The position numbers were made by a program, and so were the translations under genes. Positions 1 to 64,000 of a stretch of 64,000 nt of DNA are shown here, in pieces. Location: the NCBI RefSeq assembly GCF_000420765.1, contig NZ_ATVO01000003.1, forward strand, positions 372,001 through 436,000, read 5' to 3'. Below the pieces are notes generated by a model. It worked only from the letters and a program-made list of their open reading frames with translations. It made no database searches and was not told the origin of the DNA. Position 1 is the first letter of the stretch. Each line of letters opens with the position of its first letter. This stretch comes from Sandarakinorhabdus limnophila DSM 17366. Lineage in GTDB: Bacteria; Pseudomonadota; Alphaproteobacteria; Sphingomonadales; Sphingomonadaceae.

Positions 1-770
1 AAACCCTCGACGATTGGGGCACGGCGCGGCTGACGCTGAACCGGCCGGAACGGCACAACGCCTTCAACGCCGAACTCATTGCCGCGCTGGAAGAAGCCTT
101 CACCCGGTTGGGCCAGGCTGACGAGGTGCGCGCCATCGTGCTGGCGGGCAACGGCAAGAGCTTTTCGGCTGGCGCCGATCTGGACTGGATGCGCGATGCG
201 GCCGGCTGGAACGAAGCGGAGAACCAGGCCGACGCCATGGGGCTTTCCAACATGCTGGCCGCCATCAATGATTGCGCGAAACCGGTGATCGTTGTTGCCC
301 ACGGCCATGTCACCGGCGGCGGTGTGGGACTTGTCGCCTGTGCGGACATGGCGGTGGCCATCGAGGGCGCGCAGTTCCGCCTTTCCGAAGTGCGGTTGGG
401 CCTGACACCGGCGACCATCTCGCCCTTCGTACTGGCAAAGATCGGTGCGGCGGCGCGGCGCTGGTTCCTTACTGCGGAGGCGTTTACCGCTGACGAAGCA
501 CTGGGCATGGGGTTGGTGAACGAAACCGCCATTGATGAAGACGCGGCCGAAGCCGTGGTGGCACACTGGCTGGCCCACATCGGACAGGCCGCGCCCGGCG
601 CCGTGGCAGATGCCAAGCTTCTGGCGCTGGATTTCGCCGGTGCCGCAATCAGTGAAGAGCTGCGCGAGGAAAGCGCCCGCCGCATCGCCGCGCGACGGGT
701 AAGTGAAGAAGGCCGCGAAGGCATATCTGCCTTCCTAAGCAAGGGGAAACCATCATGGGTCATCGAATAA
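1..770 (+). CDS. liuC: Methylglutaconyl-CoA hydratase (crotonase family), 5' end outside window
   Basis: The reading frame is open from base 3, so the gene starts upstream; 255 residues are visible. It is a crotonase-fold enoyl-CoA hydratase: SAGADLDWM forms the first oxyanion-hole segment, the glycine-rich GGGVGLVACADMA the second, and SEVRLGLTPATISP carries the usual glutamate. The SAGADLxWM plus VRLGLxPATISP pattern is typical of LiuC, which hydrates 3-methylglutaconyl-CoA to HMG-CoA in leucine breakdown. Context agrees: methylcrotonyl-CoA carboxylase alpha and isovaleryl-CoA dehydrogenase lie just downstream. The stop overlaps the next gene by 16 bases, suggesting coupled translation. A generic enoyl-CoA hydratase is the alternative. 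Confidence 0.88.
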   Translation, partial: TLDDWGTARLTLNRPERHNAFNAELIAALEEAFTRLGQADEVRAIVLAGNGKSFSAGADLDWMRDAAGWNEAENQADAMGLSNMLAAINDCAKPVIVVAHGHVTGGGVGLVACADMAVAIEGAQFRLSEVRLGLTPATISPFVLAKIGAAARRWFLTAEAFTADEALGMGLVNETAIDEDAAEAVVAHWLAHIGQAAPGAVADAKLLALDFAGAAISEELREESARRIAARRVSEEGREGISAFLSKGKPSWVIE

Positions 771-1219
771 AGCCGCTGTTCGCCGCCGCGATGTTGCTGG
801 CTGCACCTGCTGCCGCTGCGCCCAAGGACGAAGTGCTCGCGGCCACCAATGCCTTCATGGATGCGCTCAACAAGGGCGATGCCAATGGTGCCGAGGCGAT
901 GACGCATCCGACGCTGACCATCCAGGTGCTGCGCTTCCCGCCAGAGGGCGGCAGCAAGTTCGGCGTGATGACCCGCCAGCAATTGTTCGACAATTTCCGC
1001 GCAGCGCCGCCGCAGCGCAAGTTCGACGAACGCATCGTGCGCTCGAAAATCCTCGTTACCCGCGATTATGCCCATGTCTGGGCGCCTTACACGCTCGATA
1101 TCGACGGCAAGCGCATCCATTGCGGCGTGGACAGTTTCGGCTGGAGCAAGATCGACGGCAAATGGCTGCTGACGACGTTCGGCTGGACGGCCGATCCGAA
1201 GGGCTGCCCGCCGAAGTGA
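755..1219 (+). CDS. Exported SnoaL/NTF2-like protein
   Basis: A protein of 154 residues. Residues 1-22 form a signal peptide (basic start, then an Ala/Leu-rich core ending AAAA-PKD), so it is probably periplasmic. The rest looks like a small NTF2/SnoaL-like alpha+beta cone: an N-terminal helix of the form ATNAFMDALNKGDANGAEAM is followed by beta strands containing HVWAPYTLDIDGKRIHCGVDSF, read here in two parts, and a WLLTTFGW ending. Such folds serve as enzymes, binding proteins or subunits, so no reaction is assigned. It starts inside the end of liuC and ends 5 bases before mccA, so it appears to belong to the leucine operon. Its role there is unknown. Confidence 0.82.
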   Translation: MGHRIKPLFAAAMLLAAPAAAAPKDEVLAATNAFMDALNKGDANGAEAMTHPTLTIQVLRFPPEGGSKFGVMTRQQLFDNFRAAPPQRKFDERIVRSKILVTRDYAHVWAPYTLDIDGKRIHCGVDSFGWSKIDGKWLLTTFGWTADPKGCPPK

Positions 1220-1224
1220 GAGAC

Positions 1225-3183
1225 ATGCAGAAAATCTTGATCGCCAATCGCGGGGAAATCGCCCGCCGCATCATCCGCACAGCGCACCGCATGGGCATTG
1301 CCACAGTTGCCGTGCATTCGGCTGCTGACGCGCATGCGCCGTTCGTGCGCGAAGCCGGCCAGGCCGTGCCGCTGGCGGGGGACCGCGCCTATCTCGACAT
1401 GGATGCCATCATCGCAGCGGCCAAGCGCACGGGCGCCGATGCCATTCACCCCGGCTATGGCTTTCTTTCCGAGAATGCCGATTTCGCCAAGGCGCTGAAA
1501 AAGGCCGGGATCATCTTCATCGGCCCGCCGGAAAGCGCCATGCGGGTGATGGCGCTGAAGGACACCGCCAAGGCTGCGATGAACAAAGCCGGCGTGCCGA
1601 TCACGCCGGGCTATCAGGGCACGGACCAGAGCCTGGTGCGACTGCAGAAGACCGCCGAAGGTGTCGGTTTCCCGCTGCTGATCAAGGCGGTGGCCGGCGG
1701 TGGCGGCAAAGGTATGCGCGCCGTGCATTCGGCAGACGAATTCCAGGAAGCCCTGATGGCCGCTCAGCGCGAAGGCGAGACCGCCTTCGGCAATGCGGGC
1801 GTGATGCTGGAAAAACTGATCCAGCGCCCGCGCCACGTGGAAGTGCAGTTGTTTGCCGACAGCCATGGCAATGCCGTCCACCTGTTCGAGCGCGATTGTT
1901 CACTGCAGCGCCGCCACCAGAAGGTGATCGAGGAAGCCCCCGCCCCGGGCCTGTCCGACCAATTGCGCCACACGCTGGGTGTCGCTGCCGTTACCGCCGC
2001 CCATGCCATCGGCTATCAGGGCGCCGGTACCGTGGAGTTCATCCTCGATCTCGACACGGTCGATTTGCACGGCGATCCGGCCTTCTACTTCATGGAAATG
2101 AACACCCGCCTGCAGGTGGAGCACCCGGTAACCGAGTGCATCACCGGTGAGGATCTGGTCGAATGGCAGATCCGCGTTGCTCGCGGTGAGCCGCTGCCGA
2201 AGAAACAGGACGAGCTCAGCGTCAACGGTTGGGCGATGGAAGCCCGGCTCTATGCCGAAGATCCGGACAGCGGCTTCCTGCCCGCCACCGGCACCATTTC
2301 AACCCTCGAATTCGGCGCTGGCCCCGGTGTTCGCATCGATACTGGCGTTGAAACCGGCAGCCGCATCGGGCTGGATTATGATCCGATGATCGCCAAAGTG
2401 ATCGCGCATGGTGCGACACGTGAGCAGGCCATCGATCGGTTGGTCGGCGCGCTGGATGCCACGATCGTGACGGGCCTGAAATGCAACCGTGCGTTCCTCG
2501 CCCGCCTCGCTGACACCAAGGCGTTCCGTGCCGGCGAGGTCGATACCGGTTTCATCGCCCGCCACGCCGCAGAATTGGCCGCACCCGGCCTGTGCCCGGC
2601 GCCGGTACTACTCGCCGCCGCGCTGGGGCTGGGACTGCCGCAGGATGAGCTCCGCAACACGCTGTTTGGCACACTGAATTTCCGCATGAACGTTGCGGCC
2701 GAAACCCATGTCCGCCTGTGGTGGGGCGATGAACGCCATGCGCTGACGCTGCGCGCTGCCGGGGGGCCGCGCTGGCGGATCGGCGGGCTGGCCGGCGTGG
2801 GCGAGGTCGCCGTCACCCGTACCGGCGCGTACGGCCTGTCGATCGATCTGGGCGGGCAATTGATGCCGGCCACGGTGGTTGCAGGCGATGGTATCGTGGA
2901 CGTTCGCATGGCCGGCCAGAGCTGGACGCTGGGCACCCGTCCGCCGCGCACCAAGGATGTTGGCGGCGGTCATGCCCATATGATCGCCCCGATGCCCGGC
3001 CGCGTGCTGGCTGTTGACGTGACGCCGGGCCAGGCCGTGGCCGAAGGCGATCGCCTGCTGGTGCTGGAAGCCATGAAGATGGAGCATCGCCTGACCGCCC
3101 GCGTGGCCGGCACCGTGCAGACGGTGCATGTCGCGGTGGGTGATCAGGTTGCCGATGGCATGATGTTGGTGGAAATCGGCTGA
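1225..3183 (+). CDS. liuD: Methylcrotonyl-CoA carboxylase, biotin-containing alpha subunit
   Basis: A protein of 652 residues. The chosen ATG at 1225 gives the family start MQKILIANRGEIARRI; an in-frame upstream extension lacks family similarity. The order is biotin carboxylase N-terminal domain, ATP-grasp with the glycine loop VAGGGGKGMRAV (about residue 155), carboxylase C-terminal domain with FMEMNTRLQVEHPVTE, a linker/BT region, and a biotinyl domain with EAMKM in which Lys618 is the biotin site. The enzyme carboxylates biotin with ATP and bicarbonate for transfer to 3-methylcrotonyl-CoA by the beta subunit, presumably encoded upstream of the window. Its place between liuC and ivd favours methylcrotonyl-CoA over acetyl- or propionyl-CoA. 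Confidence 0.9.
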   Translation: MQKILIANRGEIARRIIRTAHRMGIATVAVHSAADAHAPFVREAGQAVPLAGDRAYLDMDAIIAAAKRTGADAIHPGYGFLSENADFAKALKKAGIIFIGPPESAMRVMALKDTAKAAMNKAGVPITPGYQGTDQSLVRLQKTAEGVGFPLLIKAVAGGGGKGMRAVHSADEFQEALMAAQREGETAFGNAGVMLEKLIQRPRHVEVQLFADSHGNAVHLFERDCSLQRRHQKVIEEAPAPGLSDQLRHTLGVAAVTAAHAIGYQGAGTVEFILDLDTVDLHGDPAFYFMEMNTRLQVEHPVTECITGEDLVEWQIRVARGEPLPKKQDELSVNGWAMEARLYAEDPDSGFLPATGTISTLEFGAGPGVRIDTGVETGSRIGLDYDPMIAKVIAHGATREQAIDRLVGALDATIVTGLKCNRAFLARLADTKAFRAGEVDTGFIARHAAELAAPGLCPAPVLLAAALGLGLPQDELRNTLFGTLNFRMNVAAETHVRLWWGDERHALTLRAAGGPRWRIGGLAGVGEVAVTRTGAYGLSIDLGGQLMPATVVAGDGIVDVRMAGQSWTLGTRPPRTKDVGGGHAHMIAPMPGRVLAVDVTPGQAVAEGDRLLVLEAMKMEHRLTARVAGTVQTVHVAVGDQVADGMMLVEIG

Positions 3184-3189
3184 TCGTGA

Positions 3190-3224
3190 GGGCCGGACCG
3201 GCGGGGCTCTTGCCGGTCCGGCCC
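3190..3224. terminator. Perfect 13-bp hairpin between convergent genes
   Basis: GGGCCGGACCGGC (3190-3202) pairs perfectly with 3212-3224 around a 9-base loop, starting 6 bases after the liuD stop. Neither strand has a convincing T-run, so it may act as a bidirectional, U-poor terminator or as an RNA-stabilising 3' end. Confidence 0.5.
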
Positions 3225-3242
3225 CTCCCGGCCGGGAACTTG

Positions 3243-3719
3243 TTACTCGGCGTCGTCTTGCGGCTGTTCGCGCCAGGCCAGAATGATGCCCGGTAGCGCC
3301 ATCGAGGTGATGGCAAAACCAGAAAGCAAATCGAGCGCCTGTTCCTGCCCCGGCATCCAGCCATCGATGAACTTGGCCAGGATCGACCACATGAAGAAGC
3401 CGAACATCGCCAGCACCATGATCTGGTGGGTGGCGACATAGGATTTGTCGCGCATTGTCCGTTCGCGTTCATCCAGCATGGCGTCGCTGGCCTGGGTCAA
3501 CTGCCCGCGGCCTTCAATGAACAGCGCCACCGCACTGAACAGGCCGATCAGGCGCAAGCCAACAAAACCGATCGGTGTGTCGCCATCAGGCGCGGCAAAG
3601 ATCGCTCCGCCCAGATAGCCGATACCGATGCCGCCCAGCACCAGCAGCGACAGGATGCGCGCGGCGCGCAGCGAGAGTTTCAGTGGCGGATTGAGAGTTG
3701 TGGGTTTGCTCACGATCAT
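3243..3719 (-). CDS. Integral membrane protein with DERER motif, paralogue 1
   Basis: A protein of 158 residues with four predicted membrane segments (around 20-42, 48-67, 98-117 and 130-148). Between segments 2 and 3 is a cytosolic-type stretch, AMLDERERTMRDKSYVATHQ, also present in the neighbouring gene as LDERERAERARAVVIGHR. The two proteins share this layout and end alike (GIILAWRE / AVILAWRD), so they look like tandem duplicates. Small membrane proteins with a D-E-R-E motif beside a compact XRE regulator resemble the DUF2178-like architecture. It overlaps paralogue 2 by 4 bases and is the last gene of the regulator-led operon. Function unknown; sensing or stress roles would be guesses. 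Confidence 0.8.
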   Translation of the reverse strand: MIVSKPTTLNPPLKLSLRAARILSLLVLGGIGIGYLGGAIFAAPDGDTPIGFVGLRLIGLFSAVALFIEGRGQLTQASDAMLDERERTMRDKSYVATHQIMVLAMFGFFMWSILAKFIDGWMPGQEQALDLLSGFAITSMALPGIILAWREQPQDDAE

Positions 3720-4168
3720 TCCTCCTCTGCACGGTCACGCCAGGCCAGGATCACGGCCGGCACCATCACATGGACCCAGAACAGCATCGCCATCAGCCAG
3801 CCAGCCTCGTGCATGTTTGGCAGCCACAGCCTGCCGGGCGCGGCCAGCAGCAGCCAGATGTAGGCAAGACAGATGGAGATCCCGGTCACCCGGTGGCCGA
3901 TCACCACCGCCCGCGCGCGCTCAGCACGCTCGCGTTCATCCAGTTCTCCTGCCGCCACATAGCGCCAGCCGGGGCTGCCGACTGCAACGGCTGCCGCCAG
4001 TGCCAAGCCAAGCACACGGGTCATGGTCATCACGCCGCCCATGCCGTCGATTGGCAGCAACAGGGGCCCGATTGTGCCGGCCACCAGCGCCGCCAGCGCC
4101 AGGCCCGACAACACGCGCACGCGCATTGTGGAAAAGCGCGGCGGCTTGAAAAGTGCAGATTGGGCCAT
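3716..4168 (-). CDS. Integral membrane protein with DERER motif, paralogue 2
   Basis: A protein of 150 residues with four predicted membrane helices (about 17-38, 46-63, 90-110 and 122-143). It carries the same central LDERER element as the following gene and a matching C-terminus, FWVHVMVPAVILAWRD. Its start shares one base with the stop of the XRE regulator (TGATG arrangement) and its stop overlaps the next start by 4 bases, so the three genes form one tightly coupled operon. The N-terminus is basic (FKPPRFSTMRVRV), consistent with a cytosolic N-terminus. No catalytic motif is visible. Confidence 0.8.
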   Translation of the reverse strand: MAQSALFKPPRFSTMRVRVLSGLALAALVAGTIGPLLLPIDGMGGVMTMTRVLGLALAAAVAVGSPGWRYVAAGELDERERAERARAVVIGHRVTGISICLAYIWLLLAAPGRLWLPNMHEAGWLMAMLFWVHVMVPAVILAWRDRAEEE

Positions 4169-4443
4169 CAGCGGCCTCCTTCCACGAGACGCGGCGCGGC
4201 GAGGGATGCCGCCAACGGCGCAAAGGGCTCAAGGCTGAACAACGTCTCCACCGAAACGCCGAAGACGCGGGCAAGCTTCAGGCCCAGTTCGAGGCTGGGG
4301 CCATATTGCCCGCGCTCCAGAAAGCCAATGGTCTGCGGGTTGACGCCAACCTGTTCGGCCAGTTCCTTGCGCGACAGGCCAGCTTCGGCCCGAAACAGCG
4401 CAAGCCGGTTGTGCAGTGTTGAAGTTTCGTTGTTCATCATCAC
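4168..4443 (-). CDS. XRE-family transcriptional regulator
   Basis: A protein of 91 residues that is almost only a helix-turn-helix domain. RKELAEQVGVNPQTIGFLER is the HTH, followed by GPSLELGLKLARVFGVSVETLF, the usual fourth and fifth helices; a short Pro/Ala-rich tail follows. The start could be any of three consecutive ATGs at 4443, 4440 or 4437. Compact XRE proteins of this type commonly head operons with small membrane proteins, as here. A promoter with a perfect TTGACA lies 31-36 bases upstream, and a 14-base near-palindrome sits on its -10 region, suggesting that the protein represses its own operon. Whether it also controls the divergent ivd gene is open. Confidence 0.9.
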   Translation of the reverse strand: MMMNNETSTLHNRLALFRAEAGLSRKELAEQVGVNPQTIGFLERGQYGPSLELGLKLARVFGVSVETLFSLEPFAPLAASLAAPRLVEGGR

Positions 4444-4449
4444 GAATCA

Positions 4450-4463
4450 TTGTCTATAAACAA
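4450..4463. promoter_or_regulatory. Near-palindromic operator candidate for the XRE regulator
   Basis: TTGTCTATAAACAA reads TTGTTTATAGACAA on the other strand, so 12 of 14 positions are symmetric (TTGTYTATARACAA). It overlaps the -10 box of the regulator's own promoter, the classic place for autorepression by a dimeric XRE protein. Inferred from sequence only. Confidence 0.5.
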
Positions 4464-4479
4464 CATATTGCTGTGTCAA
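4451..4479 (-). promoter_or_regulatory. Sigma70-type promoter of the XRE operon
   Basis: On the minus strand TTGACA (4479-4474), a 17-base spacer and TAGACA (4456-4451) precede the first start codon by 7 bases; TATAGA at a 15-base spacing is an alternative -10. The segment is markedly AT-rich compared with its surroundings. Confidence 0.6.
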
Positions 4480-4498
4480 CAAAGTAGCGCTTTGCCCC

Positions 4499-4527
4499 TT
4501 CCCGCTCCCGCCGCCACGGCCTAGAAC
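4499..4527 (+). promoter_or_regulatory. Candidate promoter of ivd
   Basis: TTCCCG, 17 bases, then TAGAAC lies 30 bases before the ivd start. The -35 is weak, but the TAG-type -10 at 17-base spacing matches other candidate promoters in the window (carA, pyrH, tRNA-Ile). Confidence 0.35.
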
Positions 4528-4556
4528 GGCTGAAATCTGCAAAGGAACCCCTCACG

Positions 4557-5720
4557 ATGCTGAGCCAGCTGAATTTCGCGCAAGGTGAGACCATCGACAT
4601 GCTGCGCGATACGGTGCGCGCCTTTGCGGCCGCCGAGATCGCGCCACGCGCCGCCGAGATCGACGCCACCAACACATTCCCGCGCGATCTGTGGCCGAAG
4701 ATGGGTGAACTTGGCCTGCACGGCATCACCGTGCCGGAGGCTGATGGCGGCATTGGCCTGGGTTATTTGGCGCATGTGGTGGTGGTGGAGGAACTTTCCC
4801 GCGCCTCGGCCAGTGTTGGCCTTTCCTATGGCGCCCACACCAATTTGTGCATCAACCAGATTGCCCGCTGGGGCACGGCCGAACAGAAAGCGAAATATCT
4901 GCCTGACCTGATTTCCGGGGAACATGTCGGCAGCCTTGCCATGTCCGAACCGGGTGCGGGCAGCGACGTGATCGGCATGAAGCTGCGTGCCGATATTCAG
5001 GGCAACGGCGATTATGTGCTGAACGGCAACAAGATGTGGATCACCAACGGGCCGCATGCCGAAACGTTGGTCGTCTATGCCAAGACCGATCCCGCCGCCG
5101 GCCCGCGCGGGGTGACGGCGTTCCTGATCGAAAAGGGCATGAAGGGTTTTTCCACCGCACAGAAGCTCGACAAGCTGGGCATGCGAGGGTCTGACACCTG
5201 CGAACTGGTGTTCGAGGATTGCACCGTGCCGGCCGAAAATGTGCTGGGCGGCGTCGGCAATGGCGCCCGCGTGCTGATGTCCGGCCTGGATTATGAACGT
5301 GTGGTGCTTTCGGGTGGCCCGCTCGGCATCATGCAGGCCTGCATGGACGTGGTGGTGCCCTATGTTCACGATCGCCAGCAATTCGGCCAGCCCATTGGCC
5401 AGTTCCAGCTGATGCAGGGCAAGCTGGCCGACATGTATGTCGCGCTGTCCACCGCCCAGGCCTATACCTATGCCGTCGCGCAAGCCTGTGACCGCGGCGA
5501 GACCACCCGCAAAGACAGCGCCGGCTGCATCCTCTACAGCGCTGAAAAGGCGACGTGGATGGCGCTCGAAGCAATCCAGTGCCTGGGCGGCAACGGCTAT
5601 ATCAACGAATATCCCACCGGGCGCCTGCTGCGCGATGCCAAGCTGTATGAAATCGGCGCCGGCACCTCGGAAATTCGCCGTTACCTGATTGGCCGGGAAT
5701 TGTTCGAAGAGACCAAGTGA
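4557..5720 (+). CDS. liuA: Isovaleryl-CoA dehydrogenase
   Basis: A protein of 387 residues, the normal length for an acyl-CoA dehydrogenase. The order is N-terminal helical domain, beta domain with [11 protein letters not shown] (FAD/substrate loop) and MWITNGPHA, and C-terminal helices with [20 protein letters not shown] and [18 protein letters not shown]. Glu247 in [13 protein letters not shown] is at the position of the catalytic base characteristic of isovaleryl-CoA dehydrogenase, not of the short/medium-chain enzymes. It oxidises isovaleryl-CoA to 3-methylcrotonyl-CoA, passing electrons to ETF, the step before methylcrotonyl-CoA carboxylase. It is separated from liuC/liuD by the minus-strand XRE cassette. 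Its stop overlaps the mobA start by 4 bases. Confidence 0.93.
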
Positions 5721-6229
5721 GGCTGCTGGGCGTCGTCCTCGCCGGCGGCCAGTCGCGCCGCTTTGGCCGTGACAAGGCCCTGGCATTGCTCGATGGCCGG
5801 CCGCTGATCGATCATGCACTGGCTGCGCTGGCTGGCTGTGATGCGCTGGCGGTGGCGGGGCGGGAATGGCCCGGCATTGCCAGCCTGCCCGACCGGCCAT
5901 CACCCGATCTCGGCCCGTTGGGTGGCCTCAACGCCGCGCTTCATCACGCGGTGGCGAAGGGCTTCAGCCATGTTGCCAGCCTGCCCGTCGACAGCCCGAC
6001 CCTCCCCGCCGACTGGCTGGCGAAGTTGGGCGATGGCTCGGCGCATGCGGCCGGCCAGCCCCTCATCGCTCTCTGGCCGGTGGCGCTGGCAGACGGGCTG
6101 GAGGCGTTCGTGGCCGGCGGTGGCCGGCGGGTGCGGGATTGGGTGGCGCACGCCGGCGCCCGCGCGGTCGATCTCGGGCCGCTCGCCAATCTCAATCATC
6201 CGGGTGATCTGGATCGCCTGCACAGGTGA
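5717..6229 (+). CDS. mobA: Molybdenum cofactor guanylyltransferase
   Basis: A protein of 170 residues starting at GTG inside the ivd stop (GTGA overlap). The N-terminus [20 protein letters not shown] is the nucleotide-binding signature of Mob[14 protein letters not shown] and [13 protein letters not shown] (metal-binding Asp in VDSP) follow at normal spacing, and [11 protein letters not shown] is the usual C-terminal motif. It attaches GMP from GTP to molybdopterin to form the guanine dinucleotide cofactor in the cytosol. It is slightly shorter than E. coli MobA. No other molybdenum-cofactor gene is nearby, so coupling to ivd looks like convenience rather than pathway logic. Confidence 0.88.
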
Positions 6230-6272
6230 CAAAGCGCCTTGCCGCGCTATGCTGGCGGCGGGGAGAATTTGC

Positions 6273-7499
6273 ATGAAAACACTGATCGCCGCCGCCTGCG
6301 CGTTGCTGGCCACCACCGCACTGGCCGCGCCAAAACCGGATGCCACGCTGCTGAAGGCGGCCACCGCCGAAGCGCCCGCCATCACCGCCACGCTGAAATC
6401 GCTTGTGGAGATCGAAACGGGCACGGGTGACGCCGAGGGCATGGCCAGCATGGGCCGCTATCTGGAAAGCGCCTTCACCGCACGTGGCGCCACGGTGGCG
6501 CGGATGCAACCCACCGGCGGCGTGGCCGGCGATATCATCGTCGCGCGCTGGAAGGGCACCGGCAAGGGCAAGCTGCTGCTGATTGCCCATATGGACACGG
6601 TGTACCAGCGGGGCGCCCTGGCCCGTGCGCCTTTCAAGCTGATGGATAGCCCGCAAGGCCCGCTGGCCTATGGCCCCGGCATTTCGGACGACAAGAGCGG
6701 CATTGCCACCATCCTGCACACGCTGCCCCTGCTGACGGCCAAGGATTATGCCGAGCTGACCGTCGCCATCAACACCGACGAGGAACGCGGATCGCTGGGT
6801 TCCGGCACGACCATCACCGAACTGGCCAAGGGCATGACGGCGGTGCTGAGCTTTGAGCCGACCAGCATGCCGGAACGGCTGACGCGTGGCACATCGGCCA
6901 CGAACACGGTGACCGTTACCATCAAGGGCAAGGCCAGCCACGCCGGCGGCGCGCCGGAAGCCGGCATCAATTCACTGGTAGAGGCCGCCCACATCATCCA
7001 GACCACAAAGGATCTTGATCGCGGCCAGGGCAATCGCCGCTTCAACTGGACGGTGGTCGAACAACAGCGCGGCGTGCGCAACATCATCCCCGACGATGTG
7101 ACACTGATCGGCGATCTGCGCACCAGCAACCTGGCGCAATTTGATCAGTTCAAGGCGGAACTGCTCGATCGGCTGAAAACACCGTCCATCCCCGGCGCCG
7201 TGGTCACCGCCGAAGTGCGCATGAACCGCCCGCCCTTCACCGCGACCCCGGCCAGCAACGCGCTGATCGACGAAGCCCGCGCCATCTATGCCACGCTGGG
7301 CAAGGAACTGCTGGTGATGGAACGCGGCGGCGGCGGCACTGATGCCGGCTATGCCGCGCTGGCCGGCGTGCCAGTGATTGAATCGCTGGGCCTGCCCGGC
7401 TTTGGCGCGCACACCACGCAAGCCGAATATGTGTTCCTCGAAGCCGTGCCCCGCCGGCTCTATCTTGCCGCAAGCCTGATCCGCAAGTTGGGACGGTAG
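6273..7499 (+). CDS. Exported M20-family peptidase (glutamate carboxypeptidase-like)
   Basis: A protein of 408 residues; the ATG at 6273 gives a signal peptide (residues 1-19, ending ALAAP), so it acts in the periplasm. The longer frame upstream overlaps mobA and is rejected. M20 zinc-site residues are in order: HMDTV (His and catalytic Asp), GISDDKSG (bridging Asp), TDEERGS (catalytic Glu pair), FEPT and the C-terminal GFGAHTTQAEYV (His). A dimerisation domain containing KGKASHAGGAPEAG separates the halves. The pattern fits carboxypeptidase G2-like enzymes that remove C-terminal glutamate from folates or peptides; the real substrate cannot be read. Confidence 0.88.
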   Translation: MKTLIAAACALLATTALAAPKPDATLLKAATAEAPAITATLKSLVEIETGTGDAEGMASMGRYLESAFTARGATVARMQPTGGVAGDIIVARWKGTGKGKLLLIAHMDTVYQRGALARAPFKLMDSPQGPLAYGPGISDDKSGIATILHTLPLLTAKDYAELTVAINTDEERGSLGSGTTITELAKGMTAVLSFEPTSMPERLTRGTSATNTVTVTIKGKASHAGGAPEAGINSLVEAAHIIQTTKDLDRGQGNRRFNWTVVEQQRGVRNIIPDDVTLIGDLRTSNLAQFDQFKAELLDRLKTPSIPGAVVTAEVRMNRPPFTATPASNALIDEARAIYATLGKELLVMERGGGGTDAGYAALAGVPVIESLGLPGFGAHTTQAEYVFLEAVPRRLYLAASLIRKLGR

Positions 7500-7531
7500 A
7501 CGCCGCGCACAGCGGCGGCTAAGGCCGGCGC

Positions 7532-8443
7532 ATGTCGGCCAGCCACCCTTCCCGCCTGTCAGCGATCCTGCTAGTGCTGGCCGGCATCGGCGCGATGTGC
7601 GTGCTGGATGTATTCGCCAAATATCTGGCGCTGCGCCATGGCGCGCCGCTGACCACCTTTTCCCGCTATGCCAGTGGCACCGTTTTCGCGCTGATGGTGT
7701 GGCAGTGGCAGGGCCGGCCCTGGGTGGCACCGGGCGGTCTGCAGGCCAATCTGGTGCGCGGCACGCTGATTGCGGCGATGGCGCTGGCGTTTTTCTGGTC
7801 GATCACGCGGCTGCCGCTCGCCCTTGTGCTCACCCTCACGTTCGTCGGACCATTGGCGGTGCCGTTCATGGCGGCGCTTTATCTGAAGGAACCGGTGCAG
7901 CCCCGCTATATCGCGGCCGGTGTGTTGGGTTTCATCGGCGTGCTGGTAACCGTGGGCGGCATGCCCAGCCTGTCGAGCGGGGAATTGCTGGCAGCGGCAG
8001 CGGCCGTACTCGCCGCATTCCTCTATGCCGGGACGGCGGTGATCCTGCGCTCGCGGGCGGCCGCCGATGGCGCCACGGTCATCACGCTGATCGCCGCGGT
8101 GGTGCCTATGCTGTGGCTGTCACCGGCGCTGATCAGCCTACCTGCCATGCCGTCAGCAATCGATTTGGGGCTGATGGCGGCCATGGGCCTTATCGGCAAT
8201 ATCGCCGTGCAGCTGATGGCGCGCGGCTATGTTCACCTGCAGGCGCAGGTTTCAGCGGTGCTTGAGTATAGCGCCCTGCCCTGGGCCGCGCTGATGGGTT
8301 GGCTGGCGTTTGACGAGGTGGTGGCACCCAGCACGATACTGGGCGCGGCGATCATCGCCGGGGCCTGCCTGTGGGCATCGCGCGCGCCAAGGGCAGACGT
8401 GGCAGCGCCAGTCAGCGGTCTGCCGCCAGCGCCAATTCCTTGA
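7532..8443 (+). CDS. EamA-family (DMT superfamily) transporter
   Basis: A protein of 303 residues with ten predicted membrane helices in two EamA repeats. The first repeat contains FFWSITRLPLALVLTLTFVGP and the second VQLMARGYVHLQAQVSAVLE; VLEYSALPWAALMGWLAFDE is the family's end-of-repeat motif. Such proteins export or import metabolites such as amino acids or S-adenosylmethionine, but the substrate cannot be told here. It starts 32 bases after the peptidase stop. Its last 32 bases overlap the tail of the convergent gene on the minus strand. Confidence 0.88.
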   Translation: MSASHPSRLSAILLVLAGIGAMCVLDVFAKYLALRHGAPLTTFSRYASGTVFALMVWQWQGRPWVAPGGLQANLVRGTLIAAMALAFFWSITRLPLALVLTLTFVGPLAVPFMAALYLKEPVQPRYIAAGVLGFIGVLVTVGGMPSLSSGELLAAAAAVLAAFLYAGTAVILRSRAAADGATVITLIAAVVPMLWLSPALISLPAMPSAIDLGLMAAMGLIGNIAVQLMARGYVHLQAQVSAVLEYSALPWAALMGWLAFDEVVAPSTILGAAIIAGACLWASRAPRADVAAPVSGLPPAPIP

Positions 8444-8882
8444 GGCACACCGCCTTGGCACGGCCAATGGCGGCAACATCCGGCAGCAGTTCAACCGCCT
8501 CACGCGCATCCGCCAGATAGGCCGCGCGGGCCTCTGGCGCATGGCTGCCCACCGGCGCCCCGCAAATGGCCTGCACACCCAACACAGGGGAACGCCGCAG
8601 ATCGGTCACTGCCAGAACTTCTGATGGCGCCCGCGGCAGCGCGGCCGCCACTGCAGCGGTGAGCTGCTCGGCCTGCGTATCTTCGGCACCGCGGGCCAGT
8701 TCCGGCGCCATTGCGATCCAATCGGCGGCACCGTTGCGGATTGCCCCCATCACGCGGCCCCAGTCACCGCCAGCCACCAGATGGGCGACCGCCGGCTTGG
8801 GGCCATTGCGATCAACATCGGCCGCGAACAGGCTGGCCGAAAGGATGCCGACAAGCAGCAGCAGGGGGGAAAATGCAGTCAT
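8412..8882 (-). CDS. Small exported protein of unknown function
   Basis: A protein of 156 residues with the ATG at 8882, chosen because it gives a signal peptide (MTAFSPLLLLVGILSASLFA); a longer in-frame extension is basic and unlikely. The mature part is mostly helical, Ala-rich, with two cysteines (in QAICGAP and KAVCLKE) that could form a disulfide in the periplasm. No recognised domain. The 3' end overlaps the convergent transporter by 32 bases. It follows fabZ on the same strand after 47 bases, so it may be the last gene of the bamA block, in the place where lpxA would be in other proteobacteria. Confidence 0.7.
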   Translation of the reverse strand: MTAFSPLLLLVGILSASLFAADVDRNGPKPAVAHLVAGGDWGRVMGAIRNGAADWIAMAPELARGAEDTQAEQLTAAVAAALPRAPSEVLAVTDLRRSPVLGVQAICGAPVGSHAPEARAAYLADAREAVELLPDVAAIGRAKAVCLKELALAADR

Positions 8883-8929
8883 GTGATGAATATGGGCGTG
8901 ATGCCAGCTAGGTGCAATGGCGTCAGGCG

Positions 8930-9412
8930 TCAGGCAGCGGGCGGATCGGCGATCATCGCGGTGAAGCTGCATTCGGCCACCAGCTTGCCGTCCACTTCGG
9001 CGCGGCCAGTGAACTTGGCCACCCGGCCGCGATCCTGCACCACCTGCACCTTCAAGTGCAGCAGGCAGCCCGGTTCCACCGGGGTACGGAACTTGGCGTT
9101 CTCGATCGCCATGAAGAAGACGAGCTTGTCACCGCCAGCCGGATCCTTGGCGCGCGCGCCGTGGATGGCGAGCACACCGGCAGTTTGCGCCAGCGCTTCG
9201 ACGATCAGCACGCCTGGCATGATCGGCTTGGCCGGGAAATGTCCGGCAAAGAACGGCTCGTTGATGGTCACGGCCTTGATGCCGGTCGCGGATTGACCGG
9301 GGATCATGTCGATCACCCGGTCAACCAGCAGCATCGGAAACCGATGCGGCAGCAGCGCCATCACTGCCAGCACGTCAGCCGTGCTGGCAGTTTGAGGAAC
9401 GGTGTCGTTCAT
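8930..9412 (-). CDS. fabZ: 3-hydroxyacyl-[acyl-carrier-protein] dehydratase FabZ
   Basis: A protein of 160 residues; ATG at 9412 shares one base with the ompH stop (TGATG). It has the hotdog fold with [13 protein letters not shown] at the N-terminus and [23 protein letters not shown] (cited in two overlapping parts), where His58 and Glu72 are the catalytic pair. It dehydrates beta-hydroxyacyl-ACP in fatty-acid synthesis. In most proteobacteria lpxD lies between skp/ompH and fabZ and lpxA follows; neither is here, in keeping with a sphingomonad without lipid A. Confidence 0.95.
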
Positions 9413-10029
9413 CAACGGCGCGGCGGGGCCGCCGGAGCCGGAGCCGGAGCCGGAGCGGCAGGCGCAGTGCCAACCGGAGCGGCCGGCGGCGTGATCGACA
9501 CCTTCGGCAGTGCCTTGTCGAGACGGGCGACCACATCGGCGGTGATATCGATGGCAGCGGCGTGCTGGATGGTCACCTGCTCGTCAACGGCGATGTTGGC
9601 GCCGCGTTCGCGCATGATCAGGCTGATGATCGGCTGGGCGCCATCATTGATCTGCTTGACGACCCATTGTTCGGACGCCTGGATTTCCTGCTGGCGGCGC
9701 TGCAGTTCCTGATCGGCCTGACCGCGACGCGTATCGAAATCCCGCACCTTGGCCTGCCAGGCCTGGACGGCGGCAGGAGCGGCGGCCTGAGCCGGCTGGG
9801 TGTCACGCAGCGTCTTTTCTTCGGCAGCCAGGCTGGTGCGCAGCTGGCTCAGACGGGCGTTGAGCGCATCGGCCTTCGGCTTCAGTTCGGTCTGCGCGGC
9901 CTTGGCAGCGGCAGAGGTGGCGATCATTTCCTGGCGGTCAACCGTGACGATCACGGCGGCCGGCAGCTGCTGCGCCAGAACCGGGGCGGAAACACTGGCC
10001 AGCGCCAGTGCAATCAGAATCTTCTTCAT
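9412..10029 (-). CDS. OmpH/Skp-family periplasmic chaperone
   Basis: A protein of 205 residues with a signal peptide ([20 protein letters not shown]). The mature region starts with a short strand ([11 protein letters not shown]), then long coiled-coil helices (about 45-135) rich in Lys, Glu, Gln and Ala, as in Skp, which holds unfolded outer-membrane proteins on their way to BamA. The C-terminus is a Pro-Ala tail of about 25 residues coded by a short DNA repeat. It lies immediately after bamA, sharing one base with its stop region, and before fabZ. It is longer than E. coli Skp mainly through the tail. Confidence 0.9.
9431..9454. repeat. Hexanucleotide repeat in the ompH 3' end
   Basis: Four tandem copies of GCCGGA (24 bases, plus-strand reading) encode the alternating Pro-Ala tail of the OmpH-like chaperone. 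Such a tract could change length by slippage without shifting frame. Confidence 0.8.
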
Positions 10030-12647
10030 CAGAATGCAGTCCCTACGTTGAATTGGAAAAGTTGCGGATCATCGCCCGGCTGTTTCACCAAGGCCTTGGC
10101 AAGGTCGAACCGGAACGGGCCGAACGGCGAGTTCCAGTTGACCCCGATACCCACCGAAACGCGCGGTTTCGGTGTATTCCCGAGGAATTCTTCGACAAAG
10201 CCCGCCGAGAAGCCATCGTTGGGCAAACAGGGTGCCGTCTGGCCGGGCACACGCGGCGCGGCGGCAGTCGGACCATCCTGACAGGTGAGCGTGGGCGATT
10301 TCAGGCTCCACAGCGCGCCGACATCGGCAAAGATCGACGGGCGGATGCCCAGTTCGTTGCCGGCCGAACCCAGCGGAATGCGGATTTCAGCTCGGGCCAG
10401 ATAATAAGCCCGGCCGCCCAGCGAATCGTCCAGCGCCTGGCGGCGATCCTGCACCACGGAGCCATCCAGACCGAGCGGACGGCGCAGCACGCGCGGGCCG
10501 ATGCCGCGGATGTTGAAGCCGCGGAACTGCGGCTGGCCCAGGAAGAAGCGGTTAGTCAGGATCACGTCCTGTCCGCCATAACCGAAGGCATAGCCGCCTT
10601 CCGCGCCCAGGTTCAGCACGAATCCGGTGCCGAACAACGGGGTGAAATAATCATAATTGGCACGTGTGGTGACGAACTTGATGCCAATGGGAATGCCGGC
10701 GACATCCTGGCTGAAGGTGAAACGCTGGCCGGCCGATGGCAGGCGCACGTTGTTCAGGCTGTTGTAGATGATCGAATAGCCCAGCGTGGACACCGTGCGG
10801 TTACCCAACTGTTCGCACAGGAAGCGGCCGGCACGCAGCGGATCGCAGACGCCGTTGGAGAAGAAGATGGCTTGATCCAGGCCAATTTCTTCACGGGAAA
10901 GCCCATAGCGCAGCGACGCCGCCCAGAATTCGGTGATCGAAAAGCCGGTGCGGACCTGGAAGCCGGTCGAAACCTGCGTGTAGGTGGTGTCGCGCGTGTT
11001 GTTGCCGGTAAAGCGGAACGAGCGGAAATCGCGGCGGAACACGTCCAAGCCCAGGGCGAGGTTGCGGCCACCAAGATAGGGCTCGGTAAAGCCGGCCTCC
11101 ACCGAACGTGCGAAGCTGGAGATATTGCCCGACAGGCGCAGTTCCTGGCCACGGCCGCGGAAGTTGCGCTGGCGCACGCTGGCCGAGAAGATAAAGCGTT
11201 CGATCGACGAGAAGCCGGCCGACAGTTGCAGTTCGCCGGTGGGCCGTTCCTGGATATTGGCTTCCAGCACGATGCGATCCGGCGTGGTGCCGGGCTTCTG
11301 CTCGATGTCCAGCTTGTCCTGGAAGAAGCCAAGGCCAAGCAGGCGATCCTTGGAGCGTTTCACCTTGATCGAGTTGAAGGCATCCCCTTCGGCCAGGCGG
11401 AATTCGCGGCGGATAACATTGTCGTGCGTGATGGTGTTGCCGTTGATCGACACTCGTTCGACATAGACGCGCGGCACCTCCCCGATCTGGAAGGTGACGT
11501 TCATCGTCAGGTCTTCCTTGTTGCGGTCGAACTGCGGGCGCACATCGGCAAAGGCATAGCCCAGAAGACCGGCGGTTTCCGACAGGCTTTCGACCGTATT
11601 TTCAATGGCCTGCGCGTTGTACCAATCACCTTCCTTCATGCGGATGATCGGGCGGAATTCCTTGGGCTTGATGTCGCGCAGCTGGCTTTCCAGCTCGATC
11701 TTGCCGAACTTGTAGCGCTCACCCTCTTCCACGACATAGGTGACAATGAAGTCCTTCTTGTCGGGCGTGAGCTCGGCCACGACAGAGGCGACGCGGAAAT
11801 CGGCATAGCCTTCGGTCAGATAATATTGCCGCAATTTCTGCTGGTCGTAGGCCAGACGATCGGGATCATAGGTGTCGTTGGAGGTGAAGAAGCGCCAGGT
11901 GCGGGACTGTTTGGAAGCCATCTGCTTCCTGATCGCGCCTTCCTTGAACTTGGAATTGCCCAGGATGTTGATCTGGCGGATCTTGGATTTCGGGCCTTCG
12001 CTGATCTCGAAGATCACATCGACGCGGTTCTGTTCGAGCTGCACAATCTTGGGCTCGACACTGGCGGCAAAGCGGCCGCCGCGGCGATAGAGTTCAAGAA
12101 TGCGGCCCAGATCGGCGCGGGTTTTCGATCGGGTGAAGATCTGGCGCGGCGCGAGGCGGATTTCCTCGCGGATCTTCTCTTCCTTCACCCGCTTGGCGCC
12201 TTCGATGATGATCCGGTTGATCACCGGATTTTCCTTCACCTCGACGATGAGCGCGCCATTGTCGTCGCGGATGGTGGCATCGGAAAACAGTTCGGAGGCA
12301 TAGAGCGCCTTGAGCGCGGTATCGAGCGCATCACGATCATAGCGATCGCCAATGGCAAGGTTGAGGTAGGAGCGGACCGTTTCCGGTTCCAGACGCTCGG
12401 TGCCGCGCACGACAACGCTGCGCACGATGCCGGCATTGGCGGCAGTGGCCGGCAGCGCGGACTGGTTACGGGATTCCGACGCGCGCGCTTCGGCTTCAGC
12501 CGATGGACGCGCAGGTTCAGCCGCAGGCGGGCGCGGGCGCTGCTGAGCGACTGCCGGAGCCGCCAGCGCCGTCGAGACCAGAAGCGCCGCAAGCGGGCGC
12601 CGCCACCCTGCAGCCGCACCAGCGTCGCGAACAAAATTGGCTTCCAT
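10029..12647 (-). CDS. bamA: Outer membrane protein assembly factor BamA
   Basis: A protein of 872 residues from ATG 12647, chosen because it places a signal peptide (residues 15-35, ending APAVAQQ) close to the N-terminus; an earlier ATG at 12743 overlaps the rseP stop but would add 32 residues ahead of it. Five POTRA domains (about 65-420) begin with SVVVRGTERLEPETVRSYL. The Omp85 barrel follows, with FRGFNIRGIGPR as the conserved loop-6 RGF element, and the chain ends in Phe (FNVGTAF), the usual C-terminal signal. It inserts beta-barrel proteins into the outer membrane. It lies in the conserved order rseP-bamA-ompH. Confidence 0.96.
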   Translation of the reverse strand: MEANFVRDAGAAAGWRRPLAALLVSTALAAPAVAQQRPRPPAAEPARPSAEAEARASESRNQSALPATAANAGIVRSVVVRGTERLEPETVRSYLNLAIGDRYDRDALDTALKALYASELFSDATIRDDNGALIVEVKENPVINRIIIEGAKRVKEEKIREEIRLAPRQIFTRSKTRADLGRILELYRRGGRFAASVEPKIVQLEQNRVDVIFEISEGPKSKIRQINILGNSKFKEGAIRKQMASKQSRTWRFFTSNDTYDPDRLAYDQQKLRQYYLTEGYADFRVASVVAELTPDKKDFIVTYVVEEGERYKFGKIELESQLRDIKPKEFRPIIRMKEGDWYNAQAIENTVESLSETAGLLGYAFADVRPQFDRNKEDLTMNVTFQIGEVPRVYVERVSINGNTITHDNVIRREFRLAEGDAFNSIKVKRSKDRLLGLGFFQDKLDIEQKPGTTPDRIVLEANIQERPTGELQLSAGFSSIERFIFSASVRQRNFRGRGQELRLSGNISSFARSVEAGFTEPYLGGRNLALGLDVFRRDFRSFRFTGNNTRDTTYTQVSTGFQVRTGFSITEFWAASLRYGLSREEIGLDQAIFFSNGVCDPLRAGRFLCEQLGNRTVSTLGYSIIYNSLNNVRLPSAGQRFTFSQDVAGIPIGIKFVTTRANYDYFTPLFGTGFVLNLGAEGGYAFGYGGQDVILTNRFFLGQPQFRGFNIRGIGPRVLRRPLGLDGSVVQDRRQALDDSLGGRAYYLARAEIRIPLGSAGNELGIRPSIFADVGALWSLKSPTLTCQDGPTAAAPRVPGQTAPCLPNDGFSAGFVEEFLGNTPKPRVSVGIGVNWNSPFGPFRFDLAKALVKQPGDDPQLFQFNVGTAF

Positions 12648-12739
12648 CAACCCCACCAACCTACCACCATTCAGCCCTGCGGCTCGCCGGTTGATCCCGC
12701 GATGCCAGAAACTACTCACAGCCAGACGAGCGGACCCTG

Positions 12740-13888
12740 TCATCCCAACAAGTTCGCCAGACGGTTCAACAGGCCGACACTAATCATGTCGTGCCAGGTC
12801 AGCACCGCCATCAGCGACATCAGCGCGGCAAAGCCCGACATGAAGGCCCATTGCTGCACCTTTTCCGCCATCGGCTGCCGCCGCACCGCCTCGATGCCGT
12901 AGAGCAGAAGATGGCCGCCGTCCAGCATCGGGATGGGCAGCAGATTGATGAAACCAAGGTTGATCGAGAAGAAGGCCATGAACGCCACCGCCGAAAGCAG
13001 ACCCAAGCTGGCCTGCTGGCCGGCGATCTGCGCAGTCTTCACCGGACCGCCCATTTCGGTGATGGCGCGCTCACCCACAACCACCTGGCGCAGGGTGCGC
13101 CCGATCGTCTGGGTGATGCTCCACGTGTCGATCACCGCCAGGCGAAGCGCATCGGGCACGCCAACCTGCTGCACCACTTCCGCCGGCCGCAGGATGCCCA
13201 GGCGAGGATGGCGCGAGACATTGCCGAAACGATCCTTGGTTTCGACCATGTTCGGCGTCACCACGATGCGGCGCTGCGCCGTGCCGCGCTGCACCAGCAA
13301 TTCCACCCGGTTGCCGGTACCAGTGACGATCTCGGCCGTGATATCCTCGAACCGCTCGACGGCCTTGCCGTCAACGGAAAGGATGCGATCCCCAACCGCC
13401 ACGCCGGCGCGCTCGGCGGCACTGCCCGGCATCACGCGCTCCACCACCGGCGGCGAGGCCTGATGGCCCAGCGCCAGATTGAAGCCGGCCAGAATCAGGA
13501 TCGCAAACAGGAAATTGATCGCCGGCCCGGCTGCCACGATAACGGCGCGCTGCCACAGCGGCAGGAAGGCAAACAGGCCGCGGCGATCCTTTTCGGGTAG
13601 CGACAGGATGGCCGGATCAACCTGGCTGGCCTCGTTCATGTCGCCGACGAACTTCACATAGCCGCCGAGCGGGATGGCATTGATCTTCCAGCGCACACCG
13701 CGCCTGTCGGTCCAGCCCAGCAATTCGCGGCCAAAACCAACGCCAAACGCCTCAATCTTGGCGCCAAACAGACGGCCGGCGAGATAATGGCCGCCTTCAT
13801 GCACCACCACCAGCACGGCGATCATCGCAATGAAGCTTGCCAGCGTGAAAATCAGGCCGGGTTGCGGCAGGAAAGCGAGTTCGCTCAT
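12740..13888 (-). CDS. rseP: RIP-type zinc metalloprotease RseP
   Basis: A protein of 382 residues, inner-membrane site-2 protease. HEGGH (His30, Glu31, His34) in the first membrane helix is the zinc/catalytic motif, a PDZ domain (about 130-210, VMPGSAAERAGVAVGDRIL) sits in the periplasm, and NLLPIPMLDGGHLL in a later helix supplies the third zinc ligand. Four membrane segments are apparent. RseP cleaves membrane-bound anti-sigma factors and leftover signal peptides. Start and stop overlap dxr by 4 bases and the first possible bamA ATG by 4 bases. Confidence 0.95.
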   Translation of the reverse strand: MSELAFLPQPGLIFTLASFIAMIAVLVVVHEGGHYLAGRLFGAKIEAFGVGFGRELLGWTDRRGVRWKINAIPLGGYVKFVGDMNEASQVDPAILSLPEKDRRGLFAFLPLWQRAVIVAAGPAINFLFAILILAGFNLALGHQASPPVVERVMPGSAAERAGVAVGDRILSVDGKAVERFEDITAEIVTGTGNRVELLVQRGTAQRRIVVTPNMVETKDRFGNVSRHPRLGILRPAEVVQQVGVPDALRLAVIDTWSITQTIGRTLRQVVVGERAITEMGGPVKTAQIAGQQASLGLLSAVAFMAFFSINLGFINLLPIPMLDGGHLLLYGIEAVRRQPMAEKVQQWAFMSGFAALMSLMAVLTWHDMISVGLLNRLANLLG

Positions 13889-15045
13889 GCTGCGCGCTTC
13901 GCCACCAGGGCACGGGCGGTCCGGCGGGCGGCAGCGTCAATCGCCATCACCTCTTCCAACGTCGCCACCGGGCCCGAAGCCACCATGTTCAATGTTTCTG
14001 ACACGATGGCGTCGATATCAAGGAACCCGGCTTGCCCGGCGATGAACGCCGCAACAGCAATTTCGTTGGCCGCGTTCAGGATGCACGGCGCACTGCCACC
14101 GGCACGCATCGCCGCCCACGCCAGCGCCAGGCAGGGAAAACGTTCCAGATCAGGCTTTTCGAACGACAGGTTCGCAATCGCTGCAAGGTCGAGCCGCGCG
14201 GCCGGGGTGGCGATGCGTTCCGGCCAGCCCATCGCATAGGCAATCGGAATCCGCATGTCAGGGCTGCCCAGCTGCGCCAGCACGCTGCCATCGACATATT
14301 CGACCATGGAATGAATGACCGATTGCGGATGCACGATCACGTCCAACCGCTCCACATCAACCGGGAACAGTTGCGCGGCCTCGATCAGTTCCAGGCCCTT
14401 GTTCATCAGGGTCGCCGAATCGATGCTGATCTTGGCGCCCATGCTCCAGGTCGGATGCTTGCAGGCATCAGCCACAGAAACACCGCGCATCTCGTCACGG
14501 CTTCTGGTGCGGAACGGCCCCCCGCTGGCGGTGAGGATGACACGTTCCACCTGTGCCGGATCGTCGTGCGGAAACACCTGGAAAATCGCATTATGCTCGC
14601 TGTCCACCGGCAGCAGCGTGGCGCCGTGCGCGGCGGCGGCGGCGGTGACGACCGGGCCGGCACAAACCAGCGTTTCCTTGTTGGCAATGCCGATCTGCGC
14701 CCCGCGCTTCACCGCGGCCATCGTTGGCGGCAGGCCGGCGGCGCCCACGATGGCGGTAATAACGATCTCGGCATCGCGGGCGGCAGCGTCGACCAGCGCG
14801 CTTTCCCCGGCACCGCTTGCAATGCCGGTGCCCGCCAGCGCGTCTTTCAGCGCCGCGCCCTTCGCGCCGTCGGCAATCGCCACAAAGCGTGCGCCACAGG
14901 CCTTTGCCGCAGTCACCAGCCCGGCCACATCGCTGCCGGCGGTAAGCGCCTCCACCTGCCAGCGGCCAGGATTGCGCGCCACCAGATCAAGCGTCTGGCT
15001 GCCCACCGAACCAGTCGCGCCCAAGATGGTCAAACTGCGCGTCAT
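13885..15045 (-). CDS. dxr: 1-deoxy-D-xylulose 5-phosphate reductoisomerase
   Basis: A protein of 386 residues. ATG at 15045 gives MTRSLTILGATGSVGSQTLD, the NADPH-binding start of the family, and overlaps the cdsA stop by 4 bases; a GTG/TTG start slightly upstream is unnecessary. Recognisable elements are NKETLVCAGP, LLPVDSEHNAIFQVF (metal-binding Asp and Glu) and TASGGPFR, followed by HPTWSMGAKISIDSATLMNK (substrate loop). It makes methylerythritol phosphate, the second step of the MEP isoprenoid pathway in the cytosol. The neighbouring uppS uses the pathway's products. Confidence 0.96.
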   Translation of the reverse strand: MTRSLTILGATGSVGSQTLDLVARNPGRWQVEALTAGSDVAGLVTAAKACGARFVAIADGAKGAALKDALAGTGIASGAGESALVDAAARDAEIVITAIVGAAGLPPTMAAVKRGAQIGIANKETLVCAGPVVTAAAAAHGATLLPVDSEHNAIFQVFPHDDPAQVERVILTASGGPFRTRSRDEMRGVSVADACKHPTWSMGAKISIDSATLMNKGLELIEAAQLFPVDVERLDVIVHPQSVIHSMVEYVDGSVLAQLGSPDMRIPIAYAMGWPERIATPAARLDLAAIANLSFEKPDLERFPCLALAWAAMRAGGSAPCILNAANEIAVAAFIAGQAGFLDIDAIVSETLNMVASGPVATLEEVMAIDAAARRTARALVAKRAA

Positions 15046-15857
15046 CCCGCCCACCCGGTCATGGCAAAGGCCCCAGCCCCGGCAACGGCCGCCGGCACAA
15101 GGCCATCGAGGCGGTCCATCACGCCGCCGTGGCCGGGCAGCAGCGTGCCGCTGTCCTTCACGCCAGCCCGGCGCTTCAGCCCGCTTTCATACAGATCACC
15201 CAGGATGGACAGCACCGCCAGCGGCAACGCCAGCACGGCGAGCCGGCCAATCCCCGCCAGATTGGCATGGCCCGGCCACAGTATCGCCAGCGCAGCGGCG
15301 ACCAGCAGGGAACCCGCCAAGCCGCCCGCCGCGCCACTCCAGGTCTTGTTGGGGCTGATCGCCGGCGCCAGTTTCGGGCCACCCACCGCGCGGCCGGTGA
15401 AATAGGCGGCGATATCAGCGCCCCACACCACGGCCATCACGAACAGCGTCGCAAAGAAGCCCCACGGCGTCGCGCGCAGCCAGATCAACGCCACCGCCGG
15501 CAGCCCGCAATAGAGCAGCCCCAGCATCATCGGCCGGCCCAGCCCTTTCTGCATCCGCGCCGCGAACAGGCCGAGCAGTCCGGCACCGCCACCCAGCAGC
15601 ATCAGCGCTTCATTCGGATTGCCCATAACGGCCACAATCCACACCACCAGGCCCAGCACTGCCAGCCCCAGGCGGCGCAGCAGCAGCGGCAGCCGGTGCA
15701 TCGCCGTCCATTCGGTAAACATCACCAGCACGGCAGCGGCGGCCAGAACCGCAAAGGCCGGCCCGCCCAGCCATAGCGCGGCAATCGCCACGGCCACCAG
15801 CACGACACCGGTCACCACGCGCTGGCCAAGCTGGCTGCCGCCCCCCTGCACAACCAT
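15042..15857 (-). CDS. cdsA: Phosphatidate cytidylyltransferase
   Basis: A protein of 271 residues from ATG 15857, two bases after the uppS stop. It has about seven membrane helices and the CDP-diglyceride synthase signature near the C-terminus, YESGLKRRAGVKDSGTLLPG followed by HGGVMDRLDG, where the acidic residues bind metal. It converts phosphatidic acid and CTP to CDP-diacylglycerol for phospholipid synthesis. It is part of the coupled frr-uppS-cdsA-dxr-rseP series. Confidence 0.94.
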   Translation of the reverse strand: MVVQGGGSQLGQRVVTGVVLVAVAIAALWLGGPAFAVLAAAAVLVMFTEWTAMHRLPLLLRRLGLAVLGLVVWIVAVMGNPNEALMLLGGGAGLLGLFAARMQKGLGRPMMLGLLYCGLPAVALIWLRATPWGFFATLFVMAVVWGADIAAYFTGRAVGGPKLAPAISPNKTWSGAAGGLAGSLLVAAALAILWPGHANLAGIGRLAVLALPLAVLSILGDLYESGLKRRAGVKDSGTLLPGHGGVMDRLDGLVPAAVAGAGAFAMTGWAG

Positions 15858-15859
15858 GC

Positions 15860-16594
15860 TCAACGCCCCCCGAAACGGCGTTCGCGGCGGGAAAATTCGT
15901 CCAGCGCCGTTGCCAGCGCCGGGCCATCGAAATCAGGCCACAGCGTTTCGGTCACCAGAAATTCGGCATAGGCCGTCTGCCAGAGCAGAAAGTTCGAAAG
16001 GCGCAGTTCGCCCGACGTACGCAGCACGGCATCAGGCGGCGGCAGACCCGCTGTATCAAGCCGGGCTTCCAGCATCTCGGCGGTGATGTCGTCCGGCACA
16101 ATCAGGCCGGCTGCTGCATCGGTAGCCAGCGCGCGGGCCGCCCGCACGATCTCCCCCTGCCCGCCATAATTCAGCGCCATGATCAGCCGCAGCCCGGTGT
16201 TGGCGCTGGTCCTATCGCGTGCGGCGGCGAGCAGGCGCACCAGATCCGGCTTCAGCGCCTGCCAGTCCCCGATGAAATCGAGGCGGACACCGTTCTTGTG
16301 AAGCGTGTCGATCTCGTTCTTCACATAATGGTGCAACAGACCCATCAGGTCGCTCACCTCATCAGCCGGACGCTTCCAGTTCTCGCTGGAAAAGGCGTAA
16401 AGCGTCAGCATTTCCAGCCCAAGGCCGGGTGCGGCTTCGACCACGCGGCGCACCGCTTCCACCCCTTCGCGGTGGCCAGCAATGCGCGGCAGCCGCTTGG
16501 CCTTTGCCCAACGGCCATTGCCATCCATGATGATGGCAAGATGCCGGCAGCCGCCGGCCGCGCCATCCCCCACCGAGGCGGCAACTAAGGTCAC
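15860..16594 (-). CDS. uppS: Undecaprenyl diphosphate synthase (cis-prenyltransferase)
   Basis: A protein of 244 residues starting at GTG overlapping the frr stop by 4 bases. [19 protein letters not shown] holds the catalytic Asp24 and the diphosphate-binding loop; [14 protein letters not shown] and [18 protein letters not shown] are the other conserved regions. It builds the C55 lipid carrier for peptidoglycan and surface polysaccharide from IPP and FPP. The C-terminus ends in a basic stretch ([11 protein letters not shown]), common in the family. Confidence 0.96.
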
Positions 16595-17160
16595 TTGCCG
16601 AGGATTTCCTTTTCCTTGGCGGCCACGGTCGTATCGATGTCGGTCATCGCCTTGTCGGTGATCTTCTGCACATCGGCCTCAAGGCGCTTCTGCTCGTCCT
16701 GGCTGATCTTGCCCTTCTTTTCGGCGGCCTTCAGCGCTTCCATGCCGTCCCGGCGCACGTTGCGGGCGGCAATCTTGGCCTTTTCGGCATAGGAGCCGGC
16801 CAGCTTGACCATTTCCTTGCGGCGCTCCTCGGTCATGTCCGGGATCGGCAGGCGCAGGGTCTGACCATCTGTGATGGGATTGAGGCCCAGGCCGGCGGAG
16901 CGGATGGCCTTTTCCACCGGGGTCACGTTGGATTTATCCCACACCTGCACGCTCAGCATGCGTGGTTCCGGCACCGTAACGGTGGCGACCTGGCTCAGCG
17001 GCATCGCGGAGCCATAGACTTCCACATGCACGGTATCGAGCAGGCTGGTGTTGGCCCGGCCGGTGCGCAAGCTACCCAGATCATGCTTCAGCGCATCCAC
17101 GGCGCCGGCGGTGCGGCGTTCCAGATCGGCCTTGAACGGGCCGGGTTCGAATTCAGCCAT
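16591..17160 (-). CDS. frr: Ribosome recycling factor
   Basis: A protein of 189 residues, the usual length. The long three-helix bundle contains [15 protein letters not shown] near the N-terminus and the small beta domain [17 protein letters not shown], with [17 protein letters not shown] and [12 protein letters not shown] following. With EF-G it splits post-termination ribosomes. Its start overlaps the pyrH stop by 8 bases, so translation is coupled. Confidence 0.97.
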
Positions 17161-17875
17161 TGGCGTCTCCTGTCACTGTCGTCGAAATGCCCTCACCGTT
17201 CAGCACGGCAAGCAGGGCGCCGGGTTCGCGGATGTTGAACACGATGATGGGAATATCATTGTCGCGGCACATGGAAACCGCGCTGGCATCCATCACCTTC
17301 AGATTGTCGGCCAATACCTTGGAATAGCTGACCGTGTCATAGCGGCGGGCGCCCGGCACCTGCTTGGGATCGGCATCATAAACGCCATCAACGCTGGTGC
17401 CCTTGAACAGCGCATCGCAGTTCATTTCGGCGGCACGCAAGGCGGCGCCGGTGTCGGTCGTGAAGAACGGGTTGCCGGTGCCGGCGGCGAAAATCACCAC
17501 GCGGCCCTTTTCCAGATGGCGCTCGGCGCGGCGGCGGATGTAAGGCTCGCACACGCTCGGCATCGGGATGGCCGACTGCACGCGGGTGACGACGCCGATA
17601 TTTTCCAGCGCATTCTGCATGGCCAGCGCGTTCATCACGGTCGCCAGCATGCCCATGTAATCGGCGCTGCCGCGATCAAATCCCTTGGCGGCTGCCGCCA
17701 GCCCGCGGAAGATATTGCCGCCGCCGACCACCAGGCACGTTTCAATGCCGGTATCATGCACCGTTTTCACTTCGCCGGCGATGCGAGCGGCCTGATCGGG
17801 ATCGATGCCATAGGCGCCCTGCCCCATCAGCACTTCGCCGGACAGTTTCAGGAGAATGCGCTTGAAGGCGGGCAT
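17153..17875 (-). CDS. pyrH: Uridylate kinase
   Basis: A protein of 240 residues of the amino-acid kinase fold. [12 protein letters not shown] is the N-terminal phosphate loop, [12 protein letters not shown] the UMP site, and [20 protein letters not shown] the ATP/allosteric region; [17 protein letters not shown] is the usual C-terminal strand. It phosphorylates UMP to UDP with ATP. It follows tsf after a terminator and a 172-base gap with its own candidate promoter, so it can be expressed separately from rpsB-tsf. Confidence 0.96.
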
Positions 17876-17908
17876 GGGGCGGCGATCACTCTGTGTCAGG
17901 ACGATAGG

Positions 17909-17937
17909 TCACTAGCGGTGCTTGATCGCGCTGCCAA
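17909..17937 (-). promoter_or_regulatory. Candidate promoter of pyrH
   Basis: TTGGCA (17937-17932), 17 bases, TAGTGA (17914-17909), 34 bases before the pyrH start and downstream of the tsf terminator. The -10 is weak by E. coli standards but fits the TA(A/G)NNN pattern seen at other promoters here. Confidence 0.4.
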
Positions 17938-17994
17938 GCGGCGCGCACGGAAAAAGCGTGGACAAGCCAAGATGGGCGCTGCCGAAACGGGCAA

Positions 17995-18030
17995 CAAAAA
18001 GGGCAGACCGACAATGATCGGCCTGCCCTT
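17995..18030 (-). terminator. Intrinsic terminator after tsf
   Basis: On the minus strand AAGGGCAG (18030-18023) pairs with 18006-17999, extended by a G-U pair and 4 more pairs around a 6-base loop, and is followed by TTTTTGTT. It begins 17 bases after the tsf stop. Confidence 0.85.
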
Positions 18031-18047
18031 CCTGTTTTCAACCTTGC

Positions 18048-18974
18048 TTAACGGCCGGCGGCAGCAGCGACTTCAGCGGCGAAATCGCTCTGCTGCTTCT
18101 CGATGCCTTCGCCCAGCTGCATGCGGACAAAGCCCTTCAGCGCGATCGGCGTGCCGGCGGCCTTGGCAGCAGCGGCGACAACGTCGGCCACCTTCGACTT
18201 GCCGTCGATCACGAAGATCTGGTTCACCAGCGTGGCTTCCTGCGCAAACTTGCGCACGCCGCCTTCAATCATCTTTTCGATGATTTCGGCCGGCTTGCCT
18301 GAAGTGGCAGCCTTTTCGCGGGCGATGGCGCGCTCGCGCTCGATCAGAGCCGGATCAAGGCCAGCTTCGTCTAGCGCCAGCGGGCTGGCGGCAGCCACGT
18401 GCATGGCGATCTGCTTGGCCAGCGGCTCCAACACGTCGGCAGCAGCGGCCGATTCCAGGCCAACCAGCACGCCGATACGGCCGATGCCCGGCGCAATCGC
18501 GTTGTGCACATAGGCCGCAACGACACCCTGGCTCACTTCCAGCATGGCCGTGCGGCGAAGCGACTGATTTTCACCAATGGTGGCGATGTTGGCGGTCAGC
18601 TTGTCAGCCACGCTGCCATCGCCGCCCGGGAACGGCATCGCGCCCAGCGCGTCGGCATCGGCACCGCTGGTCAGCGCCAGGCCGGTCACGGTGGTGACGA
18701 ACGCCTGGAATATTTCGTTCTTGGCAACGAAGTCGGTTTCGCTGTTCACTTCGACAGCGGCGCCCTTGGTGCCCGAAACGGCAACGCCCACCAGGCCTTC
18801 AGCGGCGGTGCGACCAGCCTTCTTGGCGGCAGCAGCCAGGCCCTTGGCACGCAGCCAATCGACGGCGGCTTCCATGTCGCCAGCGGTTTCACCAAGCGCC
18901 TTCTTGCAATCCATCATGCCTGCGCCGGTCTTTTCGCGCAGGTCCTTCACCATCGCGGCGGTGATATCAGCCAT
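18048..18974 (-). CDS. tsf: Translation elongation factor Ts
   Basis: A protein of 308 residues from ATG 18974 ([20 protein letters not shown]), preceded by an AGAGGAG ribosome-binding site. The UBA-like N-terminal domain has [15 protein letters not shown]; the core has [14 protein letters not shown] (the TDFVA motif that displaces Mg and GDP from EF-Tu) and two coiled-coil/dimer subdomains. It recharges EF-Tu with GTP. It lies 117 bases after rpsB; the gap can form two hairpins, one GTTGGC...GCCAAC just before the ribosome-binding site. Confidence 0.97.
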
Positions 18975-19091
18975 GTCGAGGCTCCTCTTTTTGGTGTTGG
19001 CAGGGCCATGCCCGGCCAACATGAAATATGTGTGACAAGAGGCCGGACGCGGTTCGCGCCCAGCCTCCCGTTGGTTCGAAAACGGGAAGCC

Positions 19092-19940
19092 TCAGGCTTC
19101 CGGCTGTGCTTCGGCTTCGGCTTCGACAGCGGCCTCGACCGGGGCGTCCATCACCGCTTCCGGAGCGATGTCGGCAACCACCTCAGCTTCCGGGGCGATA
19201 TATTCGACCGGAGCTTCGACCATCGCGCCCAGATCCACGCCCATATCGGCAGCGCGGCCCTGCTTGGCGTCGATCACGGCGTCGGCAATGGCATTCACAT
19301 ACAGCTGGATGGCGCGGCTGGCGTCATCATTGCCCGGAACCGGGAAGGCGATGCCGCTCGGATCGGTGTTGGAATCGAGGATGGCCACGACCGGGATACC
19401 CAGCACATTGGCTTCCTTGACGGCCAGTTCTTCCTTGTTGACGTCGATGATGAAGATCACTTCCGGCAGACCGCCCATGTCGCGGATGCCGCCCAGCGAG
19501 GCCTGGAACTTGTCACGCTCACGGGTGAGCTTGAGCACTTCCTTCTTGGTCAGGCCGGTGGTGTCGCCCGACAGGGTTTCTTCCAGCTGCTTGAACTTGC
19601 GGATCGAGCCCGAGATGGTCTTCCAGTTAGTGAGCATGCCGCCCAGCCAGCGGTGGTTGACATAATGCTGGCCGCAACGACGTGCGGCATCGGCGATCGG
19701 GTCCTGCGCCTGGCGCTTGGTGCCAACGAACAGAACCTTACCGCCGTGCTGCACGGTGGCGCGGGTGAAATCGAGCGCGCGCGCGAACAGCGGAACGGTC
19801 TGCGACAGATCGATGATGTGGACGCCGTTGCGCTCACCAAAGATGTAGGGCTTCATCTTCGGGTTCCAGCGATGCGTCTGGTGGCCGAAATGGGCGCCTG
19901 CTTCGAGCAGATTCGCCATGGAAACGACGGGAGCCGCCAT
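19092..19940 (-). CDS. rpsB: 30S ribosomal protein S2
   Basis: A protein of 282 residues. [44 protein letters not shown] and [17 protein letters not shown] are standard S2 motifs. The last 35 or so residues form an acidic Ala/Glu/Val/Pro-rich tail beyond the E. coli end, a common feature in alphaproteobacteria. It assembles late into the 30S subunit. The gene has its own promoter and an 84-base leader; S2 often represses its own operon through such leaders, though no defined structure is claimed here. Confidence 0.97.
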
Positions 19941-20030
19941 AGTATTTTTCCTCCGGTTGATCCGCTGCAGGGGGAGCGTGGCGGGAGCCGCGCACCGGAT
20001 ATGTTCCCTGCATGGGGTTTGGAAGTGGCG

Positions 20031-20059
20031 CGCTTAGCGAAGCCCGCCACTCCGGTCAA
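20031..20059 (-). promoter_or_regulatory. Promoter of rpsB-tsf
   Basis: TTGACC (20059-20054), 17 bases, TAAGCG (20036-20031). Strong -35 and an alphaproteobacterial-style CTAAGC -10, placed about 90 bases before the rpsB start in the only gap upstream. Confidence 0.6.
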
Positions 20060-20084
20060 GCATCAAGGCTCATTTGCCCAAAAG

Positions 20085-21251
20085 TCACTTCTGGGGCGTC
20101 ACCTTCAGCAACTTGCCGTCCACCGCGTCGGTAAGCAGATACATCTCGCCGGCAGGCCCTTCGATCACGTCGCGGATACGCTCCTTGCGGTCGGTCAGCA
20201 GGCGCTGTTCGCCCACCACCTTGTCACCATCCATCACCAGCCGCACCAGCGATTGCACGCGCAGGCCGCCCACGAATATATTGCCCTTGAACTCCGGCGC
20301 ACCCTTGCCCGAATGGAAGATCATGCCCGACGGGCCAATCACCGGGTCCCAGTAATATTGCGGCTGCTCCATTTCGGGGGCCTGGCTGGCGTTGTCGTTG
20401 ATCGGCTTGCCCGAATATTCCTCGCCATAGCTGATGGTCGGCCAGCCATAATCGCGGCCCATCTGGATCTGGTTCAGCTCGTCCCCACCCTGCGGGCCGT
20501 GCTCCACTTCCCACAGCCGACCCTTGGCATCCAGCGCGGCGCCCTGCACGTTGCGATTGCCATAGCTCCAGATTTCCGGCCGTGCGCCGGGCGCATTCAC
20601 GAATGGGTTGTTCTTCGGGATCGAACCATCGCGGTTCACCCGCACGACCTTGCCAATCAGACTGTCCAGATTCTGCGCCTGCACGCGGCCGGGCAGGATG
20701 GAACGATCGCCGAGCGTGATGATCAGCGTGCCATCCTTGGGAAACACCAGGCGGCCGCCATAATGCTGGGCGGAATCCAGCGTCGGCATCTGGCGGAAGA
20801 TCACCTGCACATCGCGCATCTCGCTGCCGACCAAGTGCCCGCGCGCCACTGCCGTGCCGTTGCCGCCTTCGCGCGGCTCGGCATAGCTCCAGTAGATCCA
20901 GCCATCACCCGGATTGGCGACACCCAGCATGCCGCCCTGGTTGCGGGTATCGGTGGCAGGCGTGCCGGAAACGGGGGTCTTGGTGCCGTTGGCGGCCACG
21001 ATCGTGAGCCGGCTGGCGGCCTTCTCGCTTACCAGGAACCGACTCTTGTCCAGCAGCGCCACGCCCCACGGCTTGTTGAGGCCGGTGGCAATTTCGGTCA
21101 CGGCCAGCGTGGTTTTCGCGGTCACGGCTTCGGCACGGGTCTGACCGGCAAAGGCCGGGCGCTTTTCCGGCACGTTGGGCGCGGCTTGCTGGACGGGCGC
21201 AGCAAAGGCAGGCGCAGCGATGAGGGCGGCAAGGATCAGCGGACGGAACAT
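20085..21251 (-). CDS. PQQ-dependent soluble aldose sugar dehydrogenase
   Basis: A protein of 388 residues from ATG 21251, selected because it has an AAGGAGA ribosome-binding site and opens a signal peptide (MFRPLILAALIAAPAFAAPV). The mature protein is a six-bladed beta-propeller like E. coli YliI: NKPWGVALLDKSRFLVSEKA is the first blade, NRDGSIPKNNPFV and SYGNRNVQGAALD lie mid-chain, and VEHGPQGGDELNQIQMGRDYG is the cofactor/calcium region. It oxidises aldoses in the periplasm using PQQ if available. No PQQ biosynthesis gene is in the window, so PQQ may be imported or made elsewhere. Confidence 0.9.
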   Translation of the reverse strand: MFRPLILAALIAAPAFAAPVQQAAPNVPEKRPAFAGQTRAEAVTAKTTLAVTEIATGLNKPWGVALLDKSRFLVSEKAASRLTIVAANGTKTPVSGTPATDTRNQGGMLGVANPGDGWIYWSYAEPREGGNGTAVARGHLVGSEMRDVQVIFRQMPTLDSAQHYGGRLVFPKDGTLIITLGDRSILPGRVQAQNLDSLIGKVVRVNRDGSIPKNNPFVNAPGARPEIWSYGNRNVQGAALDAKGRLWEVEHGPQGGDELNQIQMGRDYGWPTISYGEEYSGKPINDNASQAPEMEQPQYYWDPVIGPSGMIFHSGKGAPEFKGNIFVGGLRVQSLVRLVMDGDKVVGEQRLLTDRKERIRDVIEGPAGEMYLLTDAVDGKLLKVTPQK

Positions 21252-21328
21252 GAAAAATCTCCTTCGCGGCAGCTTATGCAGCCGCGCAGCAAGGCAAGCA
21301 ATGCGGCACGAACGGCGCGAGCCGTGTC

Positions 21329-21838
21329 TCACACGGCCATTCTGGGCCGCCCGAGGAAGTCCTTCTTGCCAAGCGGCAGCCCCTTGTTGCGGAAAATCCC
21401 GTACAGCATCGAGGCATGGAAGTAGAAATTGGGCTGGCTGAAGCTGAGCAGGAAATCCTCGCTCTTGAACGGCATCCGGCGTTCGCCGAACACGAAGGCG
21501 GTGTCGCCACCGATGAAGCCCTCCATCTCGGCCTCGGTCACCGTTGCCAGCGCGTCATCGGCATCCTTCAGCATGGCGGTGAAGCTGCCAAAATCCGCAT
21601 CAGGCATGGCAAAGCCGCCGCCGGGGCTGAACTGGCCGGTGCGCACCGCCGCAATCGCCCCGGCACTGTGCCCGGCGACGCTCTGCACCTGGAACGCCAG
21701 CGGAAACATGTCGGGTGCCAGCGTGGCTGTGGCCAGATCGCCAATGCCGGCGGCTTCGGCCTTGGCCAGCACGTTCAGACAGCCGCCAATGATCTGGCGG
21801 CACGACGGCACGAACGCGGCGTGGAGTGAAAGCGGCAT
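21329..21838 (-). CDS. DUF1993 family protein
   Basis: A protein of 169 residues; ATG at 21838 matches the family start MPLSLHAAFVPSC, and the preceding in-frame extension is dropped. It is mostly helical: LAKAEAAGIGDLATATLAPDM, FPLAFQVQSVAGHSA and DFLLSFSQPNFYFHASMLYG are the recognisable blocks, with the family's C-terminal FYFH(A/V)xxxYxILR-like helix. The DinB-like bundle of DUF1993 has no established reaction. It is monocistronic, 77 bases after the sugar dehydrogenase. Confidence 0.85.
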   Translation of the reverse strand: MPLSLHAAFVPSCRQIIGGCLNVLAKAEAAGIGDLATATLAPDMFPLAFQVQSVAGHSAGAIAAVRTGQFSPGGGFAMPDADFGSFTAMLKDADDALATVTEAEMEGFIGGDTAFVFGERRMPFKSEDFLLSFSQPNFYFHASMLYGIFRNKGLPLGKKDFLGRPRMAV

Positions 21839-21914
21839 GTGTGAGTCCCCATGATGATGCAGGGTGACTGTGGGGCGGTTTGCCGGCGGGTGCAAGGCGC
21901 CGGCCCGGCTACCA

Positions 21915-21944
21915 AAAAGAAGGGCGGCCCGACGAGCCGCCCTT
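21915..21944 (-). terminator. Intrinsic terminator after the P450-ferredoxin operon
   Basis: On the minus strand AAGGGCGGC (21944-21936) pairs with GCCGCCCTT (21928-21920) around a 7-base loop and is followed by CTTTTTGG. It lies 23 bases after the ferredoxin stop. Confidence 0.88.
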
Positions 21945-21966
21945 CCCGTTCACTATGTTTGCGCGA

Positions 21967-22287
21967 TCAGTGCTGCGTGGCGGGCATGTGAACCTCAAGC
22001 CCGTCCAACGCCGCCGAAGCCTTGATCTGGCACGCCAGCCGGCTGTTCGGCTGGGCGGTATCTGCCAGCTCGATCATCGAATCTTCCAGTTCGCTGCGCT
22101 CACCCGTAAGCGCCTGCCATTCCGATGGAATATAGCAATGGCAAGTGGCGCAGGCCGCGTTGCCGCCGCAATCGCCATCGATGCCCGGCACATTGTTCTG
22201 CACGGCGCCTTCCATCAGGTTTTCACCGTCCGGCACGTTGACTTCGTGACGAGCACCAGTGTGCTCGACGTAAATGATCTTGACCAT
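21967..22287 (-). CDS. 2Fe-2S ferredoxin, P450 partner
   Basis: A protein of 106 residues of the adrenodoxin/putidaredoxin type. Cys40, Cys46, Cys49 and Cys86 (C-x5-C-x2-C-x36-C) bind the cluster, in DCGGNAACATC and RLACQI. The N-terminal strand VKIIYVEHTGARHEVNVPDG is typical. It should pass electrons from an NAD(P)H ferredoxin reductase to the P450 whose gene ends 12 bases upstream. No reductase gene is found in the window, so a shared one elsewhere is expected. Confidence 0.94.
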   Translation of the reverse strand: MVKIIYVEHTGARHEVNVPDGENLMEGAVQNNVPGIDGDCGGNAACATCHCYIPSEWQALTGERSELEDSMIELADTAQPNSRLACQIKASAALDGLEVHMPATQH

Positions 22288-22299
22288 GTTATCCTCTGC

Positions 22300-23643
22300 T
22301 CAAGCCGGAATACGGACCATCATCGATTTATAACCGCGCACGAAGGCACTGGGCACCCGCTCCGGCTCGTCCAGCACTTCGATATGATCAAAGCGCTTCA
22401 GGATTTCTTCCCACAGGATCTTCAGCTGCAGTTCGGCTAGGCGGTTGCCCACACAGCGGTGAATGCCGAAACCAAAGCTCATGTGCTGACGGGCGCGGGC
22501 GCGATCAATGATGAACTCATCCGGCCGGTCGAGAACCGTGTCATCACGGTTGGCCGACGAATACCACATCACCACCTTGTCACCCTTGTGGATCAGCTGG
22601 CCGCCCAGCACCGTATCCTGCAGCGCCGTGCGGCGCATGTGGGCCAGCGGCGTCTGATAACGGATGATCTCCGAAACCATGTTCTCCACCAGGCCGTGGT
22701 TGGCCTTCAACTTGGCATATTCGCCCGGATTCTTGTTGAGGAAATACAGGCCGCCGGTGATCGAATTGCGGGTCGTATCGTTGCCGCCCACGATCAGCAG
22801 CACCAGATTGCCCATGAATTCCATCGGCGGCATGTTCCGGGTGGCGGGGTTGTGCGCCAGCATCGACACCAGATCACCGGTCGGTTCGGCATTCACCCGC
22901 TCGTTCCAGAGCATGGTGAATTCCTGCAGCATACCGAGCAAAATGCCCTGACGCTCTTCCTTGCCCGGGCTGCCCGGCAGTTCCGGATCAGAAGTGGACA
23001 CATCCGACCAGTAGGTCAGCATGCGGCGGCGTTCCTGCGGCCAACCGAACAGGGTGGCCAGCATGCGGCTGGTCAGTTCGATGGAAACCTTGTCCACCCA
23101 GTCAAACGCCTCGCCGCGCGGCAGGCTATCGAGGACTTCGCAGGTGCGGCTGCGGATCAGTTCTTCATAACCGGCAAGATTCTGGCCCGAAACGATCGGG
23201 TTCACCGCCTTGCGCTGCACATCATGCTTGGGCTGATCCATGGCGATGAACATCGGCATGATGAAATCCGAATCCATGTCGAACAGGGTGATCCCGCCCA
23301 GAATGGCTTCGGAACTGAACACCTGATGGTTGGTGTCCACGGCCATCACGTCGTTCCAGCGCGTCACGTTCCAGAAACCGCGGTGACGGTTGCTGTTGAC
23401 GTGCGTGAAGAAAATCGGCGCTTCCTCGCGCAGGCGACGGAAATACACATGGTTGGTGTCCGTTTCCCACCACAGCGGATCGGCAATATCCACCTCGTCA
23501 AGCGGCGCGGATGCCAGATAGGATTCCAGCGTGGCCTTGTCGTGGTTGGCAAATTCCGGCCGCACGCGCGGCGGCAGCGGCCAGCTCACACTGCCCTGCG
23601 GCAGTGTTTGGGTGATCCGCGTGTCTTTCAGTTGCGTCGCCAT
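22300..23643 (-). CDS. Cytochrome P450, CYP153-like alkane/fatty-acid terminal hydroxylase
   Basis: A protein of 447 residues from ATG 23643; an upstream in-frame extension is unlike the family. Class I bacterial P450: I-helix LLIVGGNDTTRNSI (oxygen activation), K-helix EIIRYQTPLAHMRR and heme loop MSFGFGIHRCVGNRLAELQL with Cys397 as the heme ligand. DTNHQVFSSEAILGGITLFD and FVRGYKSMMVRIP resemble CYP153 enzymes, which hydroxylate n-alkane or alkyl chain ends; other small-molecule CYPs are possible. The ferredoxin gene follows directly. A 9-bp inverted repeat lies 70-100 bases upstream. Confidence 0.88.
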   Translation of the reverse strand: MATQLKDTRITQTLPQGSVSWPLPPRVRPEFANHDKATLESYLASAPLDEVDIADPLWWETDTNHVYFRRLREEAPIFFTHVNSNRHRGFWNVTRWNDVMAVDTNHQVFSSEAILGGITLFDMDSDFIMPMFIAMDQPKHDVQRKAVNPIVSGQNLAGYEELIRSRTCEVLDSLPRGEAFDWVDKVSIELTSRMLATLFGWPQERRRMLTYWSDVSTSDPELPGSPGKEERQGILLGMLQEFTMLWNERVNAEPTGDLVSMLAHNPATRNMPPMEFMGNLVLLIVGGNDTTRNSITGGLYFLNKNPGEYAKLKANHGLVENMVSEIIRYQTPLAHMRRTALQDTVLGGQLIHKGDKVVMWYSSANRDDTVLDRPDEFIIDRARARQHMSFGFGIHRCVGNRLAELQLKILWEEILKRFDHIEVLDEPERVPSAFVRGYKSMMVRIPA

Positions 23644-23687
23644 ATGGTCCTCCCCATGGGATTTTGCCCGCTCTCGTTTACGGAGAT

Positions 23688-23716
23688 ACACTACGCAAAG
23701 CCGGGTTTCCAGCCAA
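23688..23716 (-). promoter_or_regulatory. Candidate promoter of the P450 operon
   Basis: TTGGCT (23716-23711), 17 bases, TAGTGT (23693-23688), about 45 bases before the P450 start. The -35 touches the T-tract of the upstream inverted repeat, so termination of dnaE and regulation of the P450 may share this DNA. Confidence 0.35.
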
Positions 23717-23741
23717 AAATGCGGATTTGACCTCCGCATTT
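23715..23741 (-). terminator. Inverted repeat: dnaE terminator or P450 operator
   Basis: AAATGCGGA (minus strand 23741-23733) pairs perfectly with TCCGCATTT (23725-23717) around a 7-base loop, followed by further T residues to 23715. It lies 115 bases after the dnaE stop and just upstream of the P450 promoter. The long distance from dnaE keeps the operator reading open. Confidence 0.55.
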
Positions 23742-23855
23742 GCACGGATAGCCGGGTCATGATCTTGATGACGGCGCGCTGCGCACAAGTTTGCCTGCTG
23801 CGGGTCAGACAACGCCCGCAGCCTGCAACGGTCTCCCTGTTGCGACGCTGTTGGT

Positions 23856-26800
23856 TCAGCCCACCAAGGCCAATTGTGGCGGGTCGAGCACTTCCTGCAC
23901 CACCCGTTCCAGACCCAGTGCGCGCGCCACGGCGGCTTCCAGATCGGCGTCGATCAGATAATTGCGGCCCAGCACCAGCCTGGCCGGGCCAGCTTCGGTG
24001 GCAACTTCGGCCACCAGTTCACCGCGGCCCTTGGCCGGCGCGGGCCCAAGCGCCGCCAGCAGCACGTCCACTTCGGCCGGGTGGGCAATCTGCACCACCA
24101 GCCGGCCGCGCGTGCGGCGCGCAAGATCAGCCAGCGGCTGGCATGAGCGCAAGGTCAGGCGCGGCACGTCTTCGCCCTCCTTCCACTGCAGTTCCATGCC
24201 GATCAGCAGCGCCGGGGCATCGCTCACGATCGCCTCGAGCTTTTCCTGCAGTTCCTCATCGAAACAGCTGGTGACAAACTGGCCCGACCGATCGGAAAGG
24301 CTGAGAAACTGATAGCGCCGGCCGGTCTGGGTTGTGCGCCAGCGCCGCTCTTCCAGCCGCCCGGCCATCATCACGATCTTCTTGCCGCCACCCAGCGGCG
24401 GCGCCATGCCCTGCACATCGGCAAAGCTGATGACAGCATTGGCGGTAAGCACATTGGCATAGGCGTCAACGGGGTGGCCGCTGAAGAAGAAGCCGAACGC
24501 CTCCTGCTCATGCGCCATGCGCTGCGCCAGCGTCCATTCGATATTGGGCACCATCAGCGCCAGGCTGGCATGATCGGCAACGCCGGTCGCATCGCCGAAC
24601 AGCGCCACCTGGGCGGACTCGCGCTCCCCGGTGGCAGCCTGGGCGCTAGCCATGATGGCTTCGGCCAGCGCGTGCACGCCGGCGCGGTTGGGGTGGAGCG
24701 CATCAAAGCCGCCCGACGCAATCAGGCTTTCCAGCTGGCGCTTGTTAAGGCCCCGCGGATCGACGCGGCGGGCGAAATCGGCAAGATCCTTGAACGGGCC
24801 CTTCCCGTCACGTTCGGCCGCCAACGCCTCCATCGCCTTCAGGCCAACGCCCTTCAGCCCGGCCAGGGCATAGCGCACGTCCAGCGTGTTTTCCGGCCCA
24901 TCCACAACGGTGAAATCGGCGGCGGACCGGTTGATGCACGGCGGCAGGATGGTGATGCTGGCGCGGCGCGCATCATCCACGAACACCGCCAGCCGATCGG
25001 TGTTGTCGATATCATAGGCCATGGACGCGGCGTAGAATTCGGCGCGGTGGTGCGTCTTTAGCCAGGCCGTCTGGTAACTTACCACCGCATAGGCGGCGGC
25101 GTGGCTCTTGTTGAAGCCATAGTTGGCGAATTTCAGGATCAATTCGAAGATGGCGTCGGCGGTGGCTTCCTCGATGCCGTTGGCGGCGGCGCCGGCGCAG
25201 AAATCGGCCTTCTGCGCCACCATTTCGGCGTGGATCTTCTTGCCCATGGCGCGGCGCAACAAATCGGCCTGGCCCAGACTATAGCCGGCCAGTTCCCGCG
25301 CCAGGCTCATCACCTGTTCCTGATAGACGATGATGCCATAGGTTTCCCGCAGGATCGGCTCCATCGCCGGGTGCAGCAATTCCACCTTCTCGCGACCCGC
25401 CTTGCGCAAGGCAAAGCTGGGGATGTTGTCCATCGGGCCAGGGCGGTAGAGTGCGCCCAGCGCGACGATATCGGCGAAGCAATCGGGGCGAACCTGCGAG
25501 AGCGCGCGGCGCATGCCTTCCGATTCAAACTGGAACACGCCCACCGTGTCGCCTTCGGCGATCAGCTTGTACACGGCCGGATCGTCCATGGGCAGCGTGG
25601 CCCATTCCACCTCAACGCCACGGGCGCGCAGCATGGTGGCAGCGCGGTCGAGCACAGAGAGCGTTTTCAGGCCGAGGAAGTCGAACTTCACCAGACCGGC
25701 CTTTTCCGCCGCCTTCATCTCGAACTGTGTCACCGGCATGTCTGACCGCGGATCGCGATAGAGCGGCACCAATTGCGCCAACGGCCGATCCCCGATCACC
25801 ACACCGGCAGCGTGTGTGGAGCTGTGGCGCGGCAGGCCTTCCAGTTGCAGGGCAATATCCACAAGCCGCTTCACTTTTGGATCGCGTTCGACCTCCACCA
25901 TGAACGGCATTTCGCCCAGATAGGCTTTGCCGTCCTTGTCCTTGCCCCGCCCCAGGGTGCGCGCCAGCGTCCACGGATCGGTGGGATGGCTGGGCACCAG
26001 CTTGGCCAGACGGTCGATCTGTCCATAGGGCATCTGCAGCACGCGGCCGACATCCTTCAGCACAGCGCGGGCCTTCATCTTGCCGAAGGTGATGATCTGC
26101 GCGACCTGTTCACGGCCATAGCGGGCCTGCACATAATCGATCACCTCGCCGCGCCGGGTTTCGCAGAAATCAATATCGAAGTCGGGCATCGACACGCGGT
26201 CAGGGTTGAGGAAGCGTTCGAACAGCAGGCCGTGTTCCAACGGATCAAGATCGGTGATGGTCAGCGACCAGGCCACCACCGAGCCGGCACCCGAACCACG
26301 CCCCGGACCGACTGGAATCCCCTGCAATTTGGCCCACACGATGAAATCGGCCACGATCAGGAAATAGCCGGCAAAACCCATGCCGTTGATGACATTGATT
26401 TCGAATGCCAGCCGCTCGCGATACGGCTGGCGCGACGCATCATCCATGCCCAGCACATCCAGCCGCTTTTCCAGTCCCGCCGCAGCCTGTGCCTGCAGCG
26501 CCTCATCCTCGCCGCCGGCCGACAGCCGCGGCAGGATCGGCTTGCGGCTGGGCGCCATCATGGCGCAGCGCTGGCCAACCACCATGGTGTTGGCAATGGC
26601 TTCAGGCAGATCGGCAAAAAGCTGGTGCCAATCCTCCGCCGATTTCAGCCAGTGCTCCGGGTTGGAACGGCGGCGATCCTCGGCCTCCACATAGCTTGAA
26701 TCGGCAATGCACAGCAGCACGTCGTGGGCTTCGTGCATGCCGGGCGTGAGATATTTCACCGGCGCCGTGCCCACGATCGGCAGGCCACGCGCTTCGGCGA

Positions 26801-27371
26801 GGCGCAGCAGGCCGGCCTCGCTCTTCTGTTCGATGAGCTCACCGCTGCGTGAAATTTCGATGTAGAGCCGGCCGGGGAACAGGCCTTCCAGCCGGTCGGC
26901 CATCGCATCGATGTTCTGGCCCTCGGCCAGCAGCCGCGCCAGCACCCCATCAGCGCCACCGGTGAGGCAGATCAGGCCATCGGTGCGGCCATCAAGCTGC
27001 TCCAGCCGCAGCACCGGATCGCCGGCCACCTCGGAAGCCAGGTGCGCGTCGGACGCCAGCCCGATCAGGTTGGTGTAGCCCACGTCATCCTGGGCATAGA
27101 GCACCAGCCAATCGATCAGCGCCCGGCCCTGCAGCGTGGCAGAACCCGGGCGCTCCACCGGCAACAGCGCGCCGGTGACCGGCTGGATGCCATTGTCCTT
27201 GGCGGCGGCGGCGAAATCCATCGCGGCAAACATGTTGGCGCGGTCGGCCAGACCAATCGCCGGAAAGCGCAACTGGCGCGCCACCTTGGCCAACTGCTCA
27301 GGCTGAATGGCGCCTTCCAGCATCGAATAGGCGCTGTGGCAGCGAAGGGGGACGAATCCGGCGTGAGACAC
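23856..27371 (-). CDS. dnaE: DNA polymerase III subunit alpha
   Basis: A protein of 1171 residues using GTG at 27371 (SHAGFVPLRCHSAYSMLEGA follows), which is where family similarity begins. A PHP domain covers about residues 1-280; the polymerase core includes GPGRGSGAGSVVAWSL and MPDFDIDFC with the catalytic Asp pair, then YQEQVMSLARELAGYS and KKIHAEMVAQKADF, a helix-hairpin-helix region, and an OB fold near the C-terminus. It is the replicative catalytic subunit. In many alphaproteobacteria dnaE follows lolD; here a four-gene ketone-body cassette separates them. Confidence 0.96.
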   Translation of the reverse strand: MSHAGFVPLRCHSAYSMLEGAIQPEQLAKVARQLRFPAIGLADRANMFAAMDFAAAAKDNGIQPVTGALLPVERPGSATLQGRALIDWLVLYAQDDVGYTNLIGLASDAHLASEVAGDPVLRLEQLDGRTDGLICLTGGADGVLARLLAEGQNIDAMADRLEGLFPGRLYIEISRSGELIEQKSEAGLLRLAEARGLPIVGTAPVKYLTPGMHEAHDVLLCIADSSYVEAEDRRRSNPEHWLKSAEDWHQLFADLPEAIANTMVVGQRCAMMAPSRKPILPRLSAGGEDEALQAQAAAGLEKRLDVLGMDDASRQPYRERLAFEINVINGMGFAGYFLIVADFIVWAKLQGIPVGPGRGSGAGSVVAWSLTITDLDPLEHGLLFERFLNPDRVSMPDFDIDFCETRRGEVIDYVQARYGREQVAQIITFGKMKARAVLKDVGRVLQMPYGQIDRLAKLVPSHPTDPWTLARTLGRGKDKDGKAYLGEMPFMVEVERDPKVKRLVDIALQLEGLPRHSSTHAAGVVIGDRPLAQLVPLYRDPRSDMPVTQFEMKAAEKAGLVKFDFLGLKTLSVLDRAATMLRARGVEVEWATLPMDDPAVYKLIAEGDTVGVFQFESEGMRRALSQVRPDCFADIVALGALYRPGPMDNIPSFALRKAGREKVELLHPAMEPILRETYGIIVYQEQVMSLARELAGYSLGQADLLRRAMGKKIHAEMVAQKADFCAGAAANGIEEATADAIFELILKFANYGFNKSHAAAYAVVSYQTAWLKTHHRAEFYAASMAYDIDNTDRLAVFVDDARRASITILPPCINRSAADFTVVDGPENTLDVRYALAGLKGVGLKAMEALAAERDGKGPFKDLADFARRVDPRGLNKRQLESLIASGGFDALHPNRAGVHALAEAIMASAQAATGERESAQVALFGDATGVADHASLALMVPNIEWTLAQRMAHEQEAFGFFFSGHPVDAYANVLTANAVISFADVQGMAPPLGGGKKIVMMAGRLEERRWRTTQTGRRYQFLSLSDRSGQFVTSCFDEELQEKLEAIVSDAPALLIGMELQWKEGEDVPRLTLRSCQPLADLARRTRGRLVVQIAHPAEVDVLLAALGPAPAKGRGELVAEVATEAGPARLVLGRNYLIDADLEAAVARALGLERVVQEVLDPPQLALVG

Positions 27372-27442
27372 AGCCTTACTATGCGCGCGCTGCGCCGTGG
27401 CTGCCAGCCGATACGGCGATTTTGTCCACAACTAAAAGCGAA

Positions 27443-27470
27443 GGGCGGGCGAGGTTGCCCTCGCCCGCCC
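27443..27470 (-). terminator. Hairpin after the acetoacetate decarboxylase operon
   Basis: GGGCGGGCGAGG (27443-27454) pairs perfectly with 27459-27470 around a TTGC loop, 26 bases after the last gene. On the minus strand the tail is TTCGCTTTT, a weak T-tract. Confidence 0.65.
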
Positions 27471-27495
27471 CATCAGGCTTTCACTCCGTCCGGCG

Positions 27496-28233
27496 TCAGG
27501 CCAGATAATCGTGCAGCACCTTGCCATAGGGCAGCGTCATGTCGGTCACGATGTGCAGCCCGCCGAGTTGCTCATGCACCGGCAGATCGGCCATCGGGCA
27601 ATTGACGGCCGGCACCATTTCCAGCCGGGCCCGCCCGGTCCAGGCACCCTTGACGACAATCTTGTCAAAGTTGATGCCAACCAGCTGGGCAATCGCCGGC
27701 GTGCCGTCGATGTCGGGGATCAGCTTCAGCGTCACCTGGGTGCGCTTGAGCATCGCCTCGATCTCGCTGAGGTCGTTCGGGCTGCTGTGCTTGTAGACCA
27801 TGGTACCGCTGGCCACCTTCTGGCCGGCATAGACCAGTTCGCCGGTGAGCGTGTCGCTCTCCGTGACCAGCTTTGGCTGGCCGAACTTCATCGGATAACC
27901 CCAGATCTCACGACCACCAGCCAATGGCGGGCAGTTGTCGACATACATCTGGACGAGGAAGTTGCACTTCTCGCCATTCAGCGTGCAGGGAATGGTCTGC
28001 GCGGCCGCCGAATAGGCGCCAAAGCCTTCGCCGTCGGGCAGATCGAGCCACTGCACCGACACGATGTCGCCATCGGGCTGCAGCGGTTCAGGCAGCAGCT
28101 TGCGGATCATCGCCGGATCAGAGCGATACTGGATGATCATGTACTGGCGGTTGAAGAATTTATACGGGCCCGTCGGATAGGTCGGGCTCTGCAGCGGCAT
28201 CGAGCTGAGTTTAAGCACATCCTGCTTGTTCAT
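27496..28233 (-). CDS. Acetoacetate decarboxylase-family protein lacking the catalytic residues
   Basis: A protein of 245 residues, full length and colinear with Clostridium acetobutylicum acetoacetate decarboxylase as I recall it. Shared segments are GPYKFFNRQYMIIQYRSD, GGREIWGYP and SDTLTGELVYAGQKVASGTM. Family numbering coincides here: Arg29 is kept, but the Schiff-base lysine 115 is Met (GYPMKF), Glu61 is Gln (SVQWLD) and Glu76 is Ala (AYSAAA); Lys116 remains. Classical decarboxylation through a lysine Schiff base is therefore unlikely. The neighbour 13 bases upstream is an intact paralogue, so this copy may be a structural/regulatory partner in a mixed oligomer or have a new function. 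Confidence 0.85.
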   Translation of the reverse strand: MNKQDVLKLSSMPLQSPTYPTGPYKFFNRQYMIIQYRSDPAMIRKLLPEPLQPDGDIVSVQWLDLPDGEGFGAYSAAAQTIPCTLNGEKCNFLVQMYVDNCPPLAGGREIWGYPMKFGQPKLVTESDTLTGELVYAGQKVASGTMVYKHSSPNDLSEIEAMLKRTQVTLKLIPDIDGTPAIAQLVGINFDKIVVKGAWTGRARLEMVPAVNCPMADLPVHEQLGGLHIVTDMTLPYGKVLHDYLA

Positions 28234-28246
28234 GTCCTGTACCCCC

Positions 28247-29002
28247 TCAGCCCGCAGCGTCTTTGATATAATCGAACAGCACGCGGCCGTGCGGCAGCGT
28301 CAGATCGGAAACGAAATGCTTGCCGCCAACAATGCGCAGGATCGGCAGATCGGCCACCGGCGCATTCACATGCGGGATCAGCTGCAGCCGGGCCGGGCTA
28401 ACCCAGACACCCTTCACCGTGATATTCTCAAGATTATACGCGACGAGTTGGCAGATCTTCGGGCTGCCATCGACATCGGGGATGATCTTGAGGTTGCACG
28501 ACGTCTTGGTCATGCCCTTGGCCTGGGCCTCGCAGCCGCCGGGCGCTTCCTGCCACTTGTAGGCCATGGTGCCCATCGCCACCGACTGACCGGCGTACGA
28601 CAGAGTGCCAGTCAGCGTGTCAGAGGCAACCTCCAGCTTGGGCAGCGCATATTTCTTGGGGAAGCCCCAGATTTCGCGGCCACCGTCGATGGGCGGCTGA
28701 TCGTCCAGATACATCTGGGCTGTGTAGTTGATCGGTTCACCGTTGAAGGTGCACGGGATCACGATACCGCTTTCGGTGTAATCGCCAAAACCCGAGCTGT
28801 CGGGCATGCGGATCCATTCGTACAACACATGGTTTTCCGCATTCGGCACCAACGGTTCCGGTACCGCGGCGCGCAGCAGCACCGGGTCGGTTTCGTAGGT
28901 GATGATCATGAATTCGCGGTTGATGAAGCGATAGGGCCCCAGCGGATAGCTGGGTGCAACTGCCGGCATCGACGGCAGCTTCAAAATTTCTTCCGGTGTC
29001 AT
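28247..29002 (-). CDS. adc: Acetoacetate decarboxylase
   Basis: A protein of 251 residues. The catalytic set of the family is intact, offset by one: Glu62 (LYEWIR), Glu77 (DYTESG), Lys116-Lys117 (GFPKKY), with the Arg in INREFM. Other family blocks are GGREIWGFPKKY, SDTLTGTLSYAG and PDVDGSPKICQLV. It would convert acetoacetate to acetone and CO2. It sits between a patatin-like hydrolase gene (24 bases upstream) and a catalytically altered paralogue (13 bases downstream), with 3-hydroxybutyrate dehydrogenase divergent beyond, so acetoacetate formed from 3-hydroxybutyrate is the likely substrate. Confidence 0.88.
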   Translation of the reverse strand: MTPEEILKLPSMPAVAPSYPLGPYRFINREFMIITYETDPVLLRAAVPEPLVPNAENHVLYEWIRMPDSSGFGDYTESGIVIPCTFNGEPINYTAQMYLDDQPPIDGGREIWGFPKKYALPKLEVASDTLTGTLSYAGQSVAMGTMAYKWQEAPGGCEAQAKGMTKTSCNLKIIPDVDGSPKICQLVAYNLENITVKGVWVSPARLQLIPHVNAPVADLPILRIVGGKHFVSDLTLPHGRVLFDYIKDAAG

Positions 29003-29026
29003 GGTTCCCCCAGTTGCACTTTAAAA

Positions 29027-30085
29027 TCAGAGAAAGGCGGATTTGACGTCGGTGGACGAGCGCACGCCGACATCATCGAAATGTTCGTCCAGCCACTTGC
29101 TGGCGCTGGCGCGGCCCACGTCGCGCAGCGTCTTCAAGAAACCCCAATCCGGGTTCAGCTTGCTAGTGACGCCCAGGCTTGTCATGTACTCCTCGTTCAT
29201 GATCGAATGGACCAGCATCCGGCGATGCTTTTCATCATTCAGCTGGCCATCGTCGATCAGGTGGCTGACGAAGGCGATCGCCCGCATTTCACGCATCAGG
29301 CTCGAGTTGAAGCTGATTTCGTTGATGCGGTTCATGATGTCCTTGGCGGACTTGGGGATCTCTTTGCGATTAAGCGGGTTGATGTGAACGATCACCACAT
29401 CGTTGGTCTCGCTGCCATAGATCAGCGGGAAGATCGCCGGGTTGCCCATGTAGCCGCCGTCCCAATAAGCCTCACCTTCGATTTCGACGGTGTGGAACAA
29501 GAAGGGCAGACAGCCCGAGGCCAGCACCTGATCGGGACCAATCTCGTGGTTTTCGAACATGCGCACCTTGCCGGTGCGCACATTTGTGGCCGAAAGGAAC
29601 AATTTGACCGGGCAACCTTCACGCAGCACGTTGAAATCAATCGAGCTTTCCAGCACCTTGCGCAGCGGATTGACGTTCTTCGGGTTGAGTTCATAGGGCG
29701 ACATGATGCGGGACATGATGTCCATAATCATGAACACCGGGCTGTAATCCAGATTGTGATTGTTCAGTGCCTTGTCGATCCACGAAGGCTGCAGCGGCCC
29801 CTTAGCGCCTTCGTCGCTGATCTTCTTCCAGAATTTCTCCAGCTCTTCGCGGGCACCTTCGGCGCCGCCAATGGTCAGGCCATAGCCGAGCACGGTGGCA
29901 TTCATTGCCCCGGCGCTGGTGGCGCTGACGGCATCGAAGGCGACACGGCCATCTTCGAGCAGGCGATCAAGCACGCCCCAGGCAAAAGCCCCGTGCGCAC
30001 CGCCACCCTGCAGAGCCAGATTCACCTTCTTGCTGTTTGCGCCCACAACATAAGAGGGCGCAGCGCGCCCATTTCCCGACACCAT
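29027..30085 (-). CDS. Patatin-like phospholipase with DUF3734-type C-terminus
   Basis: A protein of 352 residues. The patatin domain shows the oxyanion loop GGGAHG (27-32), nucleophile Ser57 in ATSAG (a variant of GxSxG) and catalytic Asp209 in WDGGYMGNP. The C-terminal third, with NSSLMREMRAIAFV and KLNPDWGFLKTLRDVGRASA, resembles DUF3734, which is usually attached to patatins near polyhydroxybutyrate genes. It probably hydrolyses a lipid or polyester acyl ester in the cytosol; granule association is an inference. It is the first gene of the operon with the two decarboxylase-family genes and is divergent from bdhA. Confidence 0.88.
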   Translation of the reverse strand: MVSGNGRAAPSYVVGANSKKVNLALQGGGAHGAFAWGVLDRLLEDGRVAFDAVSATSAGAMNATVLGYGLTIGGAEGAREELEKFWKKISDEGAKGPLQPSWIDKALNNHNLDYSPVFMIMDIMSRIMSPYELNPKNVNPLRKVLESSIDFNVLREGCPVKLFLSATNVRTGKVRMFENHEIGPDQVLASGCLPFLFHTVEIEGEAYWDGGYMGNPAIFPLIYGSETNDVVIVHINPLNRKEIPKSAKDIMNRINEISFNSSLMREMRAIAFVSHLIDDGQLNDEKHRRMLVHSIMNEEYMTSLGVTSKLNPDWGFLKTLRDVGRASASKWLDEHFDDVGVRSSTDVKSAFL

Positions 30086-30293
30086 AACAATTCATCCCCC
30101 AGCGCGGCGTTGATTTTGCACCGTACCGTGGCCATAAACCACCTTGTCAAAGGCAGCAATGATGATTCGCCATGGTGGTGGAGACATTTGGGCTGGCAGG
30201 CACGCCACGGGCAGCGCACATCCAGCATGTTTTCGGCCATGCCGTGTGCTTCCGCCATCCCAACCTAGACAACTGAAAAAACGGGGGTTTACC
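30086..30293. promoter_or_regulatory. Divergent control region between patatin operon and bdhA
   Basis: A 208-base gap that must hold both promoters. On the minus strand a perfect TTGACA (30150-30145) is followed by TACGGT at 19 bases, a possible patatin promoter; nothing comparable was found for bdhA, whose start is preceded by a GGGGG ribosome-binding stretch. Confidence 0.4.
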
Positions 30294-31076
30294 ATGCTTA
30301 AAGGACTTAATGCGATCGTCACCGGCTCAACCAGCGGGATTGGGCTTGGTATCGCTAACGTGCTGGCATCGAAGGGTGCCAATCTCGTGATCAACGGTTT
30401 CGGCGACGCCGCCGCCATCGAAGCAGAACGCGCCAACTTGGAAGCCAAATATGGCGTCAAGGTCGTCTACAGCGGTGCCGACATCTCGAAGCCGGCCGAT
30501 GTGAAGGCGATGGTTGAACTGTGCGTCAGCAGCTTTGGTTCGGTTGATATCCTCGTGAACAACGCCGGCATCCAGTACACCGAAAGCGTCGAGAATTTCC
30601 CGGCCGAGCGCTGGGATGCCATCATCGCCATCAACCTGTCGGGCATTTTCCATGCCATCCAGGCGGCGCTGCCGCACATGAAGGCCAAGGGTTTTGGCCG
30701 CATTATCAACATCGCCTCGGTGCACGGCCTGATTGGCAGCACGCACAAGGTCGCTTATGTCGCCGCCAAGCATGGCGTTGTCGGCATGAGCAAGGTGGTT
30801 GCGCTGGAAACTGCCGGCAGCGGCATCACCTGCAACACCATCTGCCCGGGCTGGGTCCACACCCCGCTAGTGCAGAAGCAGATCGAAGCCAAGGCGGCTG
30901 AACAGGGTATCAGCATTGAAAAGGCCACCGAGGACCTGCTGATCGCCAAGCAGCCGTCCAAGCAATTTGCAACGCCGGAACAGATGGGCGAACTCGCCGC
31001 TTTCCTGTCCAGCGAAGCTGCTGCCCAGATGACCGGGATCGCTATCCCCGTCGATGGCGGCTGGACCGCGCAGTAA
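30294..31076 (+). CDS. bdhA: D-3-hydroxybutyrate dehydrogenase
   Basis: A protein of 260 residues (ATG 30294; a longer frame upstream lies in the control region). Short-chain dehydrogenase with TGSTSGIG (NAD site, 10-17), NNAG, Ser142, Tyr155 and Lys159 (YVAAK). CPGWVHTPLVQKQIEAKA and the C-terminal MTGIAIPVDGGWTAQ match bacterial 3-hydroxybutyrate dehydrogenases. It interconverts D-3-hydroxybutyrate and acetoacetate, linking polyhydroxybutyrate or fatty-acid turnover to the decarboxylase encoded across the divergent promoter. It is followed by a strong terminator. Confidence 0.92.
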   Translation: MLKGLNAIVTGSTSGIGLGIANVLASKGANLVINGFGDAAAIEAERANLEAKYGVKVVYSGADISKPADVKAMVELCVSSFGSVDILVNNAGIQYTESVENFPAERWDAIIAINLSGIFHAIQAALPHMKAKGFGRIINIASVHGLIGSTHKVAYVAAKHGVVGMSKVVALETAGSGITCNTICPGWVHTPLVQKQIEAKAAEQGISIEKATEDLLIAKQPSKQFATPEQMGELAAFLSSEAAAQMTGIAIPVDGGWTAQ

Positions 31077-31090
31077 AAGGTCTGAAATAC

Positions 31091-31132
31091 AAAAAGCCGG
31101 CGCGGCAGTCATTGGTTGCCGCGCCGGTTTTT
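31091..31132. terminator. Bidirectional intrinsic terminator between bdhA and lolD
   Basis: CCGGCGCGGCA (31097-31107) pairs with TGCCGCGCCGG (31117-31127) around a 9-base loop, flanked by AAAAA on one side and TTTTT on the other, so it can stop transcripts from both convergent genes. Confidence 0.92.
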
Positions 31133-31145
31133 ATTTGTCGCCCCC

Positions 31146-31844
31146 TCAGTTGGTGATCGCGCCCTGATCAGCCACCAGGCGCCCGCCCGAAAGGCTCACC
31201 ACCCGATCCATCTTCTTCGCCAGCGCGATATTGTGCGTGGCCACCAGCGCCGCCGCGCCCGACGAGCGGACCAGATCGAGAAAGGCCGCCAGCACCAATT
31301 GCGCCGTGGCTTTATCCAGATTGCCGGTCGGTTCATCGGCCAGCACCAGCGCCGGGCGGTTGGCCAGCGCGCGCGCCACCGCCACCCGCTGCTGCTCCCC
31401 GCCCGACAATTGCGCCGGCTTGTGGGTGAGCCGCGCGCCAAGGCCAAGCGATGTGAGCAATTCATCAGCGCGCGTGGCGGCACCGGCTTCGGGCACGCCA
31501 GCCACCATCTGGGCCAGCATCACATTCTCGCGCGCGGTGAAATCGGGCAACAGGTGGTGGAACTGGTAAACGAAGCCCATCCGCTCCCGGCGGACGCGGG
31601 TGCGACCAAGATCATCAAGGGCACCAACGGGTTCGCCGCAAATCCGGATAGCACCGGTGAACCCGCCTTCCAGCAGGCCAACGGCTTGCAGCAGCGTTGA
31701 TTTGCCGGAACCAGACGGCCCCAGCAGGGCGACGATCTCGCCGGGAGCGACGGTCAAATCAACGCCGGCCAGCACATCGATACGGGCGCCGCCCTGTTCG
31801 AAACTGCGGGCCAGGCCCGTCACCTGCAGCACCGGCTCATTCAT
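31146..31844 (-). CDS. lolD: Lipoprotein-releasing system ATP-binding protein LolD
   Basis: A protein of 232 residues of the MacB/LolD ABC ATPase class. Walker [10 protein letters not shown] (42-50), Q-loop in [16 protein letters not shown], signature LSGGEQQR, Walker [14 protein letters not shown] and the H-loop THNIAL are all present. [20 protein letters not shown] is characteristic of LolD. It powers extraction of lipoproteins from the inner membrane together with the LolC/E permease. It overlaps the permease gene by 8 bases. Confidence 0.94.
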
Positions 31845-33084
31845 AGCGCAGCACCGTCACCGGATCGGTGGAAGCCGCCTTCCACGCCGGATAGAGCGTG
31901 GCGAGGAAGCTCAGAAGCACGGCAAGGATGACGATGCCGAGCACCTCCATCGGATCGGTCTTGGCCGGCAGCAAGGTGAGATAGCGCACCGACGGGTCCC
32001 AGATGTCGGTTCCCGTGAGCCGCGAGACGCCATCGACAATAGACTGGCGGAAGGTGAGCAGGGTGAAACCGAGCACCAATCCCACCGCCACACCGGCCGC
32101 ACCGATCAGCGTGCCCACGGTCATGAAGATGCGCATCATCGCCGCCCGGCTGGCACCCATGGTGCGCAGGATGGCGATATCCCGTGTTTTCGCCCGCACC
32201 AGCATGATCAGCGAGGAGAGGATGTTGAACACCGCCACGATGATGATGATGGACAGCACCCAGAACATCACTGTCTGTTCCACGACCAGCGCCGAAAACA
32301 GTGCCGAATTGCTGGCCTGCCAGTCGTTCACCACGGCAATGCCGGCCAGTTTCTGGCGCAGCGGTTCGAGGATGGCCTTGGCGCGGTCGGGATTGTCGGT
32401 GACGACCTCGATCATGCCCACCGCGTCGTCGAGGCGCAGCAGCGTCTGCGCGTCCTCCAGCGGCATCACCACGAACGCCTTGTCGTAATCATAGACCCCG
32501 ACTTCGAACACCGCGACCACCGTGTAAGCGACGATGCGCGGCACCGTGCCGAACGGCGTGGACTGGCCGGCGGGGTTGATCAGGCTGATCTGTTCCCCCA
32601 CCCGTACGCCCAATTGTTCGGCCAGGCGGGCACCGATAGCCACCGTGTTGGCACCCGGTGCCAACGCCTCGAGCGTGCCGCCGCGGATATTGCCGGAGAT
32701 TTCGGGGTTGGCGCGAATGTCAGCCAGTCGCATGCCGCGCACGATCACGCCTTCAACACGGCCGCCAACGCTGCCCATCAACGGCTGTTCGATCAGCGGC
32801 AGCGCCTGGGTAACCTCGGGCAGCGCCTTGGTATCGGCCATCACCTGCGGCCAGTTTTCCAGCCGGCCGCCATAGCCCTGCACCACCGCATGGCCATTCA
32901 AGCCCAGGATGCGATCGAACAGTTCGGCGCGAAAGCCGTTCATCACACTCATCACCGCGATCAGCGCGGCAACGCCCAACGCCACGGCCACCAGGCTGAT
33001 GCCGGCGACGAGGAAGATGAACCCTTCCCCCTGCCCCGGCATCAAATAGCGCCGGGCGACCATGCGTTCGTAGGAGGTGATCAA
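31837..33084 (-). CDS. lolC: Lipoprotein-releasing system permease LolC/LolE
   Basis: A protein of 415 residues starting at TTG 33084, overlapping the proS stop as TTGA; the typical N-terminus [23 protein letters not shown] follows (given here only as the family pattern). One N-terminal membrane helix, a large periplasmic domain, and three C-terminal helices form the FtsX-like fold. [20 protein letters not shown] before the last helices is the coupling region to LolD. One permease gene is present, as in alphaproteobacteria with a single LolCE-type homodimer. It moves outer-membrane lipoproteins to the carrier LolA. Confidence 0.93.
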
Positions 33085-34391
33085 ATGCGGCTCACCACGG
33101 CGTCGATCGGCACCTCGACCCGCTCGCCGGTGGCGCGGCGCTTGAGTTCGACGATGCCCGCGCTGAGCCCCTTCGGCCCGACGATGACTTGCCACGGCAG
33201 GCCGATCAGATCGGCCGTGGCGAACTTGGCGCCGCCGCGCTCGTCGCGGTCGTCATAGAGCACGTCGACACCGGCGGCGGTGAAATCGGCATAGAGCTTG
33301 TCGCAAGCCGACTGGCAGGCGGCATCATCAACCCGCAAGTTGATCAGCGCCACCTTGAACGGCGCCACCGCATCCGGCCACACGATGCCGGCGTCATCAT
33401 GGCAGGCCTCGATGATCGCACCGACCAGGCGGGACACGCCAATGCCGTAGCTGCCCATCAGCGGCGTGACCGGTGCGCCATCCGGGCCTTGGACGGTGAC
33501 ACCCATCGGCGAGGTGTACTTGTCCCCGAAATAGAACACCTGTCCCACTTCGATGCCCTTTGACTGCTGCAAGGCAGTGCCGCAGGCGGCTTCGGCCGCC
33601 AGATCCCGCTTTTCATCGGTGGCGGCATAATCGGCATTCAGGCCGTCGATGAAGGACGACAGCGCGCCGCGGTCATCGGCATTGATGGCGCTGGTGTCAC
33701 GCGCCTTCAGCCAGTTTTCATGATAAAACACATCGCTTTCACCGGTTGGCGCCAGCACGATGAATTCGTGGGACAGGTCGCCGCCAATCGGCCCGGTATC
33801 GGCCTGCATCGGAATGGCGTTCAGCCCCATGCGCGCAAAGGTGCGCATATAGGCAATGAACATGCGGTTATAGCTGTGCCGGGCCGCATCGAAATCCACA
33901 TCGAAGCTGTAGGCATCCTTCATCAGGAATTCCCGGCCACGCAACACGCCGAAGCGCGGGCGAACCTCGTCACGGAACTTCCACTGGATCTGGTAAATGT
34001 TGCGCGGCAGGTCGCGATAGCTCTTGGCGCCGTTCTGGAAGATGGCAGTGAACAGCTCTTCGGCCGTGGGGCTGAACAGCATCTCACGATCATGGCGATC
34101 GGTGATGCGCAGCATTTCCGGGCCATAAGCATCATAGCGCCCCGATTGCTTCCACAGATCGGCGGACTGGATGGTGGGCATCAGCACCTCGATGGCGCCG
34201 GCACGGTCTTGCTCTTCCCGCACGATGCGTTCGATATTGGCCAGCACGCGCTTGCCCAACGGCAGCCAGGCATAGATCCCCGACGATGTCTGCCGCACCA
34301 TCGCAGCGCGCAACATCAGCTGATGGGAAATCACCTGAGCCTCGCCGGGCGTTTCCTTGAGAACGGGCATGAAATAGCGGGACAGGCGCAC
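33081..34391 (-). CDS. proS: Prolyl-tRNA synthetase, short alphaproteobacterial type
   Basis: A protein of 436 residues starting at GTG 34391 ([18 protein letters not shown]), where family similarity begins. Class II synthetase: motif 1 [15 protein letters not shown], motif 2 region [22 protein letters not shown], motif 3 [14 protein letters not shown], and a C-terminal anticodon-binding domain with [16 protein letters not shown]. It lacks the roughly 180-residue INS editing domain present in E. coli ProS, as expected for the short alphaproteobacterial form, so misacylated Ala-tRNA(Pro) must be edited by a separate protein if at all. It overlaps lolC. Confidence 0.95.
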
Positions 34392-34438
34392 GGATTTGTC
34401 TCTTTGCAATAGGGCGGCGGATGGATGATGTGGATTGG

Positions 34439-34466
34439 GCCTTAGCATGGCTGACCGTGAGGGCAA
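34439..34466 (-). promoter_or_regulatory. Candidate promoter of proS-lolC-lolD
   Basis: TTGCCC (34466-34461), 16 bases, TAAGGC (34444-34439), about 48 bases before the proS start. The CTAAGGC -10 closely resembles the CTAAGCG of rpsB. Confidence 0.4.
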
Positions 34467-34552
34467 GCCGGGCATGATTTGCTTAATATTAACCTACTGT
34501 TGCAACGAAGTCACACTTGGCGAAATCGTTGCCAGGCCACGCATTCTGCGCC

Positions 34553-34581
34553 CTGACAGCGACAAAGAATGGGCATATCAC
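34553..34581 (+). promoter_or_regulatory. Candidate promoter of the structured RNA upstream of DUF2314 gene
   Basis: CTGACA, exactly 17 bases, TATCAC. Five of six -35 and four of six -10 positions match the sigma70 consensus. Predicted start near 34588. Confidence 0.45.
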
Positions 34582-34587
34582 ATGCCA

Positions 34588-34830
34588 ACGAGTGGGTACC
34601 GCGAGGGGCCCGCAAGGACGGATAGGCGGCAGGGTCCATCTCGCACGGAGAGGATCCAGTCGTCATTCACCGCTGCGCGCCGGTCCGGATCGGGTCAACC
34701 GGAGTGGGCTTAGGCTGCGCGCGCCGGCTGGGGCAGATGGGGGCATTGGCCCCGGCCGGCGCCGAGCGTTGAAAATATATCAGTCTCTTCACGAAGGGCC
34801 CGGCCAGGCAAACGGCCGGGCCCTTTTCGT
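34588..34830 (+). ncRNA. Candidate structured non-coding RNA or attenuator leader
   Basis: About 243 bases between a candidate promoter and an intrinsic terminator in a 467-base gap without a credible gene. A 14-bp stem (34721-34734 with 34749-34762, one G-U pair) precedes the terminator, and further stems are possible in the 5' half (GGAC 34616-34619 with GTCC; CCGG pairs around 34680-34701). GGCCCCGGCC at 34748-34757 could also pair, with one mismatch, with the 3' arm of the terminator, which would give an antiterminator. The terminator ends 30 bases before the DUF2314 start. It matches no family I recognise. Confidence 0.45.
34793..34830 (+). terminator. Intrinsic terminator upstream of DUF2314 gene
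   Basis: GGGCCCGGCC (34796-34805) pairs perfectly with GGCCGGGCCC (34814-34823) around an 8-base loop, extended by A-T pairs and followed by TTTTCGTTT. Orientation is plus: the minus strand has no T-run. Confidence 0.9.
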
Positions 34831-34858
34831 TTGTGCTGACTTCGGCCATTCTGTCATC

Positions 34859-35338
34859 ATGAAGATGCTGATCATCGGGGTCGCGGTGCTTGCCGCCTTG
34901 TGGTTGCTGTGGCGGCGCCTGTCGCCACCGGCCGGCATGGTGTTCGATCTCGACGATCCACGCATGAAGATCGCCAAGCAAACGGCCCGCGACACGCTGC
35001 CGGAATTCTGGGCCGCCTTGGCGGCAGAGGCGCCGGGCGACAGCGATTTCGGCCTGAAGTTCGATCTCAACCACGGCCGCGGCCTGCCCGATCGTGAACT
35101 GATCTGGGCGACAGGAGTCATCCGGGACGCCGATGGCACCATCCATGGCAACCTCGCCAACCCGCCGATCAATCGCGATTTCAGCGCCGGCCAGTCGGTC
35201 GTGATCAATCCGGCAACCATCGTTTATTGGTGCTTCTTCCGAAACGACATTGCCCACGGCCATCACATCACCCGGCTGATGATCGACCTCAGCCCACCCC
35301 GGGATGCCGCACAGGCCCGCAAGCAACTGGGCTGGTAA
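34859..35338 (+). CDS. DUF2314 family protein with N-terminal membrane anchor
   Basis: A protein of 159 residues (ATG 34859; the frame is open further upstream through the structured RNA region but without coding character). Residues 1-18 form one membrane helix or uncleaved signal (KMLIIGVAVLAALWLLW). The rest matches the DUF2314 (YegJ-like) pattern: DPRMKIAKQTARDTLPEFWA, DFGLKFDLNHGRGLPDRELI, and a strand with VINPATIVYWCFFRNDIAHG before HHITRLMIDL. No reaction is known for the family. An intrinsic terminator 30 bases upstream suggests control by attenuation or an independent start. Confidence 0.82.
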   Translation: MKMLIIGVAVLAALWLLWRRLSPPAGMVFDLDDPRMKIAKQTARDTLPEFWAALAAEAPGDSDFGLKFDLNHGRGLPDRELIWATGVIRDADGTIHGNLANPPINRDFSAGQSVVINPATIVYWCFFRNDIAHGHHITRLMIDLSPPRDAAQARKQLGW

Positions 35339-35409
35339 CGCCCCCACCCTTTCATCAGGCCGCCGCCCTCCGTCCGCCGTGTCACAACCATGGCCAAGGA
35401 GGACACATC

Positions 35410-36192
35410 ATGGCTTACGAACATATCAGCGTCGAACGCGACGGCCGCATCCTGGTGGTGACGATCAACCGGCCGGAGCGGATGAACGCGCTGCATCCGC
35501 CCGCCAATGCCGAACTGGATACGGCGTTCAACGATTTCGCGGCCGATCCCGATCTTTGGGTCGCCATCATCACCGGCGCCGGTGAACGCGCCTTTTCCGC
35601 CGGCAACGATCTGCGTTGGCAGGCCGAAGGCAATGCCATCACCGTGCCGCCCTCGGGCTTTGGCGGGCTGACCAGCCGCTGGGATCTCGACAAACCGGTG
35701 ATCGCCGCCGTGAACGGTGTCGCCATGGGCGGTGGTTTCGAGGTGGCGCTGGCCGCTGACATCATCCTGGCGTCTGACAATGCGACCTTCGCCCTGCCTG
35801 AGCCCAAAGTTGGCCTCGCCGCGCTGGCCGGTGGCCTGCACCGCCTGCCCCGCGCCATCGGCGTGTCCCGCGCCATGGCGATGATCCTCACGGCCCGCAC
35901 CGTTTCGGCGGCCGAAGGCAAAGAGTTGGGCTTCGTCACCGAAGTCGTGCCCGCCCCCGATCTGCTCACGCGTGCCAAGGCGCTGGCGGCGGCCATGTGC
36001 GAATTGTCGCCGCTCTCGCTGCGCGCGTCGAAGCAGGCGGTGCTGAAGGGGCTGGAAGAACCGTCCTTGCGCGCGGCGTATGAGGGCCAAGGCAAATATT
36101 CGGCCGTGCAGGCGCTGTTCCGCAGCGAGGATCTGCGCGAAGGCCCGCTGGCCTTTGCCCAGAAGCGCAAGCCAGAGTGGAAGGGCCGCTGA
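35410..36192 (+). CDS. Enoyl-CoA hydratase/isomerase family protein
   Basis: A protein of 260 residues with a strong AAGGAGG ribosome-binding site 8 bases before ATG 35410. Crotonase fold: AFSAGNDLRWQAEG and NGVAMGGGFEVALAADIILA form the oxyanion hole; LPEPKVGLAALAGGLHRLPR follows with Glu at the classical catalytic position (PEPKVGL). The GNDL and EPKVGLAA patterns resemble carnitinyl-CoA dehydratase-like members, but the substrate is not determinable. It has no visible partner; the MFS gene starts 58 bases downstream on the same strand and may share its transcript. Confidence 0.88.
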   Translation: MAYEHISVERDGRILVVTINRPERMNALHPPANAELDTAFNDFAADPDLWVAIITGAGERAFSAGNDLRWQAEGNAITVPPSGFGGLTSRWDLDKPVIAAVNGVAMGGGFEVALAADIILASDNATFALPEPKVGLAALAGGLHRLPRAIGVSRAMAMILTARTVSAAEGKELGFVTEVVPAPDLLTRAKALAAAMCELSPLSLRASKQAVLKGLEEPSLRAAYEGQGKYSAVQALFRSEDLREGPLAFAQKRKPEWKGR

Positions 36193-36250
36193 TCTCCCTG
36201 CGTCAACCCACCCGTTGACCGCGCAATCACTGCAGGGCAGCGGGGCGGCA

Positions 36251-37807
36251 ATGGGGGACTCTCTGTCACGCGACCGCATCACCGCACCGCCAGCTTTTGA
36301 CCGCTGGCTGGTGCCGCCCTGCGCGCTGGCCATCCACCTGTGCATCGGCATGGCTTATGGGTTTTCGGTGTTCTGGCTGCCGCTCAGCCATGCGCTTGGC
36401 GCGCCGGCCTGCACCAACCTTCCTGCTGCGCTCACCTCTACCAGCTGCGACTGGCGGGTGAGCGATCTTGTGTGGGTCTACACGTTGTTCTTCGTCGTGC
36501 TCGGCCTGTCGGCGGCGCTGTTCGGCAGTTGGGTGGAACGGGTTGGACCGCGCCGGGCCGGGCTGGTGTCGGCGGCCTGCTGGTGCGGTGGCATTGCGCT
36601 TGGCGCACTGGGCGTGTTCCTGCACCAGTTGTGGCTGTTCTGGCTGGGTGCGGGCGTGCTGGGCGGCATCGGTCTTGGCATCGGTTACATCACGCCGGTT
36701 TCCACCCTGATCAAATGGTTCCCCGATCGGCGCGGCCTGGCCACCGGCATGGCGATCATGGGCTTTGGCGGCGGCGCCATGGTCGGCAGCCCGGCGGCAG
36801 ACCGGTTGATGGCGGTCTTCGCCAGCCCTGGTGAAGCCGGCGTGTGGCAGGCAATGCTGGTGCTGGCCGGCATCTATGCACTCTTCATGACGGCAGGTGC
36901 GTTGGGCTTTCGCCTCCCCGCCCCCGGCTGGGCCCCGCCCGGCAAGGCCGAAGTGGTCGCCGGCGGCCGCTTCGTGCCGCTCGGCATTGCCAGTCGCACC
37001 CCGCAATTCTGGCTGGTGTGGTGCGTGCTGCTGCTCAACGTCTCGGCCAGCATCGGCATCATCGGCCTCGCCTCGCCAATGGTGCAGGAAATTTTTGGCG
37101 GCGGCCTGTTTGGCCAGCCCGTGCGCTTTGCCGATTTCAACGAGGATCAGAAAGCCGCCGCGGCCGCGGCCGGCGCCGGTTTCGTTGGCCTGATCAGTCT
37201 GTTCAATATCGCCGGCCGCTTTTTCTGGGCCAGTCTGTCAGATCGGATTGGGCGAAAAGCCATGTATGCCGCCATCCTGGCGTTGGGCGCGGCCTGCTAT
37301 GGCCTCGCCCTTCCCGGCCCGGCCGCAGCGGCTTTGCCCCTGTTCGTGGCGGCCTTTGCCCTGATCGCTTCGATGTATGGCGGGGGCTTCGCGGCGGTGC
37401 CGGCGTGGCTTGCCGATTTGTTCGGCACCAAGCAGGTGGGCGCCATCCACGGCCGACTGCTCACCGCCTGGTCCACCGCAGGCGTGCTGGGGCCGCTATT
37501 GGTCGCCTATGTGCGTGATGCACGCCTGGCCGATGGGGTGGCACGTGAAGCGGTGTATGGTCCAATCTTCCTGGCGCTCGCTGGCCTGCTGGCGCTGGGG
37601 CTGATCGCGGCGCTGCTGGTGAAACCGGTGGCAAGTGAACTGTGGGTTGAAGATGACGACGCGCCCGCCGCCCTTCCCGCTTCCACAGCTGCGTCGCCGG
37701 CCGCCGCTTGGGGCCTGCGCCTCGCCGCATGGAGCGCCGTGCTCATCCCGCTGACCTGGGGTGGCTGGTTCACCGTGCAGAAGGCGCTGGTGCTGCTGGC
37801 GCAATGA
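36251..37807 (+). CDS. MFS transporter, oxalate/formate antiporter-like (OFA family)
   Basis: A protein of 518 residues with twelve or more predicted helices. AMGFGGGAMVGSP, SDRIGRKAMYAAILALG (loop motif A-like, D-R-x-G-R-K) and TPVSTLIKWFPDRRGLATGM are typical of the OFA group. A Cys-containing external loop (APACTNLPAALTSTSCDW) and an Ala-rich C-terminal extension with an additional helix make it longer than the roughly 400-residue family average. Oxalate, formate or other monocarboxylates are possible substrates. The stop codon overlaps the T-tract of a minus-strand terminator. Confidence 0.86.
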   Translation: MGDSLSRDRITAPPAFDRWLVPPCALAIHLCIGMAYGFSVFWLPLSHALGAPACTNLPAALTSTSCDWRVSDLVWVYTLFFVVLGLSAALFGSWVERVGPRRAGLVSAACWCGGIALGALGVFLHQLWLFWLGAGVLGGIGLGIGYITPVSTLIKWFPDRRGLATGMAIMGFGGGAMVGSPAADRLMAVFASPGEAGVWQAMLVLAGIYALFMTAGALGFRLPAPGWAPPGKAEVVAGGRFVPLGIASRTPQFWLVWCVLLLNVSASIGIIGLASPMVQEIFGGGLFGQPVRFADFNEDQKAAAAAAGAGFVGLISLFNIAGRFFWASLSDRIGRKAMYAAILALGAACYGLALPGPAAAALPLFVAAFALIASMYGGGFAAVPAWLADLFGTKQVGAIHGRLLTAWSTAGVLGPLLVAYVRDARLADGVAREAVYGPIFLALAGLLALGLIAALLVKPVASELWVEDDDAPAALPASTAASPAAAWGLRLAAWSAVLIPLTWGGWFTVQKALVLLAQ

Positions 37808-37836
37808 AAAGGGGCCGCCGGTTGCCCGACGACCCC
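37807..37836 (-). terminator. Minus-strand intrinsic terminator of the tiny gene
   Basis: GGGGTCGTCGG (37836-37826), GCAA loop, CCGGCGGCCCC (37821-37811), then TTTT. On the minus strand all 11 positions pair, two as G-U; read on the plus strand the same two positions become A-C mismatches and no T-run follows. This asymmetry shows that the minus strand is the transcribed one. Confidence 0.82.
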
Positions 37837-37875
37837 AAAACATTGTCATCCGTCCACGAAGGGCGGTGTCTGGTG

Positions 37876-37941
37876 TCAGCGAACCCCGACCGTGACCGGG
37901 GCCACCAGCGCCTTCGCGCCGTGAATGAAGCAATGAGACAC
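37876..37941 (-). CDS. Tiny gene encoding a 21-residue peptide
   Basis: GTG at 37941 follows an unusually complete Shine-Dalgarno, AAAGGAGGTGAT (37956-37945), with 7 bases between AGGAGG and the start. Twenty-one codons read MSHCFIHGAKALVAPVTVGVR and stop at 37876; a minus-strand intrinsic terminator ends 70 bases on. Upstream is a palindrome CTTGTT-C-AACAAG (37971-37959) that may be an operator or leader hairpin. The peptide has a Cys-His-rich start and a hydrophobic middle. No co-directional gene lies within reach, so it is not an obvious leader of a downstream operon. Family unknown to me; function unknown. Confidence 0.6.
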   Translation of the reverse strand: MSHCFIHGAKALVAPVTVGVR

Positions 37942-37996
37942 TGAATCACCTCCTTTCGCTTGTTGAACAAGAATTGCAGTGTCAGAGGAAATGCTG

Positions 37997-38656
37997 ATGA
38001 TCGCAAGGGGCATAATCACGCAGCTGCGCATCGGCCGGCCGCAGCCGCTGCCGGGCCACCGCATGCTTTCTGCCTATCGCCGTCAGCCTGTCGCGGGCCC
38101 GGTCACTGTGCACGAATTGGGGCTGGACGGCGATCAGGTGGGCAACACGCGCGTTCACGGCGGACCGGAAAAGGCGATCTATGCCTATCCGCTCAGCGGC
38201 TATGACGGCTGGCGCGCCGCGTTCCCCGATCTGGCTGACCGATTCGTGCCGGGCGCCATGGGCGAGAATCTGGTGGTCGATGGCCTCGATGAAGCCAGCC
38301 TGTGCCTGGGCGATGTGATCCGCTGCGGCACGGCCACCCTGCAGATCGCCCAGATCCGTGAGCCATGCTCGACCTTTGCCGCCGCGATGGGCACCACGCG
38401 CGTGGTCAAGGCGATGGTGCGGTCGGGCCGCTGCGGCTGGTATTTGCGCGTGCTCGAAGGCGGTGCCATCGCGCTGGGAGACGGGCATGACGTGATTGAA
38501 CGGCCTAATCCTGGTTGGCCGATCAGCCGCTTCACACCAATTGCAGCCGGCAAGGCCGGACGTCACGAGGAGATGGCGGAACTTGCCGCCCTGCCCGGCC
38601 TCAGTGCTTATTGGCGGTCAAAGCTGGCGCGCCGGCTGTTGGATCAGCAGCAATAG
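37997..38656 (+). CDS. MOSC domain-containing protein
   Basis: A protein of 219 residues from ATG 37997, 7 bases after AGAGGA; ATG 37991 and GTG 37979 are alternatives. It is of the YiiM type: LGLDGDQVGNTRVHGGPEKA, YPLSGYDGWRAAFPDL, GAMGENLVVDGLDE and IREPCSTFA, whose Cys is the usual sulfur/metal ligand of MOSC proteins. Such proteins bind molybdenum cofactor or act on N-hydroxylated bases. A C-terminal helical segment follows the domain. The last 56 bases overlap the convergent YbhN-like gene, and its start region overlaps the leader of the divergent tiny gene. Confidence 0.87.
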   Translation: MIARGIITQLRIGRPQPLPGHRMLSAYRRQPVAGPVTVHELGLDGDQVGNTRVHGGPEKAIYAYPLSGYDGWRAAFPDLADRFVPGAMGENLVVDGLDEASLCLGDVIRCGTATLQIAQIREPCSTFAAAMGTTRVVKAMVRSGRCGWYLRVLEGGAIALGDGHDVIERPNPGWPISRFTPIAAGKAGRHEEMAELAALPGLSAYWRSKLARRLLDQQQ

Positions 38657-39647
38657 CGCGGGCGGCGCGGAAAGCGCAGGCTTCCATAACCGCGAGCAGC
38701 CCTGCGCCCAGCAGGAACGGCACGAAGGTGTAAAGGATACGGAACAGTGCCACTGCCGCCAGCACGCCGGCCTTGTCTGCATCTGGCATCAGGCCAACGA
38801 TCACCAGTTCGAACACGCCAAGTCCGCCCGGCGCATGGGCCAGCGCGCCGGTGACCATGGCGACAGCGTAGATGACCAGGAAGGTGAGCAGATCGGGCAC
38901 GCCCGCCACCGGCAGCAACAAGATGAAGAGCGCGCCGCCCGCCAGTGCCAGATCGAGCGTGCCGATGGCGATCTGCTGCAAGGTCTGCTTGCCGTCAGGG
39001 ATGGTGAAGCGATAGCGCAACAGCTTGAAACTGCGCCGCCACACGGTGGCCAGCAGCGTGTAGCCCAGCACACCGCCCAGCAGCAGCGCGCCAGTCCATT
39101 CTTCCAGGCCTTGTGGCACCCATTCGCGGATGGGTTCGGCCAGACCCGGCGAGACGATCAGGCCGATGCCGGCAACAAAGATGATGCCCAGCCAGAAGGT
39201 CCAGCCACACAGCAGGATGATCATGGCGATATCAGCCGGCTTCACGCCGGCGCGGGTATAAATGCGATAGCGCACGGTGCCGCCAGTGAGGATGGTGACC
39301 CCCAGCGTGTGGCTCATGGTGAAGCTGGAGAAGCTGGCGGCGGCCAAGGTGGGCCAGCCGATCTTGGTATAGCCGAGGTGGCGGGTGGCGAACCAATCAT
39401 AGCCGACCAGCACGACATAGGAGAGGAAGGTGGAAACCGCGGCAAAGGCGATCAGATGCGTTGGCGTGGCTTCAATTTCCGCCATAACGTCGGCCAGCGT
39501 GACCTGGCCGGAAATCTTCTTCAGGCCCCAGGCGGCCAACGCCAGCACGAGCAGCCCCAGCGCGGCACCAGCCCAGCTTTTCCAATTGGCGCGGGGACGC
39601 TGATCCTCTGCCACTGCCGGGCCTGTTTCCACTTGCTGTACCGACAC
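38601..39647 (-). CDS. YbhN/UPF0104 family membrane protein (MprF flippase-like)
   Basis: A protein of 348 residues starting at GTG 39647, with about eight membrane helices. It matches the flippase half of lysylphosphatidylglycerol synthases: SFSSFTMSHTLGVTILTGGT, VRYRIYTRAGVKPADIAMI, and GALAHAPGGLGVFELVIVGL with the typical P-G-G-L-G-V-F-E sequence. The soluble aminoacyltransferase domain of MprF is absent, so it may move lipids between leaflets; this is inferred. It is convergent with, and overlaps, the MOSC gene by 56 bases and begins 27 bases after tRNA-Ile. Confidence 0.87.
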   Translation of the reverse strand: MSVQQVETGPAVAEDQRPRANWKSWAGAALGLLVLALAAWGLKKISGQVTLADVMAEIEATPTHLIAFAAVSTFLSYVVLVGYDWFATRHLGYTKIGWPTLAAASFSSFTMSHTLGVTILTGGTVRYRIYTRAGVKPADIAMIILLCGWTFWLGIIFVAGIGLIVSPGLAEPIREWVPQGLEEWTGALLLGGVLGYTLLATVWRRSFKLLRYRFTIPDGKQTLQQIAIGTLDLALAGGALFILLLPVAGVPDLLTFLVIYAVAMVTGALAHAPGGLGVFELVIVGLMPDADKAGVLAAVALFRILYTFVPFLLGAGLLAVMEACAFRAARAIAADPTAGAPALTANKH

Positions 39648-39674
39648 GTCCAGACGCCGCTTCCTTCAAACCGC

Positions 39675-39750
39675 TGGTAGGCCCGGAGGGACTCGAACCC
39701 CCAACCAAGCCGTTATGAGCGGCCTGCTCTAACCATTGAGCTACAGGCCC
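39675..39750 (-). tRNA. tRNA-Ile (anticodon CAT, lysidine type)
   Basis: A complete 76-base cloverleaf with encoded CCA. The acceptor stem 39750-39744 pairs with 39685-39679 (two G-U pairs); TAGCTCAATGGTTAGAGC forms the D arm, the anticodon loop is CTCATAA and GGTTCGAGTCC the T loop region. CAT with GAGCAGG before and TTGG after the anticodon stem matches tRNA-Ile2, whose C34 is converted to lysidine by TilS to read AUA, rather than tRNA-Met. Confidence 0.93.
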
Positions 39751-39765
39751 GAACCGGGCCAACAG

Positions 39766-39794
39766 CGGTTAGCCGATGCAGATGCACTTGGGAA
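39766..39794 (-). promoter_or_regulatory. Candidate promoter of tRNA-Ile
   Basis: TTCCCA (39794-39789), 17 bases, TAACCG (39771-39766), 15 bases before the mature tRNA. It fits the TA(A/G)NNN -10 style of the window. Confidence 0.45.
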
Positions 39795-39845
39795 GGCCGG
39801 GCCGCACGCGCAAGGCGGCATCGGTGAAAACCGGGGCGCGCAGAG

Positions 39846-39885
39846 AAAGAAAAAGGGCCGGATGCTTTTGCAGCATCCGGCCCTT
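39846..39885 (-). terminator. Intrinsic terminator of the C-rich-loop RNA/lysR transcript
   Basis: AAGGGCCGGATGCT (minus strand 39885-39872) pairs perfectly with AGCATCCGGCCCTT (39866-39853) around a 5-base loop and runs into TTTTTCTTT. The plus strand lacks a T-tract. Confidence 0.9.
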
Positions 39886-40010
39886 CTATCATGCCCGGAA
39901 CCTCGCACCGGGAGGGGAGGAGTGGCGCGGCCGGGCTGATCGGTCGCCTCAGGGGGGAGGAGGGGCTGACCGATCAGGCCGGGCTGGCTGCAGGGGGGAG
40001 AGCAGCGGGC
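39846..40010 (-). ncRNA. Small RNA with three C-rich (anti-Shine-Dalgarno) hairpin loops
   Basis: Read on the minus strand: hairpin 1 GCTGC/GCAGC (40006-40002, 39991-39987) with loop TCTCCCCCCT; hairpin 2 a perfect 10-bp stem CTGATCGGTC/GACCGATCAG (39977-39968, 39945-39936) enclosing CCCCTCCTCCCCCC; hairpin 3 CGCGCC/GGTGCG (39929-39924, 39909-39904) with loop ACTCCTCCCCTCCC; then a terminator. Each loop can pair with GGAGG Shine-Dalgarno sequences. C-rich loops of this kind are known in alphaproteobacterial CcsR/cuckoo-type RNAs. No clear promoter was found in the 180 bases after lysR, so it may be processed from the lysR 3' end or have a weak promoter. Confidence 0.7.
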
Positions 40011-40189
40011 CCGGCGTTACCGCTATCGCGGCGACACAAACTATCTACGGATTCGCCGGCCTCTATTGCAGTGCACAATATCGCGTTACAGCCATGCACT
40101 GGATGCATAACTATGGACGCTGGAATATAGCAACTTCTTGTTATTGCAGTAAGACATGAGGTGCGCAGCCATGCATGCGACAGCCTGCC
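40011..40189. other. Gap between lysR stop and the small RNA
   Basis: AT-richer than its surroundings, with short palindromes built around TGCA (for example ATGCA-CTGGA-TGCAT near 40094-40108) and a minus-strand TATATT (40127-40122) without a good -35. It could hold the small-RNA promoter; no open frame of note. Confidence 0.4.
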
Positions 40190-41101
40190 TCACATGTCCA
40201 ACGCGGCGTTGGTCATGCGTTCCACCAGAAATTCGCGCAGCACGGCAATGCGCAGGGAGCGCCTGAGCTCGGAAGGATAGGTGAAGAAAGTGCGGAACAC
40301 CGGGCCTTCCACCTGCGGCAGCACCACCTGCACCTTGCCGGAAAAGCGGATCAGATAGGATGGCAGCGCCGCGATGCCAGCGCCGGCTTCCACCGCCTGC
40401 AACACGCCGTGGCTGTTGTTGATGGTCAGCGCTGCCGCCCGCGGGCTGCCTTCGTGGCCCAGCTCCAGGATCCAGTTGATGCCCTTCAGAAATTCCGGTG
40501 CGGCATCGCCATAGGATATCAACCGGTGGTGATCGAGATCGGCAATGGTCTTCGGCTCGCCGTGGCGGGCCAGATAATCCGGGCTGGCCACCAGGTGATG
40601 GCGGATACCGGCCAGCGGGCGCTGCATCAGCTCGTTCTGGAACGGGCGGTGAAACCGGATCGCGACATCAGCCTCACGCTTGGCCAGATCCAGATCGGCA
40701 TCGGTCAGCATCAAGTGGACACTGATATCGGGATAGAGATCAAGGAAATCGCCCAGTTGCCGCGCCAGCCAAGTGGAACCGAAGGAGACCGTGGTGGTCA
40801 GCCTGATGGCACCCGTCGGCCGATCACGGCTGACATCGATGGCCTGCGCCGCCTTGTCGATGCGCTCGTGCATGTCGGCGGTGGCGGCGCGCAACTGCTC
40901 GCCTTCGTGAGTCATCGCCAGCCCGCGGGCATGGCGGTGGAACAGTTTGGCGCCCAGGCTGTCTTCCAGCGCCGCGATCTGGCGCGACAATGCCGGCTGG
41001 CTCATGTGCAGGCGGCGTGCAGCCTCGGTGAAGCTGCCGGCTTCGGCCACGGTGTCGAACAGGCGCAGCTTTTCCCAATCAAGATTGATGCCAGGCTGCA
41101 T
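40190..41101 (-). CDS. LysR-family transcriptional regulator
   Basis: A protein of 303 residues. The winged HTH at the N-terminus reads LRLFDTVAEAGSFTEAARRL then HMSQPALSRQIAALEDSLGA; a linker helix leads to the periplasmic-binding-like effector domain (about 95-300), including DISVHLMLTDADLDLAKREA and DVAIRFHRPF. LysR proteins bind DNA as tetramers and sense small ligands; none is evident. It follows trxB after 15 bases on the same strand, so it probably shares the trxB transcript. OxyR-like function would be tempting beside trxB, but the redox-cysteine pair is not seen. Confidence 0.92.
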   Translation of the reverse strand: MQPGINLDWEKLRLFDTVAEAGSFTEAARRLHMSQPALSRQIAALEDSLGAKLFHRHARGLAMTHEGEQLRAATADMHERIDKAAQAIDVSRDRPTGAIRLTTTVSFGSTWLARQLGDFLDLYPDISVHLMLTDADLDLAKREADVAIRFHRPFQNELMQRPLAGIRHHLVASPDYLARHGEPKTIADLDHHRLISYGDAAPEFLKGINWILELGHEGSPRAAALTINNSHGVLQAVEAGAGIAALPSYLIRFSGKVQVVLPQVEGPVFRTFFTYPSELRRSLRIAVLREFLVERMTNAALDM

Positions 41102-41116
41102 GCGCCCCTCCTCCCC

Positions 41117-42049
41117 TTATCCGTGCGCCAGAAAACGCTCCGCTTCCAGCGCCGCCATGCAGCCCATGCCGGCCGCCGTCACAGCCTGTCGGTAGAGCTT
41201 GTCCTTCACGTCACCAGCGGCGAACACGCCGGCCACGCTGGTTGCCGTGCTGTCAGGCACGGTGAGGATATAGCCCTCCTCGTCCATGTTCAGCTGGGCA
41301 GCGAACAGGCTGGTGGCGGGCACGTGGCCGATGGCGATGAACAGGCCATCCACCGGCAGTTGGCGGGTGCTGCCATCGCGCGTGTCGGCCAGCGTGATAC
41401 CTTGCACCTTCAGCGGCGCGTCTTGCCCCTGCACATCGGTCACTTCGGCGTGCCAGTGCATCTGCACCTTGGGGTTTTCCAGCAGCCGGGCCTGGTTGGT
41501 CTTGTCCGCCCGCAGTTCGCCGCGACGGTGGATCAGGTGCACCTTGCTGGCGAACTTGGTGAGGAACATCGCCTCCTCCACAGCGGTGTTGCCGCCGCCA
41601 ACCACGGCCACTTCCTTGCCGCGGAAGAAGAAGCCGTCGCAGGTGGCACAGGCCGAAACGCCGAAACCGCGGAACTTCGTCTCATTGGGCAGGCCCAGCC
41701 AGCGCGCCTGGGCGCCGGTGGCGATCACGATTGTATCGGCGGTCCAACCCTGGCCGCTGTCGGTTTCCAGCACAAACGGGCGCCGCGACACATCAACCTT
41801 GGTCACGATATCAGTGATGATCTCGGTGCCGACATGGCGGGCCTGGGCTTCCATCTTCACCATCAGATCGGGGCCCATCACCATGGTTTCGCCCGGCCAA
41901 TTCTCCACTTCGGTGGTGATGGTCAGCTGGCCGCCGGGTTGCAGGCCCTGGATCAGCACCGGGTCCAGCAAGGCGCGCGCGGCATAGACGGCAGCGGTAT
42001 AGCCGGCCGGACCAGAGCCGATAATCAGAACCTTGGCATGACGGGACAT
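41117..42049 (-). CDS. trxB: Thioredoxin reductase
   Basis: A protein of 310 residues. FAD-binding GSGPAGYTAAVYAARA at the N-terminus, the redox-active Cys134-Ala-Thr-Cys137, NADPH-binding VVGGGNTAVEEAMFL followed by HRRGELRADK, and the C-terminal FAD motif VAGVFAAGDVKDKLYRQAV are all in place. It reduces thioredoxin with NADPH in the cytosol. It is divergent from the Lrp-type gene (178-base gap) and followed by lysR. Confidence 0.96.
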   Translation of the reverse strand: MSRHAKVLIIGSGPAGYTAAVYAARALLDPVLIQGLQPGGQLTITTEVENWPGETMVMGPDLMVKMEAQARHVGTEIITDIVTKVDVSRRPFVLETDSGQGWTADTIVIATGAQARWLGLPNETKFRGFGVSACATCDGFFFRGKEVAVVGGGNTAVEEAMFLTKFASKVHLIHRRGELRADKTNQARLLENPKVQMHWHAEVTDVQGQDAPLKVQGITLADTRDGSTRQLPVDGLFIAIGHVPATSLFAAQLNMDEEGYILTVPDSTATSVAGVFAAGDVKDKLYRQAVTAAGMGCMAALEAERFLAHG

Positions 42050-42227
42050 GAAAGCGAATCTCCTGAACGCGCAGCCGCGCGATGACGTGTGCGGCCTGAC
42101 TTAAGCGAATTTGCCATCATTTCCAGCCCGCAGGCAGAGATGCGGCAAGGCTTGCCGGAACTGGCCCTGCGCCAATCTGCATCTTGCGCGACCTTGAAAC
42201 AATGTTATCAAGAACGGGGATTTTGGG

Positions 42228-42722
42228 ATGGGGAGTTACTCAGTGGTGCATCGTTCGCGACTGCCGATCGACGATATCGATCGCGTGATCCTGCGTCATC
42301 TGCAGGCCGAAGGCCGCATCACCAACGTCGATCTTGCCACTCGGGCTGGCCTCACCGCCCCGCCTTGCCTGCGCCGCGTGCGCGCGCTGGAGGAAAATGG
42401 CGTCATCAAGGGCTATCACGCCGATCTGGATTCGGTGGCGCTCGGTTATGGCATCACCGTGTTTGCCATGGTCAGCCTGAAGAGCCAGGCCGAAGCCGAT
42501 CTGCGCGCCTTCGAAGACCATGTCGCCGCCCTGCCCCAGATCCGCGAATGCCATATGCTGAATGGCGAGATCGATTTCATCCTGAAGGTCGTCGCCCACG
42601 ATCTGCAGGAATTCCAGAAATTCCTGACCAGCGAACTCACCCCGGCGCCGAACGTGGAAAGCGTGAAGACCAGCTTCGTCATCCGCACCGCCCTCTCGCG
42701 TCCGGGCGTGCCGGTCGATTAA
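42228..42722 (+). CDS. Lrp/AsnC-family transcriptional regulator
   Basis: A protein of 164 residues, standard for the family. The N-terminal HTH is DIDRVILRHLQAEGRITNVD followed by LATRAGLTAPPCLRRVRALE, with ENGVIKGYHADLD as the wing; the C-terminal RAM ligand domain covers about residues 75-155 (MVSLKSQAEADLRAFEDHVA). Such regulators respond to amino acids as octamers. The start could be ATG 42228 or GTG 42243/42246. It is divergent from trxB and its stop overlaps the convergent rhomboid gene by 4 bases. Overlap with trxB control is possible but unproven. Confidence 0.92.
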   Translation: MGSYSVVHRSRLPIDDIDRVILRHLQAEGRITNVDLATRAGLTAPPCLRRVRALEENGVIKGYHADLDSVALGYGITVFAMVSLKSQAEADLRAFEDHVAALPQIRECHMLNGEIDFILKVVAHDLQEFQKFLTSELTPAPNVESVKTSFVIRTALSRPGVPVD

Positions 42723-43375
42723 GGCCGCGCCAGCGGTCGTGCCAGCGCCAACCCAGCGATAAACCCGCCGATATGCGCGGCAATCGCGATCCGCATGTCA
42801 GGCCCGGCCAGGGCGGCACCGGCCAGCACCTGCAACACCACCCACGCCGTACCCAGCCCCAGCGCCTGCACCAGTGGACTGCGCTTGCTGCGGCCGAACA
42901 ACATGGCCTGGGCGGCCACCAGGCCGGAGATCGCACCGGATGCACCGACTGCGGGGACAGTGCTCAGCGGTGACCAGGCCCATTCGGCTAAACCACCGGC
43001 AAGGCCAGAGAGAAGATAGAGCGCAAGAAAGCGGCGGCCGCCCAGTTCCGGTTCCAGGATGCGGCCAATGGCCAGCAGCATCACCATGTTCATCAACAGG
43101 TGCGCGGCGCCGCCGTGAAGGAACATGTGGCCAAACAGGGTGGACGCCGCGCCCAGCGCCGGCAACTGACGATCTAGCGCCAGCGTGAGCCGCGCCGGCA
43201 CCAGCCCCGCCCAGAACAACAGCGCATCGCGCGCGTTGCTGCCGGCAAAGCCCATCAGGATCGCCACGATGGCATTGGCCAGCACCAGCAGGCGCGTCAC
43301 ATTGGCCGGCGGTGGCTCCGCCGCTGCCAAGGGACCGCCGGGCGGCGGGAAGTCAGATGAATTCAACGCGTTCAA
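42719..43375 (-). CDS. Rhomboid-family intramembrane serine protease
   Basis: A protein of 218 residues with six predicted membrane helices. The catalytic dyad is Ser146 in GASGAISG and His201 in AAHIGGF; Asn96 in HLLMNM and the [10 protein letters not shown] segment shape the oxyanion hole. The first 25 residues are Pro-rich and cytosolic. The TTG start at 43375 lies inside the greA end (23-base overlap); a later GTG at the first helix is possible. Substrate unknown; rhomboids cleave single-pass membrane proteins. Confidence 0.88.
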
Positions 43376-43832
43376 TGGCGTAATATTTGTCGCCCGACGG
43401 CGTGTGAACTTCCACTTCGTCGCCCACGCGGCGGCCGATCAGCGCCTTGCCCAGCGGCGAGGAGAAGCTGATGCGGCTGGCTTTCACATCGGCTTCATGC
43501 TGGCCGACGATCTGATAGGTCACCGGCTTGTCGTCTTCATCAAGCAGGCGAACGGTAGCACCAAACACCGCCTTGTCGCCCGAAAGCGTCTTGGGATCGA
43601 TCACGATGGCGCGGGCCAGCATGTCTTCCATTTCGATGACCTGGGCCTCGATCTGGCCCTGGCGTTCCTTGGCTGCGTGATATTCGGCGTTTTCCGACAG
43701 ATCACCGTGGGCGCGCGCTTCCTCGATGGCTTCCACCACCGCCGGCCGCTCAACCTCTTTCAGTTGCCGCAACTGGCTGATCAGGACAGCATGTCCTGAC
43801 GGCAGCATCGGCACCTTTTCCATCGTCGCCAT
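43353..43832 (-). CDS. greA: Transcription elongation factor GreA
   Basis: A protein of 159 residues. The N-terminal antiparallel coiled coil contains [20 protein letters not shown], whose Asp-Leu-Ser-Glu-Asn tip reaches into RNA polymerase to trigger cleavage of backtracked RNA; the C-terminal FKBP-like domain ends [20 protein letters not shown]. It lies downstream of carAB on the same strand (95 bases), an order conserved in alphaproteobacteria. Confidence 0.97.
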
Positions 43833-43869
43833 GGTCGTTCAACTATCCTGCAAGTCGTTCCAAAGATTT

Positions 43870-43903
43870 GCCCCTGCCGGCGCATTTCGGCGTCGCCAGG
43901 GGC
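43870..43903 (-). terminator. Possible hairpin between carB and greA
   Basis: GCCCCTG (minus strand 43903-43897 region) pairs with CAGGGGC, with an additional inner GGCG/CGCC stem; the following AAATCTTT is a poor T-tract. It may reduce but not stop readthrough into greA. Confidence 0.35.
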
Positions 43904-43927
43904 AGCGGGCGGATATTCTGCCGCCGA

Positions 43928-46900
43928 TCAGGGCTGCTGAAGATAGGATTGAAGTGGCCGAACTTCAAGCCGGTGTCGCCGCAATGCAGCAATTGCTGCC
44001 ACCGCCGCCCGGCTGGCGGGTGCCGTGGTATAATATGGAACCCGGCCATACAGCGCCGAAGCGCGGATGGACTGGCTGTCCTTCAGCGACTGCAGCCCTT
44101 CGGTGGTGTTGAAAATCAGGGCGATCTCACCGTCCTTGATCCGGTCAACGATGTGCGGCCGGCCTTCGGCGACCTTGTTCACCGCCGTCACCGGGATGCC
44201 AGCGGCCTTCAGCACCAGTTCGGTGCCCGAGGTGGCGACCAGTTCGAAACCCAGCGACACCAGATCGCGCGCGGCATCGATGATCTGCGGCTTGTCACTG
44301 TCCTTCACGCTGATGAACACACGGCCCGTCTGCGGCAGCACGGTCGAAGCGGCCAGCTGGCTCTTGGCAAAGGCCGTGGCAAAATCGGCATCGATGCCCA
44401 TCACTTCGCCGGTGGACTTCATTTCGGGGCCGAGCACCGGATCAACACCGGGGAAGCGCGCGAACGGGAACACGGCTTCCTTCACGGCGATATGATTGCC
44501 GACATTGCGCGGTGACAAATCAAAGCTGGCCAGCTTTTCCCCCGCCATCACCCGCGCGGCGATCTTGGCCACCGGGATGCCGGTTGCCTTGGCTGTGAAC
44601 GGCACGGTGCGGCTGGCGCGCGGGTTGACCTCGATCAGGTATACGTCGCCATCCTTCACGGCGAACTGCACGTTCATCAGGCCCTTCACCTTCAGGGCAC
44701 GGGCCAGCACGTCGGTCTGGCGCTCGATCTCGGCGATGATCTCGGCGGGCAGGCTGTAGGGCGGCAGCGAACACGCCGAGTCCCCCGAGTGCACGCCGGC
44801 TTCCTCGATATGCTGCAGCACGCCGGCCACGAACACCGTCTCGCCATCGGCGACCGCATCCACGTCAACCTCGATGGCGTCACGCAGATAGCGGTCGATC
44901 AGCACTGGCGAACTGCCGGAAACCACCACGGCTTCGCGGATATAGGTTTCAAGCTGCGCCAGCGTGTCGACAATCTCCATGGCGCGGCCGCCCAACACAT
45001 AGGACGGGCGCATGAGCACCGGATAACCGATGGTCTCCGCCACGCGCACGGCTTCCTCAGCTGACCGCGCGATGCCGTTGTCCGGCTGCTTCAGACCGAG
45101 TTCGGTGATCAGCGCCGCAAACCGCTCACGATCTTCGGCCAGATCGATGCTGTCCGGGCTGGTGCCCAGGATCGGAATGCCGGCATCCTGCAGCGCCTGC
45201 GCCAGCTTCAGCGGGGTCTGGCCGCCCAGCTGCACAATCACGCCCACCAGTTCGCCGTTCTGCATTTCGGTGTGCAGGATTTCCAGCACGTCCTCGGCGG
45301 TCAGCGGCTCGAAATAGAGCCGGTCCGACGTGTCATAGTCGGTGGACACGGTTTCAGGGTTGCAGTTGACCATTATGGTTTCATAGCCCGCGTCATCGAG
45401 CGCGAAGCAGGCGTGGCAGCAGCAATAATCAAACTCGATGCCCTGGCCGATACGGTTGGGGCCGCCGCCAAGGATGACGATCTTGCGCGCCGCAGTCGGC
45501 TGGCTCTCGCAATCTGGCTCGCCAAAGCTGGGGGCTTCATAGCTGGAGTACATGTACGGCGTTTTCGCCGCGAATTCGCCGGCGCAGGTATCGATGCGCT
45601 TGAACACCGGCCGCACGTTCAGCGCACGGCGGGCACGGGACACCTCGGCCTCGCTCGTGCCGGCCAGCTTGGCCAGCCGCGCGTCGGAGAAGCCCAGCGA
45701 TTTCAAGTGGCGGAAGTCAGCTGCAGACGTGGGCAGGCCGTTCGCCTTCACCTTGGCCTCTTCCTGCACCAGTTCCTGCATCTGGCGCAGAAACCAGGGG
45801 TCGAACTTGGCGATCTGGTGGATGCGATCAACGCTCATGCCGGCGCGCAGCGCGTCCGCCGCCACCAGCAGGCGATCAGGCGTCGGGCGGCTGAGCGCGG
45901 CTTCGATTTCTTCGATGGTGGCGCCAGCCAGATGCTCAACCTCGTCAAAACCGGTCAGGCCGGTTTCGAGGCCGCGCAGCGCCTTCTGCACGCTTTCCTG
46001 CCAGTTGCGGCCGATGGCCATCACTTCGCCCACCGATTTCATGGCGGTGCCGAGCAGATTCTGGGCGCCCTTGAACTTTTCAAAGGCGAAACGCGGGATC
46101 TTGGTAACGATATAGTCGATGGTCGGCTCGAACGACGCCGGGGTGGCGCCGGTGATGTCGTTCATCACCTCGTCCAACGTGTAACCCACCGCCAGCAACG
46201 CCGCGACCTTGGCGATCGGGAAGCCGGTGGCCTTCGACGCCAGCGCCGACGAGCGCGACACGCGCGGGTTCATCTCGATGACGACCAGGCGGCCATCCTT
46301 CGGGTTCACCGCATATTGCACGTTGGAACCGCCGGTTTCGACGCCGATCTCGCGCAGCACCGCGATGCTGGCGTTGCGCATGATCTGATATTCCTTGTCG
46401 GTCAGCGTCAGCGCCGGGGCGATGGTGATCGAATCCCCGGTGTGGACGCCCATCGGATCGATATTCTCGATGGAACACACGATGATGGCATTGTCCGCCT
46501 TGTCGCGGACCACCTCCATCTCATATTCCTTCCAGCCCAGCACGCTTTCTTCCACCAGCACTTCGGTGGTCGGGCTGGCATCGAGGCCGCCGGTAACGAT
46601 GTGAATGAATTCCTCGCGGTTATAGGCAATGCCGCCGCCGGTGCCGCCCATGGTGAAGCTGGGGCGGATGATCGACGGCAGACCAACGAATTCCAGCGCC
46701 GCCAGCGCTTCCTCAACCGTGTGCGCGATGCGGCTCTTCGGCGATTCCAGACCGATCTTATCCATAGCGTCGCGGAACTTCAGCCGGTCTTCGGCCTTGT
46801 CGATGGCTTCGGCATCAGCCCCGATCAACTGGACATTGTATTTCTCCAGCGTGCCATCCTTGGCCAGCGCCAGCGCGGTGTTGAGCGCGGTCTGGCCGCC

Positions 46901-47170
46901 CATCGTGGGCAGCACGGCGTCGGGCCGCTCCTTCTCGATGATGCGCGCGACGATCTCGGGCGTGATCGGCTCCACATAGGTCGCGTCCGCCAGATCTGGA
47001 TCGGTCATGATCGTCGCCGGGTTGGAGTTGACCAGGATGATGCGATAGCCTTCCGCCTTCAACGCCTTCACCGCCTGCGTGCCCGAATAATCGAACTCGC
47101 AGGCCTGGCCGATGATGATCGGGCCGGCGCCAATGATCAGGATGGATTTGATGTCGGTGCGTTTGGGCAT
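43928..47170 (-). CDS. carB: Carbamoyl-phosphate synthase large subunit
   Basis: A protein of 1080 residues, full length. Two homologous ATP-grasp halves: the first begins [20 protein letters not shown] and has [15 protein letters not shown]; the second begins [20 protein letters not shown] and has [16 protein letters not shown]-terminal MGS-like allosteric domain (about 940-1075) contains [20 protein letters not shown]. It makes carbamoyl phosphate from bicarbonate, two ATP and ammonia delivered through the tunnel from CarA, feeding arginine and pyrimidine synthesis. It shares one base with the carA stop. Confidence 0.97.
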
Positions 47171-48348
47171 CAGAGGCTCCGGGTCGAGGCGAGAGAGCCG
47201 ACAAACTTCTCGAACAGATACTGGCTGTCCTGCGGGCCGGGGCTGGCTTCGGGGTGATATTGCACGCTGAACGCCGGGCGGTCAGTCAGCTCAAGGCCGG
47301 CCAGCGTGCCGTCGAACAGCGAGATGTGGGTGGGCCGCGCCGTCGCCGGCAGGGTTTCGGTATCCACGGCAAAACCATGGTTCATCGAGGTGATCTCGAC
47401 GCGGCCATCGGAAAGCCGCTTTACCGGATGGTTGGCGCCGCGGTGGCCCTGCGTCATCTTCAGCGTCTTGGCGCCCACCGCGAGGCCGAGCAACTGGTGG
47501 CCAAGGCAGATGCCGAACAATGGAAGCCCGACGTTCAAGATCTTCTGAATGGTCGGCACCGCATGCACGCCGGTCGCGGCCGGATCGCCGGGGCCGTTGG
47601 ACAGGAAGATGCCGGCCGGCTTCAGCGACATGATTTCATCAAAGGTCGCCGTGGCCGGCACAACCGTGACGCGCGCACCGGCGGCGACGAGGTTGCGCAG
47701 GATGTTGCGCTTCATGCCATAATCGATGGCGACGACGTGCGGGCCATTCGGGTTGCCGCTGTGTGACGCATAGCCGCCGGCCAGCGTCCACAGGCCATCA
47801 TCCCAGCTGTAATTCTGGGTGGCGCTGATCACGCTGGCGAGATCCATGCCCTCCAGCCCCGGCCATGCCTTGGCCTGGCTCAGCAGTTTCTTGATGTCGA
47901 ACTGGCCGGCCTTGTTGTGAGCGATCACGCCGTTGGGCGCGCCGCCTTCGCGGATGCGCTTGGTGAGCGCGCGGGTATCAACGCCGGAAATGCCAATGCG
48001 GCCCCACGCCTTCATCCAGTCGTCAAAGCGGCGCTGCGAGCGGAAATTGGCCGCCGCCGTCACGGGCTCGCGCACCACGCAGCCCAGAGCGTGCGGGTTG
48101 GCGGATTCGATATCCTCGTTGTTGGCGCCCACATTGCCGATGTGCGGGAAGGTGAAGGTGATGATCTGCCCGGCATAGCTGGGGTCGCTCATCACTTCCT
48201 GATAACCGGTCATTGCAGTGTTGAAGCAGACTTCGCCCACCGCCACGCCTTCGGCACCGAAACCATGGCCCCAGATGACGCTGCCATCGGCCAGAACCAA
48301 TACCCCCGTCGCGCCTTTGGGTTGGGCGGGCGCAGGGGCGGCGGCCAT
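47170..48348 (-). CDS. carA: Carbamoyl-phosphate synthase small subunit
   Basis: A protein of 392 residues. The N-terminal CPSase domain includes [13 protein letters not shown]-like [20 protein letters not shown]; the class I glutamine amidotransferase domain has nucleophile Cys in [15 protein letters not shown] and the His/Glu pair in YHPEASPGP. It releases ammonia from glutamine for CarB. An Ala/Pro-rich start ([12 protein letters not shown]) precedes the conserved part. It leads the carA-carB(-greA) transcript, divergent from yqeY. Confidence 0.97.
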
Positions 48349-48384
48349 GGTCAGGTTCCTTCAGGTTGCGGGCAAACGGCGGGG

Positions 48385-48413
48385 GACCTAGGGGTGTAGG
48401 GCCAAGGCGTCAA
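48385..48413 (-). promoter_or_regulatory. Candidate promoter of carAB
   Basis: TTGACG (48413-48408), 17 bases, TAGGTC (48390-48385), 37 bases before the carA start. Confidence 0.45.
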
Positions 48414-48486
48414 TCTATTAATTGACCGCCTGAGACGCTATCGAGCCCCAAAGATCAATCGGCATTTTTCACCACCGGAGATTCCC

Positions 48487-48939
48487 ATGTTGCGCGACGC
48501 CATCCAGACCGCCACCACCCAGGCCATGAAAGCCCGCGACAGCGCCCGGCTCGGCGCCCTGCGCCTGATCAATGCCGCCCTGAAGAACAAGGATATCGAA
48601 CTGCGCACCGGCACCGCACCCGCCGACGACGACGTGCTGGTGGTCGACGTGCTGATGAAAATGGCCAAGCAGCGCCGCGAATCGATCGAGATGTATGTGG
48701 CCGGCAACCGCGCCGAACTGGCCGATGCCGAACGCGCCGAACTGGGCGTGATTGAAAGCTTCCTGCCCAAGCAGATGGACGATTCTGAAGCGCTGGCGGC
48801 GATCAAGGCCGTGGTGGCCGAAATCGGCGCCACCAACGTGAAGGACATGGGCCGCGTGATGGCCGCCGTGAAGGAGCGTTTTGCCGGCAAGCTCGACATG
48901 AGCAAGGCAAGCGGGCTGGTGAAGGCCGCGCTGGGTTGA
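48487..48939 (+). CDS. GatB/YqeY domain protein
   Basis: A protein of 150 residues of the YqeY family: helical N-terminal half (AMKARDSARLGALRLINAAL, KMAKQRRESIEMYVAGNRAE) and a C-terminal helical domain like the tail of GatB (VKDMGRVMAAVKERFAGKLD). YqeY-like proteins resemble the tRNA-binding tail of the amidotransferase GatB and may bind tRNA, but the role is not established. It lies just before dnaG, sharing the TTGA overlap, an arrangement common in alphaproteobacteria. Confidence 0.93.
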   Translation: MLRDAIQTATTQAMKARDSARLGALRLINAALKNKDIELRTGTAPADDDVLVVDVLMKMAKQRRESIEMYVAGNRAELADAERAELGVIESFLPKQMDDSEALAAIKAVVAEIGATNVKDMGRVMAAVKERFAGKLDMSKASGLVKAALG

Positions 48940-50771
48940 GCCTCTCCCCCGCCTTTCTTGACGAGCTGCGCGCCCGCGTGCCCGTTTCGGGCGTGGTCGG
49001 CCGGCGCGTGAAGCTGACGCGGGCGGGGCGGGAGATGAAGGGGTGCTGCCCCTTCCACAACGAGAAGTCGCCCAGTTTCTATGTGAACGATGAAAAGGGC
49101 TTTTATCACTGCTTCGGCTGCGGCGCGCATGGCGATGTCATCCGCTTCATGACCGACAATATAGGCCTGCCGTTCATGGAGGCGGTGAAGCAACTGGCGG
49201 CCGAAGCCGGGCTGGAAGTGCCCGCCCCTTCCCCCGAAGCGCGCCAGAAAGCGGAAGTGGCGGACAGTCTGGCCGAACTCACGGCCCGCGCCGCCACTTG
49301 GTTCCAGTCGCAACTGGCCGGCGACGGCGGGACAAATGCGCGTGCCTATATCGAGCGGCGTGGATTGCGGCCGACAACGGTGAAGGCGTTCGCGCTGGGT
49401 TATTCGCCCGATTCGCGCACCGCGCTGCGCGGCCACCTGAAGGATGCGACCGCCGACAAGCTGCTGGAAGCCGGCCTGATCGGCAAGACCGATGAAGGCG
49501 ACACCTACGATCGTTTCCGCGGCCGGTTGATGTTCCCGATCCGCGATGCGCGCGGGCGGGTGGTGGGCTTTGGCGGCCGCGCGCTGGGCGATGTGCAGCC
49601 CAAATATCTCAACAGCGCCGATGGCCCGCTCTTCGACAAGGGGCGGCTGCTCTATAATCTGGATCAGGCCGGGCCGGCAGCGCGCAAATCGAACCGGCTG
49701 ATCGTGGTGGAAGGCTATATGGACGTGATCGGCCTCGCCCAGGCCGGCCTGATCGAGGCGGTTGCCCCGCTCGGCACCGCGATGACCGAAACCCAGCTCA
49801 TGCTGGCGTGGCGGCTGGTTGATGTGCCTTTGTTGTGCTTCGATGGCGATGCCGCCGGCCAGCGCGCAGCCACCCGCGCGGCCATGCGCGCCTTGCCTCT
49901 GCTGAAACCAGGCAAATCGCTGCGCATCGCCACCCTGCCACAAGGCCAGGACCCGGATGATATTTGCCGCACCGGCGGCGCTGCTGCTTTCGAAGCCGTG
50001 CTGTCCAGTGCCGTGCCGCTGATCGATCACATCTGGTCCATAGAAACCGCCGGGCTGGAACAGGCGACCCCGGAACGCCGCGCCCAGGCCCGCCTGCAGC
50101 TGCGCGAAGCCGCCGCCGGAATCGCCGATCCCGATGTGCGCTCGCTCTATCAGGCCGAATTCAACCAGCGCTTTGAAGCGGCCTTCATGGCGCGTCCCCA
50201 GCGGGCGCCGTGGCAACCCCGCAAGCCAGGCGAAAAGTGGCAGCCGCCGATCCCCGGTGTATCGCCGGCTTTGAAGGCGATGGTGGCGCGCGGCCATGAT
50301 CCGGTGATGGAGGCTGTGCTGGCCGGGCTGTTGTTGCGGCCCGGTCTGGCCGATGCCCATCACGATTCGCTGGCGGCGCTGCGGCCTGTCGACGCCGGTG
50401 ATGCCGCCGTGCTCGGCGCCGTGCTGGCGATGACGGCAGCGGACCATGGTCTTGAAAGCACTGCCCTGCTTGCCCATCTTGCAGACATCGGCCTCGCAGC
50501 CGAGGCGGATCGCATCCGGCGCGGCAACGGCCTCAGGCTGAGTTTCACGCGGAGCGAAACCCCGGCGGGCGTGGCCAATGCGGATTTTGCCATGACGTTG
50601 GCTCAGGCCACGGCCCGAGCTGGATTGGTCGAAGCACTGGCTGAAGCCACCATAAGGTTCCAGTCCAGCTTGGACGAAGCGGACTGGGCCGCACAGCAGG
50701 AACGGCGCCAGGAGATCGAGGCATTGGACGCGGCGATGATGGCTCTGGCGGAATCGCGGCGGGAAGGCTAA
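48936..50771 (+). CDS. dnaG: DNA primase
   Basis: A protein of 611 residues starting with TTG that overlaps the yqeY stop. The CHC2 zinc finger uses Cys38, His41, Cys59 and Cys62 ([12 protein letters not shown] and [11 protein letters not shown]). The TOPRIM catalytic domain contains [15 protein letters not shown] and [32 protein letters not shown] lies before it. The C-terminal part is the helicase-interaction region. It makes RNA primers for replication. A terminator separates it from rpoD. Confidence 0.96.
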
Positions 50772-50801
50772 GAAGCGCAGTATAATACGCACGCAGCTTC
50801 A

Positions 50802-50843
50802 GCCTGCCCCGCCAGAGGATGTCCTCAAGCGGGCGGGCTTTTA
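50802..50843 (+). terminator. Intrinsic terminator between dnaG and rpoD
   Basis: GCCTGCCCCGC (50802-50812) pairs with GCGGGCGGGC (50829-50838) with one bulge, and GAGG/CCTC pair inside; TTTTATACGTTTTT follows. A perfect TATAAT sits just upstream at 50781-50786 but has no recognisable -35. Confidence 0.8.
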
Positions 50844-50901
50844 TACGTTTTTCATGGGTTTAACGCCGGCGCTGCCGGCCAGGGCAAGGACGCAGACTCG
50901 G

Positions 50902-52914
<2,013 letters not shown>

Positions 52915-52934
52915 GGCAAGCCTCACGGTCGGTA

Positions 52935-52971
52935 TGATACAGGCGGTTGCCAAGTGCAGCCGCCTGTATCA
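52935..52971 (+). terminator. Perfect 12-bp hairpin after rpoD
   Basis: TGATACAGGCGG (52935-52946) pairs perfectly with CCGCCTGTATCA (52960-52971) around a 13-base loop, starting 21 bases after the rpoD stop. The tail CGTTT is short, so termination may be partial and the next gene could receive some readthrough. Confidence 0.65.
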
Positions 52972-52981
52972 CGTTTGGGCC

Positions 52982-54592
52982 ATGATGATCCGTTCTGCCG
53001 CCGCCCTCTCCGCGCTTCTGCTCTGCACATCGGCGGCGCCCGCGCCTTCCCCGGCCAATCTGGCGCTGGCGGCCGCGCTGGCGGCCAACATGTGCGGCCA
53101 GAGTGAAGGCACCGGCGCCGAAGCGGCACGCGGCGCTATCGTGCTGGTACCCGGCCTCACGCCGGCGCATATGCCGGTTTCGGACATGCCGACCGCACAG
53201 GCCTATTTCGATCAGGGTCTCGGCCAGCTTTGGGGATTCGATTACGACGAGGCGCTGGAAAGCTTCCGCGAAGCGCGGCGGCGCGATCCCGCGTGCGCCA
53301 TGTGCAGCTGGGGTGAAGCTTTGGCGCTTGGCCCCTATATCAACAGTGGACCCATCAACGCGGAAACCATCGCCAAGGCCCACGCCCTCACCGCGCAAGC
53401 ACTGGGCAGCAACCGGCTTTCCGATCGTGACCGCGCCCTGATGGAAGCCGTCCACACCCAGCACGCCCCCGGCGGCACCAAGGATGGCGTTCACGGCGAT
53501 CTCTATGCCGATACGATGATCGCACTGGCCCAGCGCTGGCCGGAAGACGATCTGGTCGCCATCCTCGCCGCCGAAGCCATCATGACCAGCCAGCCCTGGG
53601 ACTATTGGGAAGCCGGCGGCAAGGTTCCGAAGGCTCGGGCCGGAACGGCGCTGGCGCTGGTGGACAAGATACTGGCCCGCACGCCCGATCAGCCACAGGC
53701 AATCCACCTGCTCATTCACCTCACCGAAGCCAGCGCCAATCCGGCCAAGGCGGCTGGCCCGGCGGCGCGGCTGGGCAGCCTGGCGCCGGGTGCACCACAT
53801 ATGGTGCACATGCCCAGCCACACCTGGTACCGTATCGGCCGCTTTGACGATGCCATAGCTGCCAACAAGAGTGCCATTGCCGCCGACGAAGCCTATGCCC
53901 GCGCGGTCGGTGCCGAACCGCGCTATTATGGCTATTTCAACCACCACACGCATTTCCTGGCGTCAGCTGCGGTGCAGATCGGCGACAAGGCCACCGCGCT
54001 GGCGGCCGCCGCGGGGCTGGAAGCTGCGATTGATTCAGCCGATGTCGCCCGATCGCCGTGGCTGGAAATGCGGCTGGTCACCGCCCTGCACACGCGGGCG
54101 CATTTCCTGTCGCCGGCTGAAATCCTCGCCCTGCCCCGGCCCGACAAGCGCCTGCGCCGGCTCGGCATCGCCTGGCATGGCCTGCGCGCCGAAGCCTTGG
54201 CCCAGAGCGGCAACCCCGATGGCGCGGACGGTGAACTGAAGGCGCTGCGGCAGGCCCGCGATGGCCTGGAAACGCCGCGTCGCGGCAGGCGGGGCGGCGG
54301 GGCCCTGGAATTTGCCGCCATTGCCGATGCCGTGGCCCGCGGCCGCATCGCCACCGCGCGCGGAGACGTGGCAGGCGCGCTCAGGGCCTATGCCGCTGCC
54401 GAAGCCATCGAGGCCAACCTGCCCTATGCCGAACCGCCGCTGTGGCCGCTGCCAATCTCGGTGCTCTCGGGCCAATTGCGCGCCGCGCAGGGAGATCGCG
54501 CCGGTGCAGCCGCCGATTTCCGCCGCGCCCTGGCCCAGCGCCCGGGTCTGCGCCTCGCCAGCGATTGGCTGGCCGCTGCCAACGGCGCTTGA
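52982..54592 (+). CDS. Exported tetratricopeptide-repeat protein
   Basis: A protein of 536 residues from ATG 52982 (or 52985), giving a signal peptide (MIRSAAALSALLLCTSAAPA). TPR-like helix pairs are visible, for example AYFDQGLGQLWGFDYDEALE followed by SFREARRRDPACAMCSWGEA, where the Cys-x-x-Cys is periplasmic; further repeats contain HMPSHTWYRIGRFDDAIAAN and GRIATARGDVAGALRAYAAA. The HMPSHT block is seen in a group of otherwise uncharacterised TPR proteins. Probably a periplasmic or surface scaffold; function unknown. The gene starts 10 bases after the hairpin behind rpoD. Confidence 0.85.
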   Translation: MMIRSAAALSALLLCTSAAPAPSPANLALAAALAANMCGQSEGTGAEAARGAIVLVPGLTPAHMPVSDMPTAQAYFDQGLGQLWGFDYDEALESFREARRRDPACAMCSWGEALALGPYINSGPINAETIAKAHALTAQALGSNRLSDRDRALMEAVHTQHAPGGTKDGVHGDLYADTMIALAQRWPEDDLVAILAAEAIMTSQPWDYWEAGGKVPKARAGTALALVDKILARTPDQPQAIHLLIHLTEASANPAKAAGPAARLGSLAPGAPHMVHMPSHTWYRIGRFDDAIAANKSAIAADEAYARAVGAEPRYYGYFNHHTHFLASAAVQIGDKATALAAAAGLEAAIDSADVARSPWLEMRLVTALHTRAHFLSPAEILALPRPDKRLRRLGIAWHGLRAEALAQSGNPDGADGELKALRQARDGLETPRRGRRGGGALEFAAIADAVARGRIATARGDVAGALRAYAAAEAIEANLPYAEPPLWPLPISVLSGQLRAAQGDRAGAAADFRRALAQRPGLRLASDWLAAANGA

Positions 54593-54741
54593 TCCGACGC
54601 AGGCGCAGCCGCTTCTTCATTCATCAAACCGTAACAGGTGATGCTGCATTGCAACGCTGCAGCGGCATTTGTCGCGGTGGAAGCGGCATCGGCCAGACGC
54701 CGCTTGTGGCAGATTGTCGCGATGGGCTATCGGAAGAGCCA

Positions 54742-55437
54742 ATGAAAAGGGGCCTTACTCTGCTTGTCATGCCAGTGCTGGCCAGCGTGCTGCTGGCGGC
54801 TGCCCCGGCGGACGAGCTGCGGCTGGAACCGCTGCGAGAAGCGATCATCACCGATGCACGCGCCGCCGATCCGGCCAGCATCGCCTTTGACCGCACCACC
54901 ACCGCCGTGCGTCGCGGCCCTGGCATCAAGGAAAAGACCGTCACGGTCGAACGCTGGGATGGCAAACGCTGGGCGCTGGTGAGCGTGAACGGCAAGCCGC
55001 CCAGCGCCAGCAATTTGAAGACATTCCGCAAGGCCACGGCGGCAACGCCCGTGCCAGGCTATCACCGCATGGCCACGCTGATGGCCGCCGCGTCCGACAT
55101 CATGGTGGATGGCGATGGCCGCAAAGTGCTGAAGATTCCGGTGCTGCCGCCCGGCACCGTGCGCACCGACACGGGCGACATTTCCAGCCATCTTTCCGGT
55201 GAAGCGGTGATCGCCAGCAACGATGGCAAGCCCTATGTCATGCGCCTGAAGGTGCGCGCCCGCGAGAATTTCAAGCTCAACCTGCTGATCAAGGTCACCA
55301 ATTTCGAACAGATGAGCGATTATCGCCTGGGCCCCGACGGCCGCCCGCGCCTGGCCAGCCAATCGGCCGACAGCAAAGGCCAGATGTTCGGCTTTAGCGG
55401 CGGCCAGACCGACGAGGTCGTCTACGCTTATCGCTGA
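54742..55437 (+). CDS. Exported protein of unknown function
   Basis: A protein of 231 residues from ATG 54742, chosen for its signal peptide (MKRGLTLLVMPVLASVLLAA). The mature region is a mixed alpha/beta domain with a repeated hydrophilic strand pattern; AFDRTTTAVRRGPGIKEKTV and PYVMRLKVRARENFKLNLLI are notable, the latter resembling a lipid- or barrel-facing strand. No cysteine and no catalytic motif is evident. It is followed after 82 bases by the MoxR ATPase. Function unknown. Confidence 0.8.
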   Translation: MKRGLTLLVMPVLASVLLAAAPADELRLEPLREAIITDARAADPASIAFDRTTTAVRRGPGIKEKTVTVERWDGKRWALVSVNGKPPSASNLKTFRKATAATPVPGYHRMATLMAAASDIMVDGDGRKVLKIPVLPPGTVRTDTGDISSHLSGEAVIASNDGKPYVMRLKVRARENFKLNLLIKVTNFEQMSDYRLGPDGRPRLASQSADSKGQMFGFSGGQTDEVVYAYR

Positions 55438-55519
55438 CCTGCGGCTTCCCTTCGCAGTTTGACAGGATTGCGTCCGGACGCCGGCCCGCATAACCCTTAC
55501 GGGCAAAGGGGATTTCAGC

Positions 55520-56365
55520 ATGCGTTTCGAAGGCACCACCGGTTACGTTGCCACCGATGATCTGAAGGTTGCGGTCAACGCCGCCGTCACCTTGCGCCGG
55601 CCACTGCTGGTGAAGGGCGAACCCGGCACCGGCAAGACGGTGCTGGCCCAGCAGATCGCCAATGCTTTCGATGCGCCGCTGATCGAATGGAACGTCAAAT
55701 CCACCACCAAGGCCCAGCAGGGCCTGTATGAATATGATGCCGTTTCCCGCCTACGTGACAGCCAGTTGGGCGATCCGCGCGTTTCCGACATTTCCAACTA
55801 CATCCGCCGCGGCAAAATGTGGGAAGCCTTCACATCCGAAAAACTGCCGGTGCTGCTAATCGACGAGATCGACAAGGCCGATATCGAGTTCCCCAACGAT
55901 CTACTCACCGAGCTCGATCGCATGGAATTCGACGTTTACGAAACCGGGGAACGCATCAAGGCCACCCAGCGCCCGATCGTGATCATCACCAGCAACAACG
56001 AAAAGGAACTGCCCGACGCCTTCCTGCGCCGTTGTTTCTTCCACTATATCAAGTTCCCGGATCGCGACACGATGGAAGCCATCGTGCGGGTGCATTATCC
56101 CAACATCCAGCGTGCCCTGGTTGCCGAAGCCATGAACATCTTCTTCGACATGCGCGAAGTGCCGGGCATGAAGAAGAAGCCCAGCACCAGCGAACTGCTG
56201 GATTGGCTGAAGCTGCTGATGCACGAGGATCTGCCCATCGACGTGTTGCGCAACCGCGACACCAAGAGCCTGATCCCGCCGCTGCACGGCGCCCTGCTGA
56301 AGAACGAAGCCGACGTGATGCTGTTCGAACGCCTGGCGTTCATGAGCCGCAGAGGTCAGGCCTGA
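55520..56365 (+). CDS. MoxR-family AAA ATPase
   Basis: A protein of 281 residues. Walker A GEPGTGKT (33-40), Walker B VLLIDEIDKAD, sensor 1 VIITSNNEKELPDAF and arginine-finger region LRRCFFHYIKFPDRDT are present; the MoxR insertion before helix 2 is also recognisable. MoxR ATPases work with VWA-domain proteins to mature or remodel protein complexes. The likely VWA partner lies 5.1 kb away on the same strand, beyond a block of amidase, dehydrogenase and GST genes. An A-rich GGGGAT ribosome-binding site precedes the start. Confidence 0.92.
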   Translation: MRFEGTTGYVATDDLKVAVNAAVTLRRPLLVKGEPGTGKTVLAQQIANAFDAPLIEWNVKSTTKAQQGLYEYDAVSRLRDSQLGDPRVSDISNYIRRGKMWEAFTSEKLPVLLIDEIDKADIEFPNDLLTELDRMEFDVYETGERIKATQRPIVIITSNNEKELPDAFLRRCFFHYIKFPDRDTMEAIVRVHYPNIQRALVAEAMNIFFDMREVPGMKKKPSTSELLDWLKLLMHEDLPIDVLRNRDTKSLIPPLHGALLKNEADVMLFERLAFMSRRGQA

Positions 56366-56374
56366 GCCTTCCGC

Positions 56375-58258
56375 TCACTCCGGCTTGAAGGCCAGCGCCG
56401 TCCGCCCCGTCCCCAGCGGCGCGGCGGCGGTGTAGAGCACGGCTGCGAGCCGCCCAGCCACCAGATCAGCCCGCGCCAAGGCGTCGAGCACCAGATCGGC
56501 GCTGACGCGTTTCTGCCCGCGCAGCATGATCGGCACCAGGATCGGCCCCGGCCCGCCTTCGTGGCTGCGGTGCAGGGCAATGGCGATGGGTGCGTCTCTG
56601 CCGCTGCCGTTGGCGGTCACGTCGGCGTGCATCCGGGCGGTCGTGGGATCATAGCTGAAACGGATCGTGGCCTTGGCGGTGCCACCACCGGCCAAGCTCA
56701 CCACCGTCTGTTGCGGCCCCGGCGCCTTGCCGGCCACCAGCGGCGGCGAGCTGAACGGCGGCTGGCGCGGTTTGGCCAATTGTTCCCAGCCATGCCCCAA
56801 CGCCAGCAGCCGCGGTTCGGCAAAAGCGGCCCCCAGCAGTTCCAGGCCCACCGGCAGCCCGCGCGGCGTGAAGCCGGCCGGGATGGCCAGCGCCGGCAGG
56901 CCGGTGACCACGCTCAAGCGGCAGTTGCTGGCGATATTCTCGGCGCCGATCACCGGCGGCCGGCCCAGTGAGGTGGGATAGAGCAGCGCGTCCAGCCGCT
57001 CCTTGGTCAGCAGTGCATCCGTGGCCGCCCGCGCCACCGTGCGTTTGGCCAGCAGCACCTGATAGCCGGGGGAACTGCGATCCGGGCCGGCCAGCGGATC
57101 ACGCAACCGCTTGTCGAGCTGGTCATGATGCAAGCCGGCCTTCACGATCTCCTCCAATGATGCAACCGGCGCCCCCGGATGCGCTGCCAGATAGCGGCGC
57201 AGATCCTCGACAAATTCGTACGTGCTGCCGCTTTCGGTCAACATCTCGTCGAGGCCCGGTATCGCCACTTCGATCACCTCGGCCCCGGCATTGCGCATCG
57301 CGGTGATGGCCTGATCATAGACCAGTTTGCCGTCCCCATCGTCGGGGACGATGGTGAACAGGCTGCGCAACACGCCAATGCGCGCGCCTTTCAGTGATCC
57401 GGGCTGCAGCGCATCGGCATAGGATTTGGGCACATGTGCATCAGCCCCCGCCGTGATCGCGTCGCGCTTGTCGCTGCCCACCGTCGCATCCAGCATGATC
57501 GCCAGATCGGCGACGCTGCGCGCCAGCGGCCCGGCCACATCCTGCGTATCGGAAAGCGGGATCACGCCCGTCCGGCTCGCCAGCCCGCGCGTGGTGCGCA
57601 GGCCAAACAGATTCTGATAGGCCGCCGGAATGCGGATCGAACCGCAGGTGTCGCTGCCCATGCCGGCCGCGGCAAAGCTGGCGGCAATTGCCGCACCGGT
57701 GCCGCCACTGGAACCGCCCGGTGAACGCAGCAGATCATAGGGATTGCGCGACTGGCCGGTGAGCGAGGAAATGGTGGTGGTGCCGGCGGCCAGTTCGTGC
57801 ATGGCGGTTTTGCCGAGGATGATGGCGCCGGCGCTGCGCAGCTTTTCCACTTGGTGGGCATCCTGCGACGGTTGCAACGTCGCCAGCGCCAGCGCGCCAC
57901 CGCTGGTGGGCATATCCTGGGTGTCGAAATTGTCCTTCACCAGCACCGGAATGCCGTGCAGCGGCCCGCGTGGGCCTTTGCTGGCACGCTCCTTGTCCAG
58001 CGCATCCGCTTGCGCCAGCGCGGCGGGATTGAGCGTGACGATGCTGTTCAGCGAAGGCCCGATCTGATCATAAGCGGCAATGCGGGCCAGATAAGCCAGC
58101 ACCAGTTGCCGCGATGTCAGCGCCCCGCTGGCCAGCGCCGCTTGCAACTGCGGGATGGAGGCTTCCGCCACCTCGATGCGGCCCGGCGATTGCGGCGCCG
58201 CTTGCACGGCTGGTGCCATTGTTGCCATCACCAGGGCCATACTGCGGCTGCGCTTCAT
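56375..58258 (-). CDS. Exported amidase (amidase-signature family)
   Basis: A protein of 627 residues from ATG 58258, giving a basic start and signal peptide (MKRSRSMALVMATMAPAVQA). The Ser-cisSer-Lys triad is Lys108 (LVKDNFD), Ser183 (GGSSGGTGAA) and Ser207 (SDTCGSIRIPA). About 130 residues beyond the usual amidase end form a separate beta-rich C-terminal domain (GGGTAKATIRFSYDPTTARM and following) that may bind substrate or surface. It hydrolyses an amide, probably in the periplasm. Convergent with the MoxR gene, 9 bases apart. Confidence 0.87.
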   Translation of the reverse strand: MKRSRSMALVMATMAPAVQAAPQSPGRIEVAEASIPQLQAALASGALTSRQLVLAYLARIAAYDQIGPSLNSIVTLNPAALAQADALDKERASKGPRGPLHGIPVLVKDNFDTQDMPTSGGALALATLQPSQDAHQVEKLRSAGAIILGKTAMHELAAGTTTISSLTGQSRNPYDLLRSPGGSSGGTGAAIAASFAAAGMGSDTCGSIRIPAAYQNLFGLRTTRGLASRTGVIPLSDTQDVAGPLARSVADLAIMLDATVGSDKRDAITAGADAHVPKSYADALQPGSLKGARIGVLRSLFTIVPDDGDGKLVYDQAITAMRNAGAEVIEVAIPGLDEMLTESGSTYEFVEDLRRYLAAHPGAPVASLEEIVKAGLHHDQLDKRLRDPLAGPDRSSPGYQVLLAKRTVARAATDALLTKERLDALLYPTSLGRPPVIGAENIASNCRLSVVTGLPALAIPAGFTPRGLPVGLELLGAAFAEPRLLALGHGWEQLAKPRQPPFSSPPLVAGKAPGPQQTVVSLAGGGTAKATIRFSYDPTTARMHADVTANGSGRDAPIAIALHRSHEGGPGPILVPIMLRGQKRVSADLVLDALARADLVAGRLAAVLYTAAAPLGTGRTALAFKPE

Positions 58259-58336
58259 GCCTGATCCCCCTTGCCCGTCACCCACACAGCAAAGGCCAGC
58301 GCCGGCGCCCCGTCAATGGCAGAGATCAACCGCGGA

Positions 58337-59068
58337 TCAGCGCAGCATCAGCCCGCCATCGATGGCCAGGCTCTGCCCGGTGATATAGCTGGCGGCCGGG
58401 CTGGCGAGGAACAGGATGGCGCTGGCGATTTCGTCGGGTTCGCCCCAGCGCTGCATGGGTATAGCGCGCATCAGTTTCTTCTCGCGCTCCGGGTTGGTGC
58501 GGGCGCCTTCGGTCATGCGCGTCGCGATGAAGCCGGGTGCCACCAAATTCACCCGAACGCCATCAGGCGCCCATTTGTCACCCAGCGCCCGCGTGAGGCC
58601 GAGCAGCCCGGCTTTCGACGCGGTGTAGGCGGGGACTTCCTTGAGCGCGAGGAAACTGGCCAGGCTGCCAACGTTGACGATACTGCCCTTGGTCGCCTTC
58701 AACAGCGGGTGCAGACGCACCGACAAATCCATCACCGCATTCAGGTTGGTGTCGATGACATGCTCGAACTCTTCCTGCTCATATTCGTTGGCCGAACTGC
58801 GGCCGGCATTGTTCACCAGCACATCCAGATTGTCGATGTGCGCGGCCACTTCGGCGCGGGCTTCCGGCCAGGTGAGATCGGCCTGGATATAGGTCACGCC
58901 TACGGGCGGTTCGTCATAGCATTCGACCCGGGTGCGGGTGCCGGTGATGGTTACCTTGGCACCCAGCGCCAGAAACTGCTCCGCCACTGCCTTGCCGATG
59001 CCCTGCGTGCCACCCGTTACCAGCACGGACTTGCCGCGCGCCCAGCTGCCGTTGTTCAGGCCGTTCAT
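58337..59068 (-). CDS. Short-chain dehydrogenase/reductase (SDR) A
   Basis: A protein of 243 residues, classical SDR. TGGTQGIG (NAD(P) site), NNAG at about 87-90, Ser135, Tyr148 and Lys152 (YTASK). GTRTRVECYDEPPVGVTYIQ at the end of strand 2, where cofactor type is set, contains Arg/Thr residues that favour NADP. It overlaps SDR B by 4 bases, so the two are co-translated. Substrate unknown; the C-terminal ITGQSLAIDGGLML is the usual ending. Confidence 0.88.
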   Translation of the reverse strand: MNGLNNGSWARGKSVLVTGGTQGIGKAVAEQFLALGAKVTITGTRTRVECYDEPPVGVTYIQADLTWPEARAEVAAHIDNLDVLVNNAGRSSANEYEQEEFEHVIDTNLNAVMDLSVRLHPLLKATKGSIVNVGSLASFLALKEVPAYTASKAGLLGLTRALGDKWAPDGVRVNLVAPGFIATRMTEGARTNPEREKKLMRAIPMQRWGEPDEIASAILFLASPAASYITGQSLAIDGGLMLR

Positions 59069-59796
59069 GCGCTCAAACCCCCATCGATCACCAGCGACGT
59101 GCCGGTGACATACCGCGCCGCATCCGACGCCAGAAACAGGATTGGCCCGGCAATATCGTCGGGCTCACCAATACGGCCCAGCGGCACTTGCCGTTCCGTG
59201 GCCGCCAGCCGATCGGGATGTTCCCAGGTGATGGCGGTCATCTTGGATCGCACCAGGCCGGGCGCCACGAGATTGACCCTGATCCCCTCGCCGCCCAGCG
59301 CCTGCCCCAGCGTGCGGGTGAGCGTGAGCAGGCCGCCCTTGCTGGCAGAGTACGCCGGCTGGCCGATGGTGCCCTTGAAACTGGCAACGCTGCCAACAAA
59401 CACGATGCTGCCCCTGGCAGCCGCGAGTGCGGCGCGGAACTTCATCGCCAGTGCCATCGGCCCGGTGAGATTGGTGGCCAGCACATCGGCAAAGGTTTCG
59501 GGGATGAATTCGGCGCGCTTGTAGGCGACCTTGGCGCCGGAAACGACAAGCGCATCAAGCCGCTCCACGTCCGGATCAAAGGCGGCGACGGCGGCCAGAT
59601 CGCCCTGATCGAGCTGGTGATACTCAATTCCCGCAAGATCGCCATCAGTGCCGGCATAGTCAGCAGCGCTCACCCGCGTGCCGGTCACGATCACCCGTGC
59701 GCCCTCGGCCAGAAACCGACGCGCGGCTGCATTTCCGATACCGGTCGATCCCCCTGTCACTAGCACGGTCTTGCCGGCAAACGTGCCCACACGCAC
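59065..59796 (-). CDS. Short-chain dehydrogenase/reductase (SDR) B
   Basis: A protein of 243 residues with TGGSTGIG, Ser136, Tyr149 and Lys153 (YSASK). The structural NNAG motif is replaced by VSGAK, so the Asn that orients the active site is changed; the catalytic Tyr and Lys remain. It is about as similar to SDR A in layout as tandem paralogues are, and the pair is likely co-transcribed. It is divergent from SDR C (30-base gap), which leaves little room for separate promoters. Substrate unknown. Confidence 0.87.
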   Translation of the reverse strand: MRVGTFAGKTVLVTGGSTGIGNAAARRFLAEGARVIVTGTRVSAADYAGTDGDLAGIEYHQLDQGDLAAVAAFDPDVERLDALVVSGAKVAYKRAEFIPETFADVLATNLTGPMALAMKFRAALAAARGSIVFVGSVASFKGTIGQPAYSASKGGLLTLTRTLGQALGGEGIRVNLVAPGLVRSKMTAITWEHPDRLAATERQVPLGRIGEPDDIAGPILFLASDAARYVTGTSLVIDGGLSA

Positions 59797-59826
59797 TCTC
59801 CCCCGAATTACAGGGAGATTTCAGCC

Positions 59827-60780
59827 ATGGCACTACTTTCGGGCAAGGTCGCGATTGTGACAGGCGGCGGCCGCGGGTTGGGCCGCTGCCACGCCTTGGC
59901 GCTGGCCGCCCACGGTGCAGCGGTGGTGGTGAACGATCTGGGTGGGTCGGTAACCGGGGGCTCCCCTGATCAAAAACAGGGGGGCGCGGCGGACGATGTG
60001 GTGGCCGAAATCGTAGGGCTGGGCGGGCGTGCGGTGGCCAATCGCGCCAGCGTTGCCGATTGGGCCGGCGCAGAATCGATCATCGCCGATGCCGTGGCCG
60101 CGTTTGGCGGGCTGGATATCGTCGTCAACAACGCCGGGATCAACCGCCCGGCCAGCCTGATCGACCTGACCGAGGCGGATTATGACCTGGAAACCGGCGT
60201 TCACCTGAAAGGCACCACCGCCGTCTGCCACCACGCCGCCAAGTTCTGGGCGGGTGAAGGCCGCAAGCAGGGCCGCGCGATCATCAACACCACGTCGCCG
60301 GTGGGCGTGCACCCGATGATCAATGGCGGGCCCTATTGCGCCGCAAAGGCTGGCATTGCCGCGCTCACCGTGGTGGCGGCGCAGGAACTGGCAAAGCTGG
60401 GCGTGCGCGCCAACGCGATTGCGCCAGCCGCCCGCACCCGCATGGTGATGGCCAGCCCTACAGTGGATGAATTGATGCCGAGATCCGACGGTTTTGATCG
60501 CCACCTGCCCGGTCATGTCTCGCCGCTGGTCGTCTATCTCGCCTCGCCGCTCAACCGCTTCACCGGCCGCATCTTCGGCGTCGAAGGGCCCGACGTGGCG
60601 CTTTACCAGCCCTGGAGCGCCGACTGGCTGGCCAGCGGCGACGGCCATTGGGAGGTGCCGGCGCTGGCGGAGGCGCTGGCCGCCCTGCCCGAACAGGCCC
60701 CGATCCGCGCCTTCTATCCCGGTGGCCGCATCGACACGGTCATTCCGCCAAATCGCACGCTGAAGGCCCTGCGCGGGTGA
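59827..60780 (+). CDS. Short-chain dehydrogenase/reductase (SDR) C, long form
   Basis: A protein of 317 residues. TGGGRGLGR (NAD site), VNNAGINRP, Ser157 and YCAAK (Tyr170, Lys174). The N-terminal third and the insert GGSVTGGSPDQKQGGAADDV resemble the dehydrogenase domain of peroxisomal multifunctional enzyme (HSD17B4-like) used in beta-oxidation-type steps. The C-terminal 80 residues extend beyond a classical SDR. It overlaps the GST start by 4 bases (GTGA), so it is translationally coupled with it. Confidence 0.88.
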   Translation: MALLSGKVAIVTGGGRGLGRCHALALAAHGAAVVVNDLGGSVTGGSPDQKQGGAADDVVAEIVGLGGRAVANRASVADWAGAESIIADAVAAFGGLDIVVNNAGINRPASLIDLTEADYDLETGVHLKGTTAVCHHAAKFWAGEGRKQGRAIINTTSPVGVHPMINGGPYCAAKAGIAALTVVAAQELAKLGVRANAIAPAARTRMVMASPTVDELMPRSDGFDRHLPGHVSPLVVYLASPLNRFTGRIFGVEGPDVALYQPWSADWLASGDGHWEVPALAEALAALPEQAPIRAFYPGGRIDTVIPPNRTLKALRG

Positions 60781-61421
60781 CACCCATCGTCAGCGTCTTC
60801 GCCGCCTCCCCCGATCGTGGGCGCGGGCTGGCGCGGGACATGGCGGTGCGTTGGGCGCTGGCCGAAGTGGGGCAAGATCACGAGCTGCGGCTACTGTCAT
60901 TCGCCGATCTAAAGACGCCAGAGCACAAGGCGCGCCAGCCCTTCGGGCAGATCCCCACCTATGAAACCGATGGGCTGACCCTGTTTGAATCCGGCGCCAT
61001 CGTGCTGCACATTGCCGAAACGCACGGCCTACTGCCCGTCGAACCCGCCGCCCGCGCCCGCGCCATCGCCTGGATGTTCGCCGCTGTCAGCACCATCGAA
61101 CCGGTGATTGTCGAACGCGAAGTGGCCGTGCTGCTGGAAGGTGACAAGCCGTGGACAGCGGAGCGCCTGCCAATACTGCAATCGCGGCTGCGGCATCGGC
61201 TGGACGGTCTGGCCACCTGGCTGGGCGACAAGGACTGGCTGGAAGGCGATTTCAGCGCGGGTGACATCATGATGGTCTGCGTGCTGCGCCGGCCGGCGGC
61301 GGCGCTGCTGATGGGCGATTATCCAGTGTTGGCAGCTTATGTTGCCCGCGCCGAAGCCCGTCCGGCCTTTCAAATGGCCTTTGCCGAACAGAAGGCCCGT
61401 TCCGGCGCCGAACACGGCTGA
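60777..61421 (+). CDS. Glutathione S-transferase family protein
   Basis: A protein of 214 residues starting at GTG overlapping SDR C. The thioredoxin-like N-terminal domain contains ARQPFGQIPTYETDGLTLFE and the glutathione gamma-glutamyl site ESGAIVLHIAE; the helical C-terminal domain contains LEGDFSAGDIMMVCVLRR. The catalytic Tyr/Ser of many GSTs is not obvious at the N-terminus, so it could act in isomerisation or non-catalytically. Pairing with SDR C suggests a shared catabolic or detoxification pathway. Confidence 0.87.
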   Translation: MTPIVSVFAASPDRGRGLARDMAVRWALAEVGQDHELRLLSFADLKTPEHKARQPFGQIPTYETDGLTLFESGAIVLHIAETHGLLPVEPAARARAIAWMFAAVSTIEPVIVEREVAVLLEGDKPWTAERLPILQSRLRHRLDGLATWLGDKDWLEGDFSAGDIMMVCVLRRPAAALLMGDYPVLAAYVARAEARPAFQMAFAEQKARSGAEHG

Positions 61422-61510
61422 GTGGGCGCTGCGCGGCTGGCAAAATTCCGCATTGCGCTGCTGCCCGCAGCCGGCAACAGTCGCCACACTCAAGCCCAAG
61501 GCCCTGCCCG

Positions 61511-62686
61511 ATGTTCCTCACCTTCCTCGAAGAATTGCGCGCCGCGAAAATCCCGGCCTCCATGAAGGAGCATCTGATGATGCTGGAGGCGCTGCAGGGT
61601 GACGTCATCGATTATTCGATCATCGATTTCTATTATCTGGCCCGTGCCACCTATGTGAAGGACGAAGGCCTGCTCGACCGGTTCGATCAGGTGTTCGCCA
61701 AGGTGTTCAAGGGGATAGAGCCGACGCTGGAATCCGAAACCGAGATTCCGGAAGACTGGCTGCGCGCCTTGGCCGAAATGAATCTGAGCGAGGAAGAGCG
61801 GGCCGAGCTGGAAAAAATGGGCTGGGACAAGCTGATGGAAACCCTCCAGAAGCGCCTTGAGGAACAGAGAAAGCGCCACGAAGGCGGCAACAAGTGGATC
61901 GGCACCGCCGGCAAATCCCCCTTTGGCGCACAGGGCGACAATCCTGAAGGCGTGCGCATCGGCCAGAAGGACGGGCGCAAGCAAAGCGCCGTGAAGGTTT
62001 GGGACAAGCGCGAGTTCAAGAATCTCGATTCAACCGTTGAACTGGGCACCCGCAACATCAAGGTCGCGCTGCGCCGCCTGCGCCGCTTTGCCCGCGAAGG
62101 CGCGGCGGATGAACTTGATCTGGATTCCACCATCCGCGGTACCGCCAAGCAGGGCTGGCTCGATATCGTCATGCGCCCGGAACGGCACAATGCGGTGAAA
62201 TTGCTGCTGATGCTGGATATCGGCGGCTCGATGGATCCACACATCAAGCTGTGCGAGGAATTGTTCTCGGCCGCAAAATCCGAATTCAAGCACATGGAAT
62301 TCTTCTATTTCCACAACTGCCCCTACGAAGCGGTGTGGAAGGACAACAAGCGCCGCTGGACCGAGCGGACGCCGATGATGGAGATCCTCCACAAATTCCC
62401 ACATGATTACAAACTGGTGTTCGTTGGCGACGCCTCGATGAGCCCGTACGAAATCACCTATGCCGGCGGCAGCACCGAACATTGGAACGAGGAACCCGGT
62501 GAGGCCTGGCTGCGCCGGATGACCGACGTCTATCACTCGTCGATCTGGCTGAATCCGATCCCGGAGAAACATTGGGAGAACGGCCAGTCGATCCGCATGA
62601 TCAAGGAGATCATGCACGACCGCATGTATCCTCTCACCCTGGAAGGGCTGGATCGCGGCATGCGGGAACTGAGCCGCAAGAAATAA
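61511..62686 (+). CDS. VWA-domain (CoxE-like) protein
   Basis: A protein of 391 residues. The first 190 residues are helical and charged (FLEELRAAKIPASMKEHLMM, ALAEMNLSEEERAELEKMGW); the VWA domain follows, starting LLLMLDIGGSMD. The metal-ion-dependent adhesion site is DxGxS rather than the canonical DxSxS, the form usual in this family. KLVFVGDASMSPYEITY carries the later MIDAS acidic residue. Such proteins partner MoxR-type ATPases; the one at 55520 is the obvious candidate although 5 kb distant. Confidence 0.88.
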   Translation: MFLTFLEELRAAKIPASMKEHLMMLEALQGDVIDYSIIDFYYLARATYVKDEGLLDRFDQVFAKVFKGIEPTLESETEIPEDWLRALAEMNLSEEERAELEKMGWDKLMETLQKRLEEQRKRHEGGNKWIGTAGKSPFGAQGDNPEGVRIGQKDGRKQSAVKVWDKREFKNLDSTVELGTRNIKVALRRLRRFAREGAADELDLDSTIRGTAKQGWLDIVMRPERHNAVKLLLMLDIGGSMDPHIKLCEELFSAAKSEFKHMEFFYFHNCPYEAVWKDNKRRWTERTPMMEILHKFPHDYKLVFVGDASMSPYEITYAGGSTEHWNEEPGEAWLRRMTDVYHSSIWLNPIPEKHWENGQSIRMIKEIMHDRMYPLTLEGLDRGMRELSRKK

Positions 62687-62711
62687 GGGGCCGGCACAGC
62701 GCCGGCCCCTT
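62685..62711. terminator. Hairpin between convergent VWA and quinoprotein genes
   Basis: AAGGGGCCGGC (62685-62695) pairs perfectly with GCCGGCCCCTT (62701-62711) around ACAGC. It begins within the VWA stop codon and lies 6 bases from the end of the quinoprotein gene; T-tracts are short on both strands (TTACA, TTATTTCTT), with the minus strand better. Confidence 0.7.
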
Positions 62712-62717
62712 ACAATC

Positions 62718-64000
62718 TCACTTGCCGCCAGCGGCTTCCAGCGCCTGCAATTTCTTGGCCTGCTGGCCAACATAGCCACGCACGGCTTCCACCTGGGCCG
62801 GCGTGTACCAGCGGCTGAAGGCGATCATCCCATTGGCCTTCAGTGCGCCGTCGTGAACAACGGCCTTCCACGCCGCTGCATCGGTGAGCACGCCCGAACG
62901 CCGCAAATCAGGCAGAATGCCGGACGCATGGGCATCCGGGCCATGGCAGAAGGCGCAGTTGGCGCTGTAGATCTTACCGCCTTCAGCCACCTGTTCCGGC
63001 GTGAAGGCGTCGCTGGGCGGGTTGGCCGCCGCAAACACTGGCTCGGTCGCCTTGGGCAATGCACCCTTGCCGCCCAGCTTGAACACCAGCAGACGGCCAT
63101 TGCGGGCATCGCGCGGATCGTCAAAGGCGGCGGTCAACGGGAAGGCGCCGCCATAGCCGACCATGATCGCCACATATTGCTGGCCCTTCACGCTGTAGCT
63201 CACGGCCGGCGCGATGATGCCGGTCTGCGCCTTGAAGTTCCACAGCTTGGTGCCTGTGCTGGCGTTGAACGCCTGGAAATCGCCGGCGCCGTTGCCCTGG
63301 AACACCAGATTGCCCGCCGTCGCCAGGGTACCGCCATTCCACGGGCCATCATAGGTGATTTCCCACGCCGGCTTCTGCGCCACCGGATCCCAGGCGATCA
63401 GCTTGCCCTTCAGCGATGCCTTGATCGCCTTGAACTGGGCCCGATCATCGGGTATCGTACCAGGATCGATGGCGATGCCCAGGTTCCAGGCGCCTTCGCG
63501 GCGTTCAAAGCCTTCCTGATTCTGATAGAATTGCGGCATTTCCTGCGCCGGCAGATAGACCAGACCAGTGCGCGGGCTATAGCTCATCGGGTGCCAGTTG
63601 TGGGCGCCCAGCGGCGACGGCATCACCAGCGCACCGGCCTTGCGATAGCGCGCTTCCGGCACTTCGATCGGTCGGCCGGTCTTCATGTCAACGCCGGTGG
63701 TCCAGGTTTGCGTGGCAAAACCCTTGGCCGAAATCAGCTGACCATTGGCACGGTCGATCACGTAGAAAAAGCCATTCTTCGGCGCCTGCATCAGCACCTT
63801 GCGCGGTTTGCCTTCGATCATCAGCGTTGAAAGCATGATCGGCTGGGTGGCGGTATAATCCCAGGTTTCAGCGGGCGTGCCCTGATAGTGCCAGAGATAT
63901 TCGCCAGTATCCGGCTTCAGCGCCAGCACCGACGACAGGAAGAGATTGTCGCCCTTGCCGTCGGACCGGATCTCGTGGTTCCACGGGGAGCCGTTGCCAA
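62718..64000 (-). CDS. PQQ-dependent alcohol dehydrogenase (quinohemoprotein), 5' end outside window
   Basis: 427 residues are visible and the frame is open to the window edge. The propeller part has repeated W-motif strands, including ALKPDTGEYLWHYQGTPAET, WDYTATQPIML and GAHNWHPMSYSPRTGLVYLP. A C-terminal cytochrome c domain carries CAFCHG (CxxCH with His as the heme ligand) and NGMIAFSRWYTPAQVEAVRG with the distal Met. This is the type II quinohemoprotein layout: periplasmic oxidation of an alcohol with electrons passing from PQQ to heme c. The CoxE-like gene is convergent. Confidence 0.9.
   Translation of the reverse strand, partial: GNGSPWNHEIRSDGKGDNLFLSSVLALKPDTGEYLWHYQGTPAETWDYTATQPIMLSTLMIEGKPRKVLMQAPKNGFFYVIDRANGQLISAKGFATQTWTTGVDMKTGRPIEVPEARYRKAGALVMPSPLGAHNWHPMSYSPRTGLVYLPAQEMPQFYQNQEGFERREGAWNLGIAIDPGTIPDDRAQFKAIKASLKGKLIAWDPVAQKPAWEITYDGPWNGGTLATAGNLVFQGNGAGDFQAFNASTGTKLWNFKAQTGIIAPAVSYSVKGQQYVAIMVGYGGAFPLTAAFDDPRDARNGRLLVFKLGGKGALPKATEPVFAAANPPSDAFTPEQVAEGGKIYSANCAFCHGPDAHASGILPDLRRSGVLTDAAAWKAVVHDGALKANGMIAFSRWYTPAQVEAVRGYVGQQAKKLQALEAAGGK

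Follow-up and report, generated by a model that had tools for sequence, protein, structure and literature searches.

AbcR1 and AbcR2 are RNAs of 121 and 114 nt with one anti-SD motif in a loop and one between stem-loops, and these motifs act at ribosome-binding sites. SorX and SorY come from Rhodobacter, and we take NfeR1/ar14 to be SmelA075/SmelA099. Passages of PMC10746234 describe NfeR1 as LsrB-activated, with three hairpins that carry anti-SD loops. Likewise, part of PMC3927594 gives ar14-type RNAs three or more anti-SD-loop hairpins with variable stems. The gene order in A. tumefaciens is trxB, vtlR, abcR1, abcR2 (PMC7486931, in part). At S. meliloti PabcR1, an LsrB/VtlR motif, GCAT-N3-TG-N3-T, is positioned at −61 to −49, above CTTGAC-N17-CTATAT, and removal of the motif lowers activity more than 22-fold (PMC8844928, in part). 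A supplement to that paper compares PabcR1 with homologs in several alphaproteobacteria. A passage of PMC11975290 states that LsrB is unique to Rhizobiales.

Here, we describe a locus in Sandarakinorhabdus that resembles these systems. The window, i.e. the whole stretch of DNA analysed, is 64,000 nt in length. The predicted RNA has the following parts.

39846..40036, minus strand: predicted sRNA of about 190 nt, its start placed 7 nt after a −10-like hexamer
40016..40035, minus strand: hairpin 0, a small leading GC stem of the 187-nt fold, with one G-C to A-U change
39978..40015, minus strand: hairpin 1 of the fold, loop UCUCCCCCCU
39937..39976, minus strand: hairpin 2 of the fold, with CCCCUCCUCCCC at 39965-39954
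39893..39936, minus strand: hairpin 3 of the fold, loop ACUCCUCCCCUCCC
39851..39887, minus strand: intrinsic terminator from a terminator scan, 16-pair stem and U-tract

The minus strand of 39840-40020 folds at −97.3 kcal/mol, compared with −64.9 +/- 4.0 for 200 dinucleotide shuffles. None of the 200 shuffles was as good (z −8.15). The loops of the 187-nt fold are UCUCCCCCCU, UCCUCCCCCCU and ACUCCUCCCCUCCC, and the C-rich stretches of the sRNA lie within hairpin loops. Only hairpin 2, among the three C-rich hairpins, has the exact sequence CCUCCUCCC. The terminator loop is 5 nt, and this is the single terminator-like site, on the minus strand, between 39600 and 40250, where shuffles average 0.4. 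Direct reading and the fold thus confirm the three C-rich hairpins and terminator proposed for this strand in a preliminary description, and computation supports its claim of several anti-SD loops. Some details have shifted. The description gave loop 2 as CCCCUCCUCCCCCC; the loop is indeed C-rich, but inner weak pairs had been counted as loop, leaving UCCUCCCCCCU. The perfect 10-bp stem assigned to hairpin 2 is present (CTGATCGGTC/GACCGATCAG), within a full stem of 13 pairs with a bulge. The terminator has its U-tract, and a stem of 16 pairs rather than 14 bp.

The surrounding genes are listed below.

41117..42049, minus strand: trxB, thioredoxin reductase, upstream of lsrB (TIGR01292, 395.7 bits)
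40190..41101, minus strand: lsrB/vtlR-type LysR regulator, 303 aa (PDB 9hh1, E 9.5e-80; trxB adjoins)
39675..39750, minus strand: CAU-anticodon tRNA, on the downstream side of the sRNA (Rfam; ARAGORN)

Compared with solved structures, the LysR protein matched 9hh1 best, and the next match had an E of 5.5e-28. No NCBIfam equivalog reached its cut-off among the 25 matches listed. ARAGORN names the neighbouring tRNA tRNA-Met(CAU); the tRNA-Ile of the preliminary description, of the lysidine CAU type, is plausible. This tRNA, the only match in the window at curated Rfam cut-offs, is also found behind lysR in most Sandarakinorhabdus and sister loci. The 9HH1 structure is A. tumefaciens LsrB (PMC11975290, in part). 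Judged by score against solved structures and by the adjacent trxB, the lysR gene is probably LsrB/VtlR-like. The sRNA sits beside lsrB and behind trxB-lsrB, as at the ar15/AbcR locus, and about 150 bp separate the lsrB stop from the inferred sRNA start. The placement had been called unfamiliar in the preliminary description; it is the position of AbcR1 beside trxB-vtlR/lsrB (PMC7486931, in part).

By the relatives of its LysR protein, the window belongs near Sandarakinorhabdus. A blastn search recovered the sRNA DNA from 12 of the 24 genus genomes, its own genome counted, and the same layout behind lysR recurs at L021-L030 and L053. Three C-rich hairpins with quite different stems are present at L031, L032, L033, L035 and L037, and L034 and L040 have two C-rich hairpins only. 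A further blastn match, at G000:C10:19753 (L016), was considered as a second copy and rejected as chance; it is confined to the segment linking loops 1 and 2 and, by eye, resembles coding sequence. Across 12 genus sequences, both partners change in 6 of the 41 modelled pairs, and 27 pairs are invariant. Hairpin 2 lies outside this pair model. MAFFT misaligned hairpin 2, and hence we compared hairpins by their folded arms. The folding set leaves out L021 and L022, which are near-identical to the window, and L034 and six distant relatives are absent from the arm comparison. In 15 sequences, no two share the 5' arm of hairpin 2, giving 15 different arms. Own arms of this hairpin have a mean pairing energy of −26.1 kcal/mol, compared with −10.3 for swapped arms; the equivalent values are −26.3 and −15.0 for hairpin 1, −31.9 and −18.8 for hairpin 3, and −29.0 and −21.9 for the terminator, all biased towards own arms since these were taken from each sequence's own fold. 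In the same 15 sequences, all 45 loops hold CUCC, CCUC or CCCC, and 27 hold CCUCC. The loops average 97% C/U, and each has at least 81%. Hence, stems vary and C-rich loops stay, which is the test that the preliminary description had set for itself.

Upstream of the sRNA, the following elements resemble an LsrB-dependent promoter.

40089..40111, minus strand: LsrB/VtlR-type box GTTATGC-N7-GCATGGCTG, 1 mismatch to the derived consensus GCYATGC-N7-GCATRNCTG
40064..40078, minus strand: second dyad TTGTGCACTGCAATA, spanning the −35 region and offset 33 nt downstream from the box start
40066..40071, minus strand: weak −35-like CTGCAA, in the columns that show TTG in a box-anchored alignment
40043..40048, minus strand: −10-like GTAGAT, 17 nt after the −35-like hexamer, in alignment columns 64-69

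The window box is the published GCAT-N3-TG-N3-T minus its last base (C for T). Transcription from an assumed start at window 40036, 7 nt beyond GTAGAT, would place the motif at −61 to −49, as at PabcR1; this agreement depends on the assumed 7-nt gap and on a motif without its last T. All 10 genus loci examined have the second dyad at this offset, differing from TTGTGCNNTGCANAA at 0-3 positions. Columns 41-43 of the box-anchored alignment show TTG, and columns 64-69 form a TA-rich block; [CGT]TANAT occurs in 32 of 76 rows, in 30 of these at 63-64. A sigma-70 scan around the sRNA found no promoter.

The box is common behind lsrB. Allowing up to 2 mismatches, it is present in 78 of 165 lsrB-downstream regions; shuffled sets average 0.15, and of 162 control stretches further downstream 2 have it. 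The consensus was derived by eye and then by counting, partly from lsrB-downstream regions that were later counted, and so this test is not independent. The published 13-mer occurs exactly in 24 of 168 regions, against 3.5 in shuffled sequences and 3 of 163 control stretches. The counts draw on 169 lsrB loci with tblastn scores of 150 bits or more; 250 nt of downstream sequence was available for 168 of them, and 400 nt for 165. L001-L020, L055-L062, L138-L140 and 13 later loci lie outside the set. Removal of near-identical rows took the 78 box loci to 76, among which different records may be one organism. The original count began at the lsrB stop and thus missed boxes that span it. Such boxes, with 0-1 mismatches, occur in 8 of 14 rechecked loci (L032-L035, L037, L063, L064, L068), and stop overlap explains 8 of the 87 of 165 regions that have no box at 2 mismatches. 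The same recheck found a box at 2 mismatches at L041. At L036, L038, L039, L067 and L069 there is neither a box (5-6 mismatches) nor, on inspection, such an RNA behind lsrB. In the 8 stop-spanning loci the box begins 12-20 nt ahead of where the stop codon ends, and the lsrB stop and predicted target site share bases.

Elsewhere in the genome of the window, the only other exact ATGC-N7-GCATRNCTG is at G000:C7:191254-191273 (L202). This site precedes a 49-aa ORF and, like the box of the sRNA promoter, has TGCACTGCACAA after it. The ORF had no Pfam match at E up to 1.

We found an LsrB-like match (E up to 1e-70) in 195 of 385 genomes of the class. The trxB gene is within 300 nt upstream of lsrB in 124 of 166 loci and, from score and this adjacency, the matches are probably orthologs. 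Such widespread LsrB-like proteins run counter to the statement, in the relevant passage of PMC11975290, that LsrB is confined to Rhizobiales. The box is present in 39 of 67 families with an lsrB locus examined, and box and downstream CCUCC together in 38 of 67, by a family list compiled by hand. In 76 of 78 box-positive regions CCUCC lies 85-260 nt after the box start, which describes position in the sequence and does not imply placement in a loop. Outside the family of the window, 125 loci have 133 copies of CCTCCC on the lsrB strand and 6 on the opposite strand; CCTCCC is absent from 47 of 87 box-negative regions. The box is present at only 3 of another 13 lsrB loci, which scored lower.

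Covariance models recovered little of this. Rfam scans of 50 lsrB loci (20, 17 and 13; at cut-offs, then at E up to 0.05) found no ar14 or ar15. Rhizobiaceae AbcR1, the positive control, was not recovered in the ar15 and lsrB-locus scans. Scans of genomes for ar15 gave 0 of 190 genomes, and weak matches under the cut-off in 3 of 40. The ar14 genome scan missed a locus that the local scan found, and hence the empty ar15 scans do not show absence. An element CCUCCC...ACU precedes the terminator in 46 of 78 box-positive RNAs, some of which match SorX, SorY or ar8. At L232, behind lsrB and after a box with 1 mismatch, SorY scored 62.1 bits (cut-off 111) and SorX 41.5 (cut-off 46.6). We recognised no earlier LsrB-linked sRNA outside Rhizobiales in the literature covered, which mostly excluded subscription papers, and earlier notice is possible.

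The loops of the sRNA are complementary to one site in particular.

41105..41116, minus strand: lsrB ribosome-binding site GGGGAGGAGGGG, perfectly complementary to CCCCUCCUCCCC of loop 2 over 12 nt

Among 51 window genes, picked by ORF length and GC3, lsrB pairs best with the loops (−34.2 kcal/mol, compared with −22.9 for the next). A P450 gene in the window with a GGGGAGGA start ranks 15 of 51. When the shorter folded loop is used, the near-identical L021 and L022 give −22.8 for lsrB pairing. At 11 of 11 genus loci the lsrB start region is a stronger pairing partner for the loops of its own locus than the trxB start region is, and at 10 of 11 a stronger one than the flippase gene start, the starts of L029 and L053 being uncertain. 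In five sister loci the lsrB start beats trxB in 4 and the flippase gene in 3. Any anti-SD loop matches strong ribosome-binding sites, and lsrB pairing is weaker outside the genus. Feedback of the sRNA on lsrB, predicted to be negative from this complementarity, is given, by itself, slightly less than even confidence. In the genome of the window GGGGAGGA occurs 18 times 4-13 nt before an ATG, the lsrB start being one of these sites; a reversed-pattern control gave 0. Pfam matches were obtained at 11 of the 14 other sites searched. They are two P450s, two AMP-binding enzymes, a TonB plug, an SMP-30-like protein, a short-chain dehydrogenase, a DHDPS family member, an ornithine carbamoyltransferase, DUF3833 and a PCMT-like protein. 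At L203, L204 and L220 no plausible gene was opened, as judged by eye.

We consider it likely that the RNA is a free-standing, trans-acting anti-SD sRNA with its own promoter, activated by LsrB, that blocks several mRNAs and lsrB. In this mechanism, LsrB would bind the box and activate the sRNA from its promoter beside lsrB. The three C-rich loops would pair with G-rich ribosome-binding sites. Translation would then be blocked for several mRNAs of uptake and catabolic genes, in the manner of AbcR and NfeR. Blocking of the lsrB mRNA itself would close a negative feedback loop. Hfq, which is encoded in the genome, may take part. The RNA would thereby gain a probable controller and a testable mechanism, of which feedback on lsrB is a direct prediction.

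An anti-SD sRNA could also exist without LsrB control, the box serving something else or another regulator acting at the second dyad. The fixed offset of that dyad over the −35 region in the genus, and the location of the box behind lsrB rather than before it, would suit this arrangement. However, the box, the −35/−10 spacing and the CCUCC stretches occur jointly in many families and are jointly missing from five relatives, and experiments in S. meliloti have shown that LsrB controls AbcR1 and NfeR1. We therefore regard independence from LsrB as unlikely. Alternatively, the loops might titrate a C-rich-binding protein or SD-like sRNAs and not repress mRNAs. Three similar tandem loops are what such a sponge might have, and in Caulobacter an sRNA sponge acts on anti-SD sRNAs (PMC12559287); there, though, the anti-SD RNAs are the prey of the sponge and not the sponge. 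The locus and promoter layout match AbcR1, a repressor, which also makes a sponge improbable. The preliminary description had offered both a multi-target base-pairing regulator and a sponge; the former is probable and the latter gained no evidence here.

Two further explanations concern the transcript itself. The structure is on the same strand as lsrB, after lsrB, and ends in a terminator, and so might merely be the 3' structure of lsrB mRNA, terminating and stabilising it with no separate RNA. Yet about 150 bp with a conserved promoter-like block intervene before the inferred start, and C-rich loops are kept while stems change; this explanation is more improbable still. A plus-strand transcript would present GGA loops to a CsrA-type protein, since the reverse complement of the loops holds GGA. 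The terminator-like site is nevertheless on the minus strand only, and at box-positive loci such sites occur on this strand in 69 of 78, with five shuffles giving 2-5 and the opposite strand 4, so that we give this possibility next to no weight.

Returning to an LsrB-activated repressor, we tentatively suggest, at a little less than even confidence, that trxB-lsrB with an LsrB-activated anti-SD sRNA is an old module of the whole class. The shape of the sRNA would be free (AbcR-, SorX- or NfeR-like), locus and promoter would be kept, and the sRNA would repress its own activator at least in Sandarakinorhabdus. If so, ar14, ar15 and SorX/SorY may be forms of one LsrB-tied lineage. The window locus itself suggests an LsrB-sRNA circuit of greater age and breadth than its descriptions so far, from root-nodule bacteria and relatives, would imply, and it extends the layout beyond Rhizobiales, against the statement in part of PMC11975290. 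Locus and promoter, more than RNA sequence, seem the way to find RNAs missed by covariance models.

The closest named family is ar14 (RF02344), the best sRNA match in a relaxed Rfam search (40.7 bits, cut-off 58.8, E 4.3e-6); a whole-genome ar14 search did not list the sRNA locus. For ar15 (RF02345) there was no match at the sRNA region at E up to 10. A link to CcsR/cuckoo RNAs, raised in the preliminary description, drew no support; Rfam matches listed for the region at E up to 10 include none of that name, whether or not Rfam has such a model. MmgR/ar8 (suhB, RF00519) shares an anti-SD motif and a terminator, but the window RNA scores 14.5 bits against a cut-off of 41. Elsewhere in the genome, at G000:C7:104083-104161 (L019), is an ar8/MmgR-like candidate of 30.6 bits (cut-off 41), with GATCCUCCCC before its terminator and, upstream, TTGTGCGGTGCAATA, which is like the second dyad of the window sRNA. 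In other families, the sequence behind lsrB can match SorX or SorY, with SorX above its cut-off in 1 of 20 loci (L109), whereas the pre-terminator CCUCCC...ACU was not found in box-positive Sandarakinorhabdus loci.

Like AbcR1 (ar15) of Sinorhizobium and Agrobacterium, the window RNA adjoins trxB-lsrB/vtlR and has anti-SD sequences; its candidate LsrB motif lacks the last T. Unlike AbcR, which has two RNAs in tandem, it is a single RNA at its locus with three C-rich loops. Its C-rich stretches are all in hairpin loops, whereas ar15 has its second anti-SD between stem-loops. With NfeR1/ar14 it shares three anti-SD-loop hairpins and variable stems. It differs in falling under the Rfam cut-off, in adjoining lsrB, and in having exactly CCUCCUCCC in one loop of three, that of hairpin 2, where ar14 has it in three hairpins. 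The RNA fails the Rfam tests of both ar14 and ar15, and hence we file it as neither. In shape it is NfeR1/ar14-like, and nearer to these than to AbcR; in locus and promoter it is AbcR1-like.
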